DNA of 64,000 bases from Verrucomicrobiales bacterium (GTDB lineage: Bacteria; Verrucomicrobiota; Verrucomicrobiia; Verrucomicrobiales; DEV007). Below, one piece after another: positions 1 to 64,000 of this stretch. Under the pieces are notes generated by a model, which searched no databases, was not told the origin of the DNA, and worked only from the letters and a program-made list of their open reading frames with translations. Positions within the stretch are counted from its first letter, which is position 1. The number at the start of each line of letters is the position of its first letter. The DNA lies in assembly GCA_016795505.1 (NCBI GenBank), contig JAEUHH010000006.1, positions 1 to 64,000 of the forward strand, given 5' to 3'. The position numbers and the translations under genes are program-made.

Positions 1-299
1 CCCAGCCAGCCACGGGTCCCACAAAGGCTCCGCCGACCACGGGTCGTCGCAGCTACCTGCTTCGCATCCCTGCGTACGGCTCCGTACAGGGCGGTTCCAA
101 TCAGACTCGGGCTTTTGGCCCGTAGTACAGCACGATCCAGATCGCTTTGACTCCGCTTCGCTACGATTCTCCTGGGCTTCCTTCCCCGGGTTGGCTACCC
201 TTCCCGAGTTGGCCTCAGATGATGGTCTCTACATTTTTCATGTTCTGGTATTTCCACAGGGGACTTGAACCCCGTTTACAACGTGCCCATGCTGGGCAC
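1..299 (-). mobile_element. 5' part of a group II intron (domain I), cut by window edge
   Basis: Read on the minus strand from about position 299, the sequence opens with GTGCCCAGCATGGGCACG. It continues with a GGGGTTCAAGTCCCC hairpin and then CCAACTCGGGAAGGGTAGCC and GGAAGCCCAGG blocks. This order matches the 5' end and domain I of bacterial group II introns, which classically start GUGYG. The ribozyme continues beyond the left edge, so the maturase/reverse transcriptase and the 3' domains V and VI are not visible. The intron may instead be a 5' fragment or an ORF-less copy. The exact 5' splice site (about 299) is inferred. The recognition is from memory of the family, not a covariance-model search. 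Confidence 0.62.
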
Positions 300-432
300 A
301 TATAAGACGGTGGTGGACAAACCGATCCCGCCGCGAGTTGATTGACAACCCCGACTCGAATCCTTATCCTCCCATCAAGGCCGCGCTCCCGGATCGGGCT
401 GCCATGCCTCTACGTTCGGCCAAGAAACGAGA

Positions 433-798
433 GTGCATTGCCCTGACCATGAGCACCAACATCCTCCGCCAGTGAGCTTGACCGCCTTACAGAGCATGAT
501 TGACCGACCTGCGATGTATTTTGGGACTCGCGATGGTTATCTGAGGGATATTGTCGCATTTGATTTGGGTGTCAGCTTCGAGTCCGGTTGGGACGAGTCT
601 AGCATGGATTACCGTCATTCATCGATTCCTCCCGGGTTTATATCGTTCGTGTGCGCTCGTTTAGAGGAGACAACTGGTGGGCCATCTTGGAGTGCGCGAA
701 TCGAGGGTCATTCAGCTTCTGAGCAAGATTCATGGTCACTATTCCTCCGTTTGTGGACCGAGTATAAACTTCATGAAGCAGGGACTAAGACCCCATAG
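433..798 (+). CDS. Small hypothetical protein with RPxMYxG motif
   Basis: A 121-aa soluble protein with no signal peptide or membrane segment. Residues about 23-31 read MIDRPAMYFG, an RPxMYxG motif seen near the N-terminus of a group of small uncharacterised bacterial proteins, some found next to toxin or immunity genes. The rest is acidic and aromatic-rich (several W and F) and I do not recognise it. The DNA is clearly less GC-rich than the core genes to the right. It ends 21 bases before the first of two 69-bp hairpin repeats. Its frame overlaps an upstream extension of the next frame, but that extension is probably not translated. Function unknown. Confidence 0.6.
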   Translation: MHCPDHEHQHPPPVSLTALQSMIDRPAMYFGTRDGYLRDIVAFDLGVSFESGWDESSMDYRHSSIPPGFISFVCARLEETTGGPSWSARIEGHSASEQDSWSLFLRLWTEYKLHEAGTKTP

Positions 799-819
799 CC
801 AAACGAGCCCGATCAAACC

Positions 820-888
820 GGATACAGGCAACGGCTCGAAGGCTATCTGTCGTGTCAGCAACGTCTTGCGCTCGCCGTCGGCTGATCC
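820..888. repeat. 69-bp imperfect hairpin repeat, copy 1
   Basis: Begins GGATACAGGCAAC and ends GGCTGATCC. It matches a second 69-bp element at 2108-2176 in about 56 of 69 positions with no gaps. It starts 21 bases after the stop codon of the RPxMYxG gene. Its terminal inverted complementarity is weaker than in copy 2. The arrangement after a stop codon is like a cassette recombination site or a REP element. Confidence 0.7.
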
Positions 889-1552
889 GAGTCGTTCGCC
901 TCAAAATTGGAAGCTTTACTGGCAGTCTTTTCTCCTTTTTTCGCTCACTTCGTGCTCGGAGAACCAAACTGCAGGCCCCGATGGAGGCCCAGTTGCTCCA
1001 CCTGAAAGGGAAGTGACCGAGATCGTGTGTCCAGTTCATCAGGTTCCGGTCTTCAAGGTCCATGCTTCATACGCCATCTCCTGCTATATCTGGGACCCGA
1101 AGCTTGGTCTAACCGTTGAGCAAATCAGGACTCGCTTCCCATACGCAGTCTGGGATTCGAATTTACATAGAGTCGACGATTCAGAAGGCGCAAAGTTTCC
1201 CGAATACAACCTTGTCTGCGATCGTTGCCAGGACAGTTGGAGCGAGTATGCCGCAGCGAATCCACTCCCCCCGGAAGGGAGATTTGTGATCTCGATCCCG
1301 GAGTCACAAGAGATTCTAATCAACGGCATTGAGTTCGATCTCGAACAGATAGCGGCGGTTGCGAAGCTAGTCACGAGCCATCAAGCGAAACCCAGGCTAC
1401 ACTTGCGAGCCGACAAGACAACGCCAACTCATACGATCAAGGCTGTCGTGGAAGCGTGCGCAGAGGCAGGGATTACCGATGTGATCTTCGGATCATTTAC
1501 GGCTGAGACGGCCTCCCCGCGACAACCGGCGGGCACACACAAGCCAGAGTAG
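866..1552 (+). CDS. Lipoprotein with CPxH motif and ExbD/TolR-like C-terminal domain
   Basis: The frame is open from 677, but the protein-like part starts near 866. A TTG there gives a basic N-terminus, a hydrophobic stretch FLLFSLTSC with lipobox LTSC, and then the mature region: 228 aa. Residues about 60-130 carry CPVH and CDRC, a possible metal or disulphide site. The last about 75 residues (ISIPESQEILINGIEFDLEQ, then LHLRADKTTP, then AGITDVIFGSF) resemble the periplasmic domain of ExbD/TolR, which normally follows a single transmembrane helix. Here the domain would be lipid-anchored and no ExbB/TolQ partner is visible. The start is uncertain because it falls within the hairpin repeat, and a start-codon loss or frameshift is possible. 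Low GC suggests accessory DNA. Confidence 0.55.
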   Translation: MRSPSADPSRSPQNWKLYWQSFLLFSLTSCSENQTAGPDGGPVAPPEREVTEIVCPVHQVPVFKVHASYAISCYIWDPKLGLTVEQIRTRFPYAVWDSNLHRVDDSEGAKFPEYNLVCDRCQDSWSEYAAANPLPPEGRFVISIPESQEILINGIEFDLEQIAAVAKLVTSHQAKPRLHLRADKTTPTHTIKAVVEACAEAGITDVIFGSFTAETASPRQPAGTHKPE

Positions 1553-1665
1553 GCAAGCCTCACCACGCCGCGGGTCGAAAGCTTCATTGACATTCAGCTT
1601 TTCACCCAGATTCGGAGTGGCGCTCTCGGGTGAGACTGCCTATCTTCGGACGTTTTGCAAAGAAA

Positions 1666-2091
1666 ATGAAGAAACTAATCCCCTTCGTAACTGTCGCCAT
1701 CCTGGTGCTTGGAAGTCTCTCGGGGTGCAAACCTCATGCTGGCCCATCAAAGTCAACAGCGCAGAGCATCGGCTCTGCGGGCCTGGCGGAGGGAGCGGAC
1801 TCTGAAGCACTTATCCAAGCCTTAGAACAGAATGCCTTCCAGGTGGTCGAGGGGAAGACCTTCGAACAGATCGTGCCAGGCAACACGCCGTCCCGTGGCT
1901 ATGAGGGCTTGATTGCCCTGCGCGACACGACCGCCAAAGCGCCGAATGAGTTCGTCGTTGGCGTGGGACCGGATACGGTGATCTGGTTCAAGTCGCACAA
2001 GGCCTCCGGCGACGACGCCATGGCGGACTGGGAAGCGCATGTCCAGAAGCGAATCGCTCTCGTAGAGCGGCTGGCAGCCAATAAGCCGTAG
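1666..2091 (+). CDS. Small lipoprotein, unknown function
   Basis: The ATG at 1666 gives MKKLIPFVTVAILVLGSLSGC, a clean lipoprotein signal with lipobox LSGC, in a 141-aa product. A GTG at 1630 would add 12 residues and is less likely. The mature part is about 120 residues with a DSEALIQALEQNAFQVVEGK stretch and a C-terminal helix, and has no catalytic motif I recognise. It is followed 17 bases after its stop by copy 2 of the 69-bp hairpin repeat. Its lower GC and neighbours place it in the left accessory patch. Confidence 0.65.
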   Translation: MKKLIPFVTVAILVLGSLSGCKPHAGPSKSTAQSIGSAGLAEGADSEALIQALEQNAFQVVEGKTFEQIVPGNTPSRGYEGLIALRDTTAKAPNEFVVGVGPDTVIWFKSHKASGDDAMADWEAHVQKRIALVERLAANKP

Positions 2092-2107
2092 TCCCGTGAG
2101 GCGAAAC

Positions 2108-2176
2108 GGATACAGGCAACAGCTCGATGGCTTTCTGTGGTGTCCGAACCGTCCCGCACCCGCCGTTGCCTGATCC
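2108..2176. repeat. 69-bp imperfect hairpin repeat, copy 2
   Basis: The ends GGATACAGGCAAC and GTTGCCTGATCC are inverted complements apart from one bulged base, enclosing about 44 bases. It is about 81% identical to the element at 820-888. It begins 17 bases after the lipoprotein stop codon. The remainder of 2092-2292 shows no gene. Confidence 0.72.
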
Positions 2177-2292
2177 GGGACGTCCGCCCAGCCGCTCCCA
2201 TCCCACAAGGCCAGCCTCTCCATAGCCGGCACAAAACACTCCGCCCGCTCCTCGCGCCGACGCCGCCCCCTCCGCAACGGTAAGCCGGCAGG

Positions 2293-3570
2293 TCAAAACG
2301 GCTCCTCTTCGTCCTCGTCCTCGTTCTCGAAATCCGGCAGGGGCTCGTCGCCAAAATCGGGCTCGGGGATGAGCAGCAGGTCGCCGGGATTCACCTCCGC
2401 CGACGCGGACGACACGGACGACAGGGGCGGGGCTTCGGAACGGTCACCGGCGTGGGTGGCGGTGGCGACCGGCTCCAGAGGCATCATTTCCTCGGCCACG
2501 AGGCAGGCTGAAGAGTCGGCAGCAGGCGGGGGCGCTACAGGACCGGCGTAGCGAGTCAGGGGCAGCACGAGATTCCCCGGCAGCGGCCATTGCTTTTCAA
2601 AGACGTGCGGCGCCAGGACCGGGGCGCGCTCGTAGGCTTCGAAGACCATCTGCAGCTTGGCGTCGAGATTGTCGATGTAGTGGAGGGCGTAGGCCTCGGG
2701 GGTCTTGGGCACGACGGGCGAGCCGAATGCCAACTCGCCATGGTGCGAGGCCACGAGGTGCAGCAGGTGCAGCCGGACGCGATCGCTGGGCGGATCAACT
2801 CCGCGCCAGGTGGCCGCCTCGGGGCGGTCGAGGATCTCGCGCCAGAGCTTGTTCACCACATCCATCCCGACGGGGATGTGGCTGATCAGCTCGCTGGCCT
2901 CGGTATAGGGCATGGTGAAGCCGCGGGCGGCGTAGGCATTCTCCCAGAGCTTGCCGACATCGTGGAAGAGCACCCCGGCGATGAGCAAGTCGCGGTTCAG
3001 GGTGGGGTAGGCCTCGCAGATCTGGACCGCCGTCCGCATCATCTGGGCGACGTGCTCGACGAGACCGCCGCGCCGGGCATGGTGATTGCGCCGGGCGGCT
3101 CCGGTGCGCCGCATCCGCTCGCCGAATTGATCGAGGAAGGTGCGGCACAACAGATGGAGCCGCGGATCCGCGATCGCCGCGACGAGCCGCTCGATTTCGG
3201 CGTAGTCCCGCGCCTGCCGGTCGCGCAGACTGGCGGATCCGGCCAGCAGGGCCTCGACCTCGGCGGGCTCCAGCGGGTGCAGCGCGAAGTCCTTCGCGTC
3301 GATGCCGCCGCGTTCGGCATTTTGGTAAAAGGAGCCCTCGACAGCGAAGAAATCGGCCGCCGCCGCGGTGGCGCAGGCGCCAAAGGCCGCGGTATTGTCC
3401 CAGGCCCGGAGCACGAGCGAATCCTCGGAATCGACGAACTTCAGCTCGTAATACGGCTTGTTCGTCTTCGTCAGCTTGCGGGTCGACTGTTCCAGTTGGG
3501 CGTGGAGCCGGTAGTCGCCCGCCTCCGGGCCGGCTTTCTGGCGCAATTCGCGGATGCTGACGATGTCCAT
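2293..3570 (-). CDS. yhaM: YhaM-family HD-domain 3'-5' exoribonuclease
   Basis: A 425-aa protein starting MDIVSIRELR; an upstream GTG/ATG frame exists but has no family similarity. The N-terminal about 110 residues form the OB-fold (nucleic-acid binding) seen in YhaM/CBF1. The HD phosphohydrolase core follows: RGGLVEHVAQM supplies the first His, LFHDVGKL the HD pair, and ASHHGE and YIDNLDAK the later ligands. YhaM proteins are manganese-dependent 3'-5' exonucleases acting on RNA and DNA. The C-terminal about 60 residues are low-complexity, ending in a run of Glu and Asp. It is transcribed away from hisG across a 184-bp divergent spacer. Substrate preference here is inferred from family only. 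Confidence 0.85.
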   Translation of the reverse strand: MDIVSIRELRQKAGPEAGDYRLHAQLEQSTRKLTKTNKPYYELKFVDSEDSLVLRAWDNTAAFGACATAAAADFFAVEGSFYQNAERGGIDAKDFALHPLEPAEVEALLAGSASLRDRQARDYAEIERLVAAIADPRLHLLCRTFLDQFGERMRRTGAARRNHHARRGGLVEHVAQMMRTAVQICEAYPTLNRDLLIAGVLFHDVGKLWENAYAARGFTMPYTEASELISHIPVGMDVVNKLWREILDRPEAATWRGVDPPSDRVRLHLLHLVASHHGELAFGSPVVPKTPEAYALHYIDNLDAKLQMVFEAYERAPVLAPHVFEKQWPLPGNLVLPLTRYAGPVAPPPAADSSACLVAEEMMPLEPVATATHAGDRSEAPPLSSVSSASAEVNPGDLLLIPEPDFGDEPLPDFENEDEDEEEPF

Positions 3571-3754
3571 GGCACCTGTTTGGCCCAGTCGCCGGGAAAA
3601 GGAAAGCGGTTTTCTGCACGCCCGCCGCGCCGGCGGTGGCACCGGGCTTGGGCGGAAATCGACAGCTCCCCATTTTCCGGGATGACACCCCGGGATTTAC
3701 GACGATGATACCGGCCCAAAATTTCCCGCCTCCCCGGCCAAACCGACGCCACCC

Positions 3755-4633
3755 ATGACCGCCAACCTCCTCAAGATCGGCCTGCCGAACGGCAGCCTCG
3801 GCGAGCCCACTCTGGACTTGTTTGCCAAAGCCGGCTACGCCATCCATGGCGCCTCCCGCTCCTACAAACCGAGCATTGATGACCCCGAGATCTCGGTGCG
3901 GCTGATCCGCGCCCAGGAAATCGGCCGCTATGTCGACCACGGCTTCCTCGACTGCGGCATCACCGGCCGCGACTGGATCGCCGAGAATGGCGCCGACGTC
4001 GAGGTCGTCTGCGACCTGCGCTACAGCAAGGCCACCGCGAATCCCACCCGCTGGGTGCTGGTGGTGCCGAACGACTCCCCCATCCAGAGCGTGCAGGATC
4101 TGGAGGGCAAACGCATCGCCGCCGAGGCCATCGGCCTGGTGGAGCGCTACCTGGCCGAGAAAGGCGTGAAGGCCGAGGTGGAATTCAGCTGGGGCGCCAC
4201 CGAGGTGAAAGTGCCCGATCTCGTCGACGCCATCGTGGACATCACCGAGACCGGCTCCTCCCTCCGGGCGAACAACCTGCGCATCGTCGACACCCTGATG
4301 GAGAGCTACCCGCAGCTCATCGCCAACCGCACCGCCTGGGCCGATCCGTGGAAGCGGGAGAAGATCGCCCGTCTCGCCCTGCTGCTCCAGTCCGCCCTCC
4401 AGGCTCGCGACATGGTGGGGCTCAAGATGAACCTGCCGGAAAATCAGTTGCAAAACGTCCTCTCCTGCATACCATCCCTCCGCCAACCGACTGTCTCGCA
4501 CCTAACCTCTGAAGGCTGGGTGGCGGTGGAAACCGTCGCGGCCGAAAAAACGGTGCGGGATTTGATTCCCCAATTAAAGGCGCTGGGCGCCGAGGGAATC
4601 ATCGAATATCCGCTCAACAAGGTGGTCCTCTGA
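3755..4633 (+). CDS. hisG: ATP phosphoribosyltransferase, long form
   Basis: Catalyses the first, feedback-controlled step of histidine synthesis, joining ATP and PRPP. The 292-aa length and the C-terminal about 75 residues ([19 protein letters not shown] through [14 protein letters not shown]) identify the long form with the ACT-like regulatory domain, so no HisZ partner is needed. N-terminal [17 protein letters not shown] and [10 protein letters not shown] are the expected substrate-binding segments, and [18 protein letters not shown]-like sequence carries the PRPP loop. No other his gene is nearby. The frame opens directly after a short divergent promoter region. The call is secure. Confidence 0.95.
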
Positions 4634-4721
4634 GATTCTCAGAAAGACCGCCTGTTTTTTCCGGCCGTGCCGGAGCAGAGACCAAACCAAACAGACCAGA
4701 CAACCGCAGCCGCCAAGACGC

Positions 4722-4826
4722 ATGGGTTCCATCAAAAAAAGACGGAAAAGCAAGATCAACAAGCACAAGCGGCGCAAACGCATGAAAGCCAACCGGCACA
4801 AGAAGCGTTTGCGTTACAAGAGCTGA
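4722..4826 (+). CDS. AURKAIP1/COX24-domain (mS38/bS22-like) small ribosomal protein
   Basis: A 34-residue, extremely basic peptide beginning MGSIKKRRKSKINKHKRR and continuing with MKANRHKKR. This is the AURKAIP1/COX24 signature shared by mitochondrial mS38 and the short actinobacterial bS22. Those proteins sit on the small ribosomal subunit near the decoding region. About two thirds of its residues are Lys, Arg or His. It is only 35 codons with its stop, so it is easily missed. It lies 88 bases after hisG and 16 before the TPR gene, on the same strand. Ribosomal location is inferred from family. Confidence 0.8.
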   Translation: MGSIKKRRKSKINKHKRRKRMKANRHKKRLRYKS

Positions 4827-4842
4827 CCGCTAGCTTGAGAGC

Positions 4843-6804
4843 ATGAGTGCGTCGGGACCCTGCGGCTGTTTTCGTCGATGGGGGCTCACTTTTCGGAGTC
4901 TCATCCCCGGCATCGGGGCCGGGAATGGCCGGTTTTCTTCGGCATCCGTGACGCTGCTTCAGCGCCCCCGCGGCGGAGCCTCGGCCTGTCGCGGGAAAGC
5001 CGTGTCGATGGCCTTCGGGCTCGGCCTCGCGGCTTTGTGCCCGATTTTCCGGCCCGCCACGCTGTCGGCGCAGGAAAGTCCCGAGGATTTCGCCGAGATC
5101 TACCTCGACCGGTATTTTCCGCCCAAAGAGCCGTTGAAACTCCAGGCAGCGGGCGTGCGCCGCAGCGAGGCGCTGGCCCACTACGCCCGCGGACTGTCGC
5201 TGGAGGCTCAGGAGCGCACCGACGAGGCTATTGCCGCCTTTCGGGAGGTTCTGCGCATCGATCCCGGAGCCGTGGAACTGGCTCGCAAGGTCGCCGGGCT
5301 CCTCGCCGAAGCCGGGCAGGCCGCCGCCGGTCGTGAGGTGCTGACCCAGTGCCTCCAGAGACGCCCCGAATCGATGGAAGCCGCCATCGCCCTCTCGGAG
5401 TATCTCGCCACCTATCAGAAAGGCGACGAGACTGCCCAGACCGAGGCCATGCGGCTCGCCACCGAGACCGTGGAGCGCCACCCCGGCGAGGCCGCCAGCC
5501 ACGAGCACCTCGTGCGCATGCTGCTGATCGCCGGCAAGCCCCTCGAGGCCCGCGCCGCTCTGGAAAAAGCCATCGCCCGCGACGAGGCCAACCCTTTCTA
5601 CTGGCTCCAGATCGGCCGGGTGGCCCAGCGCGTCTGGCCGCTCAATCCCGACCAGACTCCCGAGCCCATCAATGCCGTCTTCGAAAAAGCCCTCGACCGG
5701 GGCCGGGACAATCCCTTCATCCGCGAGCGGGTCGGCGACTACTTCCACGACAGCCGCCAGCCAGCCCGTGCCCGGGAGATCTTCGAGGCCTTGGTGAAGG
5801 AATTCCCCGACCAGTTGGCCGTGCGCCAAAAGCTGGCCCGCGTCTATGGTGCCCTCGGCGAGGACGACCTCGTCATCGAGACCCTGAAAGCCATCGTCGA
5901 GATCAATCCCCAAGACGCCGAGATCCACCGCGAATTGGGCCGCATCTATCTCGGCCGCGAAGACTACCAGGGCGCCATCGTCCACTTCCGCGAGGCCATG
6001 AAGCTCACCTCCGGCACCGCCGAGGAGTATGAGGCCATCGGCCGCATGATCATCTTCGGCGCCCAGATGCCCGCCGAGGCCGTCACCTTCCTCGAGCGCG
6101 GCGCCTACCTGCACCCCGACGACGCCCGGCTGCCGAATCTCCTGACCTTTGCCCTGTCACAGCTCGAAAAGTACGACCAGGCCGTGCCGTGGTTCGAAAA
6201 AGTGCTGACCCTGGCCCAGCAGTCCCAGCCCGAGTTGCTCGACGCCTCCTTTTACTTCCGCTACGGCGCCTGCGTCGAGCGGGCTGGCGACATCGAACGC
6301 GCCACCACCCTGTTCCGCACCACCATGGACCTCCTCGCCAAGGAGGATGCCGAGGACGAGCGCGTCAAAGCCCTGCGCGCCGAGACCTACAACTACCTCG
6401 GCTACATGTGGTTGGAGAACGACAAGAACATCGACGAAGCCGGCGAGCTGATCAAAGAAGCCGCCGCCCTGTCCCCCGAGTCCGGAGCCATCGCCGACAG
6501 TCTCGGGTGGTTTTACTTCAAAAAAGGCCGCTACGAGGAAGCCAAGCGCGAACTGCTGCGTGCCGAAGGCCTCGTCAAAGAGCCCGACGGCGTGATCTAC
6601 GACCACCTCGGCCAGACCTTCTTCAAACTCAACGACCGGGAGAAGGCTATCGAGTATCTGAAAAAGGCCCTCGAACTCGAGCCAGACAACGCCGACTTCC
6701 AGAAGCGCCTCGCCGAATTCGAAGCCGCCCCGGCGCCCGACGCCCCCAAGCCGGCACCAACGCCCACGCCGGCTCCCGCACCAGCGCCCGCCAAGGGCGC
6801 GTGA
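4843..6804 (+). CDS. Exported TPR-repeat protein
   Basis: A 653-aa frame almost entirely of tetratricopeptide repeats (for example ALAHYARGLSLEAQERTDEA, then IYDHLGQTFFKLNDREKAIE near the end). It closes with a Pro/Ala-rich tail after about residue 625. The start is uncertain: ATG 4843, GTG 4948 or ATG 5008. The stretch MAFGLGLAALCPIFRPATLSAQ looks like the core of a signal peptide cleaved after SAQ, so the mature protein starts near residue 78 whichever start is used. TPR arrays mediate protein-protein contacts; no enzymatic domain is visible. It lies upstream of a second TPR protein and a MoxR/BatA-type cluster, suggesting an envelope or chaperone-assembly role. This is inference. Confidence 0.82.
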   Translation: MSASGPCGCFRRWGLTFRSLIPGIGAGNGRFSSASVTLLQRPRGGASACRGKAVSMAFGLGLAALCPIFRPATLSAQESPEDFAEIYLDRYFPPKEPLKLQAAGVRRSEALAHYARGLSLEAQERTDEAIAAFREVLRIDPGAVELARKVAGLLAEAGQAAAGREVLTQCLQRRPESMEAAIALSEYLATYQKGDETAQTEAMRLATETVERHPGEAASHEHLVRMLLIAGKPLEARAALEKAIARDEANPFYWLQIGRVAQRVWPLNPDQTPEPINAVFEKALDRGRDNPFIRERVGDYFHDSRQPARAREIFEALVKEFPDQLAVRQKLARVYGALGEDDLVIETLKAIVEINPQDAEIHRELGRIYLGREDYQGAIVHFREAMKLTSGTAEEYEAIGRMIIFGAQMPAEAVTFLERGAYLHPDDARLPNLLTFALSQLEKYDQAVPWFEKVLTLAQQSQPELLDASFYFRYGACVERAGDIERATTLFRTTMDLLAKEDAEDERVKALRAETYNYLGYMWLENDKNIDEAGELIKEAAALSPESGAIADSLGWFYFKKGRYEEAKRELLRAEGLVKEPDGVIYDHLGQTFFKLNDREKAIEYLKKALELEPDNADFQKRLAEFEAAPAPDAPKPAPTPTPAPAPAPAKGA

Positions 6805-6893
6805 GGGTCCGATCCGGTAGAGAGGCCACCGGCAGGGCAAAATCCGAGAAAATCCCGTGCCGTTCTGCTCCCCGGATTCCCTGAGCCGGTCAG

Positions 6894-6948
6894 GCGATCC
6901 GATCGAGCAGGGTTGGATCGGAGAGGCAACAGGGTCTGATCGAAACGC
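6894..6948. repeat. REP/BIME-like intergenic repeat, copy 1
   Basis: Two tandem half-units, GATCGAGCAGGGTTGGATCGG and GCAACAGGGTCTGATCG. They match the dispersed family also found at 13881, 22476, 34114, 41200 and 61367. The copy lies in the 222-bp spacer between the two TPR genes. Confidence 0.7.
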
Positions 6949-7026
6949 CGCCCCTCCGTGGCACCGCGATGCCGCCCCCGGCATTGGGCTTTACCTCTGG
7001 CGTGATTTCCGCTTCATTGTCCGGCG

Positions 7027-9702
7027 ATGACTGTTTCTCCCCTCCCCCGTTTCATCGCCGGTCTGGCGGCCGCGGTGGTCTGCGGGCTGGCATCGTCCGG
7101 CCACGGTCAGGCCGACTACAAGAAATTCTTCGACGACGAGAATGTCCCGCCGGTCTGGGAGCTCTACCACGCGGGCCGCTACGACATCTGCGTACAGGTC
7201 TGTCGCATCGCCGAGCAGCGCGGCCAGCCAGCGGTGGACTGGCGGGTCATCAAGTTCCTCTCCCTCGCCGCCCAGGGCGACATCGATGCCGCCCTCGAGG
7301 AGGCGGCCAAACTGCCCATTTCCTACCCCAATGAAATCCCCGCCCTGATGTGGGCGCACGACCTCTACGCCGGCTTGGGGCGCGAAGAAGAGGCCGCCAA
7401 GACGCTCCAACTCGTCAACGAGGCCGCCCTGAAGCTGAAGCGCGAGGAACGCGCCGGGCCGGTGCAGGTGGCACTGGGCCGCGCCGCCCTGGCCCTCGGA
7501 GCCGACCCGCAGGCGGTGATGTCGCAGTATTTCGACCCGGTCAAAAGCCAGAAGCCGAAAACCAAGGACGAGATCCCGCCCGGTCTGGTAGAGGCCCATC
7601 TCGCCGCCGGCCGCCTGGCGCTGGACAAGTCGGACTACCAGCGCGCTGCCCAGGAATACCAAGCCGCCCTCAAATTTCAGCCGAACAATCCCGACATCCG
7701 CCACGGGCTGGCGATGGCCTTTGCCCCATCGAATCAGAAGACCGCGGCGGAACACCTCGACCGGGCGCTGGAGGCTAATCCCATGCACGCCCCGAGCCTG
7801 CTGACCCAGGCGGAGATGCTGATCAATTCCGAGGATTACTCCGCCGCCGGGGAACGGGCCGAGCGGGTCCTGTCGGTCAACCCGAAGCACCCTCTGGCCT
7901 GGGCGGTGAAAGCCACGCTCGACAATCTGGCGCGGGCCGATGCCGCCGCCTTCGAGGCCTCGCGGAAAAGCGCCTTGGAGGTCTGGCCGGAGAATCCCGA
8001 AGTCGACCACACCATCGGCCGCATCCTCTCGCGGAACTACCGCTTCGCCGAGGGCGCGGCACGGCAGCGGGCGGCTCTGGCTCTTGACCCGGACTACCTG
8101 CCGGCCAAGCTCCAGCTCGCCCACGACAATCTCCGGCTCGGCGACGAGGACACCGCTTTCAAGCTGGCTGCCGAAGTCAGCGAGGCGGATCCCTACGATG
8201 TGTTGTCCTACAACCTCACCATTCTGCGGGACCAGATCGCGACATTCGCCACCATTCAGTCGCCCGACTTTACCATCCGCATGCCGGAGAACGAGGCCGC
8301 CATCTACGGCGACCGGGCCATGGCCCTCCTCACCGAGGCCAAGCAGGTGCTGTGCGCCAAATACGGGCTCGACCTCGATCATCCCGTGCTGGTCGAATTT
8401 TTCCCCGAGCAGCAGGATTTCGCCATCCGCACCTTCGGCAATCTCGGCGGCGCGGGCATCCTCGGCGCCTGCTTCGGCACCGTCGTCACGATGAACAGCC
8501 CGGGCAGCATGGCCCACAACAAGAACAACTGGGAGGCCACCCTCTGGCACGAGTTCTGCCATGTCGTGACCCTCACCGTGACGCACAACAAGATGCCGCG
8601 CTGGCTGAGCGAGGGCATCTCGGTCTATGAGGAAATCGAGCGCAATCCGGTGTGGGGTCAGAAAATGACACCCCAGTACCGCAAAATGATCCTCGAGGAC
8701 GGCGCCCTCACCCCGATCGGCGAATTGAGCAGCGCCTTTCTCAGTCCGGAGAGCGGCGAACACCTCATGTTTGCCTACTACCAGGCCCATCTGGTGGTGA
8801 AATACCTGATCGACGAGTATGGCATCGAAAAATTCCGCTCCCTGCTCAAGGATCTGGGCGAGGGCGTCCTGATCAACGACGCCCTGGCGAAGAACTCGAC
8901 CGACCTGGTCTTTCTGGAAGCCGGCTTTCAGGAATACGCCACCGGCCTGGCCAAGAATCTCGCGCCCGGGGTGGACTGGACCCAGCCGACGCCGGAGGAG
9001 GTCGATCCACTCGACCCGGCCGCCGTGGCGGCTTACCTCGAAAAGAACCCGAAAAGCCACTGGGCGCGCTCCACCCACACCCACAATCTGCTCGCCCAGG
9101 AGAAATGGGCCGAAGCCGCCGCGTCGGCCGAGGCGCTGATCGCCCTCTATCCCGACGACACCCACGGCGCCAGCGGCTACGCCCTCCAAGCCCGCGCCTG
9201 GAAAGCCCTGGGCGACACGGAAAAGGAGGCCGCCGTCCTGCGACGGCTCGCCGAGCGCTCCGCGGAGGCTTTCACCGCCTACACCCGGCTCCTCGACCTC
9301 GACTTCCAGACCGGTCGCTGGGAGGCCCTGTTGGAAAATGCCGAACGCGCCCAAGCCATCAATCCCTTCCTCAAGGAGGCGCACTATTGCCGCGGTTGCG
9401 CCCACGAGGCGCAGAATCAGCGAAAAGAGGCCGTTTCCTCATTTGAGAAGCTGCTGAGCCTGAAGCCGGTGAACCCGAGCGAAGTGAAATTCCGCCTCGC
9501 CCGCCTGCTGAAGCCCGAGGATGCCGACCGATCCCGGCGCTATCTCCTCGATTCCCTCGCCCAGGCGCCCCGTTACCGCGAGGCCCATGCCCTGTTGCTC
9601 GATTTTCACGCTCCCGCCGCACCGCCGGCCGAAAACCAGCCGCAGCCGCAGCCCGAAAAGCCAGCCGCCCCGGCCACGACCCCGCCTGCCAAACCGGAAT
9701 GA
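7027..9702 (+). CDS. Exported TPR protein with gluzincin metallopeptidase domain
   Basis: 891 aa. The N-terminus MTVSPLPRFIAGLAAAVVCG is a signal peptide, with likely cleavage near GHGQ-A. TPR-like repeats fill residues about 30-400. A zinc peptidase core follows, with HEFCH at residues 508-512 (HExxH) and WLSEGISVYEE placing a Glu at about 529, the spacing of gluzincins of the MA clan (M1/DUF1570-like). More TPRs occupy about 660-860, and the tail is Pro/Ala-rich. It should act outside the cytoplasm as a zinc protease or a TPR-scaffolded protease. Its stop overlaps the next start by 4 bases (ATGA), so the two genes are translationally coupled. Substrate unknown. Confidence 0.82.
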   Translation: MTVSPLPRFIAGLAAAVVCGLASSGHGQADYKKFFDDENVPPVWELYHAGRYDICVQVCRIAEQRGQPAVDWRVIKFLSLAAQGDIDAALEEAAKLPISYPNEIPALMWAHDLYAGLGREEEAAKTLQLVNEAALKLKREERAGPVQVALGRAALALGADPQAVMSQYFDPVKSQKPKTKDEIPPGLVEAHLAAGRLALDKSDYQRAAQEYQAALKFQPNNPDIRHGLAMAFAPSNQKTAAEHLDRALEANPMHAPSLLTQAEMLINSEDYSAAGERAERVLSVNPKHPLAWAVKATLDNLARADAAAFEASRKSALEVWPENPEVDHTIGRILSRNYRFAEGAARQRAALALDPDYLPAKLQLAHDNLRLGDEDTAFKLAAEVSEADPYDVLSYNLTILRDQIATFATIQSPDFTIRMPENEAAIYGDRAMALLTEAKQVLCAKYGLDLDHPVLVEFFPEQQDFAIRTFGNLGGAGILGACFGTVVTMNSPGSMAHNKNNWEATLWHEFCHVVTLTVTHNKMPRWLSEGISVYEEIERNPVWGQKMTPQYRKMILEDGALTPIGELSSAFLSPESGEHLMFAYYQAHLVVKYLIDEYGIEKFRSLLKDLGEGVLINDALAKNSTDLVFLEAGFQEYATGLAKNLAPGVDWTQPTPEEVDPLDPAAVAAYLEKNPKSHWARSTHTHNLLAQEKWAEAAASAEALIALYPDDTHGASGYALQARAWKALGDTEKEAAVLRRLAERSAEAFTAYTRLLDLDFQTGRWEALLENAERAQAINPFLKEAHYCRGCAHEAQNQRKEAVSSFEKLLSLKPVNPSEVKFRLARLLKPEDADRSRRYLLDSLAQAPRYREAHALLLDFHAPAAPPAENQPQPQPEKPAAPATTPPAKPE

Positions 9703-10595
9703 TCCCGCCCGCCCGCCAGTGGTACCGCCTCCTCGCGCTGGCCGCCGTGCTGGCTGGTCCCTTGCTGCTGTTCGCCCAGGACAGCGGCGAACCGGCCCCG
9801 AAGGCCACCTGGTTCGGCATCACCGACGACGAGGTGCCCCAGGATGCCCGCGAGTGGGGCCGTGGCGAGTACTGGGACTTTCCCACCTGGAAGGTCAGCC
9901 CCGAACTGCCCAACGACGTCTTCACTTTCGCCCGCCTGCGCTATAACTCCGGCACCTGGATGGGCCGCCGCTCCAAGTGGCTGATCGACTATCCCGACAG
10001 CGAGCTGAATTTCTCCTATCGCCTCCAGCAACTCACCGCGCTGCAGGTGAACCCCATCAGCGCCGTGGTCGACATCGATCCCGAGCAGTTGCGCCACTAT
10101 CCGTTCATCTACATGATCGAACCCGGCGACATCTGGATCACCGACGACGAGGCCCGCATCCTGCGCGACTATCTGCTCAACGGCGGCTTCATCATGGTGG
10201 ACGATTTCTGGGGCATTTACGAGTGGAACCAGTTTTACCGCGCCCTGAAGCAGATCTTCCCCGATCGCGAGCCGATCGATCTGGAGTTGGATCACCCCAT
10301 CTTCCACGCCGTCTTCGACCTCGACCTCAAGCCCCAGATCCCCGCCGTCGGCATGGCCATGATGGGGCGCGAACAGGGCATCACCTACGAGTGGAACAAA
10401 CCCGGCTCGGAAACGCCCCACTACCGGGCCATCTACGACGACAAAGGCCGGATGTGCATGATGATCTGCTGGAATACCGACCTCGGCGACGGCTGGGAGG
10501 AGGAAGGGACCGATCCCTGGTATTTCAAGGAATTTTCCGAAAAATACGCCTACCCACTGGGGATCAACATCATCTTCTATGCGATGACGCACTGA
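9699..10595 (+). CDS. DUF4159 family exported protein
   Basis: A 298-aa protein with signal peptide RLLALAAVLAGPLLLFAQ. The body (FTFARLRYNSG, then YIMEPGDIWITDDEA-like sequence, then GGFIMVDDFWG) is the DUF4159 glutamine-amidotransferase-like (Rossmann-type) fold, often encoded with MoxR, DUF58 and BatA genes. No catalytic Cys typical of active amidotransferases is evident, so a ligand- or protein-binding role is likelier. It is coupled to the preceding metallopeptidase by an ATGA overlap. The rest of the expected cluster (MoxR, DUF58, BatA) resumes 1.2 kb downstream, after an inserted two-gene unit. Confidence 0.85.
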   Translation: MIPPARQWYRLLALAAVLAGPLLLFAQDSGEPAPKATWFGITDDEVPQDAREWGRGEYWDFPTWKVSPELPNDVFTFARLRYNSGTWMGRRSKWLIDYPDSELNFSYRLQQLTALQVNPISAVVDIDPEQLRHYPFIYMIEPGDIWITDDEARILRDYLLNGGFIMVDDFWGIYEWNQFYRALKQIFPDREPIDLELDHPIFHAVFDLDLKPQIPAVGMAMMGREQGITYEWNKPGSETPHYRAIYDDKGRMCMMICWNTDLGDGWEEEGTDPWYFKEFSEKYAYPLGINIIFYAMTH

Positions 10596-10648
10596 GCCCC
10601 CGGCGGGGGAAATCCGAAATCCTGAGCCCGCACTCTGAAACAGGCGCC

Positions 10649-11224
10649 ATGCCCCACCGAATCGAAGGAAATTGGAACAAGGGCCTGGCCTACGACCTTC
10701 ACACCCTCTCCAGTTCTTTCCTCGGTACCGATGCCTACGGCCATGAACAATGGGAGAACACCCGCTCGGAAATGGGCGAACTGGTTTACCAATTGAAATA
10801 TCAGGAAAACCGCGAGGCGGTGAACGCGATCCTTTCTCTCCTGGACCGAATCAAGGGCATAGAGACCTTCGACTTGATCGTTCCCATCCCGGCCACGGAT
10901 CGCTCGCGCACGTACCAACCCGTCCGCTTGATTGCCGAAGCCCTGGGAGCGAAACACGGCGTCGATGTGGCGTCCGACCTGCTGGTGAAATTGGAGAGTC
11001 CACCACTCAAAAATGTGGAATCGCCGGGAGAACGGGAACATCTCCTCAGGGAGTCGATGGCCCTGACCCACGTTCGGGATGTGACCGGAGCCAAGGTATT
11101 GCTCGTCGATGACGTCTTCAGATCGGGAGCAACCCTCAATGCGGCGACGAATCTGCTTTTTGACCACGGACGGGTGCGATACGTTGGAGCATTGACCATG
11201 ACAAAAACCCGCAGCAATCGATGA
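10649..11224 (+). CDS. ComF-like phosphoribosyltransferase
   Basis: 191 aa. The type I PRTase signature VLLVDDVFRSGAT (residues 150-162) binds the PRPP 5-phosphate and ribose hydroxyls. Upstream, LIVPIPATDRSR and YQPVRLIAEALG match ComF-type proteins. The N-terminus (NWNKGLAYDLHT, then GHEQWENTRSEMGELVYQLKY) lacks the CxxC zinc finger of true ComF. I placed the start at ATG 10649 because upstream sequence in this frame overlaps the DUF4159 gene and has no similarity. The stop overlaps the next gene by 4 bases. Composition is less GC-rich than the flanking cluster. The likely role is nucleotide salvage or modification linked to its SLOG partner. Confidence 0.82.
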   Translation: MPHRIEGNWNKGLAYDLHTLSSSFLGTDAYGHEQWENTRSEMGELVYQLKYQENREAVNAILSLLDRIKGIETFDLIVPIPATDRSRTYQPVRLIAEALGAKHGVDVASDLLVKLESPPLKNVESPGEREHLLRESMALTHVRDVTGAKVLLVDDVFRSGATLNAATNLLFDHGRVRYVGALTMTKTRSNR

Positions 11225-11781
11225 AAACCGTCTTCGTTTCAGGATCGCGCGCCATCGGCCGATTGAACGAGGCGGTTCGAGATCGGCTTCGGAATGTCAT
11301 GCGACAATCCTTTCAGGTGATCCTCGGGGACGCGAACGGAGCCGACAAGGCGGTGCAGAACTTTTTGCACGAATCCGGATACCGACAGGTGGAAATTTTT
11401 TCGTCCGGTGGTCGGTGCCGCAACAATGTCGGCGCTTGGCCCGTGCGGGCGGTGGCAGTGGCGAAAGGTGTCGCCGGTCGTGATTTTTACACCGCAAAAG
11501 ACCGGAAAATGGCCGCCGAAGCGGACTTCGGAATGGTGCTTTGGGATGGAAAGAGTCCCGGCTCCTTGGAAAACATCGTTGAGCTGGCAAACCAGGAAAA
11601 GCCCGTGTTGGTCTACCTGGCACCCCACCAGGCATTTCACACCGTCACGACAGTCGACACCTTGAGGAGGCTGCTGGCTGACTGCAACGTCGCAGATCTC
11701 GAACAAATCTCCCGGAAGACGGGGCTGATATTGCCGACGGGTCCCGAATCCATTCCCCGTCAGGAAGCCCTCGCCTTTTAA
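11221..11781 (+). CDS. SLOG-superfamily nucleotide-binding protein
   Basis: 186 aa with a Rossmann-like SLOG fold. MKTVFVSGSRAIGRL is the first strand and loop, and ILGDANGADKAVQ (residues 35-46) is the characteristic G-D-x-x-G-x-D ligand-binding turn. AEADFGMVLWDGKSPGS forms the later strand with the acidic or Gly-Ser loop. SLOG proteins bind nucleotides or their derivatives (DprA, LOG and YpsA are relatives). Many are predicted sensors or glycosidases in conflict systems. Translation is coupled to the phosphoribosyltransferase through an ATGA overlap, so the products probably work on the same nucleotide. No effector domain is attached. Confidence 0.78.
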   Translation: MKTVFVSGSRAIGRLNEAVRDRLRNVMRQSFQVILGDANGADKAVQNFLHESGYRQVEIFSSGGRCRNNVGAWPVRAVAVAKGVAGRDFYTAKDRKMAAEADFGMVLWDGKSPGSLENIVELANQEKPVLVYLAPHQAFHTVTTVDTLRRLLADCNVADLEQISRKTGLILPTGPESIPRQEALAF

Positions 11782-11831
11782 CCAAGATACCAAGATCAAT
11801 TCCTTTCATCGCCCGACCCTGATTTCACCGC

Positions 11832-12878
<1,047 letters not shown>

Positions 12879-12968
12879 AAGATCCGAAGTCCGTCATGAG
12901 CCTTTCCCGATTTTGCTGATGCGGATTCGTTTCGGATTTCGAGCTTAGGATTTAAAGATTCCTCACCC

Positions 12969-13898
12969 ATGCCCGCGCCCGCCCTCATCGATCCCGCCGC
13001 CCTGATGCGGATCAAGTCGCTGGAAATGCGGGCCCGTGTCGTCGTGGAGGGCTTCTGGAAAGGGCTGCACAAGTCGCCCTACCACGGCTTTTCGGTCGAG
13101 TTCAGCGAGTACCGCCCCTACACCAAGGGCGACGACCCGCGCTTCATCGACTGGAAGGTGGTGGCGCGAAGCGACCGGGTCTTCATCAAGAAGTTCGAGG
13201 ACGAGACCAATCTCCGCTGCACCCTGCTGGTCGATCAGAGCCAGTCGATGGGCTACGGATCGAAGGGCTACAGCAAGGCCGACTACGCCGCGACCCTGGC
13301 GGCCACCCTGGCTTACTTCCTCATGGAACAGGGCGACGCCGTGGGCCTGGCCACCTTCGATGAGAAGCCGGACCAGGCCATTCCCGCCCGCAACCGTCCC
13401 GGACACCTCCGCCGGCTCATGGTGCGGCTGGAGCAGGCGCCCCGCGGCAGCGGCACCGATCTGATCGCCCCGCTCCGCGCCATCTCCGAGTTGATCACCC
13501 GCCGCGGCGTCTTCGTGCTGATCTCTGACCTGCTCGCGCCGATCGACGATCTGGAAAAGCATCTCGGCTACCTCGCCGCCGCGGGGCACGACCTCGTGAT
13601 CTTTCACACCCTCGACCGGGCCGAGCTGGAGTTCACCTTCGACAAGGCGACCCACTTCCGCGATCGCGAGACCGGCCGCGATCTCTACATCGACCCCGAT
13701 GTGGCCCGGGCCGGTTATCTCAAGAAACTGAACGCCCACCTCGACGCCCTGCGCGGCCTCTGCGAGCGCAACCGCATCGATTACCGGCTCCTTCCCACCG
13801 ACCAGCCCATGGAACTGGCCCTTTTCGACTTTGTCCGCAGCCGCAAGGACTCCGGCGTCGCACCAGCGCGCGCGGTCAACCGATCCAACAGGGTCTGA
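12969..13898 (+). CDS. DUF58 protein with vWA-like fold
   Basis: 309 aa. FSEYRPYTKGDDPRFIDWKV is the hallmark DUF58 segment. It is followed by LLVDQSQSMGYG, a DxSxS metal-ion site (MIDAS) of the von Willebrand A type. DUF58 proteins pair with MoxR ATPases in envelope or stress clusters. The last residues (RSNRV and the stop codon) are encoded by the start of a REP-like repeat at 13881, so the natural C-terminus may have been altered by repeat insertion. Confidence 0.92.
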   Translation: MPAPALIDPAALMRIKSLEMRARVVVEGFWKGLHKSPYHGFSVEFSEYRPYTKGDDPRFIDWKVVARSDRVFIKKFEDETNLRCTLLVDQSQSMGYGSKGYSKADYAATLAATLAYFLMEQGDAVGLATFDEKPDQAIPARNRPGHLRRLMVRLEQAPRGSGTDLIAPLRAISELITRRGVFVLISDLLAPIDDLEKHLGYLAAAGHDLVIFHTLDRAELEFTFDKATHFRDRETGRDLYIDPDVARAGYLKKLNAHLDALRGLCERNRIDYRLLPTDQPMELALFDFVRSRKDSGVAPARAVNRSNRV

Positions 13899-13929
13899 TC
13901 GCCGATGCAACAGGGTCTGATCGGAACGC
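13881..13929. repeat. REP/BIME-like intergenic repeat, copy 2
   Basis: Two direct half-units, CAACAGGGTCTGATCG at about 13886 and again at about 13908. The first supplies the TGA stop of the DUF58 gene. It is the same family as the copies at 6894, 22476, 34114, 41200 and 61367. Confidence 0.8.
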
Positions 13930-13979
13930 GAGATGCCGCTGAAAACTGAGAACTGGCCACCGTAAACTTTCCCCCTCCC

Positions 13980-16160
13980 GTGTCCTTCCTCTTTCCCCTC
14001 TACCTCCTCGGCGCGCTGGCGATCGGCATCCCGATCCTGCTGCACCTGCGGCGGCGTCCGCCCAAGGAGCATGTGGAGTTCAGTTCCCTGATGTTCCTGG
14101 AGAAAACGCCGGAGCGCCTCACCCAGCGGACGCGGCTGGAGCGCTGGCTGCTGCTGGCGCTGCGCTGTCTGGCGCTCTTATTGCTGGCAGGGATGTTCGG
14201 CCGCCCTTTCCTGCGCAGCGCGACGGTCGCGCCCGAGGCCGGGGCTGGCGAGCGGGTGCTCGTCCTGATCGATGCCAGCGCCTCGATGCGCCGGGGCGAC
14301 CTCTGGACCCGGGCCACTGCCGAGGCGGAAAAGGCCCTGCGCGACACCGCCGTGACCGACGACGTGGCCGTGGCCCTGTTCGACGAGCGGCTCCGCGTGC
14401 TGCGTGACTTTGCCTCGCTGGCCAATCTGCCGGGCGGGGCACGGGCCGAGTCCTTTCGTCAGGCGCTCGAAGCGGGCGGCATCGCGGGTCCGGGCTGGCT
14501 TTCCACGAAAATGGGCGACGCCCTGACCGAGGCCGCCGAGACGATCGCCGACGCCGCGGCGGGGCGCGAATTGGAGGAGCAGTCGGTCGTGCTGATCAGC
14601 GATTTCCAGGAGGGCGCCGACAACGACTCGCTGAACCGCTTTGCCTGGCCCGAGGAAATCGCGGTGCGGCCGGTATCCGTGGCCGGTGACGACGATCCGG
14701 GGAATCTCGCTCTCCACCTTGTGGCCGCCGGAGCCGAGGACCCCGAGGCCGAAGCCGTCGCAGGCGATCCGGCCGCCGCTGGCGACGCGTCCCGACCGGC
14801 CCGCCGGCGGGTGCGGCTGACCAATGGCCGCGACGCGGAGGCGGAGACCTTTTCCCTAGCCTGGCAGGGCGCCCCGGAGTCCAAGATTGAAGGCATTCTC
14901 CCCGCCGGCGCGAGCCGGGTGATGCCGGTGCCGCCGCGGCCGGACGAGACGGTGGACGGGGTGCTGGAGATCTCCGGAGACGGGGCGGCCTTCGACAACC
15001 GCGTCTATCTGGCCCGCGCCCAGCCCCGGCCGGTGGACATCCTCTACCTCGCGGGCGAAGCCAAGCCCGACGACGTGGGCTCGCCCCTGTTTTACCTGAG
15101 CCGGGCGATGCACCGCACCGCGGCGATCGATCCCTCGGTGGCGGCGCTGACCTTTGCGTCACTCGACAGTCAACCCGACCGGCTGAAGGCGACCCAGGTG
15201 GCGGTGGTCCGCTGCGACGCGTCCCTGCCCGACGCGACGGCGTCGGCTTTGGGGGGCTTTGCCCGGGCCGGCGGTCTGGTGGTGGCGATCGCGAATGAAG
15301 GGGCCACCGCAGCGGCGCTACGGCAGATCACGGGCATCACGGAGCTGGACCTGCGCGAGGCTGAGGTGCGTGATTATGCGATGCTGGCCGGGCTCGACTT
15401 TCAGCACCCCATCCTGGCACCCTTCGCCCAGGCCCAGATCCGCGATTTCACCAAGATCCACACGTGGCGGCACCGGGAATTGATCCTCCCCGAGGCGGTG
15501 GCGGACCGCGCCCGCGTCATCGCCCGCTACGACGGCGGCACGCCCGCCTGGCTCGAGATCCCGGTTGAGGCGGGCCGGGTATTCCTGTTTCTCTCCGGCT
15601 GGGAGCCGCGGGAAAGCCAGCTCGCCCTGTCGTCGAAGTTCGTGCCCCTCCTCTACGCGATGCTGGCGCAGGCCGGCTTCTCGGCTGTAGCTGAGCCGAC
15701 GCGTTATGTGGGACAGCCGCTCCCGCTGCCTGCCGGCGAGACGGAGCTGTCGGTGACCCGACCGGACGGCTCGGTTGTGAAGCCGGAAACCGGCGCGACC
15801 AGTTTTTCCGGCACCGAGGCACCCGGCTTTTACACAGTGGCCTCGCGGGACGCACTCGGGCAGGCCCAAAGCCGGGTCCACGCCATCAATCTGACGCCGG
15901 CGGAAAGCCGCACCGAACTCACCGATCCCGCGGTGGTGCTGGGCGACTTCGGAGTGCGGCTGGCGAGCGCCGCGGCCGAGGCGGACGTACCGGCCATTGC
16001 GAACGAATCGCAGCAGCGCCGTATCGAGGCCGAAGAAAAAGAGTCCGGCCAGAAGCTGTGGAAATGGTTCGTCGTGGCCGCCCTGGCGATCCTGCTCCTG
16101 GAGACGCTGGTGGCCGGACGCCGCCGACGCGTGGCGGAGGAGGCTCCGGCGGTGGCGTGA
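13980..16160 (+). CDS. BatA/vWA-domain membrane protein
   Basis: 726 aa from a GTG start (VSFLFPLYLLGALAIG). The N-terminal about 80 residues are the BatA domain, a helical hairpin in the membrane: helices about 3-22 and 55-75 around LRRRPPKEHVEFSSL. A vWA domain follows with LIDASASM (DxSxS, D98). The large middle region is probably Ig-like and glutamine-amidotransferase-like. A C-terminal helix (WFVVAALAILLLETLVAG) ends in a basic tail. It completes the MoxR-DUF58-BatA trio, which in Bacteroides is tied to aerotolerance. The role here is inferred from the cluster. Confidence 0.88.
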   Translation: MSFLFPLYLLGALAIGIPILLHLRRRPPKEHVEFSSLMFLEKTPERLTQRTRLERWLLLALRCLALLLLAGMFGRPFLRSATVAPEAGAGERVLVLIDASASMRRGDLWTRATAEAEKALRDTAVTDDVAVALFDERLRVLRDFASLANLPGGARAESFRQALEAGGIAGPGWLSTKMGDALTEAAETIADAAAGRELEEQSVVLISDFQEGADNDSLNRFAWPEEIAVRPVSVAGDDDPGNLALHLVAAGAEDPEAEAVAGDPAAAGDASRPARRRVRLTNGRDAEAETFSLAWQGAPESKIEGILPAGASRVMPVPPRPDETVDGVLEISGDGAAFDNRVYLARAQPRPVDILYLAGEAKPDDVGSPLFYLSRAMHRTAAIDPSVAALTFASLDSQPDRLKATQVAVVRCDASLPDATASALGGFARAGGLVVAIANEGATAAALRQITGITELDLREAEVRDYAMLAGLDFQHPILAPFAQAQIRDFTKIHTWRHRELILPEAVADRARVIARYDGGTPAWLEIPVEAGRVFLFLSGWEPRESQLALSSKFVPLLYAMLAQAGFSAVAEPTRYVGQPLPLPAGETELSVTRPDGSVVKPETGATSFSGTEAPGFYTVASRDALGQAQSRVHAINLTPAESRTELTDPAVVLGDFGVRLASAAAEADVPAIANESQQRRIEAEEKESGQKLWKWFVVAALAILLLETLVAGRRRRVAEEAPAVA

Positions 16161-16190
16161 CCGGGCGCGTGCGATGGCGCCGGTGAGCCT

Positions 16191-17786
16191 TCAGGATTTG
16201 CGAATGGCGTCCCAGGTCAGGTCGAAACGCGCCAGGTACTTTTTTAAGCGGTCGGCGTCGTTGGTGACCCGCCGTTTGGTCCGCGACACGGCGAACAAGG
16301 TCCGTCCGGCTTCCGACAGGGTGCGGCTTTCACGACAGACGGAGATGGTGTAGTCGAGCTGCGCGAGATCGAAGGGATCGATCGCGGCTCGTTGCCCGGC
16401 AGACAGCGGGCCGCCTGGCTTTTGAGGTTCCTCCGGGTCGCGCCAGCTTTCCTGTAGCCGGGCAATCTCGGCGGCCACGCAAGCCTCCGTGATGCGGCCT
16501 TTCGGAGCCAGGGTGGCCAGGCGTGTCACGGCGGCATTGAGGTCGCGAAAATTCGCGCTCCACCTGGCCTCCGGTCCTCGGGCAAACCGCAGGAATGCCT
16601 CCCGCGCCTCTTTCTGAAACCGCACCCGCCGGCGGTGACTGGCAGCGAAGCGCTCCAACTCGAAATCCACATTGGCAGCGAGATCCTCGCGTCGCTCAGC
16701 CAGGCTGGGCAGGCTGAAGGTCCAGAGGTTGATGCGCGCCAGGAGATCGTCGCGGAAACGACCGGACGCGACCTCGCGACGAAGATCGCGATTGGTGCCA
16801 GCGATGAGCTGGAAATCGCTCCGCACCGGCTTGTCGCCTCCTAGGGGGAGAAAGCTCTTGTCCTCCAAGGCTCGCAGCAGCATGGCCTGCTCATCGAGGC
16901 CGAGTTCGCCGATCTCATCGAGAAAGATCAATCCGTCGTCCGCCTGTTTCAGGAGGCCCGGCCGTTCGGACTGCGCACCGGTGAAAGCCCCGCGTTTGTG
17001 GCCGAAAAGGGCCGACATGGCCTGGTCACCGCGCAGGGTGGCACAGTTCACCTCGACGAATTCGCCAGCCAGTCCCGCCCGGGTACGGCGCAAATCGTAA
17101 ATCCGGCCAGCGAGCATCGACTTGCCGGCTCCGGTCGGTCCGGTCAGCAGGATCGGCGCGCGCGAACGCACCGCCACCAATTCAATCTGCCCGATCAATT
17201 CGTTGAAGGCGCGATTTCGGGTCGTGATGCCGCCCTTCAGCAGGTCGAGGGTGCGCTCCTGTTCCTGAGCGAATCGGGTGGCGAGCCGCTCGTACTTCGA
17301 CAGGTCCAGATCGATGATTTCGTAGCGACCAGCCGGATTCGAATCCCGCCCTCTGTGGGACGCGGGAGCGGTCTGCAACAGCCGGCCCGGCACGAATCGG
17401 GCCTCGTTGAGCAGAAACCAGCAGATCTGGCCCACATGGGTTCCGGTGGTGAGGTGGATCAGGTAATCCTCGTCGTCGGGCGCGAAGGGATAGGATCTGA
17501 CGAAATCGTAGAGCTGCTCATAGACCTCCTGAAAATCCCAGGGATCACGGAGCGGAAACAGATGCGCTCGCACCTCGGTCTCGGGCGACACCTGCCTAAC
17601 ATCCGAAATAATCATGTCGGCAAGGTCAACGAACTTCGGATCGACGAGCAGTTCCAGCCGCGCCACCAGCAAGTCCTCCTGCTGGCACAGACCCACGGTG
17701 GGACGCCATTTCGACCACCGGTCCCGTTCCTGGTGGCGATCGAGCGTGGTGCCGAGAAATCCGAGAACAACGAGGGGCTTCTTCAT
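16191..17786 (-). CDS. rtcR: RtcR, sigma-54-dependent activator of RNA repair genes
   Basis: 531 aa. The N-terminal about 185 residues (LVVLGFLGTTLD, then YLIHLTTGTHVGQICWFLL) form the CARF-like sensor of RtcR, which responds to damaged RNA ends in proteobacteria. The AAA+ domain has Walker A GPTGAGKS (216-223), the sigma-54 contact loop GAFTGA (266-271) and Walker B FLDEIGEL, so it can open sigma-54 holoenzyme promoters. The C-terminal about 90 residues are presumably DNA binding. It diverges from rtcB, and a -24/-12 promoter lies in front of rtcB. The start MKKPLVVLGF was chosen over one 7 codons upstream from alignment to the family. Confidence 0.93.
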   Translation of the reverse strand: MKKPLVVLGFLGTTLDRHQERDRWSKWRPTVGLCQQEDLLVARLELLVDPKFVDLADMIISDVRQVSPETEVRAHLFPLRDPWDFQEVYEQLYDFVRSYPFAPDDEDYLIHLTTGTHVGQICWFLLNEARFVPGRLLQTAPASHRGRDSNPAGRYEIIDLDLSKYERLATRFAQEQERTLDLLKGGITTRNRAFNELIGQIELVAVRSRAPILLTGPTGAGKSMLAGRIYDLRRTRAGLAGEFVEVNCATLRGDQAMSALFGHKRGAFTGAQSERPGLLKQADDGLIFLDEIGELGLDEQAMLLRALEDKSFLPLGGDKPVRSDFQLIAGTNRDLRREVASGRFRDDLLARINLWTFSLPSLAERREDLAANVDFELERFAASHRRRVRFQKEAREAFLRFARGPEARWSANFRDLNAAVTRLATLAPKGRITEACVAAEIARLQESWRDPEEPQKPGGPLSAGQRAAIDPFDLAQLDYTISVCRESRTLSEAGRTLFAVSRTKRRVTNDADRLKKYLARFDLTWDAIRKS

Positions 17787-17820
17787 TTTTCCCGGCCACG
17801 ATAGCAAGACTCGCTAAAAA

Positions 17821-17852
17821 GATAAATTTGTATTTTCTCGGCTACATTTATC
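17821..17852. promoter_or_regulatory. Inverted repeat, candidate RtcR binding site
   Basis: GATAAAT at 17821-17827 and ATTTATC at 17846-17852 form a perfect 7-bp inverted repeat with 18-bp spacing. It lies about 105-135 bp upstream of the rtcB sigma-54 promoter and just upstream of rtcR. That is the usual place for an enhancer-binding protein site. The sequence shows the repeat; the binding role is inference. Confidence 0.4.
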
Positions 17853-17956
17853 GCCATTTCATCCGGCAGAGTGGCTGCGCAAATTACGGCAGGATGAATT
17901 TTCTTTCCCCTTCCCGTATGGCTTCCAGGCTCATCGGACCACTCGACCGACATTCC

Positions 17957-17972
17957 TGGCACGATTTTGGCC
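17957..17972 (+). promoter_or_regulatory. Sigma-54 (-24/-12) promoter of rtcBA
   Basis: TGGCACGATTTTGGCC has the GG and GC elements exactly ten bases apart and a near-consensus -24 half. The expected transcription start is near 17983, giving a leader of about 40 bases to the rtcB ATG at 18023. It agrees with the presence of the sigma-54 activator gene rtcR in the divergent position. Confidence 0.8.
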
Positions 17973-18022
17973 TTTATCAGCGGATCATGAGCCAAGTTAC
18001 TGAAAACAACCCTGCCACCACC

Positions 18023-19513
18023 ATGCACCAGTCCCGATTCCACATCACAGGCGAAGCCGAGGCATTTTTGCCGATGCGCGCCAGCGAAGGCAAGCCGATC
18101 ACGGTGATCGGTACGGAGGCGATCCGGGCGACCTTCGATCCCGCCTGCATCGAGCAGGCGCTGAATTCCCGCGGCGCCCCTGGCGTGACTGATCTGGTGC
18201 TGAATCCCGACGCGCACTCCGGATACGGCGCACCCGTGGGCTGCGTGATGGTGTCGCCCACGCACATCTATCCCGGCCCGGTCGGGGTGGACATCAAATG
18301 CTCGATGTCGCTGCTGCAGATGGACATCCCGGCCGATGAGATCGCGGACCAGCGCGTACGCCGTCGCCTGATCGAGGCCATTGTGGAGCGGACGCCGACC
18401 GGCGCGGGCCGTGGCCAGCGCGAGGCAAGAAAATCGCGACGTGTGTCGGCGGATCTCGGTGCGCAGATCTGCGCGGAGGGCGCGAGCCACGCCATCTGCG
18501 AGGCTCTCGGCATCCCGCCCGAGTGGGCGGAGCGCTGCGAGGACCATGCCCATTTCGGCCACGACGGGAATGTCTCCACTCTCCACGAGCGGCTCGAGCG
18601 ACTGCGGGCATTCAATGCATTTCCCAACTTCGAGAGCAAAATGCTGCAACTCGGCTCCTACGGCGGCGGCAATCACTTCGGCGAGTGCGAAGTCGTGGAG
18701 CTGTCCAGCGACCCCTCCCTGCGCCACACGGCAGAAGTGTTCGGCCTCGCAGATGGTCGGGTGGCTTTCCTGAGCCACTGCGGTTCCCGCGGATTCGGCA
18801 ACATGCTCGCCCAGCGGCAGTTCAAGACGCTGGAAGGTCACTTCCGCGCCTGGAACCTGCCGTTTCCGGCCGGCGACCGCCAGCTCGTGTACGCGCCGCT
18901 CGGCTCGCCCGAGGCGGACGCCTACCTGGACGACATGGCCCTGGGGGCGAACTTCGCCACGGTGAACCACCTGTTGATCAACGCCCTGGTGCTGGAGGCG
19001 TTTCAGGAAGTGCTGCCCGGCACGACCGGCCGGCTGGTGTATTTCATCAGCCACAACATCGCGCGTCTCGAAGAGGTCGATGGACAGCAGGCCTGGGTAC
19101 ACCGCAAGGGCGCCACGCGCGCCTTTCCCGGCGGACATCAGGCGCTGAAGGACACGCCCTTCGCCGAGACCGGCCACCCCATCCTGCTGCCTGGTAATCC
19201 ACGCGACGGCTCCGTGGTGATGGTGGCGCAGCCCGGCGCCGCCAAAAGCCGATACAGTGTCAACCACGGCGCCGGTCGCTGCATGGGACGCAAGGCTGCC
19301 GCGCGGGCACTCGATCAAAAGGCCGTCGATGCCGATTTCCACGCCCATGACATCCTGTTCAATGCCCGCCAGTATCCCATCGACGAGGCTCCCAACGCCT
19401 ACAAGGATTTCGCAGAAGTCCTCCGCAGCGTCGAGTCCGCCGGTCTGGCCAGACAGGTGTGCAAACTGAAGGCCCGCTTCGTCATCAAAGACGCCGCCGA
19501 AGCCGACGACTGA
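18023..19513 (+). CDS. rtcB: RNA-splicing ligase RtcB
   Basis: A GTP- and Mn-dependent ligase that joins 2',3'-cyclic phosphate or 3'-phosphate ends to 5'-OH ends. 496 aa from ATG 18023. Metal-binding and active-site motifs are complete: NPDAHSG (61-67), GVDIKCS with the metal Cys (C93), GGGNHFGE (214-221), SHCGSRG (251-257), and the guanylylated His in NHGAGR (H415). Upstream in-frame ATGs (17987 and earlier) lie at or before the predicted sigma-54 transcription start, so 18023 is preferred. rtcA begins 23 bases downstream. No archease gene is seen here. Confidence 0.94.
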   Translation: MHQSRFHITGEAEAFLPMRASEGKPITVIGTEAIRATFDPACIEQALNSRGAPGVTDLVLNPDAHSGYGAPVGCVMVSPTHIYPGPVGVDIKCSMSLLQMDIPADEIADQRVRRRLIEAIVERTPTGAGRGQREARKSRRVSADLGAQICAEGASHAICEALGIPPEWAERCEDHAHFGHDGNVSTLHERLERLRAFNAFPNFESKMLQLGSYGGGNHFGECEVVELSSDPSLRHTAEVFGLADGRVAFLSHCGSRGFGNMLAQRQFKTLEGHFRAWNLPFPAGDRQLVYAPLGSPEADAYLDDMALGANFATVNHLLINALVLEAFQEVLPGTTGRLVYFISHNIARLEEVDGQQAWVHRKGATRAFPGGHQALKDTPFAETGHPILLPGNPRDGSVVMVAQPGAAKSRYSVNHGAGRCMGRKAAARALDQKAVDADFHAHDILFNARQYPIDEAPNAYKDFAEVLRSVESAGLARQVCKLKARFVIKDAAEADD

Positions 19514-19536
19514 TCGTAGCCCCCACCAACCGTGCC

Positions 19537-20562
19537 ATGACATCGATCCTCACCCTCTGCGGAGAGCATGGCGGCGGCCAGCTCCTGCGTTCGGCGCTGG
19601 CCCTGTCGCTGATCACCGGCCAGGCCTTCCGCATGACGGGCATCCGCGGCCAGCGCCCGAAGCCCGGCCTGATGCGGCAACATCTCACCTGCGTGAAGGC
19701 CGCGGCCGGGATCGGTGGCGCCGGCGTCGAGGGGGCGGAGATCGGCTCCACCGAACTGCTGTTCTCTCCGGGAGCGGTGGTCGGGGGCGACTTTTCCTTT
19801 GCCATCGGGTCCGGGGGCAGCACCACTCTGGTCCTGCAGACCCTGCTGCCGGCGCTGCTCCATGCCGCCTGCCCCAGCACGCTGCGCATCGAAGGCGGCA
19901 CGCACAATCCTTTCGCACCGCCGTTCGAGTTCATCCGGCATTGCTACCTACCCGTACTGGGGAAGATGGGGGTCCATGCGGAGGTCACTTTGGAACGGCC
20001 TGGATTCATGCAGGCGGGCGGTGGTATGCTCACCGCCTCGATTGTGCCTGTGAAGAAATGGCGAAAGCTCCATCTGACCGAACGCGGCGAGGCCGTGGAG
20101 ACCTTCGGTCGCGTGATGCAGGCCCACCTTTCCAACGACATTGCCCGGCGTGGGATCGCCACCGCCTCGCGTGTACTCAACTGGCCCGAGGATCGCTTCG
20201 AAATCCACGACGCGACCGACAGCGCCGGCCCCGGCGGCATCATCCTGCTCGGCGCCCGGTTCGCGAATGTCTGTGAGATCAGCAGCGGCGTCGCCCAGAT
20301 GGGAAAGTCCGTCGAGTCGATCGCCTCCGGTGCCGCGAAAGGGCTGCGCGGCTACCTCGCCTCCTCAGCTCCGATCGGAGCCCATCTCGCCGATCAACTC
20401 CTGTTGCCCATGGCTCTGGCCGGTGGCGGCGAAATCCATACCCTCGCCATCACCCACCACACCCGCACCAACATCGCCCTGATCGAGCAGTTCCTTCCCG
20501 TGAATTTCACCGTGGAAGACCTCGGCCAGGGCGTGAAGGCGGTGCGATGCGACGAACGCTAA
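19537..20562 (+). CDS. rtcA: RNA 3'-terminal phosphate cyclase RtcA
   Basis: 341 aa. It converts RNA 3'-phosphate to a 2',3'-cyclic phosphate using ATP through an AMP-His intermediate. The family segments are present: GEHGGGQLLRSALALS at the N-terminus, then RGQRPKPGLMRQHL, GGTHNPFAPPFEF, and THHTRTNIALIEQFL with the catalytic His region near the C-terminus. It shares a transcript with rtcB and thus RtcR/sigma-54 control. It converges with gnd, leaving a 10-bp gap. Confidence 0.95.
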   Translation: MTSILTLCGEHGGGQLLRSALALSLITGQAFRMTGIRGQRPKPGLMRQHLTCVKAAAGIGGAGVEGAEIGSTELLFSPGAVVGGDFSFAIGSGGSTTLVLQTLLPALLHAACPSTLRIEGGTHNPFAPPFEFIRHCYLPVLGKMGVHAEVTLERPGFMQAGGGMLTASIVPVKKWRKLHLTERGEAVETFGRVMQAHLSNDIARRGIATASRVLNWPEDRFEIHDATDSAGPGGIILLGARFANVCEISSGVAQMGKSVESIASGAAKGLRGYLASSAPIGAHLADQLLLPMALAGGGEIHTLAITHHTRTNIALIEQFLPVNFTVEDLGQGVKAVRCDER

Positions 20563-20572
20563 GCGTGCGGCA

Positions 20573-22015
20573 TCACTCGATCACCTCGGGCCACTCCGTG
20601 TGGAAGTATTCGCCCTCGGGCTTGTCGGTGCGCTCGTAGGTGTGCGCTCCGAAGAAGTCGCGCTGGGCCTGCAGCAGGTTCGCAGGCAGGCGGGCGGCCC
20701 GGTAACTGTCGTAGTAGCCCAGCGACGCGCTGAAGGCCGGGATCGGGATGCCGTTGGTCACGCCGAGCGCGACGATCTCGCGCCAGTCGGCCTGGTTGCG
20801 ATTCAGGATGTCCTTGAAGAAGGGGTCGAGCATCAGGTTGGTCAGGTCCGGGTTGCGCTCGTAGGCCTCGGTGATGCGGTTGAGGAAACGCGCCCGGATG
20901 ATGCAGCCGCCGCGCCAGATGCGGGCGATCGCACCGAGATTGAGACCCCAGTCGTGGGCGGCGCCAACCTTTTTGATCAGGTCGAGACCCTGGGCGTAGC
21001 TGATGATCTTCGACGCGTAGAGGGCATCGTGGACTTTCTTCACCAAAACATCTTTCGGCAGGACGATGTGCGGGGTCGGGCCGGCGAACTCGCTCGCGGC
21101 GACGAGGCGCTGATTGCGCAGCGAGCTGAGGATGCGGGCCTCGACGGCGGCATTGATGGTGGAAATGACGACGGTATTGTCCGCGGCATTCATCACCGTC
21201 CAGCGGCCGGTGCCTTTTTGGCCGGCTTTGTCGAGGATGAGTTCGACGACGGCTTCGCCCGTCTCGGGATCGCGGATGGTGAAAATCTTGCTGGTGATCT
21301 GGATGAGGTAACTCTCGAGGTCGCCGCGGTTCCACTCATCGAAGATGGCGGCCATCTCGTCGGTGGTGAAGCCGGCGGTCTTAAAGATCTGATAGGCCTC
21401 GCAGATGAGCTGCATGTCGCCGTACTCGATGCCGTTGTGCACCATCTTCACGTAGTGGCCGGCGCCGCCGGTGCCGATGTGGGTCACGCAGGGATCGCCA
21501 TTGACCTTGGCGGCGATGCTTTCGAAAATCGGCTTGATGAGTTCCCAACTGCTCGCCGGGCCGCCGGGCATGATGGCGGGGCCTTTGCGGGCGCCTTCTT
21601 CGCCACCGGACACGCCCGTACCGATATAGAGCAGGCCCTTGGCTTCCAGCTCTTTCGAGCGGCGCTCGGTGTGGATGAAATAGGTGTTGCCGCCGTCGAT
21701 GATCAGGTCGCCGGGCTCCAGCAGCGGGACCAGGGAGTCGATCACCGCGTCCACCGCGTCGCGGTCGGCGGGATTGGCGCCGGCTTTTGACTGGACGAGC
21801 ATCATGATCTTGCGCGGACGCTCGATGCTGGCGACGAAATCCTCCAGAGTGGTGGCGCCGTAGAGATTTTTGCCGGCATTGTCGGCGATGAATTGCTCCG
21901 TCACCGAACCGGTGCGGTTGTAGACGGAGACACGAAATCCGCGGCTCTCGATGTTCAAAACCAGGTTCTGCCCCATCACGGCGAGGCCGATCAATCCGAA
22001 ATCACTCTTGCTCAT
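20573..22015 (-). CDS. gnd: 6-phosphogluconate dehydrogenase, decarboxylating
   Basis: 480 aa. An enzyme of the oxidative pentose phosphate pathway that turns 6-phosphogluconate into ribulose 5-phosphate plus CO2, making NADPH. The Rossmann start FGLIGLAVMGQNLVLNIES is typical. IGTGVSGGEEGARKGPAIMPGG is the substrate-loop signature, and GGAGHYVKMVHNGIEYGDMQ holds the catalytic Lys. LDKAGQKGTGRWT is the dimer-contacting segment of the long class. Full length for the family. It is monocistronic here, convergent with rtcA and divergent from moaE. Confidence 0.97.
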   Translation of the reverse strand: MSKSDFGLIGLAVMGQNLVLNIESRGFRVSVYNRTGSVTEQFIADNAGKNLYGATTLEDFVASIERPRKIMMLVQSKAGANPADRDAVDAVIDSLVPLLEPGDLIIDGGNTYFIHTERRSKELEAKGLLYIGTGVSGGEEGARKGPAIMPGGPASSWELIKPIFESIAAKVNGDPCVTHIGTGGAGHYVKMVHNGIEYGDMQLICEAYQIFKTAGFTTDEMAAIFDEWNRGDLESYLIQITSKIFTIRDPETGEAVVELILDKAGQKGTGRWTVMNAADNTVVISTINAAVEARILSSLRNQRLVAASEFAGPTPHIVLPKDVLVKKVHDALYASKIISYAQGLDLIKKVGAAHDWGLNLGAIARIWRGGCIIRARFLNRITEAYERNPDLTNLMLDPFFKDILNRNQADWREIVALGVTNGIPIPAFSASLGYYDSYRAARLPANLLQAQRDFFGAHTYERTDKPEGEYFHTEWPEVIE

Positions 22016-22062
22016 GCGCGTGCTTGTAGAAAAATGCGCCGCACCCTACGCGTAAAACCGGA

Positions 22063-22464
22063 ATGGAAAAGCCCCAATTCATCACATCGATCGGCGAGAT
22101 GCCGGACGCGGAGTTCGAGGCCGGACTGGAGCCCTCCAGCCGGCACGGGGCCGATCTGCGCTTTCACGGCGTGGTGCGGGACCTCGAGGAGGGGCGTCCC
22201 ATCCTGGGCATCGACTACTCGGCCTACCGCCCGATGGCGGACCGCGAGTTGGAAGCCATCGTCCACGCGATGCTGGCCGAACAGCCGGAGCACCGGGTGG
22301 CGATCCATCATCGGACCGGCTTCGTGGCGGCCGGGGAGGCCAGTCTCTTGATTCGCGTCCAGACGGCCCACAGTGCGGCGGCGTTCGAGATCTGCCGGGA
22401 ATACCTGCGCCGGATCAAAGCCACCGTGCCAGTGTGGAAGCGGCCGGTGTTTGTCGAGGACTGA
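22063..22464 (+). CDS. moaE: Molybdopterin synthase catalytic subunit MoaE
   Basis: 133 aa. MoaE dimers transfer sulphur from thiocarboxylated MoaD to precursor Z, making molybdopterin. Recognised by FHGVVRDLEEGRPILGIDY at the N-terminal third and by the C-terminal KATVPVWKRPVF, which carries the conserved active-site lysines. It stands alone: no moaD, moaA or moaC lies in the window. It is followed by a REP-like repeat with inverted half-units. Confidence 0.9.
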   Translation: MEKPQFITSIGEMPDAEFEAGLEPSSRHGADLRFHGVVRDLEEGRPILGIDYSAYRPMADRELEAIVHAMLAEQPEHRVAIHHRTGFVAAGEASLLIRVQTAHSAAAFEICREYLRRIKATVPVWKRPVFVED

Positions 22465-22475
22465 GCCGGCGGGGT

Positions 22476-22528
22476 GCGATCAGACCCTGTTTGATCGGAG
22501 ATGAGACCGGGTCTGATCGAAAATCGGG
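22476..22528. repeat. REP/BIME-like intergenic repeat, copy 3 (inverted pair)
   Basis: Here the two half-units face each other: GATCAGACCC near the left end and GGGTCTGATC near the right end are perfect inverted complements. It lies between the convergent moaE and TPR genes, so it could also act as a transcription terminator. Confidence 0.78.
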
Positions 22529-22536
22529 AAGATGGC

Positions 22537-22926
22537 TCAGGCGCCGGGATGGGATGACCCCTTGTCTTCACGGACGATGCGGCCACCGAGGGACAGGATG
22601 CGGGCGTTGGCTTTGGCATCTTCGGCGGGGCCGATTTGGCCATCCTGGACATACATCTGGGACAGAGCGGTCCAGGCGAGGAGATCGTTCGGACGCAGGG
22701 TGGTGGCCTGGAGGGCGGCGCCGATGGCTTCGCGGAGGTGGCCGGTCTTCATCAGCGCCATGCCGAGGGCGTGCCAGCCATCGAAAAAGCCGGGATCGAG
22801 AGCGACGCAACGCCGATATTTTTCGACCGCAGCCTCCAAATCGCCGAGGGCGAGGTCGCCATTGGCGTCGTCGAAAAGCTCTTCGACGCCGTCAGCGGGT
22901 TCGGCCGGTGGCGTCGCGCCAGTCAT
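22537..22926 (-). CDS. Small TPR protein
   Basis: 129 aa containing about two to three tetratricopeptide motifs (LEAAVEKYRRCVALDPGFFD, HLREAIGAALQATTLRPND) and an acidic N-terminus. There is no signal peptide, so it is probably cytoplasmic. It is read just after the SurA/PpiD-like gene with a 30-bp gap and is likely co-transcribed with it. A C-terminal RIVREDKGSSHPG tail shows no motif. The partner protein is unknown. Confidence 0.8.
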   Translation of the reverse strand: MTGATPPAEPADGVEELFDDANGDLALGDLEAAVEKYRRCVALDPGFFDGWHALGMALMKTGHLREAIGAALQATTLRPNDLLAWTALSQMYVQDGQIGPAEDAKANARILSLGGRIVREDKGSSHPGA

Positions 22927-22956
22927 GGGAAATCTGGGGAAAGCGGCCGCAGCCGG

Positions 22957-24549
22957 TCAGCTTTCCGCGGGCGCGTCACCGGCGGGAGCGGGCACGGGAG
23001 CCTCGGGCTCCTGGGAGGCAACGGATCCGGCGCGGGAGACGCCGGCTTCGCGGCGGCGCTTGTCGAACCACGCCTGATAGATCGCCCGGCGATAGTCGCC
23101 AGCGGCGCTGATGCGCAGGGACGACTTGCGGCTATCGGCATCGGGGCTTTCGACGAGTTCCACTTTGTCCACGACGAGGAACCGGTAGCCTTTCCCGAGC
23201 GGCAGAGGCAGGACATCGCTGACCGAGCCCTTCTTCGTGCCGAGGGCGGCGGCGACGAGGGTGTCGGCGCCTTCGATCTTGGCCGGCGGCTCGCTCTGGG
23301 AGAAGGGCGGGAGGGGCTTGAGTTCGACGCCGGCAGCCTTGGCGGCTTCGGCGGCGGGTTTGCCGGCCTCGAGCGCCTCGAGGATTTTGGCCCGCGCGGC
23401 GGTGGCGGCTTCGTTGACGAGGAGGTTGGCCTTTTGGTTGGTCAGGGCGGTCTTGATCTGCTCCCTGGCTTCGTCCAGCGTCAGGCCGACGGGTTTCACG
23501 ACCTGGGTGAGCTTGAAGAGCAGGTAGCCACCCTCCGGCAGGGGGAAAGGCACGCTGACGGCGACGCCGGCCTCGATGCTGCGGGCGCCACTGAACAGGT
23601 CGTCGAGCAGTTCGGTCTTGTCCTTCAGCGACTCGGGCGGGGAGACTTTGGCGAAGGCGGGGACTTCCTCGACGGTGATGGGAAACTTGTTGGCGGGATC
23701 GGCGGAAAGGCCTTTGGCGAGTTCGGCGAACCGGCTTTCGTCCTCGGCGAGCTGGGCATAGATCTCGTTGACGCGGTTGTTGAAGTCGAGGCGCTGCTGG
23801 GCCTTGGCTTCGTTGGTCATGCCTTCGGCCTCGGCGGGCGGGGCAAACTTGATCAGGGTCAGGCCGCGCTTCTCGTCGGTGAGGAGGTTGTCCTTGTTTT
23901 CGTCGTAGTATTTCTGGATGTCGGCGTCGGTGACGGTGGCCTTGTCGCGATAGGCGTCGATGGACAGCTCGGCGAGGGAGGCGGTGAACTGCTGGTACTG
24001 CCGGGTGTAGGACTTCTCCAGTTCCACCGGCACGGGGGCATTGCCGGCCTCGAGGAGGTCGCCGAGCTTGCGCCAGCAGAGGTAGTCCTTGCCGAGCTGG
24101 ACGAGGTCAGCCTTGGTGAGGCCACGGGGGGCGAGGATGTTTTGCTCCAGGATCTCGTCGTTGATCATCGTCTGGATCGAGAAAATCGGAGCGGTGCGGA
24201 TGGCTTCCTTGGCTTCCTCGTCGGTGGGCTCGATGCCGAGGCGCTCGGCTTCGCGGCGGAGGATGATGAGGTTGGTGACGAAATCGGTGGGATCGCTGTC
24301 CAGTCGGTTTTCGCCAAACAGGGAACCGGCGAACTCGATGAGGAGGAGATTCCGCGAAATTTCAAAGTAGGAAACGAGGCGGCGGATTTCCTGTTCGCGG
24401 TAGCAGCGACCGTAGACCTTGATGGGGCAGGCGGGGCCGACGGTGCCGCCACGGGTGTCGTAATCGGTCGAGAAGAAGGCCAAGCCGGCGAAGAGGGCGA
24501 CCAGCACGACCAGCACCAGGAATTTGGCTTTGACGAAGTGGGAGAGCAT
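22957..24549 (-). CDS. Membrane-anchored SurA/PpiD-like periplasmic folding factor
   Basis: 530 aa. A single N-terminal helix (FLVLVVLVALFAGLAFF) anchors the protein. It is followed by SurA_N-type helical chaperone sequence (IEFAGSLFGENRL, GIEPTDEEAKEAIRTAPIFS) and a long coiled region. A degenerate parvulin-like section spans about residues 260-340 (SRFAELAKGLSADPANKF, GGYLLFKLTQVVKP), and the C-terminal part may be a second such module. PpiD and SurA help outer-membrane and secreted proteins to fold. Isomerase activity is uncertain because the parvulin core is not well preserved to the eye. It is divergent from bfd. Confidence 0.75.
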   Translation of the reverse strand: MLSHFVKAKFLVLVVLVALFAGLAFFSTDYDTRGGTVGPACPIKVYGRCYREQEIRRLVSYFEISRNLLLIEFAGSLFGENRLDSDPTDFVTNLIILRREAERLGIEPTDEEAKEAIRTAPIFSIQTMINDEILEQNILAPRGLTKADLVQLGKDYLCWRKLGDLLEAGNAPVPVELEKSYTRQYQQFTASLAELSIDAYRDKATVTDADIQKYYDENKDNLLTDEKRGLTLIKFAPPAEAEGMTNEAKAQQRLDFNNRVNEIYAQLAEDESRFAELAKGLSADPANKFPITVEEVPAFAKVSPPESLKDKTELLDDLFSGARSIEAGVAVSVPFPLPEGGYLLFKLTQVVKPVGLTLDEAREQIKTALTNQKANLLVNEAATAARAKILEALEAGKPAAEAAKAAGVELKPLPPFSQSEPPAKIEGADTLVAAALGTKKGSVSDVLPLPLGKGYRFLVVDKVELVESPDADSRKSSLRISAAGDYRRAIYQAWFDKRRREAGVSRAGSVASQEPEAPVPAPAGDAPAES

Positions 24550-24727
24550 GCGTTCCGAAAACGATGAGGGTGGAAAAAAGACTCGCGAAGTTTCCCGCCG
24601 GGGAGCGGGCGCAAAAGGACGGGAAGGTAGGGAAAGCGGACGCGACCGGCAACCCCTTTTTCTGTCACTGTTTGGCGGCGGGTGCGGTCACGTTCCCCTG
24701 ATGGGTCACCGATGGCAGGATGATCCG

Positions 24728-24747
24728 CCGCGATCCCCTGATCGCGG
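24728..24747. promoter_or_regulatory. Perfect 8-bp palindromic hairpin in divergent spacer
   Basis: CCGCGATC, loop CCCT, GATCGCGG. It lies in the 285-bp spacer between the divergent SurA-like and bfd genes. A second short palindrome (CCCCTGAGGGG) lies about 30 bp further on. No Fur-box consensus is seen. It may be an operator or a transcript 5' hairpin. The rest of 24550-24834 shows no gene. Confidence 0.4.
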
Positions 24748-24834
24748 AATCGGGGTGCGGCTTTTTCAGGTTGCGCCCCTGAGGGGTCGACACTATTGAT
24801 ACTGGGTCTTAATACACGACCGTCGACGAAAATC

Positions 24835-25146
24835 ATGAATCTGGTCTCCGAATTGCTCGCTCCGCCCGTGACAAAGGCGGACCCCCAGGCTGATCCGCTG
24901 ATCTGCCATTGCTTTCGAGTCACGGAGTCGGCCATCAAGCGGGCGATCCATGTGTTTCAGGCGGTCGAGGTGGAAGCCGTGATGGAGATCACCCAGGCGG
25001 GCGGCGGATGCCGCGCCTGCCACTGCCGGATCGACCGGCTGATCGAGGGGAAGCCGGCAGAGTGTGGGCGCCTGTGCCAGTTGCTCGGCCAATGCAGCCA
25101 CCAAGCGGCAGCCCAGAGCCCGGCTGCGATCCGGATGACAGCCTGA
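24835..25146 (+). CDS. bfd: Bacterioferritin-associated ferredoxin (BFD-like [2Fe-2S] protein)
   Basis: 103 aa from ATG 24835. The four cluster ligands are visible as C24-x-C26 (LICHCFRVTE) and C59-x-x-C62 (GGGCRACHC), the CxC...CxxC pattern of BFD domains. In proteobacteria Bfd donates electrons to bacterioferritin to release stored iron, and a bacterioferritin gene follows 136 bp downstream. The C-terminal about 30 residues contain three more Cys. Iron-dependent regulation is likely but I see no recognised operator. Confidence 0.85.
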   Translation: MNLVSELLAPPVTKADPQADPLICHCFRVTESAIKRAIHVFQAVEVEAVMEITQAGGGCRACHCRIDRLIEGKPAECGRLCQLLGQCSHQAAAQSPAAIRMTA

Positions 25147-25282
25147 TCGGCGGGCGGACCCATTTGTCACCATTCGCCAAAAAGGGCGGATCGTTTTGTT
25201 GGCAGATTGGCCGGTAGCGGGCACCTTGCGACGGTTACGGACGTATTTTTTATCTCAACCACTCACACCCAAGCCACACCCC

Positions 25283-25765
25283 ATGAAAGGAAACCAGGAA
25301 GTCATCGACGCCCTCAACGCCGGCCTGACCATCGAGCTGACCGCGATCAATCTCTACTTCATCAGCGCCAAAATGTGCGAAAACTGGGGCCTGAAGCGGC
25401 TGGGCAAGCATTTCTATGACGAATCGATCGAGGAAATGAAGCACGCCGAGGAGGTGATCGACCGCATCCTCTATCTCGACGGCGTGCCGGAAATCGCCCG
25501 CTACGACACGATCAAGGTCGGTCAGAACCCTCTCGACATGATCCAGAACAGCCTGGAACTGGAAACGAAGGGTGTGGCCACCTACAACGCGGCCATCCAG
25601 CTCTGTCTGGAAAAGATGGACGCCGGCAGCCGCGACCTGATGGAGCGGATGGTGGTCGAGTCCGAACACAGCATCGACTGGGCGGAAGCCCAGATCGACC
25701 TGATCCGTCTGACCGGCATGGAGAACTATCTCGCCCAGCAGATCGGAGAAGCCGAGGGCCACTGA
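25283..25765 (+). CDS. bfr: Bacterioferritin
   Basis: 160 aa, start ATGAAAGGAAACC at 25283. All ferroxidase ligands are in place: E18, E51, H54, E94, E126 and H129. The heme-axial Met is M52, in EEMKH. It forms a 24-mer iron-storage shell with heme at the dimer interface. Paired with bfd just upstream, giving iron storage and a release partner together. Convergent with pyk, 24-bp gap. Confidence 0.96.
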   Translation: MKGNQEVIDALNAGLTIELTAINLYFISAKMCENWGLKRLGKHFYDESIEEMKHAEEVIDRILYLDGVPEIARYDTIKVGQNPLDMIQNSLELETKGVATYNAAIQLCLEKMDAGSRDLMERMVVESEHSIDWAEAQIDLIRLTGMENYLAQQIGEAEGH

Positions 25766-25789
25766 CAGCCCTCCTCCCAGTGACGGATT

Positions 25790-27193
25790 TCAGGCTTTCC
25801 GCAGCAGGATCGCCTCGGTATCGAAGGCGCCGGTGAGGACATCGCTCAGCACGACGATGGCATCGCCGGCGGAGACATCTCCCCTTTGGCGCAGGATCTC
25901 GACGGCTTGGTGGATGGTCTCCTCGGGCCGCTCGGAAAAAGTCATGAGGTGACCGGTCACGGCACGGTTCAGGCTGAGGGCCCGGCAGACGCGCTCGTCC
26001 GGGCAGAAGGCGTGGATCGGTGAGTGCACCGGCCGCTGGTGCGTCAGGTAGTCCGCCAGCACCCCGCGGGCGGTGAAAACGACGATTTTTGACCCGGGCA
26101 GCGAGTCCGCGAGCACCACGGCGGCTTTGACCGTCCGGTGTTTCTCGGTCGGCAACTCGATCTGGTCGCAGAAACGGGCACCCGGCTCCCGCTCCATGCG
26201 GCGCGCGATGCGGTCGAGCATTTCCACACATTTCACGGGATACTCACCGACGCTGGTCTCGCCACTGAGCATGACGGCGTCGGCCTGCTCGTAGATGGCA
26301 TTGGCGACGTCGGTGACTTCCGCGCGGGTGGGCACGGGATTGCCGATCATCGACTCCAGCATGTGGGTGGCGACGATGACTTTTCGGCCGACGCGGGCGC
26401 ATTCGCTGACGATGGCCCGCTGGACGACGGGCAATTCCTCCACATGCACCTCGATGCCGAGGTCGCCCCGTGCGACCATCACGGCGTCGGCGGCTTCGAC
26501 GATGCCGCGGAGGTGTTTTACGGCTTCTTGATCCTCGATCTTGGCCACGATGCGGGCGGCGGAGCCATGACGGGCGAGTTCCTCCCGCAGATCACCGATG
26601 TGCGCGGCATCGCGAACGAAACTGATGGCCACGTAATCCGCATCGACAGCCGCCGCCAGGGCAATGTCGGCGCGGTCCTTATCGGTGAGCGAGGGCAGGT
26701 TCACCCGTACGCCGGGCAGATTGATGTGCCGCCGGGAGCCCATGGCGCCCTCGGTGAGTGCCCGACCGATCAATCGCCCGGTCTCGCGGCGGATGATCTC
26801 GAAATGCAACACGCCATTGTCCACCAGCAGGGTGTCGCCCACGGACACATCGTCGGCCAGGCCGGTGTAGTTGGTCTCGGTGGACAGAGCCAGCCCGGCC
26901 GGCAGCCCGGCATTGCGGAACTCCACCTCGTCGCCGGGAACAATGGACAGCTTTTCTGGCAGGTCGCCGGTGCGGATGGACGGCCCCTGCAAATCGACCA
27001 GCACGGCCACCCGCCGGCCTGCCGAGGCGCTCTCCGCCCGCACCCGGTCGACCACGGTCCGCACCCAGTCATGCCGGGCATGGCTCATGTTCAGTCGGAC
27101 GACATTCACCCCGGCCCCGATGAGCATTCGGATGCCATCGGCGGTTTCAGTGGCGGGCCCGAGAGTGGCGATGATTTTGGTCTTGCGGGTCAT
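25790..27193 (-). CDS. pyk: Pyruvate kinase
   Basis: 467 aa. Last step of glycolysis, from phosphoenolpyruvate and ADP to pyruvate and ATP. TRKTKIIATLGPATETADGI is the N-terminal strand-loop. VRLNMSHARHDW carries the nucleotide-site residues, IVAKIEDQEAVKHL the catalytic Lys and Glu, and MVARGDLGIEV the Mg site. ATHMLESMIGNPVPTRAEVTDVANA is the interface signature. Full length for the family. It precedes the isomerase-like gene's 3' end on the same strand with a 42-bp gap, so the two may share a transcript. Confidence 0.96.
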   Translation of the reverse strand: MTRKTKIIATLGPATETADGIRMLIGAGVNVVRLNMSHARHDWVRTVVDRVRAESASAGRRVAVLVDLQGPSIRTGDLPEKLSIVPGDEVEFRNAGLPAGLALSTETNYTGLADDVSVGDTLLVDNGVLHFEIIRRETGRLIGRALTEGAMGSRRHINLPGVRVNLPSLTDKDRADIALAAAVDADYVAISFVRDAAHIGDLREELARHGSAARIVAKIEDQEAVKHLRGIVEAADAVMVARGDLGIEVHVEELPVVQRAIVSECARVGRKVIVATHMLESMIGNPVPTRAEVTDVANAIYEQADAVMLSGETSVGEYPVKCVEMLDRIARRMEREPGARFCDQIELPTEKHRTVKAAVVLADSLPGSKIVVFTARGVLADYLTHQRPVHSPIHAFCPDERVCRALSLNRAVTGHLMTFSERPEETIHQAVEILRQRGDVSAGDAIVVLSDVLTGAFDTEAILLRKA

Positions 27194-27235
27194 GACGCGA
27201 GCGGCGGGAATCAGGAAGAGACGGCGAAAAATCGA

Positions 27236-28150
27236 TCAGGCCACGCCGAGGAGGTTTTTCAGCAGCGCAAAATCCCGCGCCGTCGCCTCCAGCACGCGGG
27301 GCGTCACCGCCGGGTCGTCGTGGTCGAGATATTCGATGTGCAGGCTGACGGGGCCGGTGAAGCCGCTGTCCTTGACCAGTTCGTAGAAGCCGCGGTCCAC
27401 GCCACCCTCGCCGAGCGGGGCGATCACGGGCTTCTGATCCTCGCCCCAGCGGGGTTCCTTCACGTAAACCGAGTCGAGCCGGTCGCGCACCAGTGCCCAG
27501 TGCAGCGGCCAGCATTTGGAGCCCTCGATGGTGGCATGTCCGATGTCGAAGGCGACGCCTACCTCGGACGGATCGAATTCGCTGAGCAGTTCGGCCAGGT
27601 CCCACACCGGCGCGCCGAAGTAGGTCTTGCCCGAGTGATTTTGATAAACCGGTTTGATGCCGATCTCCTTGCAGAGGGCGACCAAGTCCCGCAGCCGCGG
27701 GCGGAACTCATCGAGCTGGGGCAGGATGGGTCGGGCGAGGTCGTAGGTGTAGTAGAGCATCCGGAAACGCTTCACCCCGAGCTTGGCGGCCGTGCGCAGC
27801 ACGGTTTCGGTGTGCTGTTCAGCGCTCACTTCGTTGATGCCCGACGTGAGGATGGTCATTTCCAACCCTTCTTTTTTGAGCGCTTCGATGAACTTCGGCA
27901 GGTCCTCCTCCACCCGCTCGGGCAGCACTTGGCCGCGCGGCCGGACCGGTGCCTCGACGCCGGCAAAGCCGAGTTTGGCGATGGCGCGGGCAGTCTCCTC
28001 GAAGCTGAGGTGCTGGATCACCTTGGTGAAGGTGCAGAACGTGTAGCGCCCGCCCTCGCCGGCGGCGGAGGCGGATGGAGCGGCGCCCAGCGCGGGAATC
28101 GAAGCGGCGGCAGCGGAAAGCGACTGTTTCAGGAAATGGCGGCGTTGCAT
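27236..28150 (-). CDS. Tat-exported sugar phosphate isomerase/epimerase-like TIM barrel
   Basis: 304 aa. MQRRHFLKQSLSAAAASIPAL is a twin-arginine signal. The rest is an AP endonuclease-2-type TIM barrel (YTFCTFTKVIQHLSFEETA, then VGVAFDIGHATIEG, then SLHIEYLDHDD) with the usual metal-binding Asp, His and Glu positions of hydroxypyruvate isomerase or xylose isomerase-like proteins. Substrate unknown, probably a sugar or sugar acid outside the cytoplasm. It is divergent from the DUF6807 gene across 56 bp, which suggests shared control and a shared carbohydrate role. Confidence 0.83.
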   Translation of the reverse strand: MQRRHFLKQSLSAAAASIPALGAAPSASAAGEGGRYTFCTFTKVIQHLSFEETARAIAKLGFAGVEAPVRPRGQVLPERVEEDLPKFIEALKKEGLEMTILTSGINEVSAEQHTETVLRTAAKLGVKRFRMLYYTYDLARPILPQLDEFRPRLRDLVALCKEIGIKPVYQNHSGKTYFGAPVWDLAELLSEFDPSEVGVAFDIGHATIEGSKCWPLHWALVRDRLDSVYVKEPRWGEDQKPVIAPLGEGGVDRGFYELVKDSGFTGPVSLHIEYLDHDDPAVTPRVLEATARDFALLKNLLGVA

Positions 28151-28206
28151 GGCCCGGCAGCGTATCCGGTCTTGCTCCGGCGGACAAGTCTGGGGATACT
28201 GCCGAC

Positions 28207-29262
28207 ATGCGGCACCACTTTTCACCCTCACCGACGTTTCCGATCGCCGCCGCGGTCGGGCTGGGGCTGCTCGCCTCCCTCCTGTTTCCCATGAAAGCCA
28301 GCAGCCAGATCAGTATCGGAGGCGGCTCGACCATCTCTTCAGGCGGCTGGTCGCTGACCGGCACCGATCCGATCGAGATCCGGTGGGCGGGCGAAGTGGT
28401 GACGGTCTACCAGACATCGGCGAGCCTGCCGAAGCCCTTTTTCTATCCGCTGATCGGTCCCACCGGCGAAAACGTAACCCGTCACTACCCGATGAAGGAA
28501 GGCGTGGCTCATGAGGCCACCGACCACCTCCACCACCGCTCGCTGTGGTTTGGCATCGGCAGCGTCAATGGCCTCGATTTCTGGCACGAGCCGGGCAGCC
28601 AGGGGAAGGAAGGCACGAAATTTGGCCGCACCGTCCACACCGGCCTCAGCAGCACCCAGATCAAAGGCCAGGAAAAAGCCATCGTCCTCAAGACCGGCAC
28701 CGACTGGCTCGATCACCAGACCGGGGCCAAAATCTGTCAGGACCGTCGCACCATTCGTCTGGAATGCCGCGACGATGGGGGCTTTGCCCTCGATTTCACG
28801 GTCACCCTCGAAGCCAGTGAAGGCGACGTGACCCTGCGCGACACCGAGGAGTGCGGGCTGGCCATCCGCATGATGCCCTCCCTGCAACTCGAAGGTCCCG
28901 CCGCCAAGGGTGCCGCCCGCAACAGTGAAGGCGTGACCGGCCGGGACGTGTGGGGACGCCGGGCTCGCTGGGTCTCCTACGATGGCGAGGATTCCCAGGG
29001 GCGGGCGCTCGGTATTGCGCTCTTTGATCATCCCACCAGCTTCCGGCATCCCACGTGGTGGCATGCCCGGCACTACGGCCTCTGTTCGAGCGGCCCCTTT
29101 GGCCAAGGACACTTCGAAAAGGACGCCCCGAAGACAGCCGGCGACCACCTCATCCGCCAGGGCGACAGCCTGACCCTGCGCTACCGCGTGCTCATCCACG
29201 CCGGCAAGGCCGACGCGGGCAAACTGGAGGAAGAGTTTCGGGTGTTTGCCGATACGAAGTAA
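28207..29262 (+). CDS. DUF6807 (PmoA-like) exported protein
   Basis: 351 aa. Signal peptide FPIAAAVGLGLLASLLFPMKASSQ. The mature body is the PmoA/DUF6807 family: FFYPLIGPTGENVTRHYPM, then HLHHRSLWFGIGSVNGLDFW, then VSYDGED. Family members are found in sugar-utilising clusters of Bacteroidetes, Planctomycetes and Verrucomicrobia, often next to isomerase/epimerase-like genes as here. The molecular activity is not established. The HLHHRSLWF stretch resembles a ligand-binding site. It is followed after 5 bp by a small membrane protein. Confidence 0.85.
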   Translation: MRHHFSPSPTFPIAAAVGLGLLASLLFPMKASSQISIGGGSTISSGGWSLTGTDPIEIRWAGEVVTVYQTSASLPKPFFYPLIGPTGENVTRHYPMKEGVAHEATDHLHHRSLWFGIGSVNGLDFWHEPGSQGKEGTKFGRTVHTGLSSTQIKGQEKAIVLKTGTDWLDHQTGAKICQDRRTIRLECRDDGGFALDFTVTLEASEGDVTLRDTEECGLAIRMMPSLQLEGPAAKGAARNSEGVTGRDVWGRRARWVSYDGEDSQGRALGIALFDHPTSFRHPTWWHARHYGLCSSGPFGQGHFEKDAPKTAGDHLIRQGDSLTLRYRVLIHAGKADAGKLEEEFRVFADTK

Positions 29263-29267
29263 GGGAG

Positions 29268-29669
29268 ATGAAGGATTTCCGCCCGGGTTTTCGGCTGTCC
29301 CTGCTGGACGCGATCGTCCTGGCGGTGGGAGGCACCGCGGCGGCATTTGCCTATCCGATGCTTCCCGAAGCGGCGTTTCTGACCGTTTTCGTCGTGGGGC
29401 ACTTCTTTCTTTTCTGCAATGTTTTCCGCATTGGGAGAAAATCGGAGTTGTACTGGGCCGGCACGTTCATTGCCTCGGCGGGCTCTACCATCGTGTTTGG
29501 GATGCCTGGTTGGATCATCGTCGCAGCTTTCTCACTCGGCCTGGCCGCCTGTTTCATCGGGTGGGAAATGCGTCTCCCCTCCTATCACGGCATTGGCTGG
29601 CGGCGGCTCAATCCGGGGCTGGAAGAGTGGTGGCGGCGCCAGTCGGACGAGTCGGCAACACAGCAATGA
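29268..29669 (+). CDS. Small integral membrane protein
   Basis: 133 aa with three to four hydrophobic helices (AIVLAVGGTAAAFAYPM, AAFLTVFVVGHFFLFCNVF, LYWAGTFIASAGSTIVFG, WIIVAAFSLGLAACFIGW) and a basic/Trp-rich C-terminal tail. The start ATG 29268 is preceded by AAGGGAG, a good ribosome-binding site, and is 5 bp after the DUF6807 stop, so it is probably in the same operon. I do not recognise the family. Confidence 0.75.
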   Translation: MKDFRPGFRLSLLDAIVLAVGGTAAAFAYPMLPEAAFLTVFVVGHFFLFCNVFRIGRKSELYWAGTFIASAGSTIVFGMPGWIIVAAFSLGLAACFIGWEMRLPSYHGIGWRRLNPGLEEWWRRQSDESATQQ

Positions 29670-29735
29670 CTCTTGCAGGGACGGGCCCTTCGTTGGAGCA
29701 TTGAGCCGGACTCACTCATTTTCCCACTCATCATC

Positions 29736-30290
29736 ATGCCCATCATCCCCCCCGACTGGCGGCCCGTCGCTTTCAAGGAATGGCAGGTCGTCTGCGATGC
29801 CCTCGAAAGTGGTGAACAAGCCATCATCCTCCGCAAAGGCGGCATTTCCGAAGGCAAGCTCGGCTTCCAATGGCTCCACGAGCGCTTTTTCCTGTTCCCC
29901 ACCTTTTTCCACGAGCAGGTCGAGCAAGTGAAACCCGATGCCGCCGACCAGCCGCGCAGCTTCCGCCCTCAACGGGCCGGGGGCGAGGAAATCGAGATCC
30001 GGCTTTTCGCCGAAACGATCGAGACCAGCCGTCTGACCGATTGGGAAGCGATCACCGCCCTGGCTCCGGAGCACATCTGGACGGAGCAGACCATCCGCGA
30101 GCGCTACGAGTGGGGCGACGAGGAATTCGGCATCAGCCTGGCCCGTCTGCGCATTTATCGCCTGCCGGAACCGTGGGTGCTGCGCGACCGGGCCGGATTT
30201 GGCGGCTGCCGCTCGTGGATCGGTCTCCCAGCCGACGAGCACTCCGACCTCCCGGGCCTGCTCGCCACCGCCGTGCCGGTCACGACCTGA
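29736..30290 (+). CDS. DUF1802 family protein
   Basis: 184 aa, cytoplasmic. It begins PPDWRPVAFKEWQVVCDALE, followed by AIILRKGGISEGK and FFLFPTFFHEQ, which define DUF1802. Members are found widely in bacteria and archaea, have no known activity, and sometimes sit beside nucleic-acid enzymes. It follows the small membrane protein gene by 66 bp and converges with the PQQ-like propeller gene (16-bp gap). Confidence 0.85.
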   Translation: MPIIPPDWRPVAFKEWQVVCDALESGEQAIILRKGGISEGKLGFQWLHERFFLFPTFFHEQVEQVKPDAADQPRSFRPQRAGGEEIEIRLFAETIETSRLTDWEAITALAPEHIWTEQTIRERYEWGDEEFGISLARLRIYRLPEPWVLRDRAGFGGCRSWIGLPADEHSDLPGLLATAVPVTT

Positions 30291-30306
30291 TCGATCGCCA
30301 GGCGCC

Positions 30307-31581
30307 TCACTCGGTCACCGCGTAGCACATCAGCTTCTCCTGTTCGCGCAGGTAGAGCCGGCCATCGACCACCACGGGGTGGGCCCAGCTTTTGCCTTTC
30401 TGAAAGGCGGGCTTGAACTGACCCTTCAGGTTGTAGCCCTTGGTGGTGGCCTCGATCAGCGCCACCACGCCGTCCTCGTAGCGGAAAATCAGGTCGCTGC
30501 CCGCCATCAGGATCGCCGCGGAACCCGATCCGGGACCGCGCTGGTCGCCACCCCACACGATCTTGCCGCTGGCCAACTCCACGCAGACGGGAAAGCCGTT
30601 GTTGTGCGCGTGGCCCATGTAAACGTGGCCGTCCTTCAGGATCATCCCGCCATGGTGATTCTGCAGCACTTTGCCATCGAGGAAATACTGCTCCTCGGCC
30701 TTCACTCCGTCGCCGTCCTTGACCAATTTCAGCAGCGCCGAGCCCGTGCCATAGCCGGTCGAGCAAAACACGTAGTCATCCTGCACCAGTGGCGTCGGGA
30801 TGTTCGCTGTGCCGTTGGCCACGTTGTTGTAATGCCACAGCGGCTTCCCGTCCTCGGCCCGCACGCCAACCGCCCCACGGCCGGTGACCTGCACGTATTG
30901 CTTCACCCCGGCGCCCTGGGAGATCACGATCGACGAATAGCCGGCGCCATCCTTGCCCTTCTTCCCCGCCTCGGCCGGGGCCGGCGCGCGCCAGATTTCC
31001 GCTCCGGTCTTCTTGTCGAGGGCCACCATCATCGCCTCCGCCCCGCCGGGCGTGCAGATGAGACGGTCACCATCGATGAGCGGGGACTCGCTGAAGCCCC
31101 AGCCGCTCATCATCACGCCGCCGAAGTCCTTGGCGAAGTTTTTCTTCCACACCACCTCGCCCGTCTCCGCCCGGGCACAGACGAGATCGCCAGCCAGGCC
31201 GATGGCATAGACCAGGTCGCCATCCACCTGCGGCGATCCATTGCTGTGGCCACCGGTACCGAAGACCGTGGTCCACAACGGCTTGCCATCGGTGGCGGAA
31301 AAGGCGAACAATGCCTCGCCGTCCTTGGTCTTGCCGAGGGTGAAAATCCGGCCGTCCGCCACGGCGACGCTGGAGTATCCCTGACCGCAACCTTCCGCCT
31401 GCCACAGCAGCTTCGGGCCGCCCTCCGGCCAAGCCTTCACGCCTTCCGGCGAGATGCCGTCGCGATTCGGCCCGCGCCAGCCCGGCCAATCCTTGGCGGA
31501 GGCGCGGTCAATCAGACTGCCGCCCAGAATCAGGCTGACGGCGAGGAGGGGCGTTGGAAATTGAGACGGGCGGATTTTCAT
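30307..31581 (-). CDS. Exported PQQ-like beta-propeller protein
   Basis: 424 aa. Signal peptide PTPLLAVSLILGGSLIDRASA. The mature domain starts WPGWRGPNRDGIS, the typical opening of the outer-membrane-associated PQQ-like propellers of Planctomycetes and Verrucomicrobia. It contains several blades with the PQQ motif (GEVVWKKNF, GAEIWRAPA, GKIVWGGDQ). No dehydrogenase active site is visible, so it is probably a scaffold or binding protein like BamB rather than an enzyme. Possible co-function with the neighbouring carbohydrate genes is inference. Confidence 0.87.
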   Translation of the reverse strand: MKIRPSQFPTPLLAVSLILGGSLIDRASAKDWPGWRGPNRDGISPEGVKAWPEGGPKLLWQAEGCGQGYSSVAVADGRIFTLGKTKDGEALFAFSATDGKPLWTTVFGTGGHSNGSPQVDGDLVYAIGLAGDLVCARAETGEVVWKKNFAKDFGGVMMSGWGFSESPLIDGDRLICTPGGAEAMMVALDKKTGAEIWRAPAPAEAGKKGKDGAGYSSIVISQGAGVKQYVQVTGRGAVGVRAEDGKPLWHYNNVANGTANIPTPLVQDDYVFCSTGYGTGSALLKLVKDGDGVKAEEQYFLDGKVLQNHHGGMILKDGHVYMGHAHNNGFPVCVELASGKIVWGGDQRGPGSGSAAILMAGSDLIFRYEDGVVALIEATTKGYNLKGQFKPAFQKGKSWAHPVVVDGRLYLREQEKLMCYAVTE

Positions 31582-31684
31582 GGTCGAAAACAGGAAGAAG
31601 TTTGGGAAACGACCGGAGATTGCCGGGATTCGTCGCTAAAATCGAGCAAAATCCGGAGCCTTACGCCATCGCGGGCCAGGCGAA

Positions 31685-31712
31685 GGCCACGCATTTTTCG
31701 CTTGAGCCACCG
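31685..31712 (+). repeat. 28-bp direct repeat, left copy
   Basis: The 28-bp sequence starting GGCCACGCATTTTTCG and ending GAGCCACCG is repeated perfectly at 32858-32885. The two copies bracket one AT-richer gene. The left copy sits in the intergenic space downstream of the divergent start of the propeller gene. Confidence 0.9.
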
Positions 31713-31819
31713 AACTGCCTTTCGTCATGACGGGAATGCCGTCCCCAGGGCTGACCACCAAAAATCCGGTTTCAAACCACGGCCCGCAAGCGTAGTCTGC
31801 GCCTGTCCAAACCACCGCA

Positions 31820-32713
31820 TTGAATGACGGAATCCAACTCGAGATCGACTTCCGAACCGGAATGCCAACCGCCATCGTCGGCGACAATGCTTCGGACGCC
31901 GTCCGACAGGCTTGCCAATCCCTCAACCGCGAGCGAACGCGCGGCCTCTTGGCAATCGCTCAGCAAACTCCACCCGGCGAATCGATTCCGGCTGATGTTT
32001 GGACAACCGCTTTTGAAAGCGCTGCAAGAGAATGGGAAGTCCCACCCATCCGACTGAGCCACCTGGGCATCGTTCGCGATTCCGACGGCTTCCTTGTCTC
32101 AAACAGCTTGCGCGCCCTGCCTCCAGGGGCTGAAGCGCAGCCCTATGCAGACGATGCAACCCGCGTCGTTTACAAATTGTTCGACCTCCGAGAAAATGGA
32201 TCTCTCGGAAAGAAGCTCGTTTTCAACGATTCCGAGGACGGTTTCGAAGTCGATGTGGCCGATGCGACTTGGATCGACGTGCTGGAAAAGATCTCTCTTT
32301 TGAACTCGGGCGGTGGTCTGCCGACCGAGATAGTGGGGTTGTCCGACAGCGGCGATTTCCTGATCGCCAAGCAACCCATGGCAAGCCCATGGATGGATTT
32401 TTTAGCCGATCGGGAGGTCGCAGAAGACCGCATGTGCGGAATACTCCCCATCGGAGGAGGACTGAGGCAACGCGTCTTCGTCACCTGGGTCGATGATGTG
32501 TTTTGGCTGGTTGGCGATCTGCACGATCGAAATATCATGCGGGATTCCGCCGGCGTGCCAGCGATCATCGACGCCTTGGCAGGCAAAGTGACTCCAAAGG
32601 CACGAAAGAGGCTGTTTTGGCTAAACAGGGCTTGCGAAGATGCCAAATCATTTCGCGAGAACGGTTCAAAACCCCAGAATCCGATGTGGGAAGTGTGCGA
32701 CGATCAACTTTGA
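31820..32713 (+). CDS. Kinase-like ORFan protein bracketed by direct repeats
   Basis: 297 aa from a TTG start (ATG at 31862 is an alternative). Two segments resemble the protein-kinase/aminoglycoside-phosphotransferase fold. The first is a beta-3-like VVYKLF (K119). The second is GDLHDRNIMRDSAG (232-245), giving D-x4-N catalytic-loop spacing, followed by PAIIDALAG with a possible metal Asp. Between them, EIVGLSDSGDFLIAKQPMA looks like the hinge. I do not recognise a named family; 'polyvalent' phage-associated kinase-like domains are similar in outline. The DNA is much less GC-rich than its neighbours. Together with the flanking 28-bp repeat, this marks it as an acquired unit. Kinase activity is inference. 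Confidence 0.55.
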   Translation: MNDGIQLEIDFRTGMPTAIVGDNASDAVRQACQSLNRERTRGLLAIAQQTPPGESIPADVWTTAFESAAREWEVPPIRLSHLGIVRDSDGFLVSNSLRALPPGAEAQPYADDATRVVYKLFDLRENGSLGKKLVFNDSEDGFEVDVADATWIDVLEKISLLNSGGGLPTEIVGLSDSGDFLIAKQPMASPWMDFLADREVAEDRMCGILPIGGGLRQRVFVTWVDDVFWLVGDLHDRNIMRDSAGVPAIIDALAGKVTPKARKRLFWLNRACEDAKSFRENGSKPQNPMWEVCDDQL

Positions 32714-32857
32714 ACAATCAGCCCGTCCTCCCTTGCCGAGGAGGGAGCCGGAGGTTTTCACAGCGACCGGATCAAGCAACGCACCGGTGCGAAAAATGAT
32801 CCCATCGGCGCTCAGTTCTGTCCGTTTTTCTCACCTTCAGGTGAAATCCAAACTTTT

Positions 32858-32885
32858 GGCCACGCATTTTTCGCTTGAGCCACCG
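32858..32885 (+). repeat. 28-bp direct repeat, right copy
   Basis: Perfect copy of 31685-31712, lying 27 bp before the SGNH hydrolase start codon. It suggests that this promoter-proximal sequence was duplicated when the 1.17-kb unit arrived. Confidence 0.9.
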
Positions 32886-32911
32886 GCCGCCCCACCGCCA
32901 TCCTGTCGGCC

Positions 32912-33559
32912 ATGCAAAAGACCATCCTCTGCTTCGGCGACTCGAACACCTGGGGATTCATCCCCGGGAGCGATTGCGAGCGTTACGCACCCGGCATCCG
33001 CTGGCCTGGCGTGATGGCAGCGGCGCTCGGGTCCGGCTATCGCATCGTCGAGGAAGCCCAGAATGGCCGCATGACCGCCTGGGACGATCCCACGGAGCCG
33101 TTCGTCAACAAGTGCGGCGCCACCCACCTGCCGGTCGTGCTGGAATCGCAAAAGCCGATCGACCTCGCCATCCTCATGCTGGGCACCAACGACCTGAAGA
33201 ACCACATGAATCACAATGCCTGGGCCATCGCCGAGGGCATGGGCGCACTGGTGGACATCGTCCTCGCCAGCGACTCCGGACCGGCAAAATCCGCCCCCCG
33301 CGTACTCGTCGTCGCGCCTGTGCCGGTGCATCCCGAGGCGAAATGCCCCTTTGGCCGCCTTTTCGACCGTGCCGCGCCCCTGTCCCGCGAGCTGGCGGCC
33401 GCCTACCGCGAGATCGCCGACGACCGGGCCGTGGCGTTCCTCGATGCCGGCGCCCACGCGAGTTGCCCGGCGACTGACTGCATCCACATCGACGACACCG
33501 GCCACGCCGCCATCGGCCGGGCCATGGCCGACGCGGTGCGCCGGCTGCTAGCAGACTGA
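32912..33559 (+). CDS. SGNH/GDSL hydrolase, arylesterase-like
   Basis: 215 aa. ILCFGDSNTWG (block I, catalytic Ser in GDSN), then the EEAQNGRMTAW region (block II Gly), LMLGTNDLK (block III Asn in GTND), and DCIHIDDTGHA (block V with Asp and His) complete the SGNH catalytic set. No signal peptide, so cytoplasmic. Related proteins cleave acetyl or acyl esters on sugars or xenobiotics. It converges with dcd. Its 5' region carries the right copy of the 28-bp repeat. Confidence 0.92.
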   Translation: MQKTILCFGDSNTWGFIPGSDCERYAPGIRWPGVMAAALGSGYRIVEEAQNGRMTAWDDPTEPFVNKCGATHLPVVLESQKPIDLAILMLGTNDLKNHMNHNAWAIAEGMGALVDIVLASDSGPAKSAPRVLVVAPVPVHPEAKCPFGRLFDRAAPLSRELAAAYREIADDRAVAFLDAGAHASCPATDCIHIDDTGHAAIGRAMADAVRRLLAD

Positions 33560-33574
33560 TCGCGAACTGCCGGA

Positions 33575-34111
33575 TCAGAATTTGTTGCGCCACATCATCG
33601 ACTCGACCGGCAGTGGCGTGCGCTGGTTGTATTTGGCCGAGACCTTGGTGCTGTAGGGCGTGAGCACCTCGCCCTGGACGAGAAAATAGATCAACTGCCC
33701 GATCGGCATGCCTTCATAGACCCGCACCGGCTGCTTCACGGAGATCTCCAGCGTCCAGTGGTTGCAAAAACCCACGTCGCCCTTGCCGGCGGTAGCGTGG
33801 ATGTCGATGCCGAGCCGTCCCACGGACGATTTGCCCTCCAAAAAGGGCACCGCGTGGTGACTCTCGGTGTATTCGATGGTCGATCCGAGATAGTTGATCT
33901 GCGGCTCCAGCACGTAGCCCTCCGGCGGGATCTCGAAATGGTCGATCTCATTGTGAGCGCGGGCATCCAGCACGCGGTTCCGGTAGGTCGCGAGATGCCG
34001 GCTCAAATGCACGTCATAGCTGTTGGTGCCCAGACAATCGCGGTCGTAGGGCTCGATCACGATGTCTCCCCGCTGCATGGCGGAGAGGATTTCGGCGTCG
34101 GAAAGGATCAT
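33575..34111 (-). CDS. dcd: dCTP deaminase
   Basis: 178 aa, start MILSDAEILSAM chosen over one 4 codons upstream. It deaminates dCTP to dUTP for thymidylate synthesis. IEPYDRDCLGTNSYDVHLS and EGKSSVGRLGIDIHATAGKGDVGF are the homotrimeric dUTPase/dCTP-deaminase motifs, the latter with the catalytic Glu and the nucleotide loop. A REP-like repeat lies just upstream of its start. Confidence 0.94.
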   Translation of the reverse strand: MILSDAEILSAMQRGDIVIEPYDRDCLGTNSYDVHLSRHLATYRNRVLDARAHNEIDHFEIPPEGYVLEPQINYLGSTIEYTESHHAVPFLEGKSSVGRLGIDIHATAGKGDVGFCNHWTLEISVKQPVRVYEGMPIGQLIYFLVQGEVLTPYSTKVSAKYNQRTPLPVESMMWRNKF

Positions 34112-34113
34112 GA

Positions 34114-34163
34114 CTCCGATCAAACAGGGTTCGGTCTCCGAGTCAACCCTGTTGTCTCGGAAA
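34114..34163. repeat. REP/BIME-like intergenic repeat, copy 4 (inverted pair)
   Basis: Left half GATCAAACAGGGTTCGG and right half CAACCCTGTTGTC are inverted with respect to each other, so AACAGGGTT/AACCCTGTT form a 9-bp stem. It lies between dcd and the upstream membrane-protein gene. Confidence 0.72.
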
Positions 34164-34180
34164 TACGGGCGCCGCGGGGC

Positions 34181-34756
34181 TCAGTAAAACAGCGCCGCGC
34201 ACACCGTGACCGCGAGTCCATAGCCGAGACCGGCGAGGCAGAGAGGCTTCCACCGACCCGGCTCGGCCAGCGCCCAGGCGATCTGGTCCCGCATCAGATA
34301 GGGCATCCCGACCCAGAACATCCCGAGCACGATCCAGACGTAAGCCAGCGCCACCAGGAGCAGCCGGCTCACCGGCGGTTCGAGGAAGGCCGCATCGAGC
34401 ACGGGACAGGCCGCCAGGATGAGGAAAAAGCCGATCGCCCGCACGGCGAGGAATTCCTTCACATAGATCGAAACGCCGAAGAATCCGGCGATTAGGATGG
34501 CCTGGACGGGATGCTCCAGATTGTAAAATTCGCCGAGATCCATTTCGGACCATACCAGCAGCGCCCAGGCAAAATCGATGGCGAGGATGGCCACGCCGAT
34601 CCGCTCATTCCGCGGCAGGGCGGTGAGGAATCCGGTCAATTTGTCCCGGTTGGCGAAGGCGTAGGCATGGGCCGCCATGAGGGCGATCCCCACGACCCAG
34701 CCCACCGTCTTCAGGGACAGGTCGTCGTAGAGAAACTGGTAGAGGGCGGCGGTCAT
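34181..34756 (-). CDS. Integral membrane protein, unknown
   Basis: 191 aa with about five to six hydrophobic helices (VGWVVGIALMAAHAYAFA, VAILAIDFAWALLVW, AILIAGFFGVSIYVKEFL, IGFFLILAACPVLDAAFL, LLLVALAYVWIVLGMFWVG, LGYGLAVTVCAALFY). No known transporter or enzyme motif is visible. It is transcribed toward dcd, with a REP-like repeat between them. Family unknown to me. Confidence 0.72.
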   Translation of the reverse strand: MTAALYQFLYDDLSLKTVGWVVGIALMAAHAYAFANRDKLTGFLTALPRNERIGVAILAIDFAWALLVWSEMDLGEFYNLEHPVQAILIAGFFGVSIYVKEFLAVRAIGFFLILAACPVLDAAFLEPPVSRLLLVALAYVWIVLGMFWVGMPYLMRDQIAWALAEPGRWKPLCLAGLGYGLAVTVCAALFY

Positions 34757-34861
34757 CGGCTGCGGCGGGGAACCGGAGGGCTGGGAAGCGGTGACTGAAT
34801 CACGGAAAAGCCGGATGACACGAAAAAGTTTCGCCCTGCATCCGACCGGGTCGCGCCGGTT

Positions 34862-34884
34862 CCGCTCCCGCGATACGGGAGCGG
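34862..34884. promoter_or_regulatory. Strong hairpin in the spacer after clpC
   Basis: CCGCTCCCG, loop CGATA, CGGGAGCGG, a perfect 9-bp stem between the clpC stop (34952) and the membrane-protein start. There is no T-run after it on either strand, so it may stabilise transcript ends or terminate weakly. Confidence 0.4.
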
Positions 34885-34951
34885 CAGCCGGTCATCCGCC
34901 GGCCGGCGCGCATCGCAAACGGTGGGGAAGTCCCGGCCGGGCCAGTGGCGA

Positions 34952-37495
34952 TCAACCGGGCGACTGGGCGGCTTGGGCGGCCTCTTCCTCGGTGTTGCCT
35001 TCTTCCGGAATCTCGGAGGTGAAGATCAACTCGTCGGTGGCGTCCTTGCCCTCGCCTTCTTGAAGACGGGTGACGCTCACCTTGTTGCCGCGCCGCACGT
35101 CTCCGCGCAACAGCTTCTCGGCGAGGGGGTCTTCGAGGAATTTCTCCACCGCACGCCGCATGGGACGGGCGCCGTAGTTCGGATCGTAGCCCTTTTCGAT
35201 GAGGAACTCTTTCGCGCTCTGGTCCAGTTCGAGGATGATCTCCTTTTCGGCGAGGCGCTTGAGGACGGTGTTGATCTCGAGATCGACGATGCGGATCAAG
35301 TCGGGCTTCTCCAGCATGTGGAAGACGATCTTCTCGTCGAGACGGTTCAGGAACTCGGGTTTGAAGACGTTCTTGGCCTGATCGAGGATTTTTCCCTTCA
35401 TGCCCTCGTAATCGGCCGTTTCGGAGCCCATCGCCCCGAATCCGAGGGAAGTCTGCTTCTTGATCAGCTCGGCGCCGACATTGGACGTGAGGATGATGAT
35501 GGTGTTCCGGAAGTCGATCTTGCGACCCAGGCTGTCGGTGATCTGGCCTTCCTCCAGAATCTGGAGCAGCAGGTGCATCACATCGGGGTGGGCTTTTTCG
35601 ACTTCGTCGAACAACACCACGGAATAAGGCCGGCGGCGCACCGCCTCGCTGAGCTGTCCGCCCTCTTCGTATCCGACGTAGCCGGGAGGTGAACCGATGA
35701 GGCGGCTGCTGGTGAATTTCTCCATGTACTCGGACATGTCGATCTGGATGAGGGCATCCGGATCGCCGAACATGAACTCGGCCAGATTCTTGGCGAGGTA
35801 GGTTTTGCCCACGCCGGTGGGGCCGAGGAAAATGAAAGAGCCGATGGGCCGGCGCGGATTTTTCAGGTCGGCGCGGCTGCGGATGAGGGCTTTGGAGATG
35901 GCGACGCAGGCTTCGTCCTGGCCGATGACGCGGGCCTTGAGCTCGTACTCCATTTTGAGGAGCTTCTCGGCCTCTTTTTCCTCCATACGCTGGAGCGGCA
36001 CGCCGGTCCACTTGGAGACGACGGACATGATGTCGTCCTCGGTGACTTCGACGATGGTCTCCTGCGAGGTGGCACGCCATTCCTCGATGATCTGCTCCAG
36101 TTGGCGACGTTTGTTCTTTTCCTGGTCGCGCAGGGCGGCGGCGTTCTCGAAGTCCTGATCCTTGATGGCCTTTTCCTTCTCGGTCACGATGCCTTCGATC
36201 TCGGCCTCAATGCTTTTCACTTCGGGCGGACGCGTCATGGCGGCGATGCGGGCCTTGGCGCCGGCTTCGTCCATGATATCGATGGCCTTGTCGGGCAGGA
36301 ATCGGTCGGTCAGATAGCGGGCGGAGAGCTTCACGCAGCCGGAGATGGCTTCGTTCGAGTAATGCGCCTTGTGGTGCATCTCGTACTTTGACCGGAGGCC
36401 CTGGAGGATCAGGATGGCGTCCTCGACGGAGGGCTCGTCCACCTTGACCTGCTGGAAGCGGCGGGCGAGGGCGGCGTCCTTCTCGATGTATTTGCGGTAC
36501 TCGTTCAGCGTGGTGGCGCCGACGCACTGCAACTCGCCGCGGCTCAGGGCGGGCTTGATGATGTTCGAGGCGTCCATGGCTCCCTCGGCGGAGCCGGCGC
36601 CGACGATGGTGTGCAACTCGTCGATGAACAGGATGACGTTTTTCGACCGGCGGATCTCATCCATCACGGCCTTGATGCGCTCCTCGAACTGGCCGCGGTA
36701 CTTCGTGCCGGCGACCATGAGGGCGAGGTCGAGGGTGATGACCTTTTTGTCGCGCAGGATCTCGGGGACATTGCCGGAGGCGATCTCCTGAGCGAGACCC
36801 TCGACGATGGCGGTCTTGCCCACGCCGGCCTCGCCGATGAGCACGGGATTGTTCTTGGTGCGGCGGCAGAGGATCTGGATGACGCGCTCGATCTCGCCGG
36901 AGCGGCCGATCACGGGGTCGAGTTCATTGGCGTGGGCCAACTCGGTCAGGTCGCGACCGAAGGCGCGCAGGGCGGGCGTCTTGGAGTCCTTCTTCGACGG
37001 AGGCGAGACGGGGCCGATGCCCTCTTCGAATTCGTTGTCGTCGCTGTCGTCGCTGGAAAAATTGGGATCCAGTTCGCGGAGGATCTCGTTGCGGGTGCGC
37101 TCGAGGTCGACATCGAGATTTTTCAACACGCGGGCGGCGACTCCCTCGCCCTCCCGCAGCAAGCCGAGCAGGATGTGCTCCGTGCCCACATAGCTGTGAT
37201 TGAGTCCCTTGGCTTCCTTGCCGGCGAGGGCGAGGACCTTTTTCACCCGCGGGGTGTAGGGGATGTTCCCGATCATCTTGGTCTCGGGACCATTGCCGAC
37301 CTGCTTCTCGACCTCCATGCGGACGGTCTCCAGGTCCAGATTCATTTTCTGCAACACATTGACGGCGACACCCTGTCCCAGCTTGATCAAGCCAAGGAGC
37401 AAATGCTCGGTGCCCACGTAGTTGTGGTTGAATCGGTCGGCTTCCTTGCGCGCGAGAGCGAGGACTTGTTGGGCTCGGGGGGTGAAGTTGTTCAT
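34952..37495 (-). CDS. clpC: ATP-dependent Clp protease ATPase subunit ClpC
   Basis: 847 aa. Two Clp_N repeats ([40 protein letters not shown]) fill residues about 1-145. The first AAA+ module has Walker A GEAGVGKT (221-228). A UVR/middle-domain coiled stretch lies near 420-480, and the second AAA+ module has GPTGVGKT near 560 and ends with the D2-small domain. ClpC unfolds substrates, including those marked by arginine phosphorylation, for ClpP. It is the third gene of mcsA-mcsB-clpC, 144 bp after mcsB. No clpP lies in the window. The acidic C-terminal tail is species-specific. Confidence 0.96.
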
Positions 37496-37639
37496 CGGCG
37501 GCAGAGGCGGAATCGAGGTCCCGTCAATGGACTATAGCATATACGAGGCCACGGTCCAATTTCGACGCCCTTCGTCACTCGTTCAAGTAGACAGGGAATT
37601 TTTTCGACCGAACGGCTCCGGTCGGGGAAACGGCCCCGA

Positions 37640-38749
37640 TCACATGGGCAGTTCCGGCTCACGGCCAGACAGCAGGTCGCCGAAACGGGGCTCGGACAGG
37701 CCCTTCAGGTTCCGCCGGATGATGTCGGCGCGCAGGATGTCCCGCTCTTCGGCATCAAGTTTCCGCTTGGCCTCGATCTGGAGATGGGCGGGCTGGATCT
37801 CGGTGAGCAGCATATTGATCAGGTCGCGGTCGTCCTGGCCGAAAACCCCGAGATCGCTGCCGAGGCGGATCAGGGAAAGCAGATTGAGCGCCTCCTTCGA
37901 CGGGATGATGTGGGCGTGGCGGAGGATGGCGTAAGCCCGGCCGATCTGGTCCTGGAGCATGGTGGGCTTGTCCTCCAACAGCTTCAGGCGGGCATTTTTC
38001 TCGTTCTGGATGATGTGGCGGATCACTTTTTCCAGATCCTCGATGATTTCCTCCTCGCTGCGTCCGAGGGTGGTCTGGTTGGAAATCTGGAACAAATTCG
38101 CCAGCGCCTCCGTGCCCTCGCCGTAGAGACCGCGGACAGCGAGCCCGATCTTGTTGGCCGCCTGGATGGTCTGGTTGATGTGGTCGCCCAACACCAGACC
38201 GGGCAGATGGAGCATGGCCGAAGCCCGCATGCCGGTACCGAGATTCGTCGGACAGGCGGTGAGGTAGCCATAGCGCCGGTCGTAGGCATAGTCGAGGCGT
38301 GACTCCAGCTCGGAGTCGATCCCATCGATGGCCCGGTAGGCACGCATCAGTTGCAGGCCGGGCTGGATGGACTGCATCCGGAGATGGTCCTCCTCGTTGA
38401 TCATGATGCTGACGGTCTGCTTCCGGTTCATCACCGTGGCGCAGCCCGGCCCCTTGGCGGCGTGTTCGCGGCTGATCAGGTGCCGCTCGACCAGCACCTG
38501 CTTTTCGATCGCGGAGAGATTCGTCATCTCTTCGGAGAAAGCCTCCTTCATCTCCGCGAGGTCTTCGACGAGGGGTTTCACCTCGGCCATCAGTTCGAGA
38601 CGCTCTTCCTTGCGGGCCCATCCTGGAAAGGAATGCCCCATCAGGTTCCGGGCGAGCCGGATGCGGCTGGTCATCACGATCTCATGGTCCGGACCCGAAG
38701 TCCGCATCCATTCGGCCGGTTTTTTCAGCAGGGTGGAAAAGCGCATCAT
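37640..38749 (-). CDS. mcsB: Protein arginine kinase McsB
   Basis: 369 aa from ATG 38749, which avoids overlap with mcsA; an adjacent ATG at 38746 is equally possible. It belongs to the phosphagen (guanidino) kinase fold but acts on protein arginines. VMTSRIRLARNL, NEEDHLRMQ (118-126) and CPTNLGTGMRAS (166-177) are the kinase active-site segments, and ISNQTTLGRSEEEI is typical of McsB. The C-terminal about 110 residues would hold the phosphoarginine-binding region. It is activated by McsA and tags proteins for ClpC-ClpP, and both partner genes flank it. Confidence 0.95.
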   Translation of the reverse strand: MMRFSTLLKKPAEWMRTSGPDHEIVMTSRIRLARNLMGHSFPGWARKEERLELMAEVKPLVEDLAEMKEAFSEEMTNLSAIEKQVLVERHLISREHAAKGPGCATVMNRKQTVSIMINEEDHLRMQSIQPGLQLMRAYRAIDGIDSELESRLDYAYDRRYGYLTACPTNLGTGMRASAMLHLPGLVLGDHINQTIQAANKIGLAVRGLYGEGTEALANLFQISNQTTLGRSEEEIIEDLEKVIRHIIQNEKNARLKLLEDKPTMLQDQIGRAYAILRHAHIIPSKEALNLLSLIRLGSDLGVFGQDDRDLINMLLTEIQPAHLQIEAKRKLDAEERDILRADIIRRNLKGLSEPRFGDLLSGREPELPM

Positions 38750-38780
38750 GGTGGGAAAAGGCCGGTTGGCGCCGGCCGCG

Positions 38781-39281
38781 TCACGGGTTTTCCTCCGGGC
38801 GGTCGAGCCGGGAGATTTCATCGCGCAGCCGCGCGGCCGTCTCGTAGTCCTCGGCCTTCACGGCGGCGGCAAGTTGGTCCTGCAGCTCTCCGAGCCGCTC
38901 ATGCTGGGCGAGTCCGATCTGGTGTCGCTGGGGCACCTTGCCCCGGTGCTGGGTGCGCTTGTGCATGGCTTCGAGCAGATTTTCCAATCCATCGGAAAAC
39001 ACCTCGTAGCAATGGGCGCAGCCGAAGCGACCCGTTTTCTTGAAATCGCTCTGCGTGAATCCGCACTCGTCGCAGACCCGCTCGCCCGGCGCCACCCGCT
39101 TCTCCGTCACCGTTTCCTGTCCCATGCCCTGCAGCATGTCGGCGAGGGCAAAGCCGGTGGGATCGGTGACGCCCTTTTCCTCGGCGCAGACCTTGCACAG
39201 GTTCACCTTCTTCAGCTTGCCCTCGATGAGCTGGCTGAAAAAGACGGAAGCTTCCAGGTTCTGGCAGACGTCGCACTTCAT
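38781..39281 (-). CDS. mcsA: McsA, activator of McsB
   Basis: 166 aa. Four CxxC zinc-finger pairs (CDVC, CKVC, CDEC, CAHC) span the N-terminal half. The C-terminal UVR motif (LQDQLAAAVKAEDYETAARL) is shared with UvrB/UvrC and ClpC. McsA binds and activates the arginine kinase McsB, encoded 31 bp downstream. In Firmicutes a ctsR repressor precedes this gene, and none is present here. Confidence 0.93.
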   Translation of the reverse strand: MKCDVCQNLEASVFFSQLIEGKLKKVNLCKVCAEEKGVTDPTGFALADMLQGMGQETVTEKRVAPGERVCDECGFTQSDFKKTGRFGCAHCYEVFSDGLENLLEAMHKRTQHRGKVPQRHQIGLAQHERLGELQDQLAAAVKAEDYETAARLRDEISRLDRPEENP

Positions 39282-39376
39282 GGATTCGACAGGCTTAGAC
39301 CCGCGGAGGGAGCGGACCGGCTCAGTGGGAGGCGGTCCCGCCCTCCCGTTACGCCGACCCGGGCTCCTCCAGGCAA

Positions 39377-40270
39377 TTACGTTGCGACCGTGTAAATGGG
39401 CGTGCCGGTTGACTGCACCAGCCGGTGGAAATCGGCAATCAAATCCCGCGTCACCGGCCCGGGCGTGCCGTCACCGATCACTCGCTCGTCGTAGATCCGC
39501 ACCGGAACCACTTCGGCCGCGGTGCCGGTGAGGAACAGCTCGTCGGCCGTGTAGAGGTCATAGCGCGCCATCTCGGTCTCGACCAACTCCAGTCCGCGGG
39601 CACGGGCCAGCTCGATCACCGCCTTGCGGGTGATGCCGTTCAGGGCTCCGGCATGGACCGGAGGGGTGTAAACGATGCCGCCTTTGACGATGAAGATATT
39701 ATCCCCGGTGCACTCCGCCACATAGCCGGCGGCATTCAGCATCACCCCCTCGTCACCATCGGCGGCGATGGCTTCGACCTTCGCCATCACGTTGCTCAGG
39801 TAATTCAGCGACTTCACCGCCGGACTCAGAGAATCGTGATTCGGCCGACGGGTCGCGCAGGTCACCAGTTTCAGGCCTTTTTCGTAAGCCTCCGGATCGT
39901 AGAGGGCGATCGTGGAAGCGATCACGATGACGGACGCCTTCTTGCACCGGTAGGGCGACAGGCCGAGCCCGCCGACCCCGCGAGTCACCACGAGGCGGAT
40001 GTAGCCGTCGTGCAGATCGTTGGCGCGGATGGTGCTGAGCACCGCCTCGATCATCTCGGCCTTGTCGATCGGGATGGTGAGGTGGATCGCCTTGGCCGAG
40101 TCGTAGAGCCGGTCGATGTGCTCATCGAGACGGAACACCCGGTCGTTGTAAAACCGGATGCCTTCGAACACCCCGTCGCCATAGAGCAATCCGTGGTCGA
40201 ACACCGAGATTTTCGCCTCGGGCTCGTCGTACAATTGGCCGTCGATGTGGATTTTCAGCGGTTGACTCAT
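39377..40270 (-). CDS. ilvE: Class IV aminotransferase (branched-chain/D-amino acid type)
   Basis: 297 aa. PLP-dependent fold-type IV enzyme. ISVFDHGLLYGDGVFEGIR is the N-terminal signature, PAVKSLNYLSNVMAK holds the Schiff-base Lys, and GYVAECTGDNIFIVKGG the E-x-x-x-x-N PLP phosphate region. Substrate-specific residues are not enough to separate branched-chain (IlvE) from D-amino acid or ADC lyase activity, so the symbol is provisional; a stand-alone IlvE is most likely. The start at ATG 40270 was chosen because the upstream extension has no family similarity. It follows the ABC ATPase gene by 137 bp. Confidence 0.85.
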   Translation of the reverse strand: MSQPLKIHIDGQLYDEPEAKISVFDHGLLYGDGVFEGIRFYNDRVFRLDEHIDRLYDSAKAIHLTIPIDKAEMIEAVLSTIRANDLHDGYIRLVVTRGVGGLGLSPYRCKKASVIVIASTIALYDPEAYEKGLKLVTCATRRPNHDSLSPAVKSLNYLSNVMAKVEAIAADGDEGVMLNAAGYVAECTGDNIFIVKGGIVYTPPVHAGALNGITRKAVIELARARGLELVETEMARYDLYTADELFLTGTAAEVVPVRIYDERVIGDGTPGPVTRDLIADFHRLVQSTGTPIYTVAT

Positions 40271-40407
40271 GGCAGGGGAGCAAGGGGGGGCAGAAAGGTC
40301 GGAAACGAAGAGACCGGGCCACAGCCGCCGCCGGGACACCCCGAAAAGGCCCGTCGCCGGCCGGACTTTGGCACAAGCCGCCAATAACGCTCGGAGGCGG
40401 CGGGGCG

Positions 40408-41088
40408 TCAACTGACCAGACGGCCGTCTACCAATTCCAGGCGCCGGTCTCCCGAGGCCGCCAGCCCGCCATCGTGGGTGACCACGAGCAGGGTCTTGCT
40501 CTGCTCAGCCACCAGGGACAACAGCAGATCCATCACCCCCGCGCCGGTTTTCGAATCCAAGTTGCCCGTCGGCTCGTCGGCAAACAGCACCTCGGGGTCA
40601 TTCATCAGCGCCCGGGCGATCGCCACCCGCTGCTGCTCGCCACCGGACAGCTCTGCCGGCAAATGTCCGAGTCGGCTGCCCAGACCCACGGTATTGAGCA
40701 AGGCTCCCGCCCGATCCCGATCGGTCCGCCCGCCGATCATCGACGGCACCAGCACGTTTTCCAACGCCGTCAGCTCGGGGAGCAGCGAGTAATTTTGAAA
40801 CACATAGCCCATCCGCCGGTTACGCAGCCGGGCCTGCTGGGTCCGGCTGAGATCGTAGAGCGATTCGCCCTCGATGAGCACCCGTCCCTGATTGGGCTTT
40901 TCCAAGCCGGCCAGCGTGTAGAGCAGCGACGTCTTGCCCGCTCCCGACGCGCCGCAGAGAAAGACCTTTTCACCGCGCTGGATCGACAGGGTCACGCCTT
41001 TCAGCACCTCGATGCGCGAGGCGCCGATCTCGAAGACGCGGTGGACATCGTCGGCAGCGATGATGGGCGGATGGGAGTCGGTTGGCAT
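40408..41088 (-). CDS. lolD: ABC transporter ATPase, LolD/MacB type
   Basis: 226 aa. Walker A is GASGAGKTS, the ABC signature LSGGEQQRVAIARAL, Walker B VLFADEPTGNLDS, and the H-loop VVTHD. The GNLDSKTG segment and the length fit the LolD/MacB/FtsE group, which drives lipoprotein release or mechanotransmission across the envelope. No cognate permease (LolC/E-like) is adjacent, so the partner must be elsewhere. The start MPTDSHPP was chosen over one 12 codons upstream. Confidence 0.85.
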   Translation of the reverse strand: MPTDSHPPIIAADDVHRVFEIGASRIEVLKGVTLSIQRGEKVFLCGASGAGKTSLLYTLAGLEKPNQGRVLIEGESLYDLSRTQQARLRNRRMGYVFQNYSLLPELTALENVLVPSMIGGRTDRDRAGALLNTVGLGSRLGHLPAELSGGEQQRVAIARALMNDPEVLFADEPTGNLDSKTGAGVMDLLLSLVAEQSKTLLVVTHDGGLAASGDRRLELVDGRLVS

Positions 41089-41199
41089 GTCGGGAAGATG
41101 TCGCAGGCCCCGACCATACGCCAACTGACGGCACCGGTTTTCAAAACTTTCCGAAAACCGCCGCCTCCCGGTCCCGGCAGGCCCGACCTGGGAGCGGAG

Positions 41200-41254
41200 T
41201 TTCCGATGAAACAGGGTAGGATCGGCGATGCAACAGGGTACGATCGGAAATCGG
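41200..41254. repeat. REP/BIME-like intergenic repeat, copy 5
   Basis: Two direct half-units, GATGAAACAGGGTAGGATCGG and GATGCAACAGGGTACGATCGG, framed by TTTCCGAT and GGAAATCGG. It lies just downstream of the DUF6941-like gene. Confidence 0.78.
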
Positions 41255-41261
41255 CCCGGCC

Positions 41262-41654
41262 TCAGTCATCGGCCGCCGGCAGGATGAAAAGGGGAATGGC
41301 GGCGATGGCGACGCCATCCACGGTCAAGGCGATCTGGTAATCGCCCGGGGCAAAAAATGTCCTCCCGCCGAAGGGCCACACATCCTGGGCCAAATCCCGA
41401 CGGTCAATGGGATCGAGCTGGGTGAAACGGGTCTCTGAAACGTCGATGGGTTCGCCATCGGCATCGCGCCACACGAGGGACAGCTCATGCTGGCCGCCAT
41501 CGTCGGGGGAAAAGCGGATGGAGGTGACGATGGCGAAAGGCGGCGACTCGGCGGGAAATTCGGCAAACCGCAGCGTGTCGAAGGTGCCCAGCAAGTTGAG
41601 CTTGCCGGCATGGCGGGTGGCGGCATCGCACAGGGTAAACATTTCGACCTGCAT
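41262..41654 (-). CDS. DUF6941-like small protein
   Basis: 130 aa, start MQVEMFTLCDAATRHAGKLN. A beta-rich pattern (LVWRDADGEPIDVSETRF, FAPGDYQIALTVDGVAIAAI) fits the DUF6941 family of unknown function, often found in proteobacterial, planctomycete and verrucomicrobial genomes. No signal peptide. It stands alone between a REP-like repeat and the tsf terminator. Confidence 0.7.
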   Translation of the reverse strand: MQVEMFTLCDAATRHAGKLNLLGTFDTLRFAEFPAESPPFAIVTSIRFSPDDGGQHELSLVWRDADGEPIDVSETRFTQLDPIDRRDLAQDVWPFGGRTFFAPGDYQIALTVDGVAIAAIPLFILPAADD

Positions 41655-41752
41655 GGCGGCGTGGGGTGAGACAGTCGGGGCATCATGCCGCCGCCGGGCG
41701 CCTTCGGCAAGGAGGATCACGGCCGTTCGGACGGCCCGACCGAATGCAAAAA

Positions 41753-41779
41753 ACCCCCGCCGGGGAAACCGGCGGGGGT
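41753..41779. terminator. Bidirectional Rho-independent terminator
   Basis: The perfect stem CCCCCGCCGG with loop GGAAA-type and CCGGCGGGGG is preceded by an A-run and followed by TCTTT. On the minus strand it ends the rpsB-tsf transcript, 48 bp after tsf. On the plus strand the T-rich end is weaker. Confidence 0.85.
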
Positions 41780-41826
41780 CTTTCTCGAAAGAGGGAATCT
41801 CCCAGATACAGGAGAGCGACTCTGCC

Positions 41827-42711
41827 TCAGCCCTCCTCACCCACGGCGAAGCGGGCGAAGCGGCGGATGGTCAGCTCGTCGCCGACTTCCTTGCCCTTGG
41901 CAGCGAGCAGGTCCTTGATGGTCTTGTCGGGGTCCTTGATGAAGCCCTGTTCCAGAAGCGCCATGCTGGCGAAGAACTTGTCGATCTGGCCGGCCACGAT
42001 CTTCTCGACGATGTTCTCGGGCTTGCCCTTGGCTTTCTCCCGGTAGATTTCCTTCTCCTGTTCGACCTTGGCGGCGGGCACCTCGTCACGGGTGACGCAG
42101 AGGGGCTGGGCGGCGGCGATGTGGAGGGCAATGTCCTTGACCACTTCGCGGAAAGCCGCGGCGTCGGCCGTGGCGGCCTTGGTGCAGCCGGCCTCCAGCA
42201 GCACGCCGACTTTGCCGGGCGGGTGGATGTAGCTGGCGATGACACCCTCGCCGTCGACGGTGTAACGGGCGAAGCGGGACAGGGCCATGTTCTCGCCGAG
42301 CTGGCCGATTTTGGCTTTCACGACTTCGGTGACGGTCAGGCTGGGGTCGCCGACGTAGGTCTGGGCAAGCAGGGCGTCGAGATCGGCCACCGGCTCGGCC
42401 GTGGCGACGTGGTTGACGAGGCCGTCGACGAAGCTCTGGAAGTTCTCGTTCTTGGCGACGAAGTCGGTCTCGCAACTGACCGCGACGAGCACGCCGGTCT
42501 TGGCATCGGCATCGATGCGGGCGGCGATGACGCCTTCGGAGGTCGCGCGGCCGGCTTTCTTCTCGGCGCCGGTGATGCCTTTCTTGCGCAGGATCACTTC
42601 GGCTTCGGCGAGGTCGCCCTTGGCTTCGGTGAGCGCGGCTTTGCAGTCCATCATGCCCGCGTTGGTCTTTTCGCGGAGCGTTTTGATCAGTTCGACAGTG
42701 ATTTCAGCCAT
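41827..42711 (-). CDS. tsf: Elongation factor Ts
   Basis: 294 aa. MAEITVELIKTLREKTNAGMMDCKAALTEA-type N-terminus is the UBA-like domain that contacts EF-Tu. FVAKNENFQSFVDGL carries the nucleotide-exchange region. It regenerates EF-Tu-GTP. It follows rpsB by 237 bp, the usual rpsB-tsf order, and is ended by the terminator at 41753. The 237-bp spacer is unusually long for this pair and contains no gene I can see. Confidence 0.97.
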   Translation of the reverse strand: MAEITVELIKTLREKTNAGMMDCKAALTEAKGDLAEAEVILRKKGITGAEKKAGRATSEGVIAARIDADAKTGVLVAVSCETDFVAKNENFQSFVDGLVNHVATAEPVADLDALLAQTYVGDPSLTVTEVVKAKIGQLGENMALSRFARYTVDGEGVIASYIHPPGKVGVLLEAGCTKAATADAAAFREVVKDIALHIAAAQPLCVTRDEVPAAKVEQEKEIYREKAKGKPENIVEKIVAGQIDKFFASMALLEQGFIKDPDKTIKDLLAAKGKEVGDELTIRRFARFAVGEEG

Positions 42712-42948
42712 GGTGATGGTAATGGGTTGGGGTTGACAGGTGTTACTTTCGGTCGGTGATGGCGGGCCGGCGCGGCCACTGGTTTCGGGTGACGTTTTCG
42801 ACCCGGTCCGGGTCGATTTGTCCCCGCCAGGGGGCGGGAACCGGGTCCCGTCACCCATGGCAACCGGCCCGGCGCGGGCTCCGAACGGCGGCGAGCCGTC
42901 GGCGGACCCTTCAGCCAGGCCGCAGGCCGGCCTTCGGCTCTATCCCGA

Positions 42949-43629
42949 TCACTTCGCGGCGGCCTGCATCGGCTCGATGAGGCGCTTGAGGATGATGCGG
43001 ATGGAGCGGATGGCGTCGTCGTTCGAGGCGATCGGGTAGTCGATCACTTCGGGGTCGGCATTGGAGTCCACCATGGCGACGATCGGGATGCGGAGCTTGC
43101 GGGCTTCGTTGACGGCGATGTGCTCGCGGGCGGAGTCGACGATCACGACGGCGTCGGGCTGGCGATCAAGGGCGCGGATGCCGCCGAGCCGGAGCTGCAG
43201 CTTGGTGCGCTCGCGGGCGAGGGAGGCCAGCTCCTTTTTGCTCATCTTTTTGAATTCGGGCGCCTTTTCGATGCCTTCGAGGTAGTCGAGGCGGGCGACG
43301 CTGCGGCGGATGGTCTCCTGATTGGTCAGGGTGCCGCCGAGCCAGCGGTGATTGACGAAGAACTGGCCGGTGGCCTCGGCCGCCTCGCGGACGGCATCCT
43401 GGGCCTGGCGCTTGCAGCCGACGAAGAGCACTTTCTTGTGCTTGGCGGCGAGATCGGCGAGGAAGGCAGCGGCGCGATCGATCTGCTCGACCGTCTTCTC
43501 CAGATTGATGAGGTGGACGTTGTTTTTTTCCTCCAGAATGTAGGGACGCATTCTGGGATTCCACTTGCGGGACTGATGGCCAAAGTGGACGCCGGCTTCG
43601 ACGAGCTCGGTAAGCAGTTCGGTAGACAT
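42949..43629 (-). CDS. rpsB: Small ribosomal subunit protein uS2
   Basis: 226 aa, slightly shorter than many uS2 proteins. MSTELLTELVEAGVHFGHQS, RKWNPRMRPYI and DAVVIVDSAREHIAVNEARK are family signatures. It joins the 30S subunit late in assembly. The gene lies 317 bp downstream of rpoC, separated by a strong terminator, so rpsB-tsf probably has its own promoter in 43630-43870. Confidence 0.97.
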   Translation of the reverse strand: MSTELLTELVEAGVHFGHQSRKWNPRMRPYILEEKNNVHLINLEKTVEQIDRAAAFLADLAAKHKKVLFVGCKRQAQDAVREAAEATGQFFVNHRWLGGTLTNQETIRRSVARLDYLEGIEKAPEFKKMSKKELASLARERTKLQLRLGGIRALDRQPDAVVIVDSAREHIAVNEARKLRIPIVAMVDSNADPEVIDYPIASNDDAIRSIRIILKRLIEPMQAAAK

Positions 43630-43946
43630 GGGATCTGTGGGGCCGCCCTTGTGGCAGGAACGGCAATCGGTTGACTCGGAAATGGCTGCCCTGATAGACT
43701 TCCCGCCGGCCGGAGCCGGGCATTCCCAGTAGGTTTCAAGTGAGGCAGCCGGGAAGGGCGCGTAATCAACACCCGAACTCCGGGAAAGCAAGCGGGAAGA
43801 TGGGGAGACTGAGCTTCCCAATCAGCCACCTTCAACGGGCCGGCTTTTCTGCGATCAATGCCCTGTTGGGGCCCAAAAGAAAACCGGCCGGCAACGGATC
43901 GCTCCGCAGCCGGCCGGCATCGTTGAATCGTTTTGTCGCGGTCGAA
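43630..43946. other. rpoC-rpsB spacer
   Basis: 317 bp without a gene. It contains the rpoC terminator (43884-43918) next to rpoC. The remainder must hold the minus-strand promoter of rpsB-tsf and possibly an autoregulatory S2 leader; no clear -35/-10 pair stood out. Confidence 0.5.
43884..43918 (-). terminator. Rho-independent terminator of the rpoBC transcript
   Basis: On the minus strand: GCCGGCCGG stem, a 16-base loop and CCGGCCGG, followed by TTTTCTTTT. It lies 29 bp after the rpoC stop. Confidence 0.88.
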
Positions 43947-46900
43947 TCAGGCCGACTCTTCCTCGGCACCGAACTCGATGCCGGGGGCATCTTCGCCGAC
44001 GTGGACGGTCTCGACGACGCGCACGTGGCGGCTGGTCGAGAAGCCGGAACCGGCGGGGATGAGGTGACCCATGATGACATTCTCCTTGAAGCCGCGCAGG
44101 CTGTCCACCTTGCCGAGGGTGGCGGCATCGGTGAGGACGCGCGTGGTATCCTGGAAGGACGCGGCGGAGATGAAGGAATCGGTCTCCAGCGAGGCCTTGG
44201 TGATGCCAAGCAGCACGGGCTCGGCTTCGGCCGGCTTGCCGCCCTGCTCTTCGATCTGCTGGTTGATGTCGCGGAACTCGGTCGCTTCGATCTGGTCGCC
44301 CCAGAGGAACTCAGTGTCGCCCGGGTCGGTGATCTTCACCTTGCGCAGCATCTGGCGGATGATGATCTCGATGTGCTTGTCGTTGATCTCCACGCCCTGA
44401 AGGCGGTAGACCTCCTGCACTTCGTTCACCAGGTGGTGCATCAGGCTCTGGGCACCGAGAATCTCCAGGATCTCATGCGGCGTGACGGCGCCTTCGGTGA
44501 GCTGCTGGCCTTTCTCGACGCGGTCGCCATTCTGCACGAGGTGGTGCTTGCCGAGCGGGATGAGGTGCTCCTCCTGCTCGCCGGTCTCGGGATCGGTGAT
44601 GATGAGCTTGCGCTTGCCACGGATGGTGCCGCCCAGCTCGACGATACCGTCGATCTTGGCGATTTCGGCGGCGTCCTTCGGCTTGCGGGCCTCGAACAGC
44701 TCGGCCACACGGGGCAGACCGCCGGTGATGTCCTTGGTTTGGGCCATCTTGCGGGGGGTCTTGGCCAGCTCCTCGCCGGCTTTGACCTTCTGGCCTTCCT
44801 TGACGGACAAGTGGGCGCCGGTCGGAATGGAGTAGCTGGACAGCTCGTCGCCGGTCTTGGCATCGAGGATGACCACCTGCGGATGCAGGTCCTCCTTGTG
44901 CTCGGTGACGACGTAGCCGCGGGTATTGGTCTCCTTGTCGATTTCGGCCTCGATGGTGATGCCCTGGATCATGTCGCGGAAGCGGATGATACCGCCCTTC
45001 TCCGTGATGACGGGGACGTTGTGGGGGTCCCAGGTGACGAGGGTATCGCCCTTTTTCACCGTCGAGTTGTCGGCGGCGTAGATGACCGAACCGATCACGA
45101 TCGGGTAGGACTCCAGCTCGCGGCCGCGATCATCGTGGATGGACAGGCTGCCGTTCTTGTTCAGGGCCACCCAGGTGCCTTCGGTGGTCTCGACGGCGCG
45201 CAGGTTGTTGAAGTGGACGGTGCCCTTGTCCTTGGCCTTGATGATGGGCTGCTTGAACAGGGTGGTCGCGATACCGCCGACGTGGAAGGTACGCATGGTG
45301 AGCTGAGTGCCGGGCTCGCCGATGGACTGGGCGGCAATGATGCCGACCGCCTCGCCGATCTTGGCCATGACGTTGGTGGCCAGGTTCATGCCGTAGCATT
45401 TGGCACAACAGCCGCGGCGGCTCTCGCAGGTCAGCACCGAGCGGATCTTGAGCTGCTCGTGACCGATGTCGTTGAGGCGCAGGGCGATCTTTTCGTCGAT
45501 GAGCTGGCCGGGCGAGACGACGACTTCGTCGCCATTGACCACCTTCTCGGCGGAGACGCGGCCATAGACGCGGGTCTTGAGGTCGACGACCTCCTCGTCA
45601 CCTTCGTAGATGGACTTCACGAGAATGCCGTTCACCGTGCCGCAATCTTCCTCGAAGATGATGACGTCCTGCGCCACATCGACGAGCTTGCGGGTCATGT
45701 AGCCGGAGTCGGCGGTCTTCAACGCCGTGTCGGCCAGACCCTTGCGGGCACCGTGGGTGGAGATGAAGTACTCGAGCACGGAGAGGCCCTCCCGGAAGTT
45801 CGAGATGATGGGCCGCTCGATGATCTCGCCGGAGGGCTTGGCCATGAGGCCGCGCATCCCGGAGAGCTGCTTGATCTGCTGGCGGTTACCACGGGCGCCG
45901 GAGTCGACCATCATGAACAAGGGGCTGGGAAGGTCCTTGCCGTCGTTGAACTCGATGGTGCGGAACAGCGCCTTGGTGATCTCGTCACCGGCGTGGGTCC
46001 AGATGTCGACGACCTGATTGTAGCGCTCCTTGTCGGTGATGATACCGGCACGACGCTGGTCGGACACCTTTTTGACTTTCGCGAAGGCCTCGTCGAGGGC
46101 GACTTTCTTCTCGCCCGGAATAACCATGTCGGTGATCCCGATGGAGGTGCCGGAACGGGTCGCCTCGCGGAAGCCGAGGGATTTCAGGTCATCGAGCGCC
46201 TTGACGGTGCCGGACTGGCCGCCAGTCTGGTAGCAGCGCCAGATGATGTCGGACAACTGCTTCTTGCGGACGTTCTCGTTGAAGAAACCCATGCCCTGGG
46301 GCCAGATCTCGTTGAAACGGACGCGACCGGCGGTGGTGACGATGACCTTGAGGTCCTTCTTGCCGTAGATGGTGTCCTTGCCGAAGTCGGGGTTGCGCAC
46401 GCGGATGGGGTCGTGCATGTCGATGGCCCGGTTGGCGAGGGCAAACTCAACCTCGGACGTGTCGGCGAAGAGAGGCAGGCTGCGCTCCTTGTCCGCGTCG
46501 CGCAAGGGGATCTGGCGGCAATAGGTGAGGAAGTAACAACCCAGGGTGATGTCCTGCGAGGGCGTGGTGATGGGCTTCCCGCTGGAGGGCGAGAAGATGT
46601 TGTTCGGCGCCAGCATGAGCATGCGGGCCTCCATCTGCGCCTCGACCGAGAGCGGCACGTGCACGGCCATCTGGTCACCGTCGAAGTCGGCGTTGTAGGC
46701 CGTACAGGTGAGCGGGTGAAGCCGGATGGCGGAGCCCTCGATGAGCACGGGCTCGAACGCTTGGATGGAGAGGCGGTGCAGGGTGGGCGCGCGGTTCAGG
46801 AGCACGGGATGTCCCTTGGTGACTTCTTCCAGGATGTCCCACACCTCGGGCGTCTTGCGCTCGATCATCTTCTTGGCGCTGCGCACGGTGTGCACGTAGC

Positions 46901-48077
46901 CCAGCTCCTTGAGGCGGCGGATGATGAAGGGCTCGAACAGGACGAGGGCCATCTTTTTCGGCAGGCCGCACTGGTGGAGCTTGAGCTCCGGTCCGATGAC
47001 GATGACGGAACGACCCGAGTAGTCGACGCGCTTGCCGAGCAGGTTCTGCCGGAAGCGGCCGCCCTTGCCTTTGAGCATGTCGGAGAGGGACTTGAGGGCG
47101 CGATTGCCGGCCCCGGTGACGGCGCGGCCGTGACGGCCGTTGTCGAAGAGGGCATCGACAGCCTCCTGCAGCATCCGCTTTTCATTCCGGATGATGACGT
47201 CGGGCGTCTTCAACTGGAGCAGATTCTTCAACCGGTTGTTGCGGTTGATAACGCGACGATAGAGGTCGTTGAGGTCGGAGGTTGCGAAGCGGCCCCCTTC
47301 CAGCGGCACCAGCGGACGCAGGTCCGGCGGGATGACCGGGAGCACCTCCAGGATCATCCACTCGGGGCGGCTGTTCGAGTTGTGGAAGCCCTGGGCCAGT
47401 TTGAGGCGCTTGGCGAGCTTTTTGCGGACCTGCTTGGAGCGGGTCTTGGTCATGGCCTCCTCCAACTCGGTGATCAGGGAGGGCAGGTCGGTGCGGGCAA
47501 GCAGATCGCGGATCGCCTCGGCACCCATGCCGGCGGTGAAGGCTTTTTCACCGTATTCTTCCTGGGCGTCGCGGTACTCCATCTCGGTCAGGAGTTGGGC
47601 CTTGGCGAGCGGGGTGTTGCCGGGATCGATGACGATGTAATCCTCGTAGTAGATGACGCGCTCCAACTGCCGGGCGCTCATGTCGAGAGCCAGGCCGATG
47701 CGCGACGGCATGCACTTGTAGAACCAGATGTGGGACACTGGCACAGCCAACTCGATGTGGCCCATGCGCTCGCGGCGGACGCGAGAGAGGGTCACCTCGA
47801 CGCCGCAACGGTCGCAGACGACGCCTTTGTGCTTGATGCGCTTGTACTTGCCGCAGGCGCACTCCCAGTCCTTGGTGGGACCGAAGATGCGCTCGCAGAA
47901 CAGGCCGCCCTTTTCGGGTTTGAAGGTGCGGTAGTTGATGGTTTCGGGGTTTTTCACTTCCCCGCGGCTCCACGACCGAATGATATCGGGCGCGGCGACG
48001 GTGATGCGGACGTGATCGAAGGAGTCTGAGTCGCGCTGCAGACCAAAGATCTCGTCAAGGTGGGTTTCGGAACTCAT
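43947..48077 (-). CDS. rpoC: RNA polymerase subunit beta'
   Basis: 1376 aa from ATG 48077; a GTG 12 bases upstream is an alternative. [20 protein letters not shown] is the N-terminal zinc ribbon, NADFDGDQM the catalytic Mg loop, and [13 protein letters not shown] the second zinc site. The C-terminal about 900 residues contain the bridge helix, trigger loop and jaw. Normal length for the family. It is downstream of rpoB with a 90-bp gap. Confidence 0.98.
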
Positions 48078-48167
48078 CGAAGAAGACACGGCTTTTGGGA
48101 AGGGGCTAAGGGTTCGCTACGCTGGACGGGGCTGTTTCGTTCTCTCGTTTTTCGCTCGCCTGACAGA

Positions 48168-52013
<3,846 letters not shown>

Positions 52014-52379
52014 GTCGCGGTGCCTGGTTACTGGGTCTGGGGTCGGAAGGCGGGGCGCTCGGTTACCGTCCGGCCTCGGCCGCATGCCCCGTCTCGCAAC
52101 GACAGGCACACGACCCAAACCGCCGGGTTCCGTACCCGCCGTGAGTCATCTTCGAAATCGATTTCCCGTTTCGGAGACGACAAAGCCTGACTGCTTCAAA
52201 ACAGTCAGGATTTGTCGTCCGGATCGACATCCGGGAGTTTTTTCTATTTTTTTCCGCCGGGTTCCACCGCCCCCGGTCGCAGCAATCGCGATCGGGAGCG
52301 GTGGAGGGAAAACAGCGGAAAACCGAAACAGTCCAACTGAAAACAGCCGTTGTTTCGCGAGTATCCGTGCCCCGGTCGA
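52014..52379. other. rplL-rpoB spacer
   Basis: 366 bp with no gene. It contains the long hairpin at 52172-52222 near its rpoB side and T-rich tracts around 52230-52250. A spacer with an attenuator and RNase III site is known at the same place in Escherichia coli. Confidence 0.6.
52172..52222. promoter_or_regulatory. Long stem-loop between rplL and rpoB
   Basis: CGACAAA, G, CCTGACTG, then an 8-base loop, then CAGTCAGG, A, TTTGTCG: a 15-bp stem with one symmetric mismatch. Flanking TCTCCG and CGGA-type pairs may extend it. No T-run follows on the minus strand, so an RNase III-type processing site or partial attenuator is likelier than a full terminator. Confidence 0.7.
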
Positions 52380-52766
52380 TTACTTGAGTTCGACCTTGGC
52401 GCCGGCTTCCTCGAGTTTCTTCTTCATTTCCTCGGCTTCGGCCTTGTTCGCACCTTCCTTCACGACGGAAGGAGCGCTTTCGACCAGTTTCTTGGCTTCG
52501 GCAAGACCCAGACCGGCAACGGCCTCGCGGACCGCCTTGATGACGCCAATCTTGTTGTCGCCGAAGGAGGCGAGGACGACGTTGAATTCGTCCTTCTCGG
52601 CAGCCGCTTCGCCACCACCGTCGCCGGCAGCGGGAGCCGCGGCGGCCACGGCCACGGGAGCCGCGGCGCTGACGCCCCATTTTTCTTCAAGCGCCTTCAC
52701 GAGACCGGCCACTTCGAGGACGGTCAGGCCACTCAGTTGTTCTACAATGCTATCGATATCAGCCAT
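52380..52766 (-). CDS. rplL: Large ribosomal subunit protein bL12 (L7/L12)
   Basis: 128 aa. The N-terminal dimerisation helices ([20 protein letters not shown]), an Ala-rich hinge, and the C-terminal factor-binding domain ([20 protein letters not shown]) are all present. It forms the flexible stalk that recruits EF-Tu, EF-G and IF2. It is 206 bp after rplJ. Confidence 0.97.
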
Positions 52767-52972
52767 GGTTTTGGTGGGTGTCGTCGCACCGGCAAGCCTG
52801 CCGGCATTTCAGGTTCGGAGCCCCGTCCCCGACGAGGAACCCGGTTTCAGGTTCGATTACGTTTGTTGGTTTCTGGTTTTCGGTCCCCCGTCCCGGAATT
52901 CGTTTTCTGGCCACCGGCCAAATCCCGTCGCAGGGAGGAGGAAGGAAAAAAGGGTTGGTTTCAGTTCAAAGC

Positions 52973-53488
52973 TCAGCCGGCCTGATCGACCTTGGCTTGG
53001 AGGACGCGGGCCAACGACGCGAGCGGCTCGTTGAGCACGGTGACCATGCGGCGGGCGGGCTCCTGCAGCAGACCGAGCAACTGGGATTGGAGCACTTCCT
53101 TGGCGGGCAGTTCAGCCAGCGCCTCGACCTGTGCGGCACTCAGCACGGCACCATCAAGCACACCACCCCGCATCACCGGGCGGTTGAACTCCTTGTGGAA
53201 GGCCTTGATCGTCTTGGCCGCAGCGCACACATCGCTGGCACCCGTCACCACCGCGGTTTGTCCCGCGAGGAGGGAGCCGACTGTGTCGGGCATGGAGGCG
53301 GAAGCCGCCGCCTGCTTGACGAACGTGTTCTTGGCGACGTTGAACGTGGCACCGGTGGCGCGGAGACGCTTCCGCAATTCCGTGAACTGCTTCACCGTCA
53401 TGCCACTGTAGTCAGCGACCAGGAGGAAGGGCGATTGGTTGATCCGCTCGTAGAGCGCATCGATGATGATCTTTTTCTCGGATTTCAT
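52973..53488 (-). CDS. rplJ: Large ribosomal subunit protein uL10
   Basis: 171 aa. It anchors bL12 dimers to the ribosome. MKSEKKIIIDALYERINQSP, DYSGMTVKQFTELRKRLR and AKEVLQSQLLGLL-type segments are conserved. It starts 69 bp after rplA, too short for a classical L10 leader with the full kink-turn fold. Confidence 0.96.
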   Translation of the reverse strand: MKSEKKIIIDALYERINQSPFLLVADYSGMTVKQFTELRKRLRATGATFNVAKNTFVKQAAASASMPDTVGSLLAGQTAVVTGASDVCAAAKTIKAFHKEFNRPVMRGGVLDGAVLSAAQVEALAELPAKEVLQSQLLGLLQEPARRMVTVLNEPLASLARVLQAKVDQAG

Positions 53489-53556
53489 CGGCTAAAAGGG
53501 AGTGGGGAATCGATTGTCGGTTGGTTTCGGCAACAACTGGTGGAGATGGTCCGAAA

Positions 53557-54252
53557 TCAGCGGAAAGGACCGAGATCGATCCGGACGCCGGGGGTCATGG
53601 TGGCCGCCACCGCGCCCGCCGTGAGATAGTTGCCCTTGGCCGAAGCCGGCTTGGCTCCCATCACCGAGTCGATGACCGCCGCGGCGTTCTCGACCAACTG
53701 CTGCGGCTCGAATGACGCCTTGCCCACCGGGACAGAGATGTTGGCATTGCGGTCGAGCTTGAAGTCGACACGACCGGCCTTCACGGCTTTCACCGCCTCG
53801 GCGGTGTCGTCGGTGACGGTGCCCGTCTTGGGGTTCGGCATCAGGCCGCGCGGTCCCAATTGGCGACCTAGCTTGCGCACTTCGGCCATGGCGGAAGGCG
53901 TGGCGATGACGACATCGAATCCGAGCCATCCCTCCTGCACCTTCTTGATCATTTCCTCGTAACCCACGAACTCAGCACCGGCATTGCGGGCCGCCGTGGC
54001 GGCTTCGCCTTCGGCAAACACCAGCACGGTGACGTCCTTGCCACTCCCGTGAGGCAGCGGACAGGTGCCGCGGACCATCTGGTCAGACTGACGGGGATCC
54101 ACCCCCATCTTGAAGGAGATGGTGACCGTTTGGTCGAATTTGACCCCGGGGAATTTCTTCACCAACTCCATGGCTTCGGCCAGGGAGTAAAGTTTCGTGG
54201 AGTCCACCAGCTTGGCGGCTTCCTGATATCGCTTGCTTCGTTTCTTGGGCAT
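53557..54252 (-). CDS. rplA: Large ribosomal subunit protein uL1
   Basis: 231 aa. MPKKRSKRYQEAAKLVDSTK, then FDQTVTISFKMGVDPRQSDQ, then PRGLMPNPKTGTVTDD form the uL1 RNA-binding and translocation surface at the L1 stalk. In many bacteria uL1 represses its own rplK-rplA transcript. It follows rplK with a 163-bp gap, and that operon structure is kept here. Confidence 0.97.
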   Translation of the reverse strand: MPKKRSKRYQEAAKLVDSTKLYSLAEAMELVKKFPGVKFDQTVTISFKMGVDPRQSDQMVRGTCPLPHGSGKDVTVLVFAEGEAATAARNAGAEFVGYEEMIKKVQEGWLGFDVVIATPSAMAEVRKLGRQLGPRGLMPNPKTGTVTDDTAEAVKAVKAGRVDFKLDRNANISVPVGKASFEPQQLVENAAAVIDSVMGAKPASAKGNYLTAGAVAATMTPGVRIDLGPFR

Positions 54253-54415
54253 TGGAGTGGGTGCAGTGTTGACGAGCCTTCCTATCCGGACGAGCTCTCC
54301 TGCGTTTTGACGTTTCTTTTTTGGCTCGGCCTATTTACTCGATCACTCCGGGCGCCGACACCCATTTCCCGGAGCAAAACTTTTCTAAAGGGTCACCCTG
54401 GCGACCACCTGACGG

Positions 54416-54841
54416 TCAATCAACGACCTCGATGCCCATCTGGCGGGCAGTGCCTTCGATGATGCGCACGGCGGCGGTCTCATCGTTGGCGTTAAGGTCT
54501 TCCATCTTCGTGAGGGCCACCTCGAGCACTTGGGCGCGGGTGAGCTTGGCCACTTTCTTGCGGTTCGGCTCACCGGAACCGGAGGCGATGTTCGCGGCCT
54601 TCTTCAGCAGGATGGCTGCCGGCGGCTTCTTGGTGACGAAGGTGAAGCTCTTGTCCTTGTAGACACTGATGATCACCGGCAGCAAGTCCCCGGACTGGCC
54701 CTGGGTCGCCGCGTTGAACGCCTTGCAGAACTCCATGATGTTCACGCCCGCCTGGCCCAACGCGGGGCCCACGGGAGGAGACGGGTTTGCCGCCCCCGCC
54801 GGGATCTGCAGTTTCACTTGTTTGACTACTTCCTTCGCCAT
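54416..54841 (-). CDS. rplK: Large ribosomal subunit protein uL11
   Basis: 141 aa. [20 protein letters not shown] is the conserved N-terminal proline loop targeted by thiostrepton. [20 protein letters not shown] lies in the C-terminal rRNA-binding domain. It belongs to the GTPase-associated centre. It is downstream of nusG (81 bp). Confidence 0.97.
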
Positions 54842-54922
54842 CGGATCTGACTGGTTATGGGATTAAAAGAGAGGGATGATTACACAAAATGGAAAATACG
54901 GACGGACCGCGCCGGGAGGGGC

Positions 54923-55492
54923 TCAACCACGCTCGACCTGCCAGTATTCGAGCGGCACCAGGGTCTCCCGGCCGAAAATGTTCACCGAAACCATCAACTC
55001 GCCCTTGTCTTCGTTGATTTCGGCCACCACACCGGCCTGACCTTCGAACGGACCATCGGAAACGGTCACTGCATCGCCGGGCTCGAACTGAATGGCAGGC
55101 TTCACGCTGTCCTCGCGCTCCTTGATCTGGGCGAGCATGCTTTCCACCTCATGGCGGGGCATCGGCACCGGATGGTCCTTGGCACCGGCAAAATTGATCA
55201 CCCCCGGAGTCTCGCGGATGAAGTACCAGGTGCGGTCCACCAGACGGTTCTTCTCATCCAGCAGGTGCATGTTCACGATGACATAACCCGGGAAAAACTT
55301 GCGGTTCGTCTCCATCTTCCGGCCACCCTTGACCTCGGAAACCCGCTCCGTCGGCACCAGAACGCCGAAGACGAGATCAGCCATCTCCTCCGCGTCGATA
55401 CGGCGCTTGATATTCTCCTTCACCTTCATCTCCTGTCCGGAGAGAACCTGGACGACATACCACTGGTCTTGGGGCGGGGGCACGGAAGCCAT
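54923..55492 (-). CDS. nusG: Transcription termination/antitermination factor NusG
   Basis: 189 aa, start MASVPPPQDQWYVVQVLSGQ. The NGN domain (KFFPGYVIVNM, TWYFIRETPGVINFAG) binds RNA polymerase, and the C-terminal KOW domain (FEPGDAVTVSDGPFEGQAG) contacts Rho or NusE. It follows secE by 140 bp in the standard secE-nusG-rplKAJL order. Confidence 0.96.
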   Translation of the reverse strand: MASVPPPQDQWYVVQVLSGQEMKVKENIKRRIDAEEMADLVFGVLVPTERVSEVKGGRKMETNRKFFPGYVIVNMHLLDEKNRLVDRTWYFIRETPGVINFAGAKDHPVPMPRHEVESMLAQIKEREDSVKPAIQFEPGDAVTVSDGPFEGQAGVVAEINEDKGELMVSVNIFGRETLVPLEYWQVERG

Positions 55493-55632
55493 GATTCGAA
55501 TCGCTCTGGTTCTAGTTCGGAAATGTTTGTGAAAATTCTTTCGTTTGTCTGCCCTTTGCCCCCGCATCCCCGGCTCCAACCTTCGTTTCCCGGTCGGGCG
55601 TGTTGTGCGAGAGGCGGACTCTGTTTCAGGTC

Positions 55633-55857
55633 TCAAGCGCCGAAGCCCACCGTGATGGCCTTCATCACGTTCACCATCAGGAAGTCAAAAAACGCAACGA
55701 AAGCTCCCAGCAACAGCGTGGCAATCAGGACGACCACCGTGGAGTCGATCAGTTGCTTGTAACGCTTGACGCCTTTTTCCTTGGGATCCCAAGGCCAGGT
55801 TGCCTTGTGCAACTCGGAGCGGACTTCACCGAAAAATTTGCCGACTTTGCCAAACAT
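55633..55857 (-). CDS. secE: Preprotein translocase subunit SecE
   Basis: 74 aa, start MFGKVGKFFGEVRSELHKATW. VRSELHKATWPWDPKEK is the amphipathic helix, followed by one membrane helix (STVVVLIATLLLGAFVAFFDF). It clamps SecY. It sits just after tRNA-Trp and before nusG. Confidence 0.92.
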   Translation of the reverse strand: MFGKVGKFFGEVRSELHKATWPWDPKEKGVKRYKQLIDSTVVVLIATLLLGAFVAFFDFLMVNVMKAITVGFGA

Positions 55858-55998
55858 GGGAATGGAAGATGCTGGGATGAAAATGATGGGTTCCGGTATC
55901 GACTTGCCGATCCTCTCAGTCTGCGCCCGGCCCGGTCGGATGAGACTGGAGCCGAAGGATTCCGGTGACAAATGGAGGCAATTTTCCGACCTTCGACT

Positions 55999-56074
55999 TG
56001 GCAGGGCAGGCGGGACTCGAACCCACAACCAACGGTTTTGGAGACCGCTACTCTACCAATTGAGCTACTGCCCT
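55999..56074 (-). tRNA. trnW: tRNA-Trp (CCA)
   Basis: Minus strand: AGGGCAG acceptor, D-arm AGCTCAATTGGTAGAGT, anticodon arm CGGTCTCCAAAACCG with anticodon CCA, T-arm GGTTCGAGTCC, closing CTGCCCT, discriminator G and an encoded CCA end. All four stems pair. It lies between tuf and secE, a conserved position. Confidence 0.97.
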
Positions 56075-56440
56075 AACTTGTTGACGGTCCACCCGCCCTC
56101 TCAGAGTCATCCAAGCCTCCCCAGAGGCGCTTGACAGACTCTTTGAATTTGGGGGAATCGCATCCTAGCCGCAAAATCGGCGAAATCCTCAATTTTTTTT
56201 GATCGGACTCCTTTTCCCTTCAGATACCCGACTCAACCGGCTGTCGCCATCGACCGCACCGAGATCATCAAAGCCACCCGTTGGGACGATCCATCACCCG
56301 AGAGCCACTGAGGCGCCGAAACCGCCCCGCCTCCCTTCGAGCGCTTCACACTCAACCAGAAGGACCAGGACGGCCGGATTCAGGTGGACGGCAGCCCGTC
56401 GACTCCGGGAAGGAATCGACGGGCTCACGTCAAAGATCGA
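56075..56440. other. tuf-tRNA-Trp spacer
   Basis: 366 bp with no gene. It contains the hairpin at 56393-56425 just after tuf, an A/T-rich tract near 56195-56205, and a minor palindrome (GCCTC/GAGGC) near 56115-56130. A promoter for tRNA-Trp-secE-nusG is expected here, but I could not fix its position. Confidence 0.5.
56393..56425 (-). terminator. Hairpin downstream of tuf, probable terminator or 3' stabiliser
   Basis: AGCCCGTCGA and TCGACGGGCT form a perfect 10-bp stem with inner TCC/GGA pairs, starting 16 bp after the tuf stop. There is no T-run, so it may act with Rho or protect the 3' end. Confidence 0.6.
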
Positions 56441-57625
<1,185 letters not shown>

Positions 57626-57734
57626 GGTGGTGTTTGGGTTGGATTAGTTCAGTTTTCTTTAAAGGAATGACTTGCCTTGAGAGGCCGCCCAGAGGGTGAA
57701 TTCAGAGTGGTTCTCGATCAATTTCGCTGATAAG

Positions 57735-57809
<75 letters not shown>

Positions 57810-57888
57810 CTTTCGAATGGTCGATTCCGGACGTATCCGGCGTCGTTCAATCGTGGCCGCCGCAGCCCGGAAAAAACGCTAAAGCGCC

Positions 57889-57930
57889 CGCTGTCTCTCC
57901 CTAGAAGAGGCATAAGCAGGCGCTCCAAAC
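57889..57930. promoter_or_regulatory. Imperfect long hairpin upstream of tRNA-Thr
   Basis: AGCGCCCGCT and AGCAGGCGCT pair with one mismatch around a central TCTC/GAGA-type inner stem. It lies between the YmdB-like gene and tRNA-Thr, in a 240-bp gene-free spacer (57810-58049). It may be a processing or terminator-like element. No gene is visible around it. Confidence 0.4.
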
Positions 57931-58049
57931 GAGATCTGGGCAAAAGCGTCGGCCAAACTACGCGAACACCTCTACCTGTCAAAAAAATTTTCCCGTGGTT
58001 TTCGGCAAAAACTTGAGCGGAAAATCCACAGTTTCAGGGAATGCCAAAA

Positions 58050-58853
58050 TCACTCCGCATCGGGCTCAAAATCCTCCGCTAATCTCTCGATTGCGAGCGC
58101 CCGTCCCGACTCCTCGTCGATGTCGATGATGGCCCCGCGAAGGCCGACGATACCACCGGCCACCGGGAACCGTCGCGGCAACTGGGTGCGGAATCGCTCG
58201 ACCACCGGTCGGATCTCCCGCCCGAGGACCGAATCGACCGGACCGCACATCCCCGCATCGCACAAAAAGGCCGTTCCTCCGGGAAACACCCGCTCATCCG
58301 CCGTCTGCACATGGGTGTGCGTGCCGAGGACGGCCGACACCTGACCGTCGAGCGAGCGGGCAAAGGCGATCTTTTCGCTGGTGGCCTCCGCGTGGAAATC
58401 GACAAACACCACCCGCACGCCTTCGGCGGCCTTGAGGCGCTCAACCTCGGCCGCCACCCCGAGGAACGGGTTTTCCAGCGGCGGCTGCATGAAGACCTGA
58501 CCCTGGGCGTTGATCACGGCCACTTTTCCCTTGGCTGTATCCAGTACCACCGATCCCTGACCGGGCGTCCCGGGAGGGTAGTTGATCGGCCGCAGCAATC
58601 GGGGCTCGGTCGGCAGATAGGGAATGATCTCCGCCTGATCCCAGGCATGGTCGCCCGTCGTGACCACCGCCACGCCCGCCCGCAGCAGGTCGATGCTTAT
58701 CTTCGGGGTGATGCCACGTCCCCCGGCGGCGTTCTCCCCGTTGGCGATGACGAAATCAATGCCCCGAGCCTGCCGGATCGCCGCGAGGTGTCCGATGACC
58801 GCCTTGCGGCCCGGTTCGCCGACGATGTCGCCTAGAAACAAAATCCTGAGCAT
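58050..58853 (-). CDS. ymdB: YmdB-family metallophosphoesterase
   Basis: 267 aa, start MLRILFLGDIVGEPGRKAVI. FLGDIVG, ANGENAAGG, TTGDHAWDQ and GTHTHVQTAD carry the Asp, Asn, His and Glu ligands of the two-metal centre. YmdB of Bacillus is a 2',3'-cAMP phosphodiesterase affecting biofilm and sporulation choices. The role here is not known. It is the last gene of the serS-tilS-ymdB run (75-bp gap after tilS). Confidence 0.9.
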   Translation of the reverse strand: MLRILFLGDIVGEPGRKAVIGHLAAIRQARGIDFVIANGENAAGGRGITPKISIDLLRAGVAVVTTGDHAWDQAEIIPYLPTEPRLLRPINYPPGTPGQGSVVLDTAKGKVAVINAQGQVFMQPPLENPFLGVAAEVERLKAAEGVRVVFVDFHAEATSEKIAFARSLDGQVSAVLGTHTHVQTADERVFPGGTAFLCDAGMCGPVDSVLGREIRPVVERFRTQLPRRFPVAGGIVGLRGAIIDIDEESGRALAIERLAEDFEPDAE

Positions 58854-58928
58854 GACTTCCTGTTCCCCCGCTTGGGCAGAGTCGCAACCGTTTTCCCGTT
58901 TCCTCTCCCGTTGCGGACCACTGGTCAT

Positions 58929-59897
58929 TCATTCCAGAAAGATCCGGCCGGCCCGGCGACGGACATGACGACCACCCGGCAGATTGATCCTCGCCGGCAC
59001 CGCCGTGGGAGGCAAGATCGCCCGGAGGCTTTCCACGAGCTGAAAGTCCACCCCCGGCACGCCGGCTTCCGCCAGCCAGCGATGCAGGGCCCGCCGTTGC
59101 AGCGCGACCGGCCAGCCCAGCAGGATGGCGCTTCTCAAAGCCACCGCCGCACCGGTCTCGCCACCCGTCGCGGCAGGCCACTCCCGCTCCAGCCAGCTTT
59201 CGAGCGCGGCATCATCGGCCCGCGCGAGGTCCGCGAGGCGCAGGATCGCCGCCCGCGGATCGCGCCCCAGCGCCTCGCGCAGCGAGGGAATCAGCTCATG
59301 CCGCCAGCGGTTCCGCATCGAGTGGTCAGCCGTCACATTGGTGGCATCCTCCCGCCACGCCAGGCCGTGGGCGGCTATGTAGGCGTCGATTTCCTCCCGC
59401 CACACCGCCAGCAGGGGCCGCAGGAGGGCGAGCTTTCCCCGGTGGGAGATCTCCTGCATGCCCCCGAGTCCACCCAGACCGGTGCCGCGACAGAGCCGGT
59501 GCAGGACCGTCTCGACCTGATCATCCGCGTGATGAGCCAGAAAAAGCCGCTGACAGCGGTGTTTCCGCGCCATTTCGGCAAAAAACTGGTACCGGGCCTC
59601 GCGGGCCGCGGTTTCGAGCGACTGCCGACTCTGGCGCGCGAGTTCCCGGACATCGACGCGGCCGATCTCGCAGGCGCAACTCCCGGCGGCGGCCAGCTTT
59701 TCGACAAAACGCGCATCCTCCGTCGAGGCGCGCCCGCGGAGCCGGTGATCGAGATGGCACACCACGAGGGAGCGAAAGCCGGCCTCGCGCAGAGCGTGGA
59801 ACAGGGCCACGGAGTCGCGCCCACCGGACACGCCGACGAGATACTTCCGCCGGGGCGGAAATCGACCGGCCAGATCCGGCGTCAGGAGGGGCGGCAT
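58929..59897 (-). CDS. tilS: tRNA(Ile)-lysidine synthase
   Basis: 322 aa, start MPPLLTPDLAG. GVSGGRDSVALFHAL is the PP-loop (SGGxDS) ATP-binding site. FLAHHADDQVETVLHRL and GMQEISHRGKLALLRPLL are TilS motifs. It changes C34 of tRNA-Ile(CAT) to lysidine so that AUA is read as Ile. A short C-terminal region replaces the full tRNA-binding tail of some TilS. It follows serS by 82 bp. Confidence 0.93.
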   Translation of the reverse strand: MPPLLTPDLAGRFPPRRKYLVGVSGGRDSVALFHALREAGFRSLVVCHLDHRLRGRASTEDARFVEKLAAAGSCACEIGRVDVRELARQSRQSLETAAREARYQFFAEMARKHRCQRLFLAHHADDQVETVLHRLCRGTGLGGLGGMQEISHRGKLALLRPLLAVWREEIDAYIAAHGLAWREDATNVTADHSMRNRWRHELIPSLREALGRDPRAAILRLADLARADDAALESWLEREWPAATGGETGAAVALRSAILLGWPVALQRRALHRWLAEAGVPGVDFQLVESLRAILPPTAVPARINLPGGRHVRRRAGRIFLE

Positions 59898-59979
59898 GGT
59901 GGGAAAAGGGGGATCGCAGCGCGGAAATCCATCCCGCACCCGACGACCAAGCTACCAAAGACCCCCGGCTTTGTCCCGG

Positions 59980-61254
59980 TTATCCGATCCGATCCCCGCC
60001 GAAGAGACCGTGCAGGGCCTCGGGCAGGCGGATGCTGCCGTCAGGCTGCTGGTAGGTCTCGATCAGCGCCACATAGAGCCGCGGCAGCGCCGTGCCGGAG
60101 CCGTTGAGGGTGTGGCAGTGCTGATTTTTGCCATCTTCCTCCTTGTAGCGCAGCTTCATGCGACGGGCCTGGTAATCGACGAAATTCGAGCAGCTTGACA
60201 CCTCCAGATAGGCCCCGTGACCGGGCGCCCACACCTCGATGTCGTAGGTTTTGGCCGAGCTGAAGCCCAGATCGCCGCTGCACAACTCGATCACCCGGTA
60301 GTGGAGCCCGAGCAATTGCAGCACCTTTTCCGCCTCGGCGGTGAGGATCTCCAACTGCTCGAAGCTGCGGTCGGGGTGCACGATGTTGACCAGCTCAACC
60401 TTGTCGAACTGGTGCATCCGGATCATCCCCCGGCTTTCCCGCCCGGCAGAGCCCGCCTCGCGGCGGAAACACGGCGTGTAGGCCGTCAGTTTGAGGGGAA
60501 ACTCCTCCGGCTTCACGATGGTGTCGCGGTAGAGGTTCGTCACCGGCACCTCGGCGGTCGGAGCCAGGAAAAACGCGCCGTCCTCGAGGCCGTACATGTC
60601 ATCCTCGAACTTCGGCAACTGGCCGGTGCCGATCATGCAATCACGGTTGATGATAAACGGCGGATAAATCTCGCGATAGCCGTGCTGTCCGGTGTGCAGG
60701 TTCAGCAAAAACTGGATCAAGGCCCGCTGCAGCCGTGCGCCCGGGCCGGTAAAGGCGATGAACCCGCTGGAGCTGATCTTGGCGGCCAGTTCGAAGTCGA
60801 AAAGCCCCAGTTTTTCCCCCAGCGCCACATGATCGAGCGGCTCGAAGCCGGAAAAGACCGGCTTTTCTCCCCAGGTGCGGACCACCGGATTGGCCGTCTC
60901 GTCAGCACCGACCGGGCAGGCGGCGTGGGGCAGGTTCGGGATGTTCAGGAGCAGTTCCCGCTGGCGGGCGTCGGCGGCATCGGCCTCCTCGCCGATGCGC
61001 TTGATCTCGTCGCCGATGCCCCGGACCTCGGCCTCGATGGCGGTGGTGTCATCGCCGTTCTTCTTTTTGATGCCGATGTCCTTCGAGATGCGGTTGCGCT
61101 CGCCCTGAAGCCGCTGGCGCTCGGTCTCGCCGGCCCGGCGCTTTTCATCGCAGGCCAGCACTTCGTCCACGAGGGTCCACGAGTCGCCGCCGCGGGTTTT
61201 CAAACGTTCCCGGACCCCGTCCGGATCTTCGCGCAACAATCGGATATCGAGCAT
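59980..61254 (-). CDS. serS: Seryl-tRNA synthetase
   Basis: 424 aa, start MLDIRLLREDPDGVRERL. The N-terminal about 110 residues form the coiled-coil arm that reads the tRNA-Ser long arm. Class II motifs follow: FRREAGSAGRESRGMIRMHQ (motif 2) and GSGTALPRLYVALIE (motif 3). Upstream lies a REP-like repeat shared with the divergent Lon-like gene spacer. Confidence 0.96.
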   Translation of the reverse strand: MLDIRLLREDPDGVRERLKTRGGDSWTLVDEVLACDEKRRAGETERQRLQGERNRISKDIGIKKKNGDDTTAIEAEVRGIGDEIKRIGEEADAADARQRELLLNIPNLPHAACPVGADETANPVVRTWGEKPVFSGFEPLDHVALGEKLGLFDFELAAKISSSGFIAFTGPGARLQRALIQFLLNLHTGQHGYREIYPPFIINRDCMIGTGQLPKFEDDMYGLEDGAFFLAPTAEVPVTNLYRDTIVKPEEFPLKLTAYTPCFRREAGSAGRESRGMIRMHQFDKVELVNIVHPDRSFEQLEILTAEAEKVLQLLGLHYRVIELCSGDLGFSSAKTYDIEVWAPGHGAYLEVSSCSNFVDYQARRMKLRYKEEDGKNQHCHTLNGSGTALPRLYVALIETYQQPDGSIRLPEALHGLFGGDRIG

Positions 61255-61366
61255 GATGGGCGCTAGAGTAGTCCAGCCTCGTCGATTGAAAAGCGGCAAT
61301 CGGGAAAGGCTTTTCAACAGCAGGGCGGAATGATATGAATGAAACCGGTCGGCCGGGCAGGCGGGT

Positions 61367-61422
61367 GTTTCCGATGAAATCCTGTTGGTCCGGAGACCAG
61401 ACAGGGTCTGATCGGAAACCGG
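61367..61422. repeat. REP/BIME-like intergenic repeat, copy 6
   Basis: TTTCCGATGAAATCCTGTTG on the left and CAGACAGGGTCTGATCGGAA on the right. The left half-unit has the inverse-type CCTGTTG core. It lies in the divergent spacer between serS and the Lon-like gene. Confidence 0.72.
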
Positions 61423-61477
61423 CCATCGCCGGTTGGTCGGAATCCTGCTCTCTCCGCGCCGCAACCCACTCGCTGTC

Positions 61478-63409
61478 ATGATCCCCACCGGCTTCCGCCT
61501 CTGGCTGTCCGCCCTCGTCTGCCTCCTGGCGGTGAATCCGGCCGGGCGAGTGGAGGCGGCCTACGATGCGCCCAATTTCTCTGGAAAATTGATCGATCGC
61601 GACGCGCTGTCTCTGGGACCGCGGGAGACGGACGAGGTCGTGACCGCCCTGACGGCCCTGGCGGCGAATTTCCCCGGCGAAGCCATCATCGACCACGATG
61701 TGCGGGAAAAAGCCATCGCGCTGGCGCTGATGCTGCGTCCGCTCGATGGCGGCGCGCGGGCGGCTCATCGGGATTTGCAACAGGGCAGCACGCCGCTGCC
61801 AGTGGAGTTGTTTCAGTCGCTGGCGGCCGTCTCTGGAGCCCTCTGGCGACATGGGGAGCGCCTCGCGGAGCGCGGCACCGAGCCGGAGGACCGGCGACTG
61901 GCCCCACTGCTGATGGAGCTGTCGCTGCTGGCCCAGCCCGCCAAACCACTGCCGGAGCGCGTCCAGCGCTACCAGAAGGCCCTTCAGGACGTCGATCCCG
62001 ACTGGTCGGTGGCGGTCACACTCCAAACGAACGACAACGCCAGCAACGAACGGGCCCGTGCCCTCCGGCTGCCCATGCCCGAGCCGGAGGCTCCGAAACC
62101 GATGGCCACGCTGGTGCCGACTCCCACGCTGCAAACCATCCCCACCACCTCATCGACTCCCACCCCCGATCCGACGCCCACTGGTGCCACCCCAATGGCC
62201 GCCGCCGAGATCAAGCGCCGCGAAGGCAGCCTGCGTGCGCTGGTCGTGGAGGGCGCCACGGGAAAAGCCGCCGTGAGTCAGGTGACGCTGACGGTGCGCG
62301 AGCCCAGCCCGGACGAGAGCAGCTTGTTCGGCCTGTTCACCGACCGTGAGATGCGGGCCGATTTCGAGATGCGGGCCACCTACGACCGGCGCGGCCAGGC
62401 GCTGGCCGGCATCGACGCGGCGGCCGGTCTGGTGAAGCAGCGCTATCCGGTCTGGCCACGACGACTGATGGCCGAGTTTGGCCTGCTGGCTTTGGGCGGT
62501 GAGACGATCCCAGCGACCGCGGCGGAGGCCGATGTGTCCCTGCCGGCGTTGATTTTGCTGGCTTCGGCGTTTTCCGGCGAGGCGATCCAGCCGGCTTTCG
62601 GGCCGGAGGGCGATTTCGTGCTCGGCGGCCGGCTGACGGATGCCGGAAAGCCGACCTTGCCGGAGGACATGGATGCCGCAGCACTGGCCAAAAGTGCGGC
62701 GGCGTCGGCCACGGCGCCCCGGGCCCTGTTTTTGCCCGCTCCTGCCGGGGAGACCACTGATCCGGCGGGACAATTGCTCGATGCGGCGATCAATGGCGAC
62801 GAGACGGTGTTGTTCCGGCCGCAGGTGGTGGGCTACACGTCGATCGATGAACTGGCTCCGGTGCTCAAGGGGCCGACGCCCGAGGGCCTGACGTCGGCCT
62901 TGACGGAATTCGCCCTGATTCAGGGCCTGCTGGAGCGCATGGCGCCAGGAGAGATCGCCCGCAACCCGGCGGTGCAGGACCGGCTCGGCAAAGTCCTCGC
63001 CGCCTGGCCCAGCCATGCCTCGGCCCGCGCCATGCTGGCCTACGGGGCGCGGCCGGTCAGTGCGGGGATGTCCCTGTCGGCGTCCCGGCAGGCGGTCGAG
63101 ACCGCTCTGGCACCCGCGATCGAGCTCTATGAATCGCGGGAACGCGGCGATGGCTTCGAGGTCACGGCGACGGTGAAGAAGCTCGACGAGGCGAAATGGC
63201 AACTGTCCGAGCTGCGGGGCAAGATCGATCCCCAGGCGAAAGCGATGCTCACAGCGGCGGAGGATGCCCTGGAAGCCTGCCGGATCTATCTGTCGCTGAC
63301 CAATCAGGGCACCAGCATCGGCCGGCAGCGGCGCGAGGAGTGGCTGACGGCGCTGGAGACGATGGAGATGGAGCAGGAAAAACTGAAGGCCGGGGATGCC
63401 GGCCAGTGA
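61478..63409 (+). CDS. Exported protein with Lon-like (S16) domain
   Basis: 643 aa. Start MIPTGFRLWLSALVCLLAVNPAG (signal peptide); an upstream ATG adds 15 residues without a signal. The N-terminal about 200 residues are helical, then a Pro/Thr-rich linker (about 200-240). From about 250 to 465 the pattern follows the Lon proteolytic domain: ADVSLPALILLASAFSGE (S354 at the catalytic-Ser position) and GGRLTDAGKPTLP (K391 a candidate catalytic Lys). ALFLPAP and VVGYTSIDELAPVLKG match the later strands. There is no AAA+ module. The C-terminal about 150 residues are helical. A secreted Lon-like protease or a decayed relative; activity is inference. Confidence 0.6.
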   Translation: MIPTGFRLWLSALVCLLAVNPAGRVEAAYDAPNFSGKLIDRDALSLGPRETDEVVTALTALAANFPGEAIIDHDVREKAIALALMLRPLDGGARAAHRDLQQGSTPLPVELFQSLAAVSGALWRHGERLAERGTEPEDRRLAPLLMELSLLAQPAKPLPERVQRYQKALQDVDPDWSVAVTLQTNDNASNERARALRLPMPEPEAPKPMATLVPTPTLQTIPTTSSTPTPDPTPTGATPMAAAEIKRREGSLRALVVEGATGKAAVSQVTLTVREPSPDESSLFGLFTDREMRADFEMRATYDRRGQALAGIDAAAGLVKQRYPVWPRRLMAEFGLLALGGETIPATAAEADVSLPALILLASAFSGEAIQPAFGPEGDFVLGGRLTDAGKPTLPEDMDAAALAKSAAASATAPRALFLPAPAGETTDPAGQLLDAAINGDETVLFRPQVVGYTSIDELAPVLKGPTPEGLTSALTEFALIQGLLERMAPGEIARNPAVQDRLGKVLAAWPSHASARAMLAYGARPVSAGMSLSASRQAVETALAPAIELYESRERGDGFEVTATVKKLDEAKWQLSELRGKIDPQAKAMLTAAEDALEACRIYLSLTNQGTSIGRQRREEWLTALETMEMEQEKLKAGDAGQ

Positions 63410-63481
63410 GCCCGGCCCGGCTGGCACGGGGGCGGCGGGCGTAACCTCCGGGGAGTCGCTTTGCAGCGAGGGATCGATGGC

Positions 63482-64000
63482 ATGAACCGCGCTTTTGACA
63501 GCTTGGACAGTTTGCCGGTGCGGATCGCACTGCCCGATCCCTGGCAGCAGCAGGCGATCCGTGCGCTGGTCGACGGTCGCGATGTGATCCTGAATGCGCC
63601 GACGGGAGCAGGCAAGACCTACGTCTTCGAGAGCCTGATCCGCGGCAAAATGCTGGCCGCAGGGCAGCAGGCCGTTTACACCGTGCCGACCCGGGCTCTG
63701 GCCAATGACAAATGGCGCGAGTGGCGGGCGGCGGGGTGGAAAGTGGGCATCGCCACCGGAGATCTGGCGGAAAACCTCGACGCCCCGGTGCTGGTGGCGA
63801 CGCTGGAGACCCAGCGCGAGCGGCTGCTGGCCGGCCAGGGACCGCGGCTGCTGGTGATCGACGAATACCAGATGATCGGTGACGAGCGCCGCGGACTGAA
63901 CTACGAGCTGGCCATCGCGCTGGCGCCGGCGACGACCCAACTGCTGCTGCTGAGCGGCAGCGTGGAAAATCCCCGCGATGTGGCCGCGTGGCTGAGCCGT
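63482..64000 (+). CDS. DEAD/DExH helicase, Ski2-like, truncated by window end
   Basis: The first 173 residues are visible. The Q-motif region WQQQAIRALVDGRDV is followed by Walker A APTGAGKTYVFES (motif I), VYTVPTRALANDKW (Ia), a TGD segment, LLVIDEYQMIGDERRG (motif II, DEYQ, as in Ski2/Mtr4-type helicases) and LLLSGSVENP (motif III, SGS). The ATG at 63482 comes soon after the Lon-like gene (72 bp). The reading frame stays open to the last base, so the C-terminal half is unseen. It is likely an RNA or DNA helicase. Confidence 0.85.
   Translation, partial: MNRAFDSLDSLPVRIALPDPWQQQAIRALVDGRDVILNAPTGAGKTYVFESLIRGKMLAAGQQAVYTVPTRALANDKWREWRAAGWKVGIATGDLAENLDAPVLVATLETQRERLLAGQGPRLLVIDEYQMIGDERRGLNYELAIALAPATTQLLLLSGSVENPRDVAAWLSR

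Follow-up and report, generated by a model that had tools for sequence, protein, structure and literature searches.

A perfect 28-bp direct repeat frames a single gene of unusual composition in the genome of a Verrucomicrobiales bacterium, and this arrangement raises the question of how gene and repeat came to share one locus: through a mobile cassette with dedicated boundary sites, through a one-time insertion that duplicated its target, or through an event unrelated to the arrival of the gene. This question was addressed for the stretch of 64,000 nucleotides that contains the locus (referred to as the window), using comparisons with the remainder of the genome, with related genomes and with known mobile systems.

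The repeat and the gene that it frames

The two copies of the repeat (GGCCACGCATTTTTCGCTTGAGCCACCG) are located at positions 31685-31712 and 32858-32885 of the window, are identical at 28/28 positions and are separated by 1173 bp from start to start, which agrees with the unit of approximately 1.17 kb that an earlier note on this DNA had proposed. The sequences flanking the two copies are unrelated and the edges of the repeat are sharp. The right copy ends 26 bp ahead of the start codon of an SGNH hydrolase gene, in keeping with the proximity to that start described previously.

No third copy of the 28-mer was detected in the bacterium’s own 6.55-Mb assembly (120 contigs) when up to three mismatches were allowed, and the 28-mer was absent from the 56 relatives and from the viral contigs searched. 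A subset of 1.91 Mb of the same genome (29%, biased to contig starts) was free of variants with one to seven mismatches, while its three matches with eight mismatches correspond to the level of shuffled controls and the counts at eight to ten mismatches fall inside the shuffled-control range. With two copies in the genome and no degenerate relatives in this sample, the 28-mer is not a widespread promoter, which the earlier note had named as a finding that would refute its reading. The same 1.91 Mb, in which repeats in general are common, was surveyed for isolated, sharp-edged, exact direct repeats positioned 300-8000 bp apart. Three pairs of at least 28 bp were recovered, namely the 28-bp pair of the window, the ends of one 4.7-kb contig, and a pair whose 13-mers recur elsewhere; no second gene framed by the 28-mer was found in this sample. 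The 28-bp repeat is real and non-random, and is singular among the repeat pairs of the 1.91-Mb sample. Contig C46 of this genome (4680 bp, locus L170), which carries a 773-aa ORF, has ends that are identical over 50 bp and resemble those of a circular molecule or repeat unit.

The framed gene (here named KIN, as is its product; positions 31820-32713, + strand) specifies 297 aa from a TTG start. It is preceded by a 107-bp leader (31713-31819, + strand, GC 0.59) without detectable homology to the leaders of other family members, and is separated from the right repeat by a 144-bp trailer (32714-32857) which can fold, although with a folding z of -1.73 that is not significant. The GC content of KIN is 0.562 and its GC3 0.62, as compared to GC3 values of 0.78-0.89 for the other scored genes of the window, confirming the AT-richer character first attributed to it; its codon-usage score of 0.396 is an outlier against 0.58-0.80 for the other 23 scored genes. 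The codon usage of KIN is foreign to that of the neighbouring genes. Elsewhere in the window (11221-11781), another single ORF of low GC3 (0.67), without Pfam match and without framing repeat, is located between core-type genes. The TTG start is found in nearly all family members (position 31820 of the window and loci L097-L112), in the context TTGAATGA or TTGAGCAATGA, and is followed within a few bases by an ATG in a different frame, which is unusual for a conserved gene.

A kinase-like family with patchy distribution

The kinase-like nature of the product, assigned previously, is supported; catalytic residues are kept and PolyVal kinases are among the best matches of a structure search. Among 14 family sequences, K119 (within a V-Y-K motif) and D233 are invariant and H235, N238 and D251 nearly so; KIN would accordingly keep the active-site residues of Kinase-PolyVal, these being the ATP-binding lysine and the phosphotransfer histidine, aspartate and asparagine. 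A further feature of Kinase-PolyVal is an insert between the phosphotransfer histidine and aspartate; in KIN, the possible counterparts H235 and D251 are 16 residues apart. An AlphaFold2 model of KIN (pLDDT 81.7), used to assign approximate strands, places the invariant E105 directly ahead of a strand at 107-111 and Q185 within a strand at 180-186, and past D251 it contains just two helices (259-264 and 266-281) and a low-confidence tail, so that the C-terminal kinase subdomain appears to be lost. Kinase-PolyVal is characterized by a glutamate before strand 2, a glutamine in the last strand of the N-lobe and loss of the C-lobe (PMC5512222), and E105, Q185 and the short C-terminus of KIN fit this list of features, given the strands assigned from the model.

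Structure searches of BFVD placed a PolyVal kinase (E 2.3e-4) and an LPD-containing protein (E 2.5e-4) among the best matches, while the best match in the PDB was weak (E 0.011) and represented a protein kinase. The Pfam profile Kinase-PolyVal (PF18762) produced weak matches to four of the 14 family members (best E 0.0044) and none to the window protein; PADLOC (defence), NCBIfam, PHROGs and PDB sequence searches returned nothing useful. Whereas PF18762 describes the kinase domain of polyvalent proteins, KIN is a stand-alone chromosomal gene of 297 aa with its own N-terminal part of approximately 90 residues, and no match to it was obtained in phage records, plasmid records, viral contigs or IMG/VR. 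From sequence and predicted structure, KIN is putatively a stand-alone protein distantly related to the polyvalent-protein kinases. The leading guess for its role, by analogy with the proteins described in PMC5512222, would be protein modification in genetic conflict.

The earlier designation of KIN as an ORFan must be withdrawn, as at least 20 homologues were retrieved, distributed patchily across the Verrucomicrobiales. The gene is present in 11 of the 57 genomes searched, its own included, and is absent from all three congeners. A GTDB scan, in which some genomes overlap with the former set, yielded 17 loci, all in Verrucomicrobiota or taxa inside it. The homologues reside at unrelated loci whose flanking genes mostly differ from one locus to the next. 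At none of the homologous loci examined was the gene flanked by exact repeats of more than 15 bp, nor did these loci have non-coding borders in common with the window above the level of shuffles. Considering that the framing does not recur at other KIN loci, the 28-bp repeat is not the defining mark of a cassette.

Two related metagenome-assembled genomes (MAGs) from one sample are informative with regard to the movement of the gene. Their trpS proteins are identical at 290/325 residues (89%) and they also have a FAD-dependent gene in common; in one (L102) KIN is placed between trpS and the FAD-dependent gene, on the same strand, while in the other (L099) it is placed beyond trpS in opposite orientation and other small ORFs occupy the trpS-FAD gap. 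The two kinases (L102, 5983-6885; L099, 189-1109) are only 55% identical and lie on different sides of trpS, suggesting that each was acquired on its own and without repeats. In another pair of loci (L097 and L098) the kinase and its flank differ to a similar extent (82% and 85% DNA identity), and the gene is therefore not simply fast-evolving. The trpS region of L102 and L099 could represent a small insertion hotspot for KIN. In one further genome (G041), KIN coincides with the sole synteny break in a 12.5-kb stretch compared with its congeners G045 and G048. Three members are broken by a frameshift or an in-frame stop (L105, 6001-6895; L111, 2829-3710; L003, 1501-2193), which suggests turnover, or else sequencing errors in MAGs. 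Two apparent parallels to the window locus were rejected: a 15-bp repeat at both ends of a Haloferula gene (L108) sits inside coding sequence, and the propeller gene adjoining KIN in L105 was treated as a coincidence, its product being 28% identical to that of the window. Most likely, the KIN family has been gained and lost across the Verrucomicrobiales.

Gene order around the locus and comparison with known mobile systems

To the left of the unit lies a PQQ-type beta-propeller gene (PF13360; 30307-31581, - strand), and to its right the SGNH/GDSL hydrolase gene (PF13472; 32912-33559, + strand) followed by dcd, encoding a dCTP deaminase (PF22769; 33575-34123, - strand). Within the region 30307-34756, the propeller, SGNH and dcd genes and a gene for a 191-aa membrane protein all have orthologues in the congeners, but in different surroundings: that of the propeller gene in G001, that of the SGNH gene behind an mscL-like gene in G001 and G002, that of dcd in a neighbourhood common to G001 and G003, and that of the membrane gene beside a MiaB-like gene (mscL-like and MiaB-like being labels given from sequence). 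For the last three genes, two congeners agree on the alternative neighbourhood. The block at 27.2-30.3 kb and the block extending from clpC rightwards to 42 kb are conserved in the congeners, while all genes between them are relocated. A synteny search based on the propeller, SGNH and dcd orthologues did not identify the propeller-SGNH junction in any of the three congeners, which thus offer no syntenic counterpart of the locus, whether occupied or empty. Since gene order is scrambled throughout the genus, a break at the window locus is by itself unremarkable.

The unit was compared with three types of mobile system. It resembles the dif (pdif) modules and other Xer-dependent elements in being one gene bounded by 28-bp sites, the pdif sites of dif modules also measuring 28 bp (PMC13141974). 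It differs from them in being chromosomal, without other copies of its site, and in that its 28-mer is unlike the dif site of Escherichia coli (11/28 matches, a value equalled by 23% of shuffles, for a dif that may not be that of this host); classical dif was not found in its own genome at up to three mismatches. An integron gene cassette is likewise a small single-gene unit, but R’ (GTTRRRY) and R’’ (RYYYAAC) boxes of attC are lacking on either strand of both intergenic regions, the trailer included, thus from the vicinity of both ends, and no integrase was seen. Direct repeats at both ends, as produced by target duplication, are also a property of non-autonomous transposons and MITEs, from which the present unit differs by its single copy, by the length of 28 bp and by the absence of terminal inverted repeats, no inverted pair having arms at the unit ends. 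The absence of a transposase, noted before, holds: neither transposase nor integrase is encoded by the one-gene unit, and no recombinase was identified among 24 scanned proteins of the window.

The origin of the repeat

When the unit is removed together with one copy of the repeat, the propeller and SGNH genes, which are divergently oriented, are left 103+28+26 bp apart. This represents a plausible divergent intergenic region, and a single insertion with a 28-bp duplication is therefore favoured; we give about an even chance to the explanation that one insertion of KIN in the propeller/SGNH intergenic region duplicated 28 bp of the target. In this scenario, a stand-alone kinase gene would have been inserted once, in the lineage of this species, into a divergent intergenic region of approximately 157 bp, and a staggered break or templated end repair would have duplicated 28 bp of target sequence, so that the insert is now bordered by one copy at either end, with no dedicated cassette machinery recognizing the 28-mer. 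We infer that the repeat arose in the insertion itself and that its 28 bp derive from the target and not from the donor. This explanation draws on the uniqueness of the 28-mer, its sharp edges, the outlier codon usage, the absence of KIN from three congeners and the unrelated loci of its homologues, as well as on the positions of KIN in L102 and L099 and the synteny break in G041. Foreign codon usage and absence from the congeners also support the former suggestion that the unit entered once, as a lateral arrival. Against a single insertion count the propeller-SGNH junction, seen in none of the three congeners, and the length of the repeat, since target duplications of the transposon type are usually shorter than 28 bp.

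Since the genes next to the unit have themselves changed place with respect to the congeners, some other rearrangement could be the source of the repeat. It is possible, though unlikely, that a local change in gene order left it as a scar, for instance when the SGNH gene was moved or through templated end-joining, and that KIN itself arrived without producing it; the displaced propeller, SGNH, dcd and membrane genes, with two congeners agreeing for the last three, and the synteny break at KIN in G041 would fit such a scar. Yet the copies lie precisely on either side of the one gene whose composition is foreign, and with gene order scrambled genus-wide some breaks in the vicinity are to be expected in any case. 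Somewhat less probable still is a small integrative element with attL/attR-like repeats, moved in trans by a tyrosine recombinase (Xer or integrase). IMEX-type elements offer a precedent, 28 bp suits att cores and pdif sites alike, a 1.17-kb unit with one gene would be of the expected kind, and the failure to find classical dif leaves room for a divergent local Xer site; however, the genome and its relatives contain no further copy of the 28-mer, its likeness to E. coli dif is at the level of shuffles, neither an integrase among the 24 scanned proteins nor attC boxes were found, and the other KIN loci are without repeats.

Each copy precedes a + strand gene, as a duplicated regulatory element upstream of KIN and SGNH would, but we regard this explanation as very improbable: the distance to the start codon differs (107 versus 26 bp), no promoter-like site overlaps either copy, and degenerate relatives of the 28-mer are missing from the 1.91 Mb, the two copies themselves being fully identical. 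Least credible of all is an artefact at a short repeat, for which one might cite the fragmentation into 120 contigs and the closeness of 28 bp to common assembly k-mers; the copies occupy two separate positions with unique flanks within an 88.5-kb contig, and nothing is collapsed or duplicated beyond the 28 bp. Also improbable is a broader proposal, in which an undescribed integration route, sometimes leaving a long (28-bp) target duplication, would carry lone kinase genes of the polyvalent type from one Verrucomicrobiota chromosome to another as single-gene elements.

Returning to the single insertion, the non-autonomous cassette of the earlier note is not supported, as no homologous locus has flanking repeats longer than 15 bp and no second gene framed by the 28-mer was seen. 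The locus gives the appearance of a single arrival, by a gene that other members of the group also carry, and not of a new kind of mobile cassette; KIN is most likely a lateral gain of the ordinary kind whose scar is unusually clean. What had been read as an ORFan cassette is thereby corrected to a member of a stand-alone kinase family that is patchily distributed, apparently mobile and putatively related to the polyvalent kinases of phages and conjugative elements. The repeat would be the clean scar of its entry and, together with a closely related strain carrying the empty site, would reveal by what route single genes are taken up into these chromosomes.
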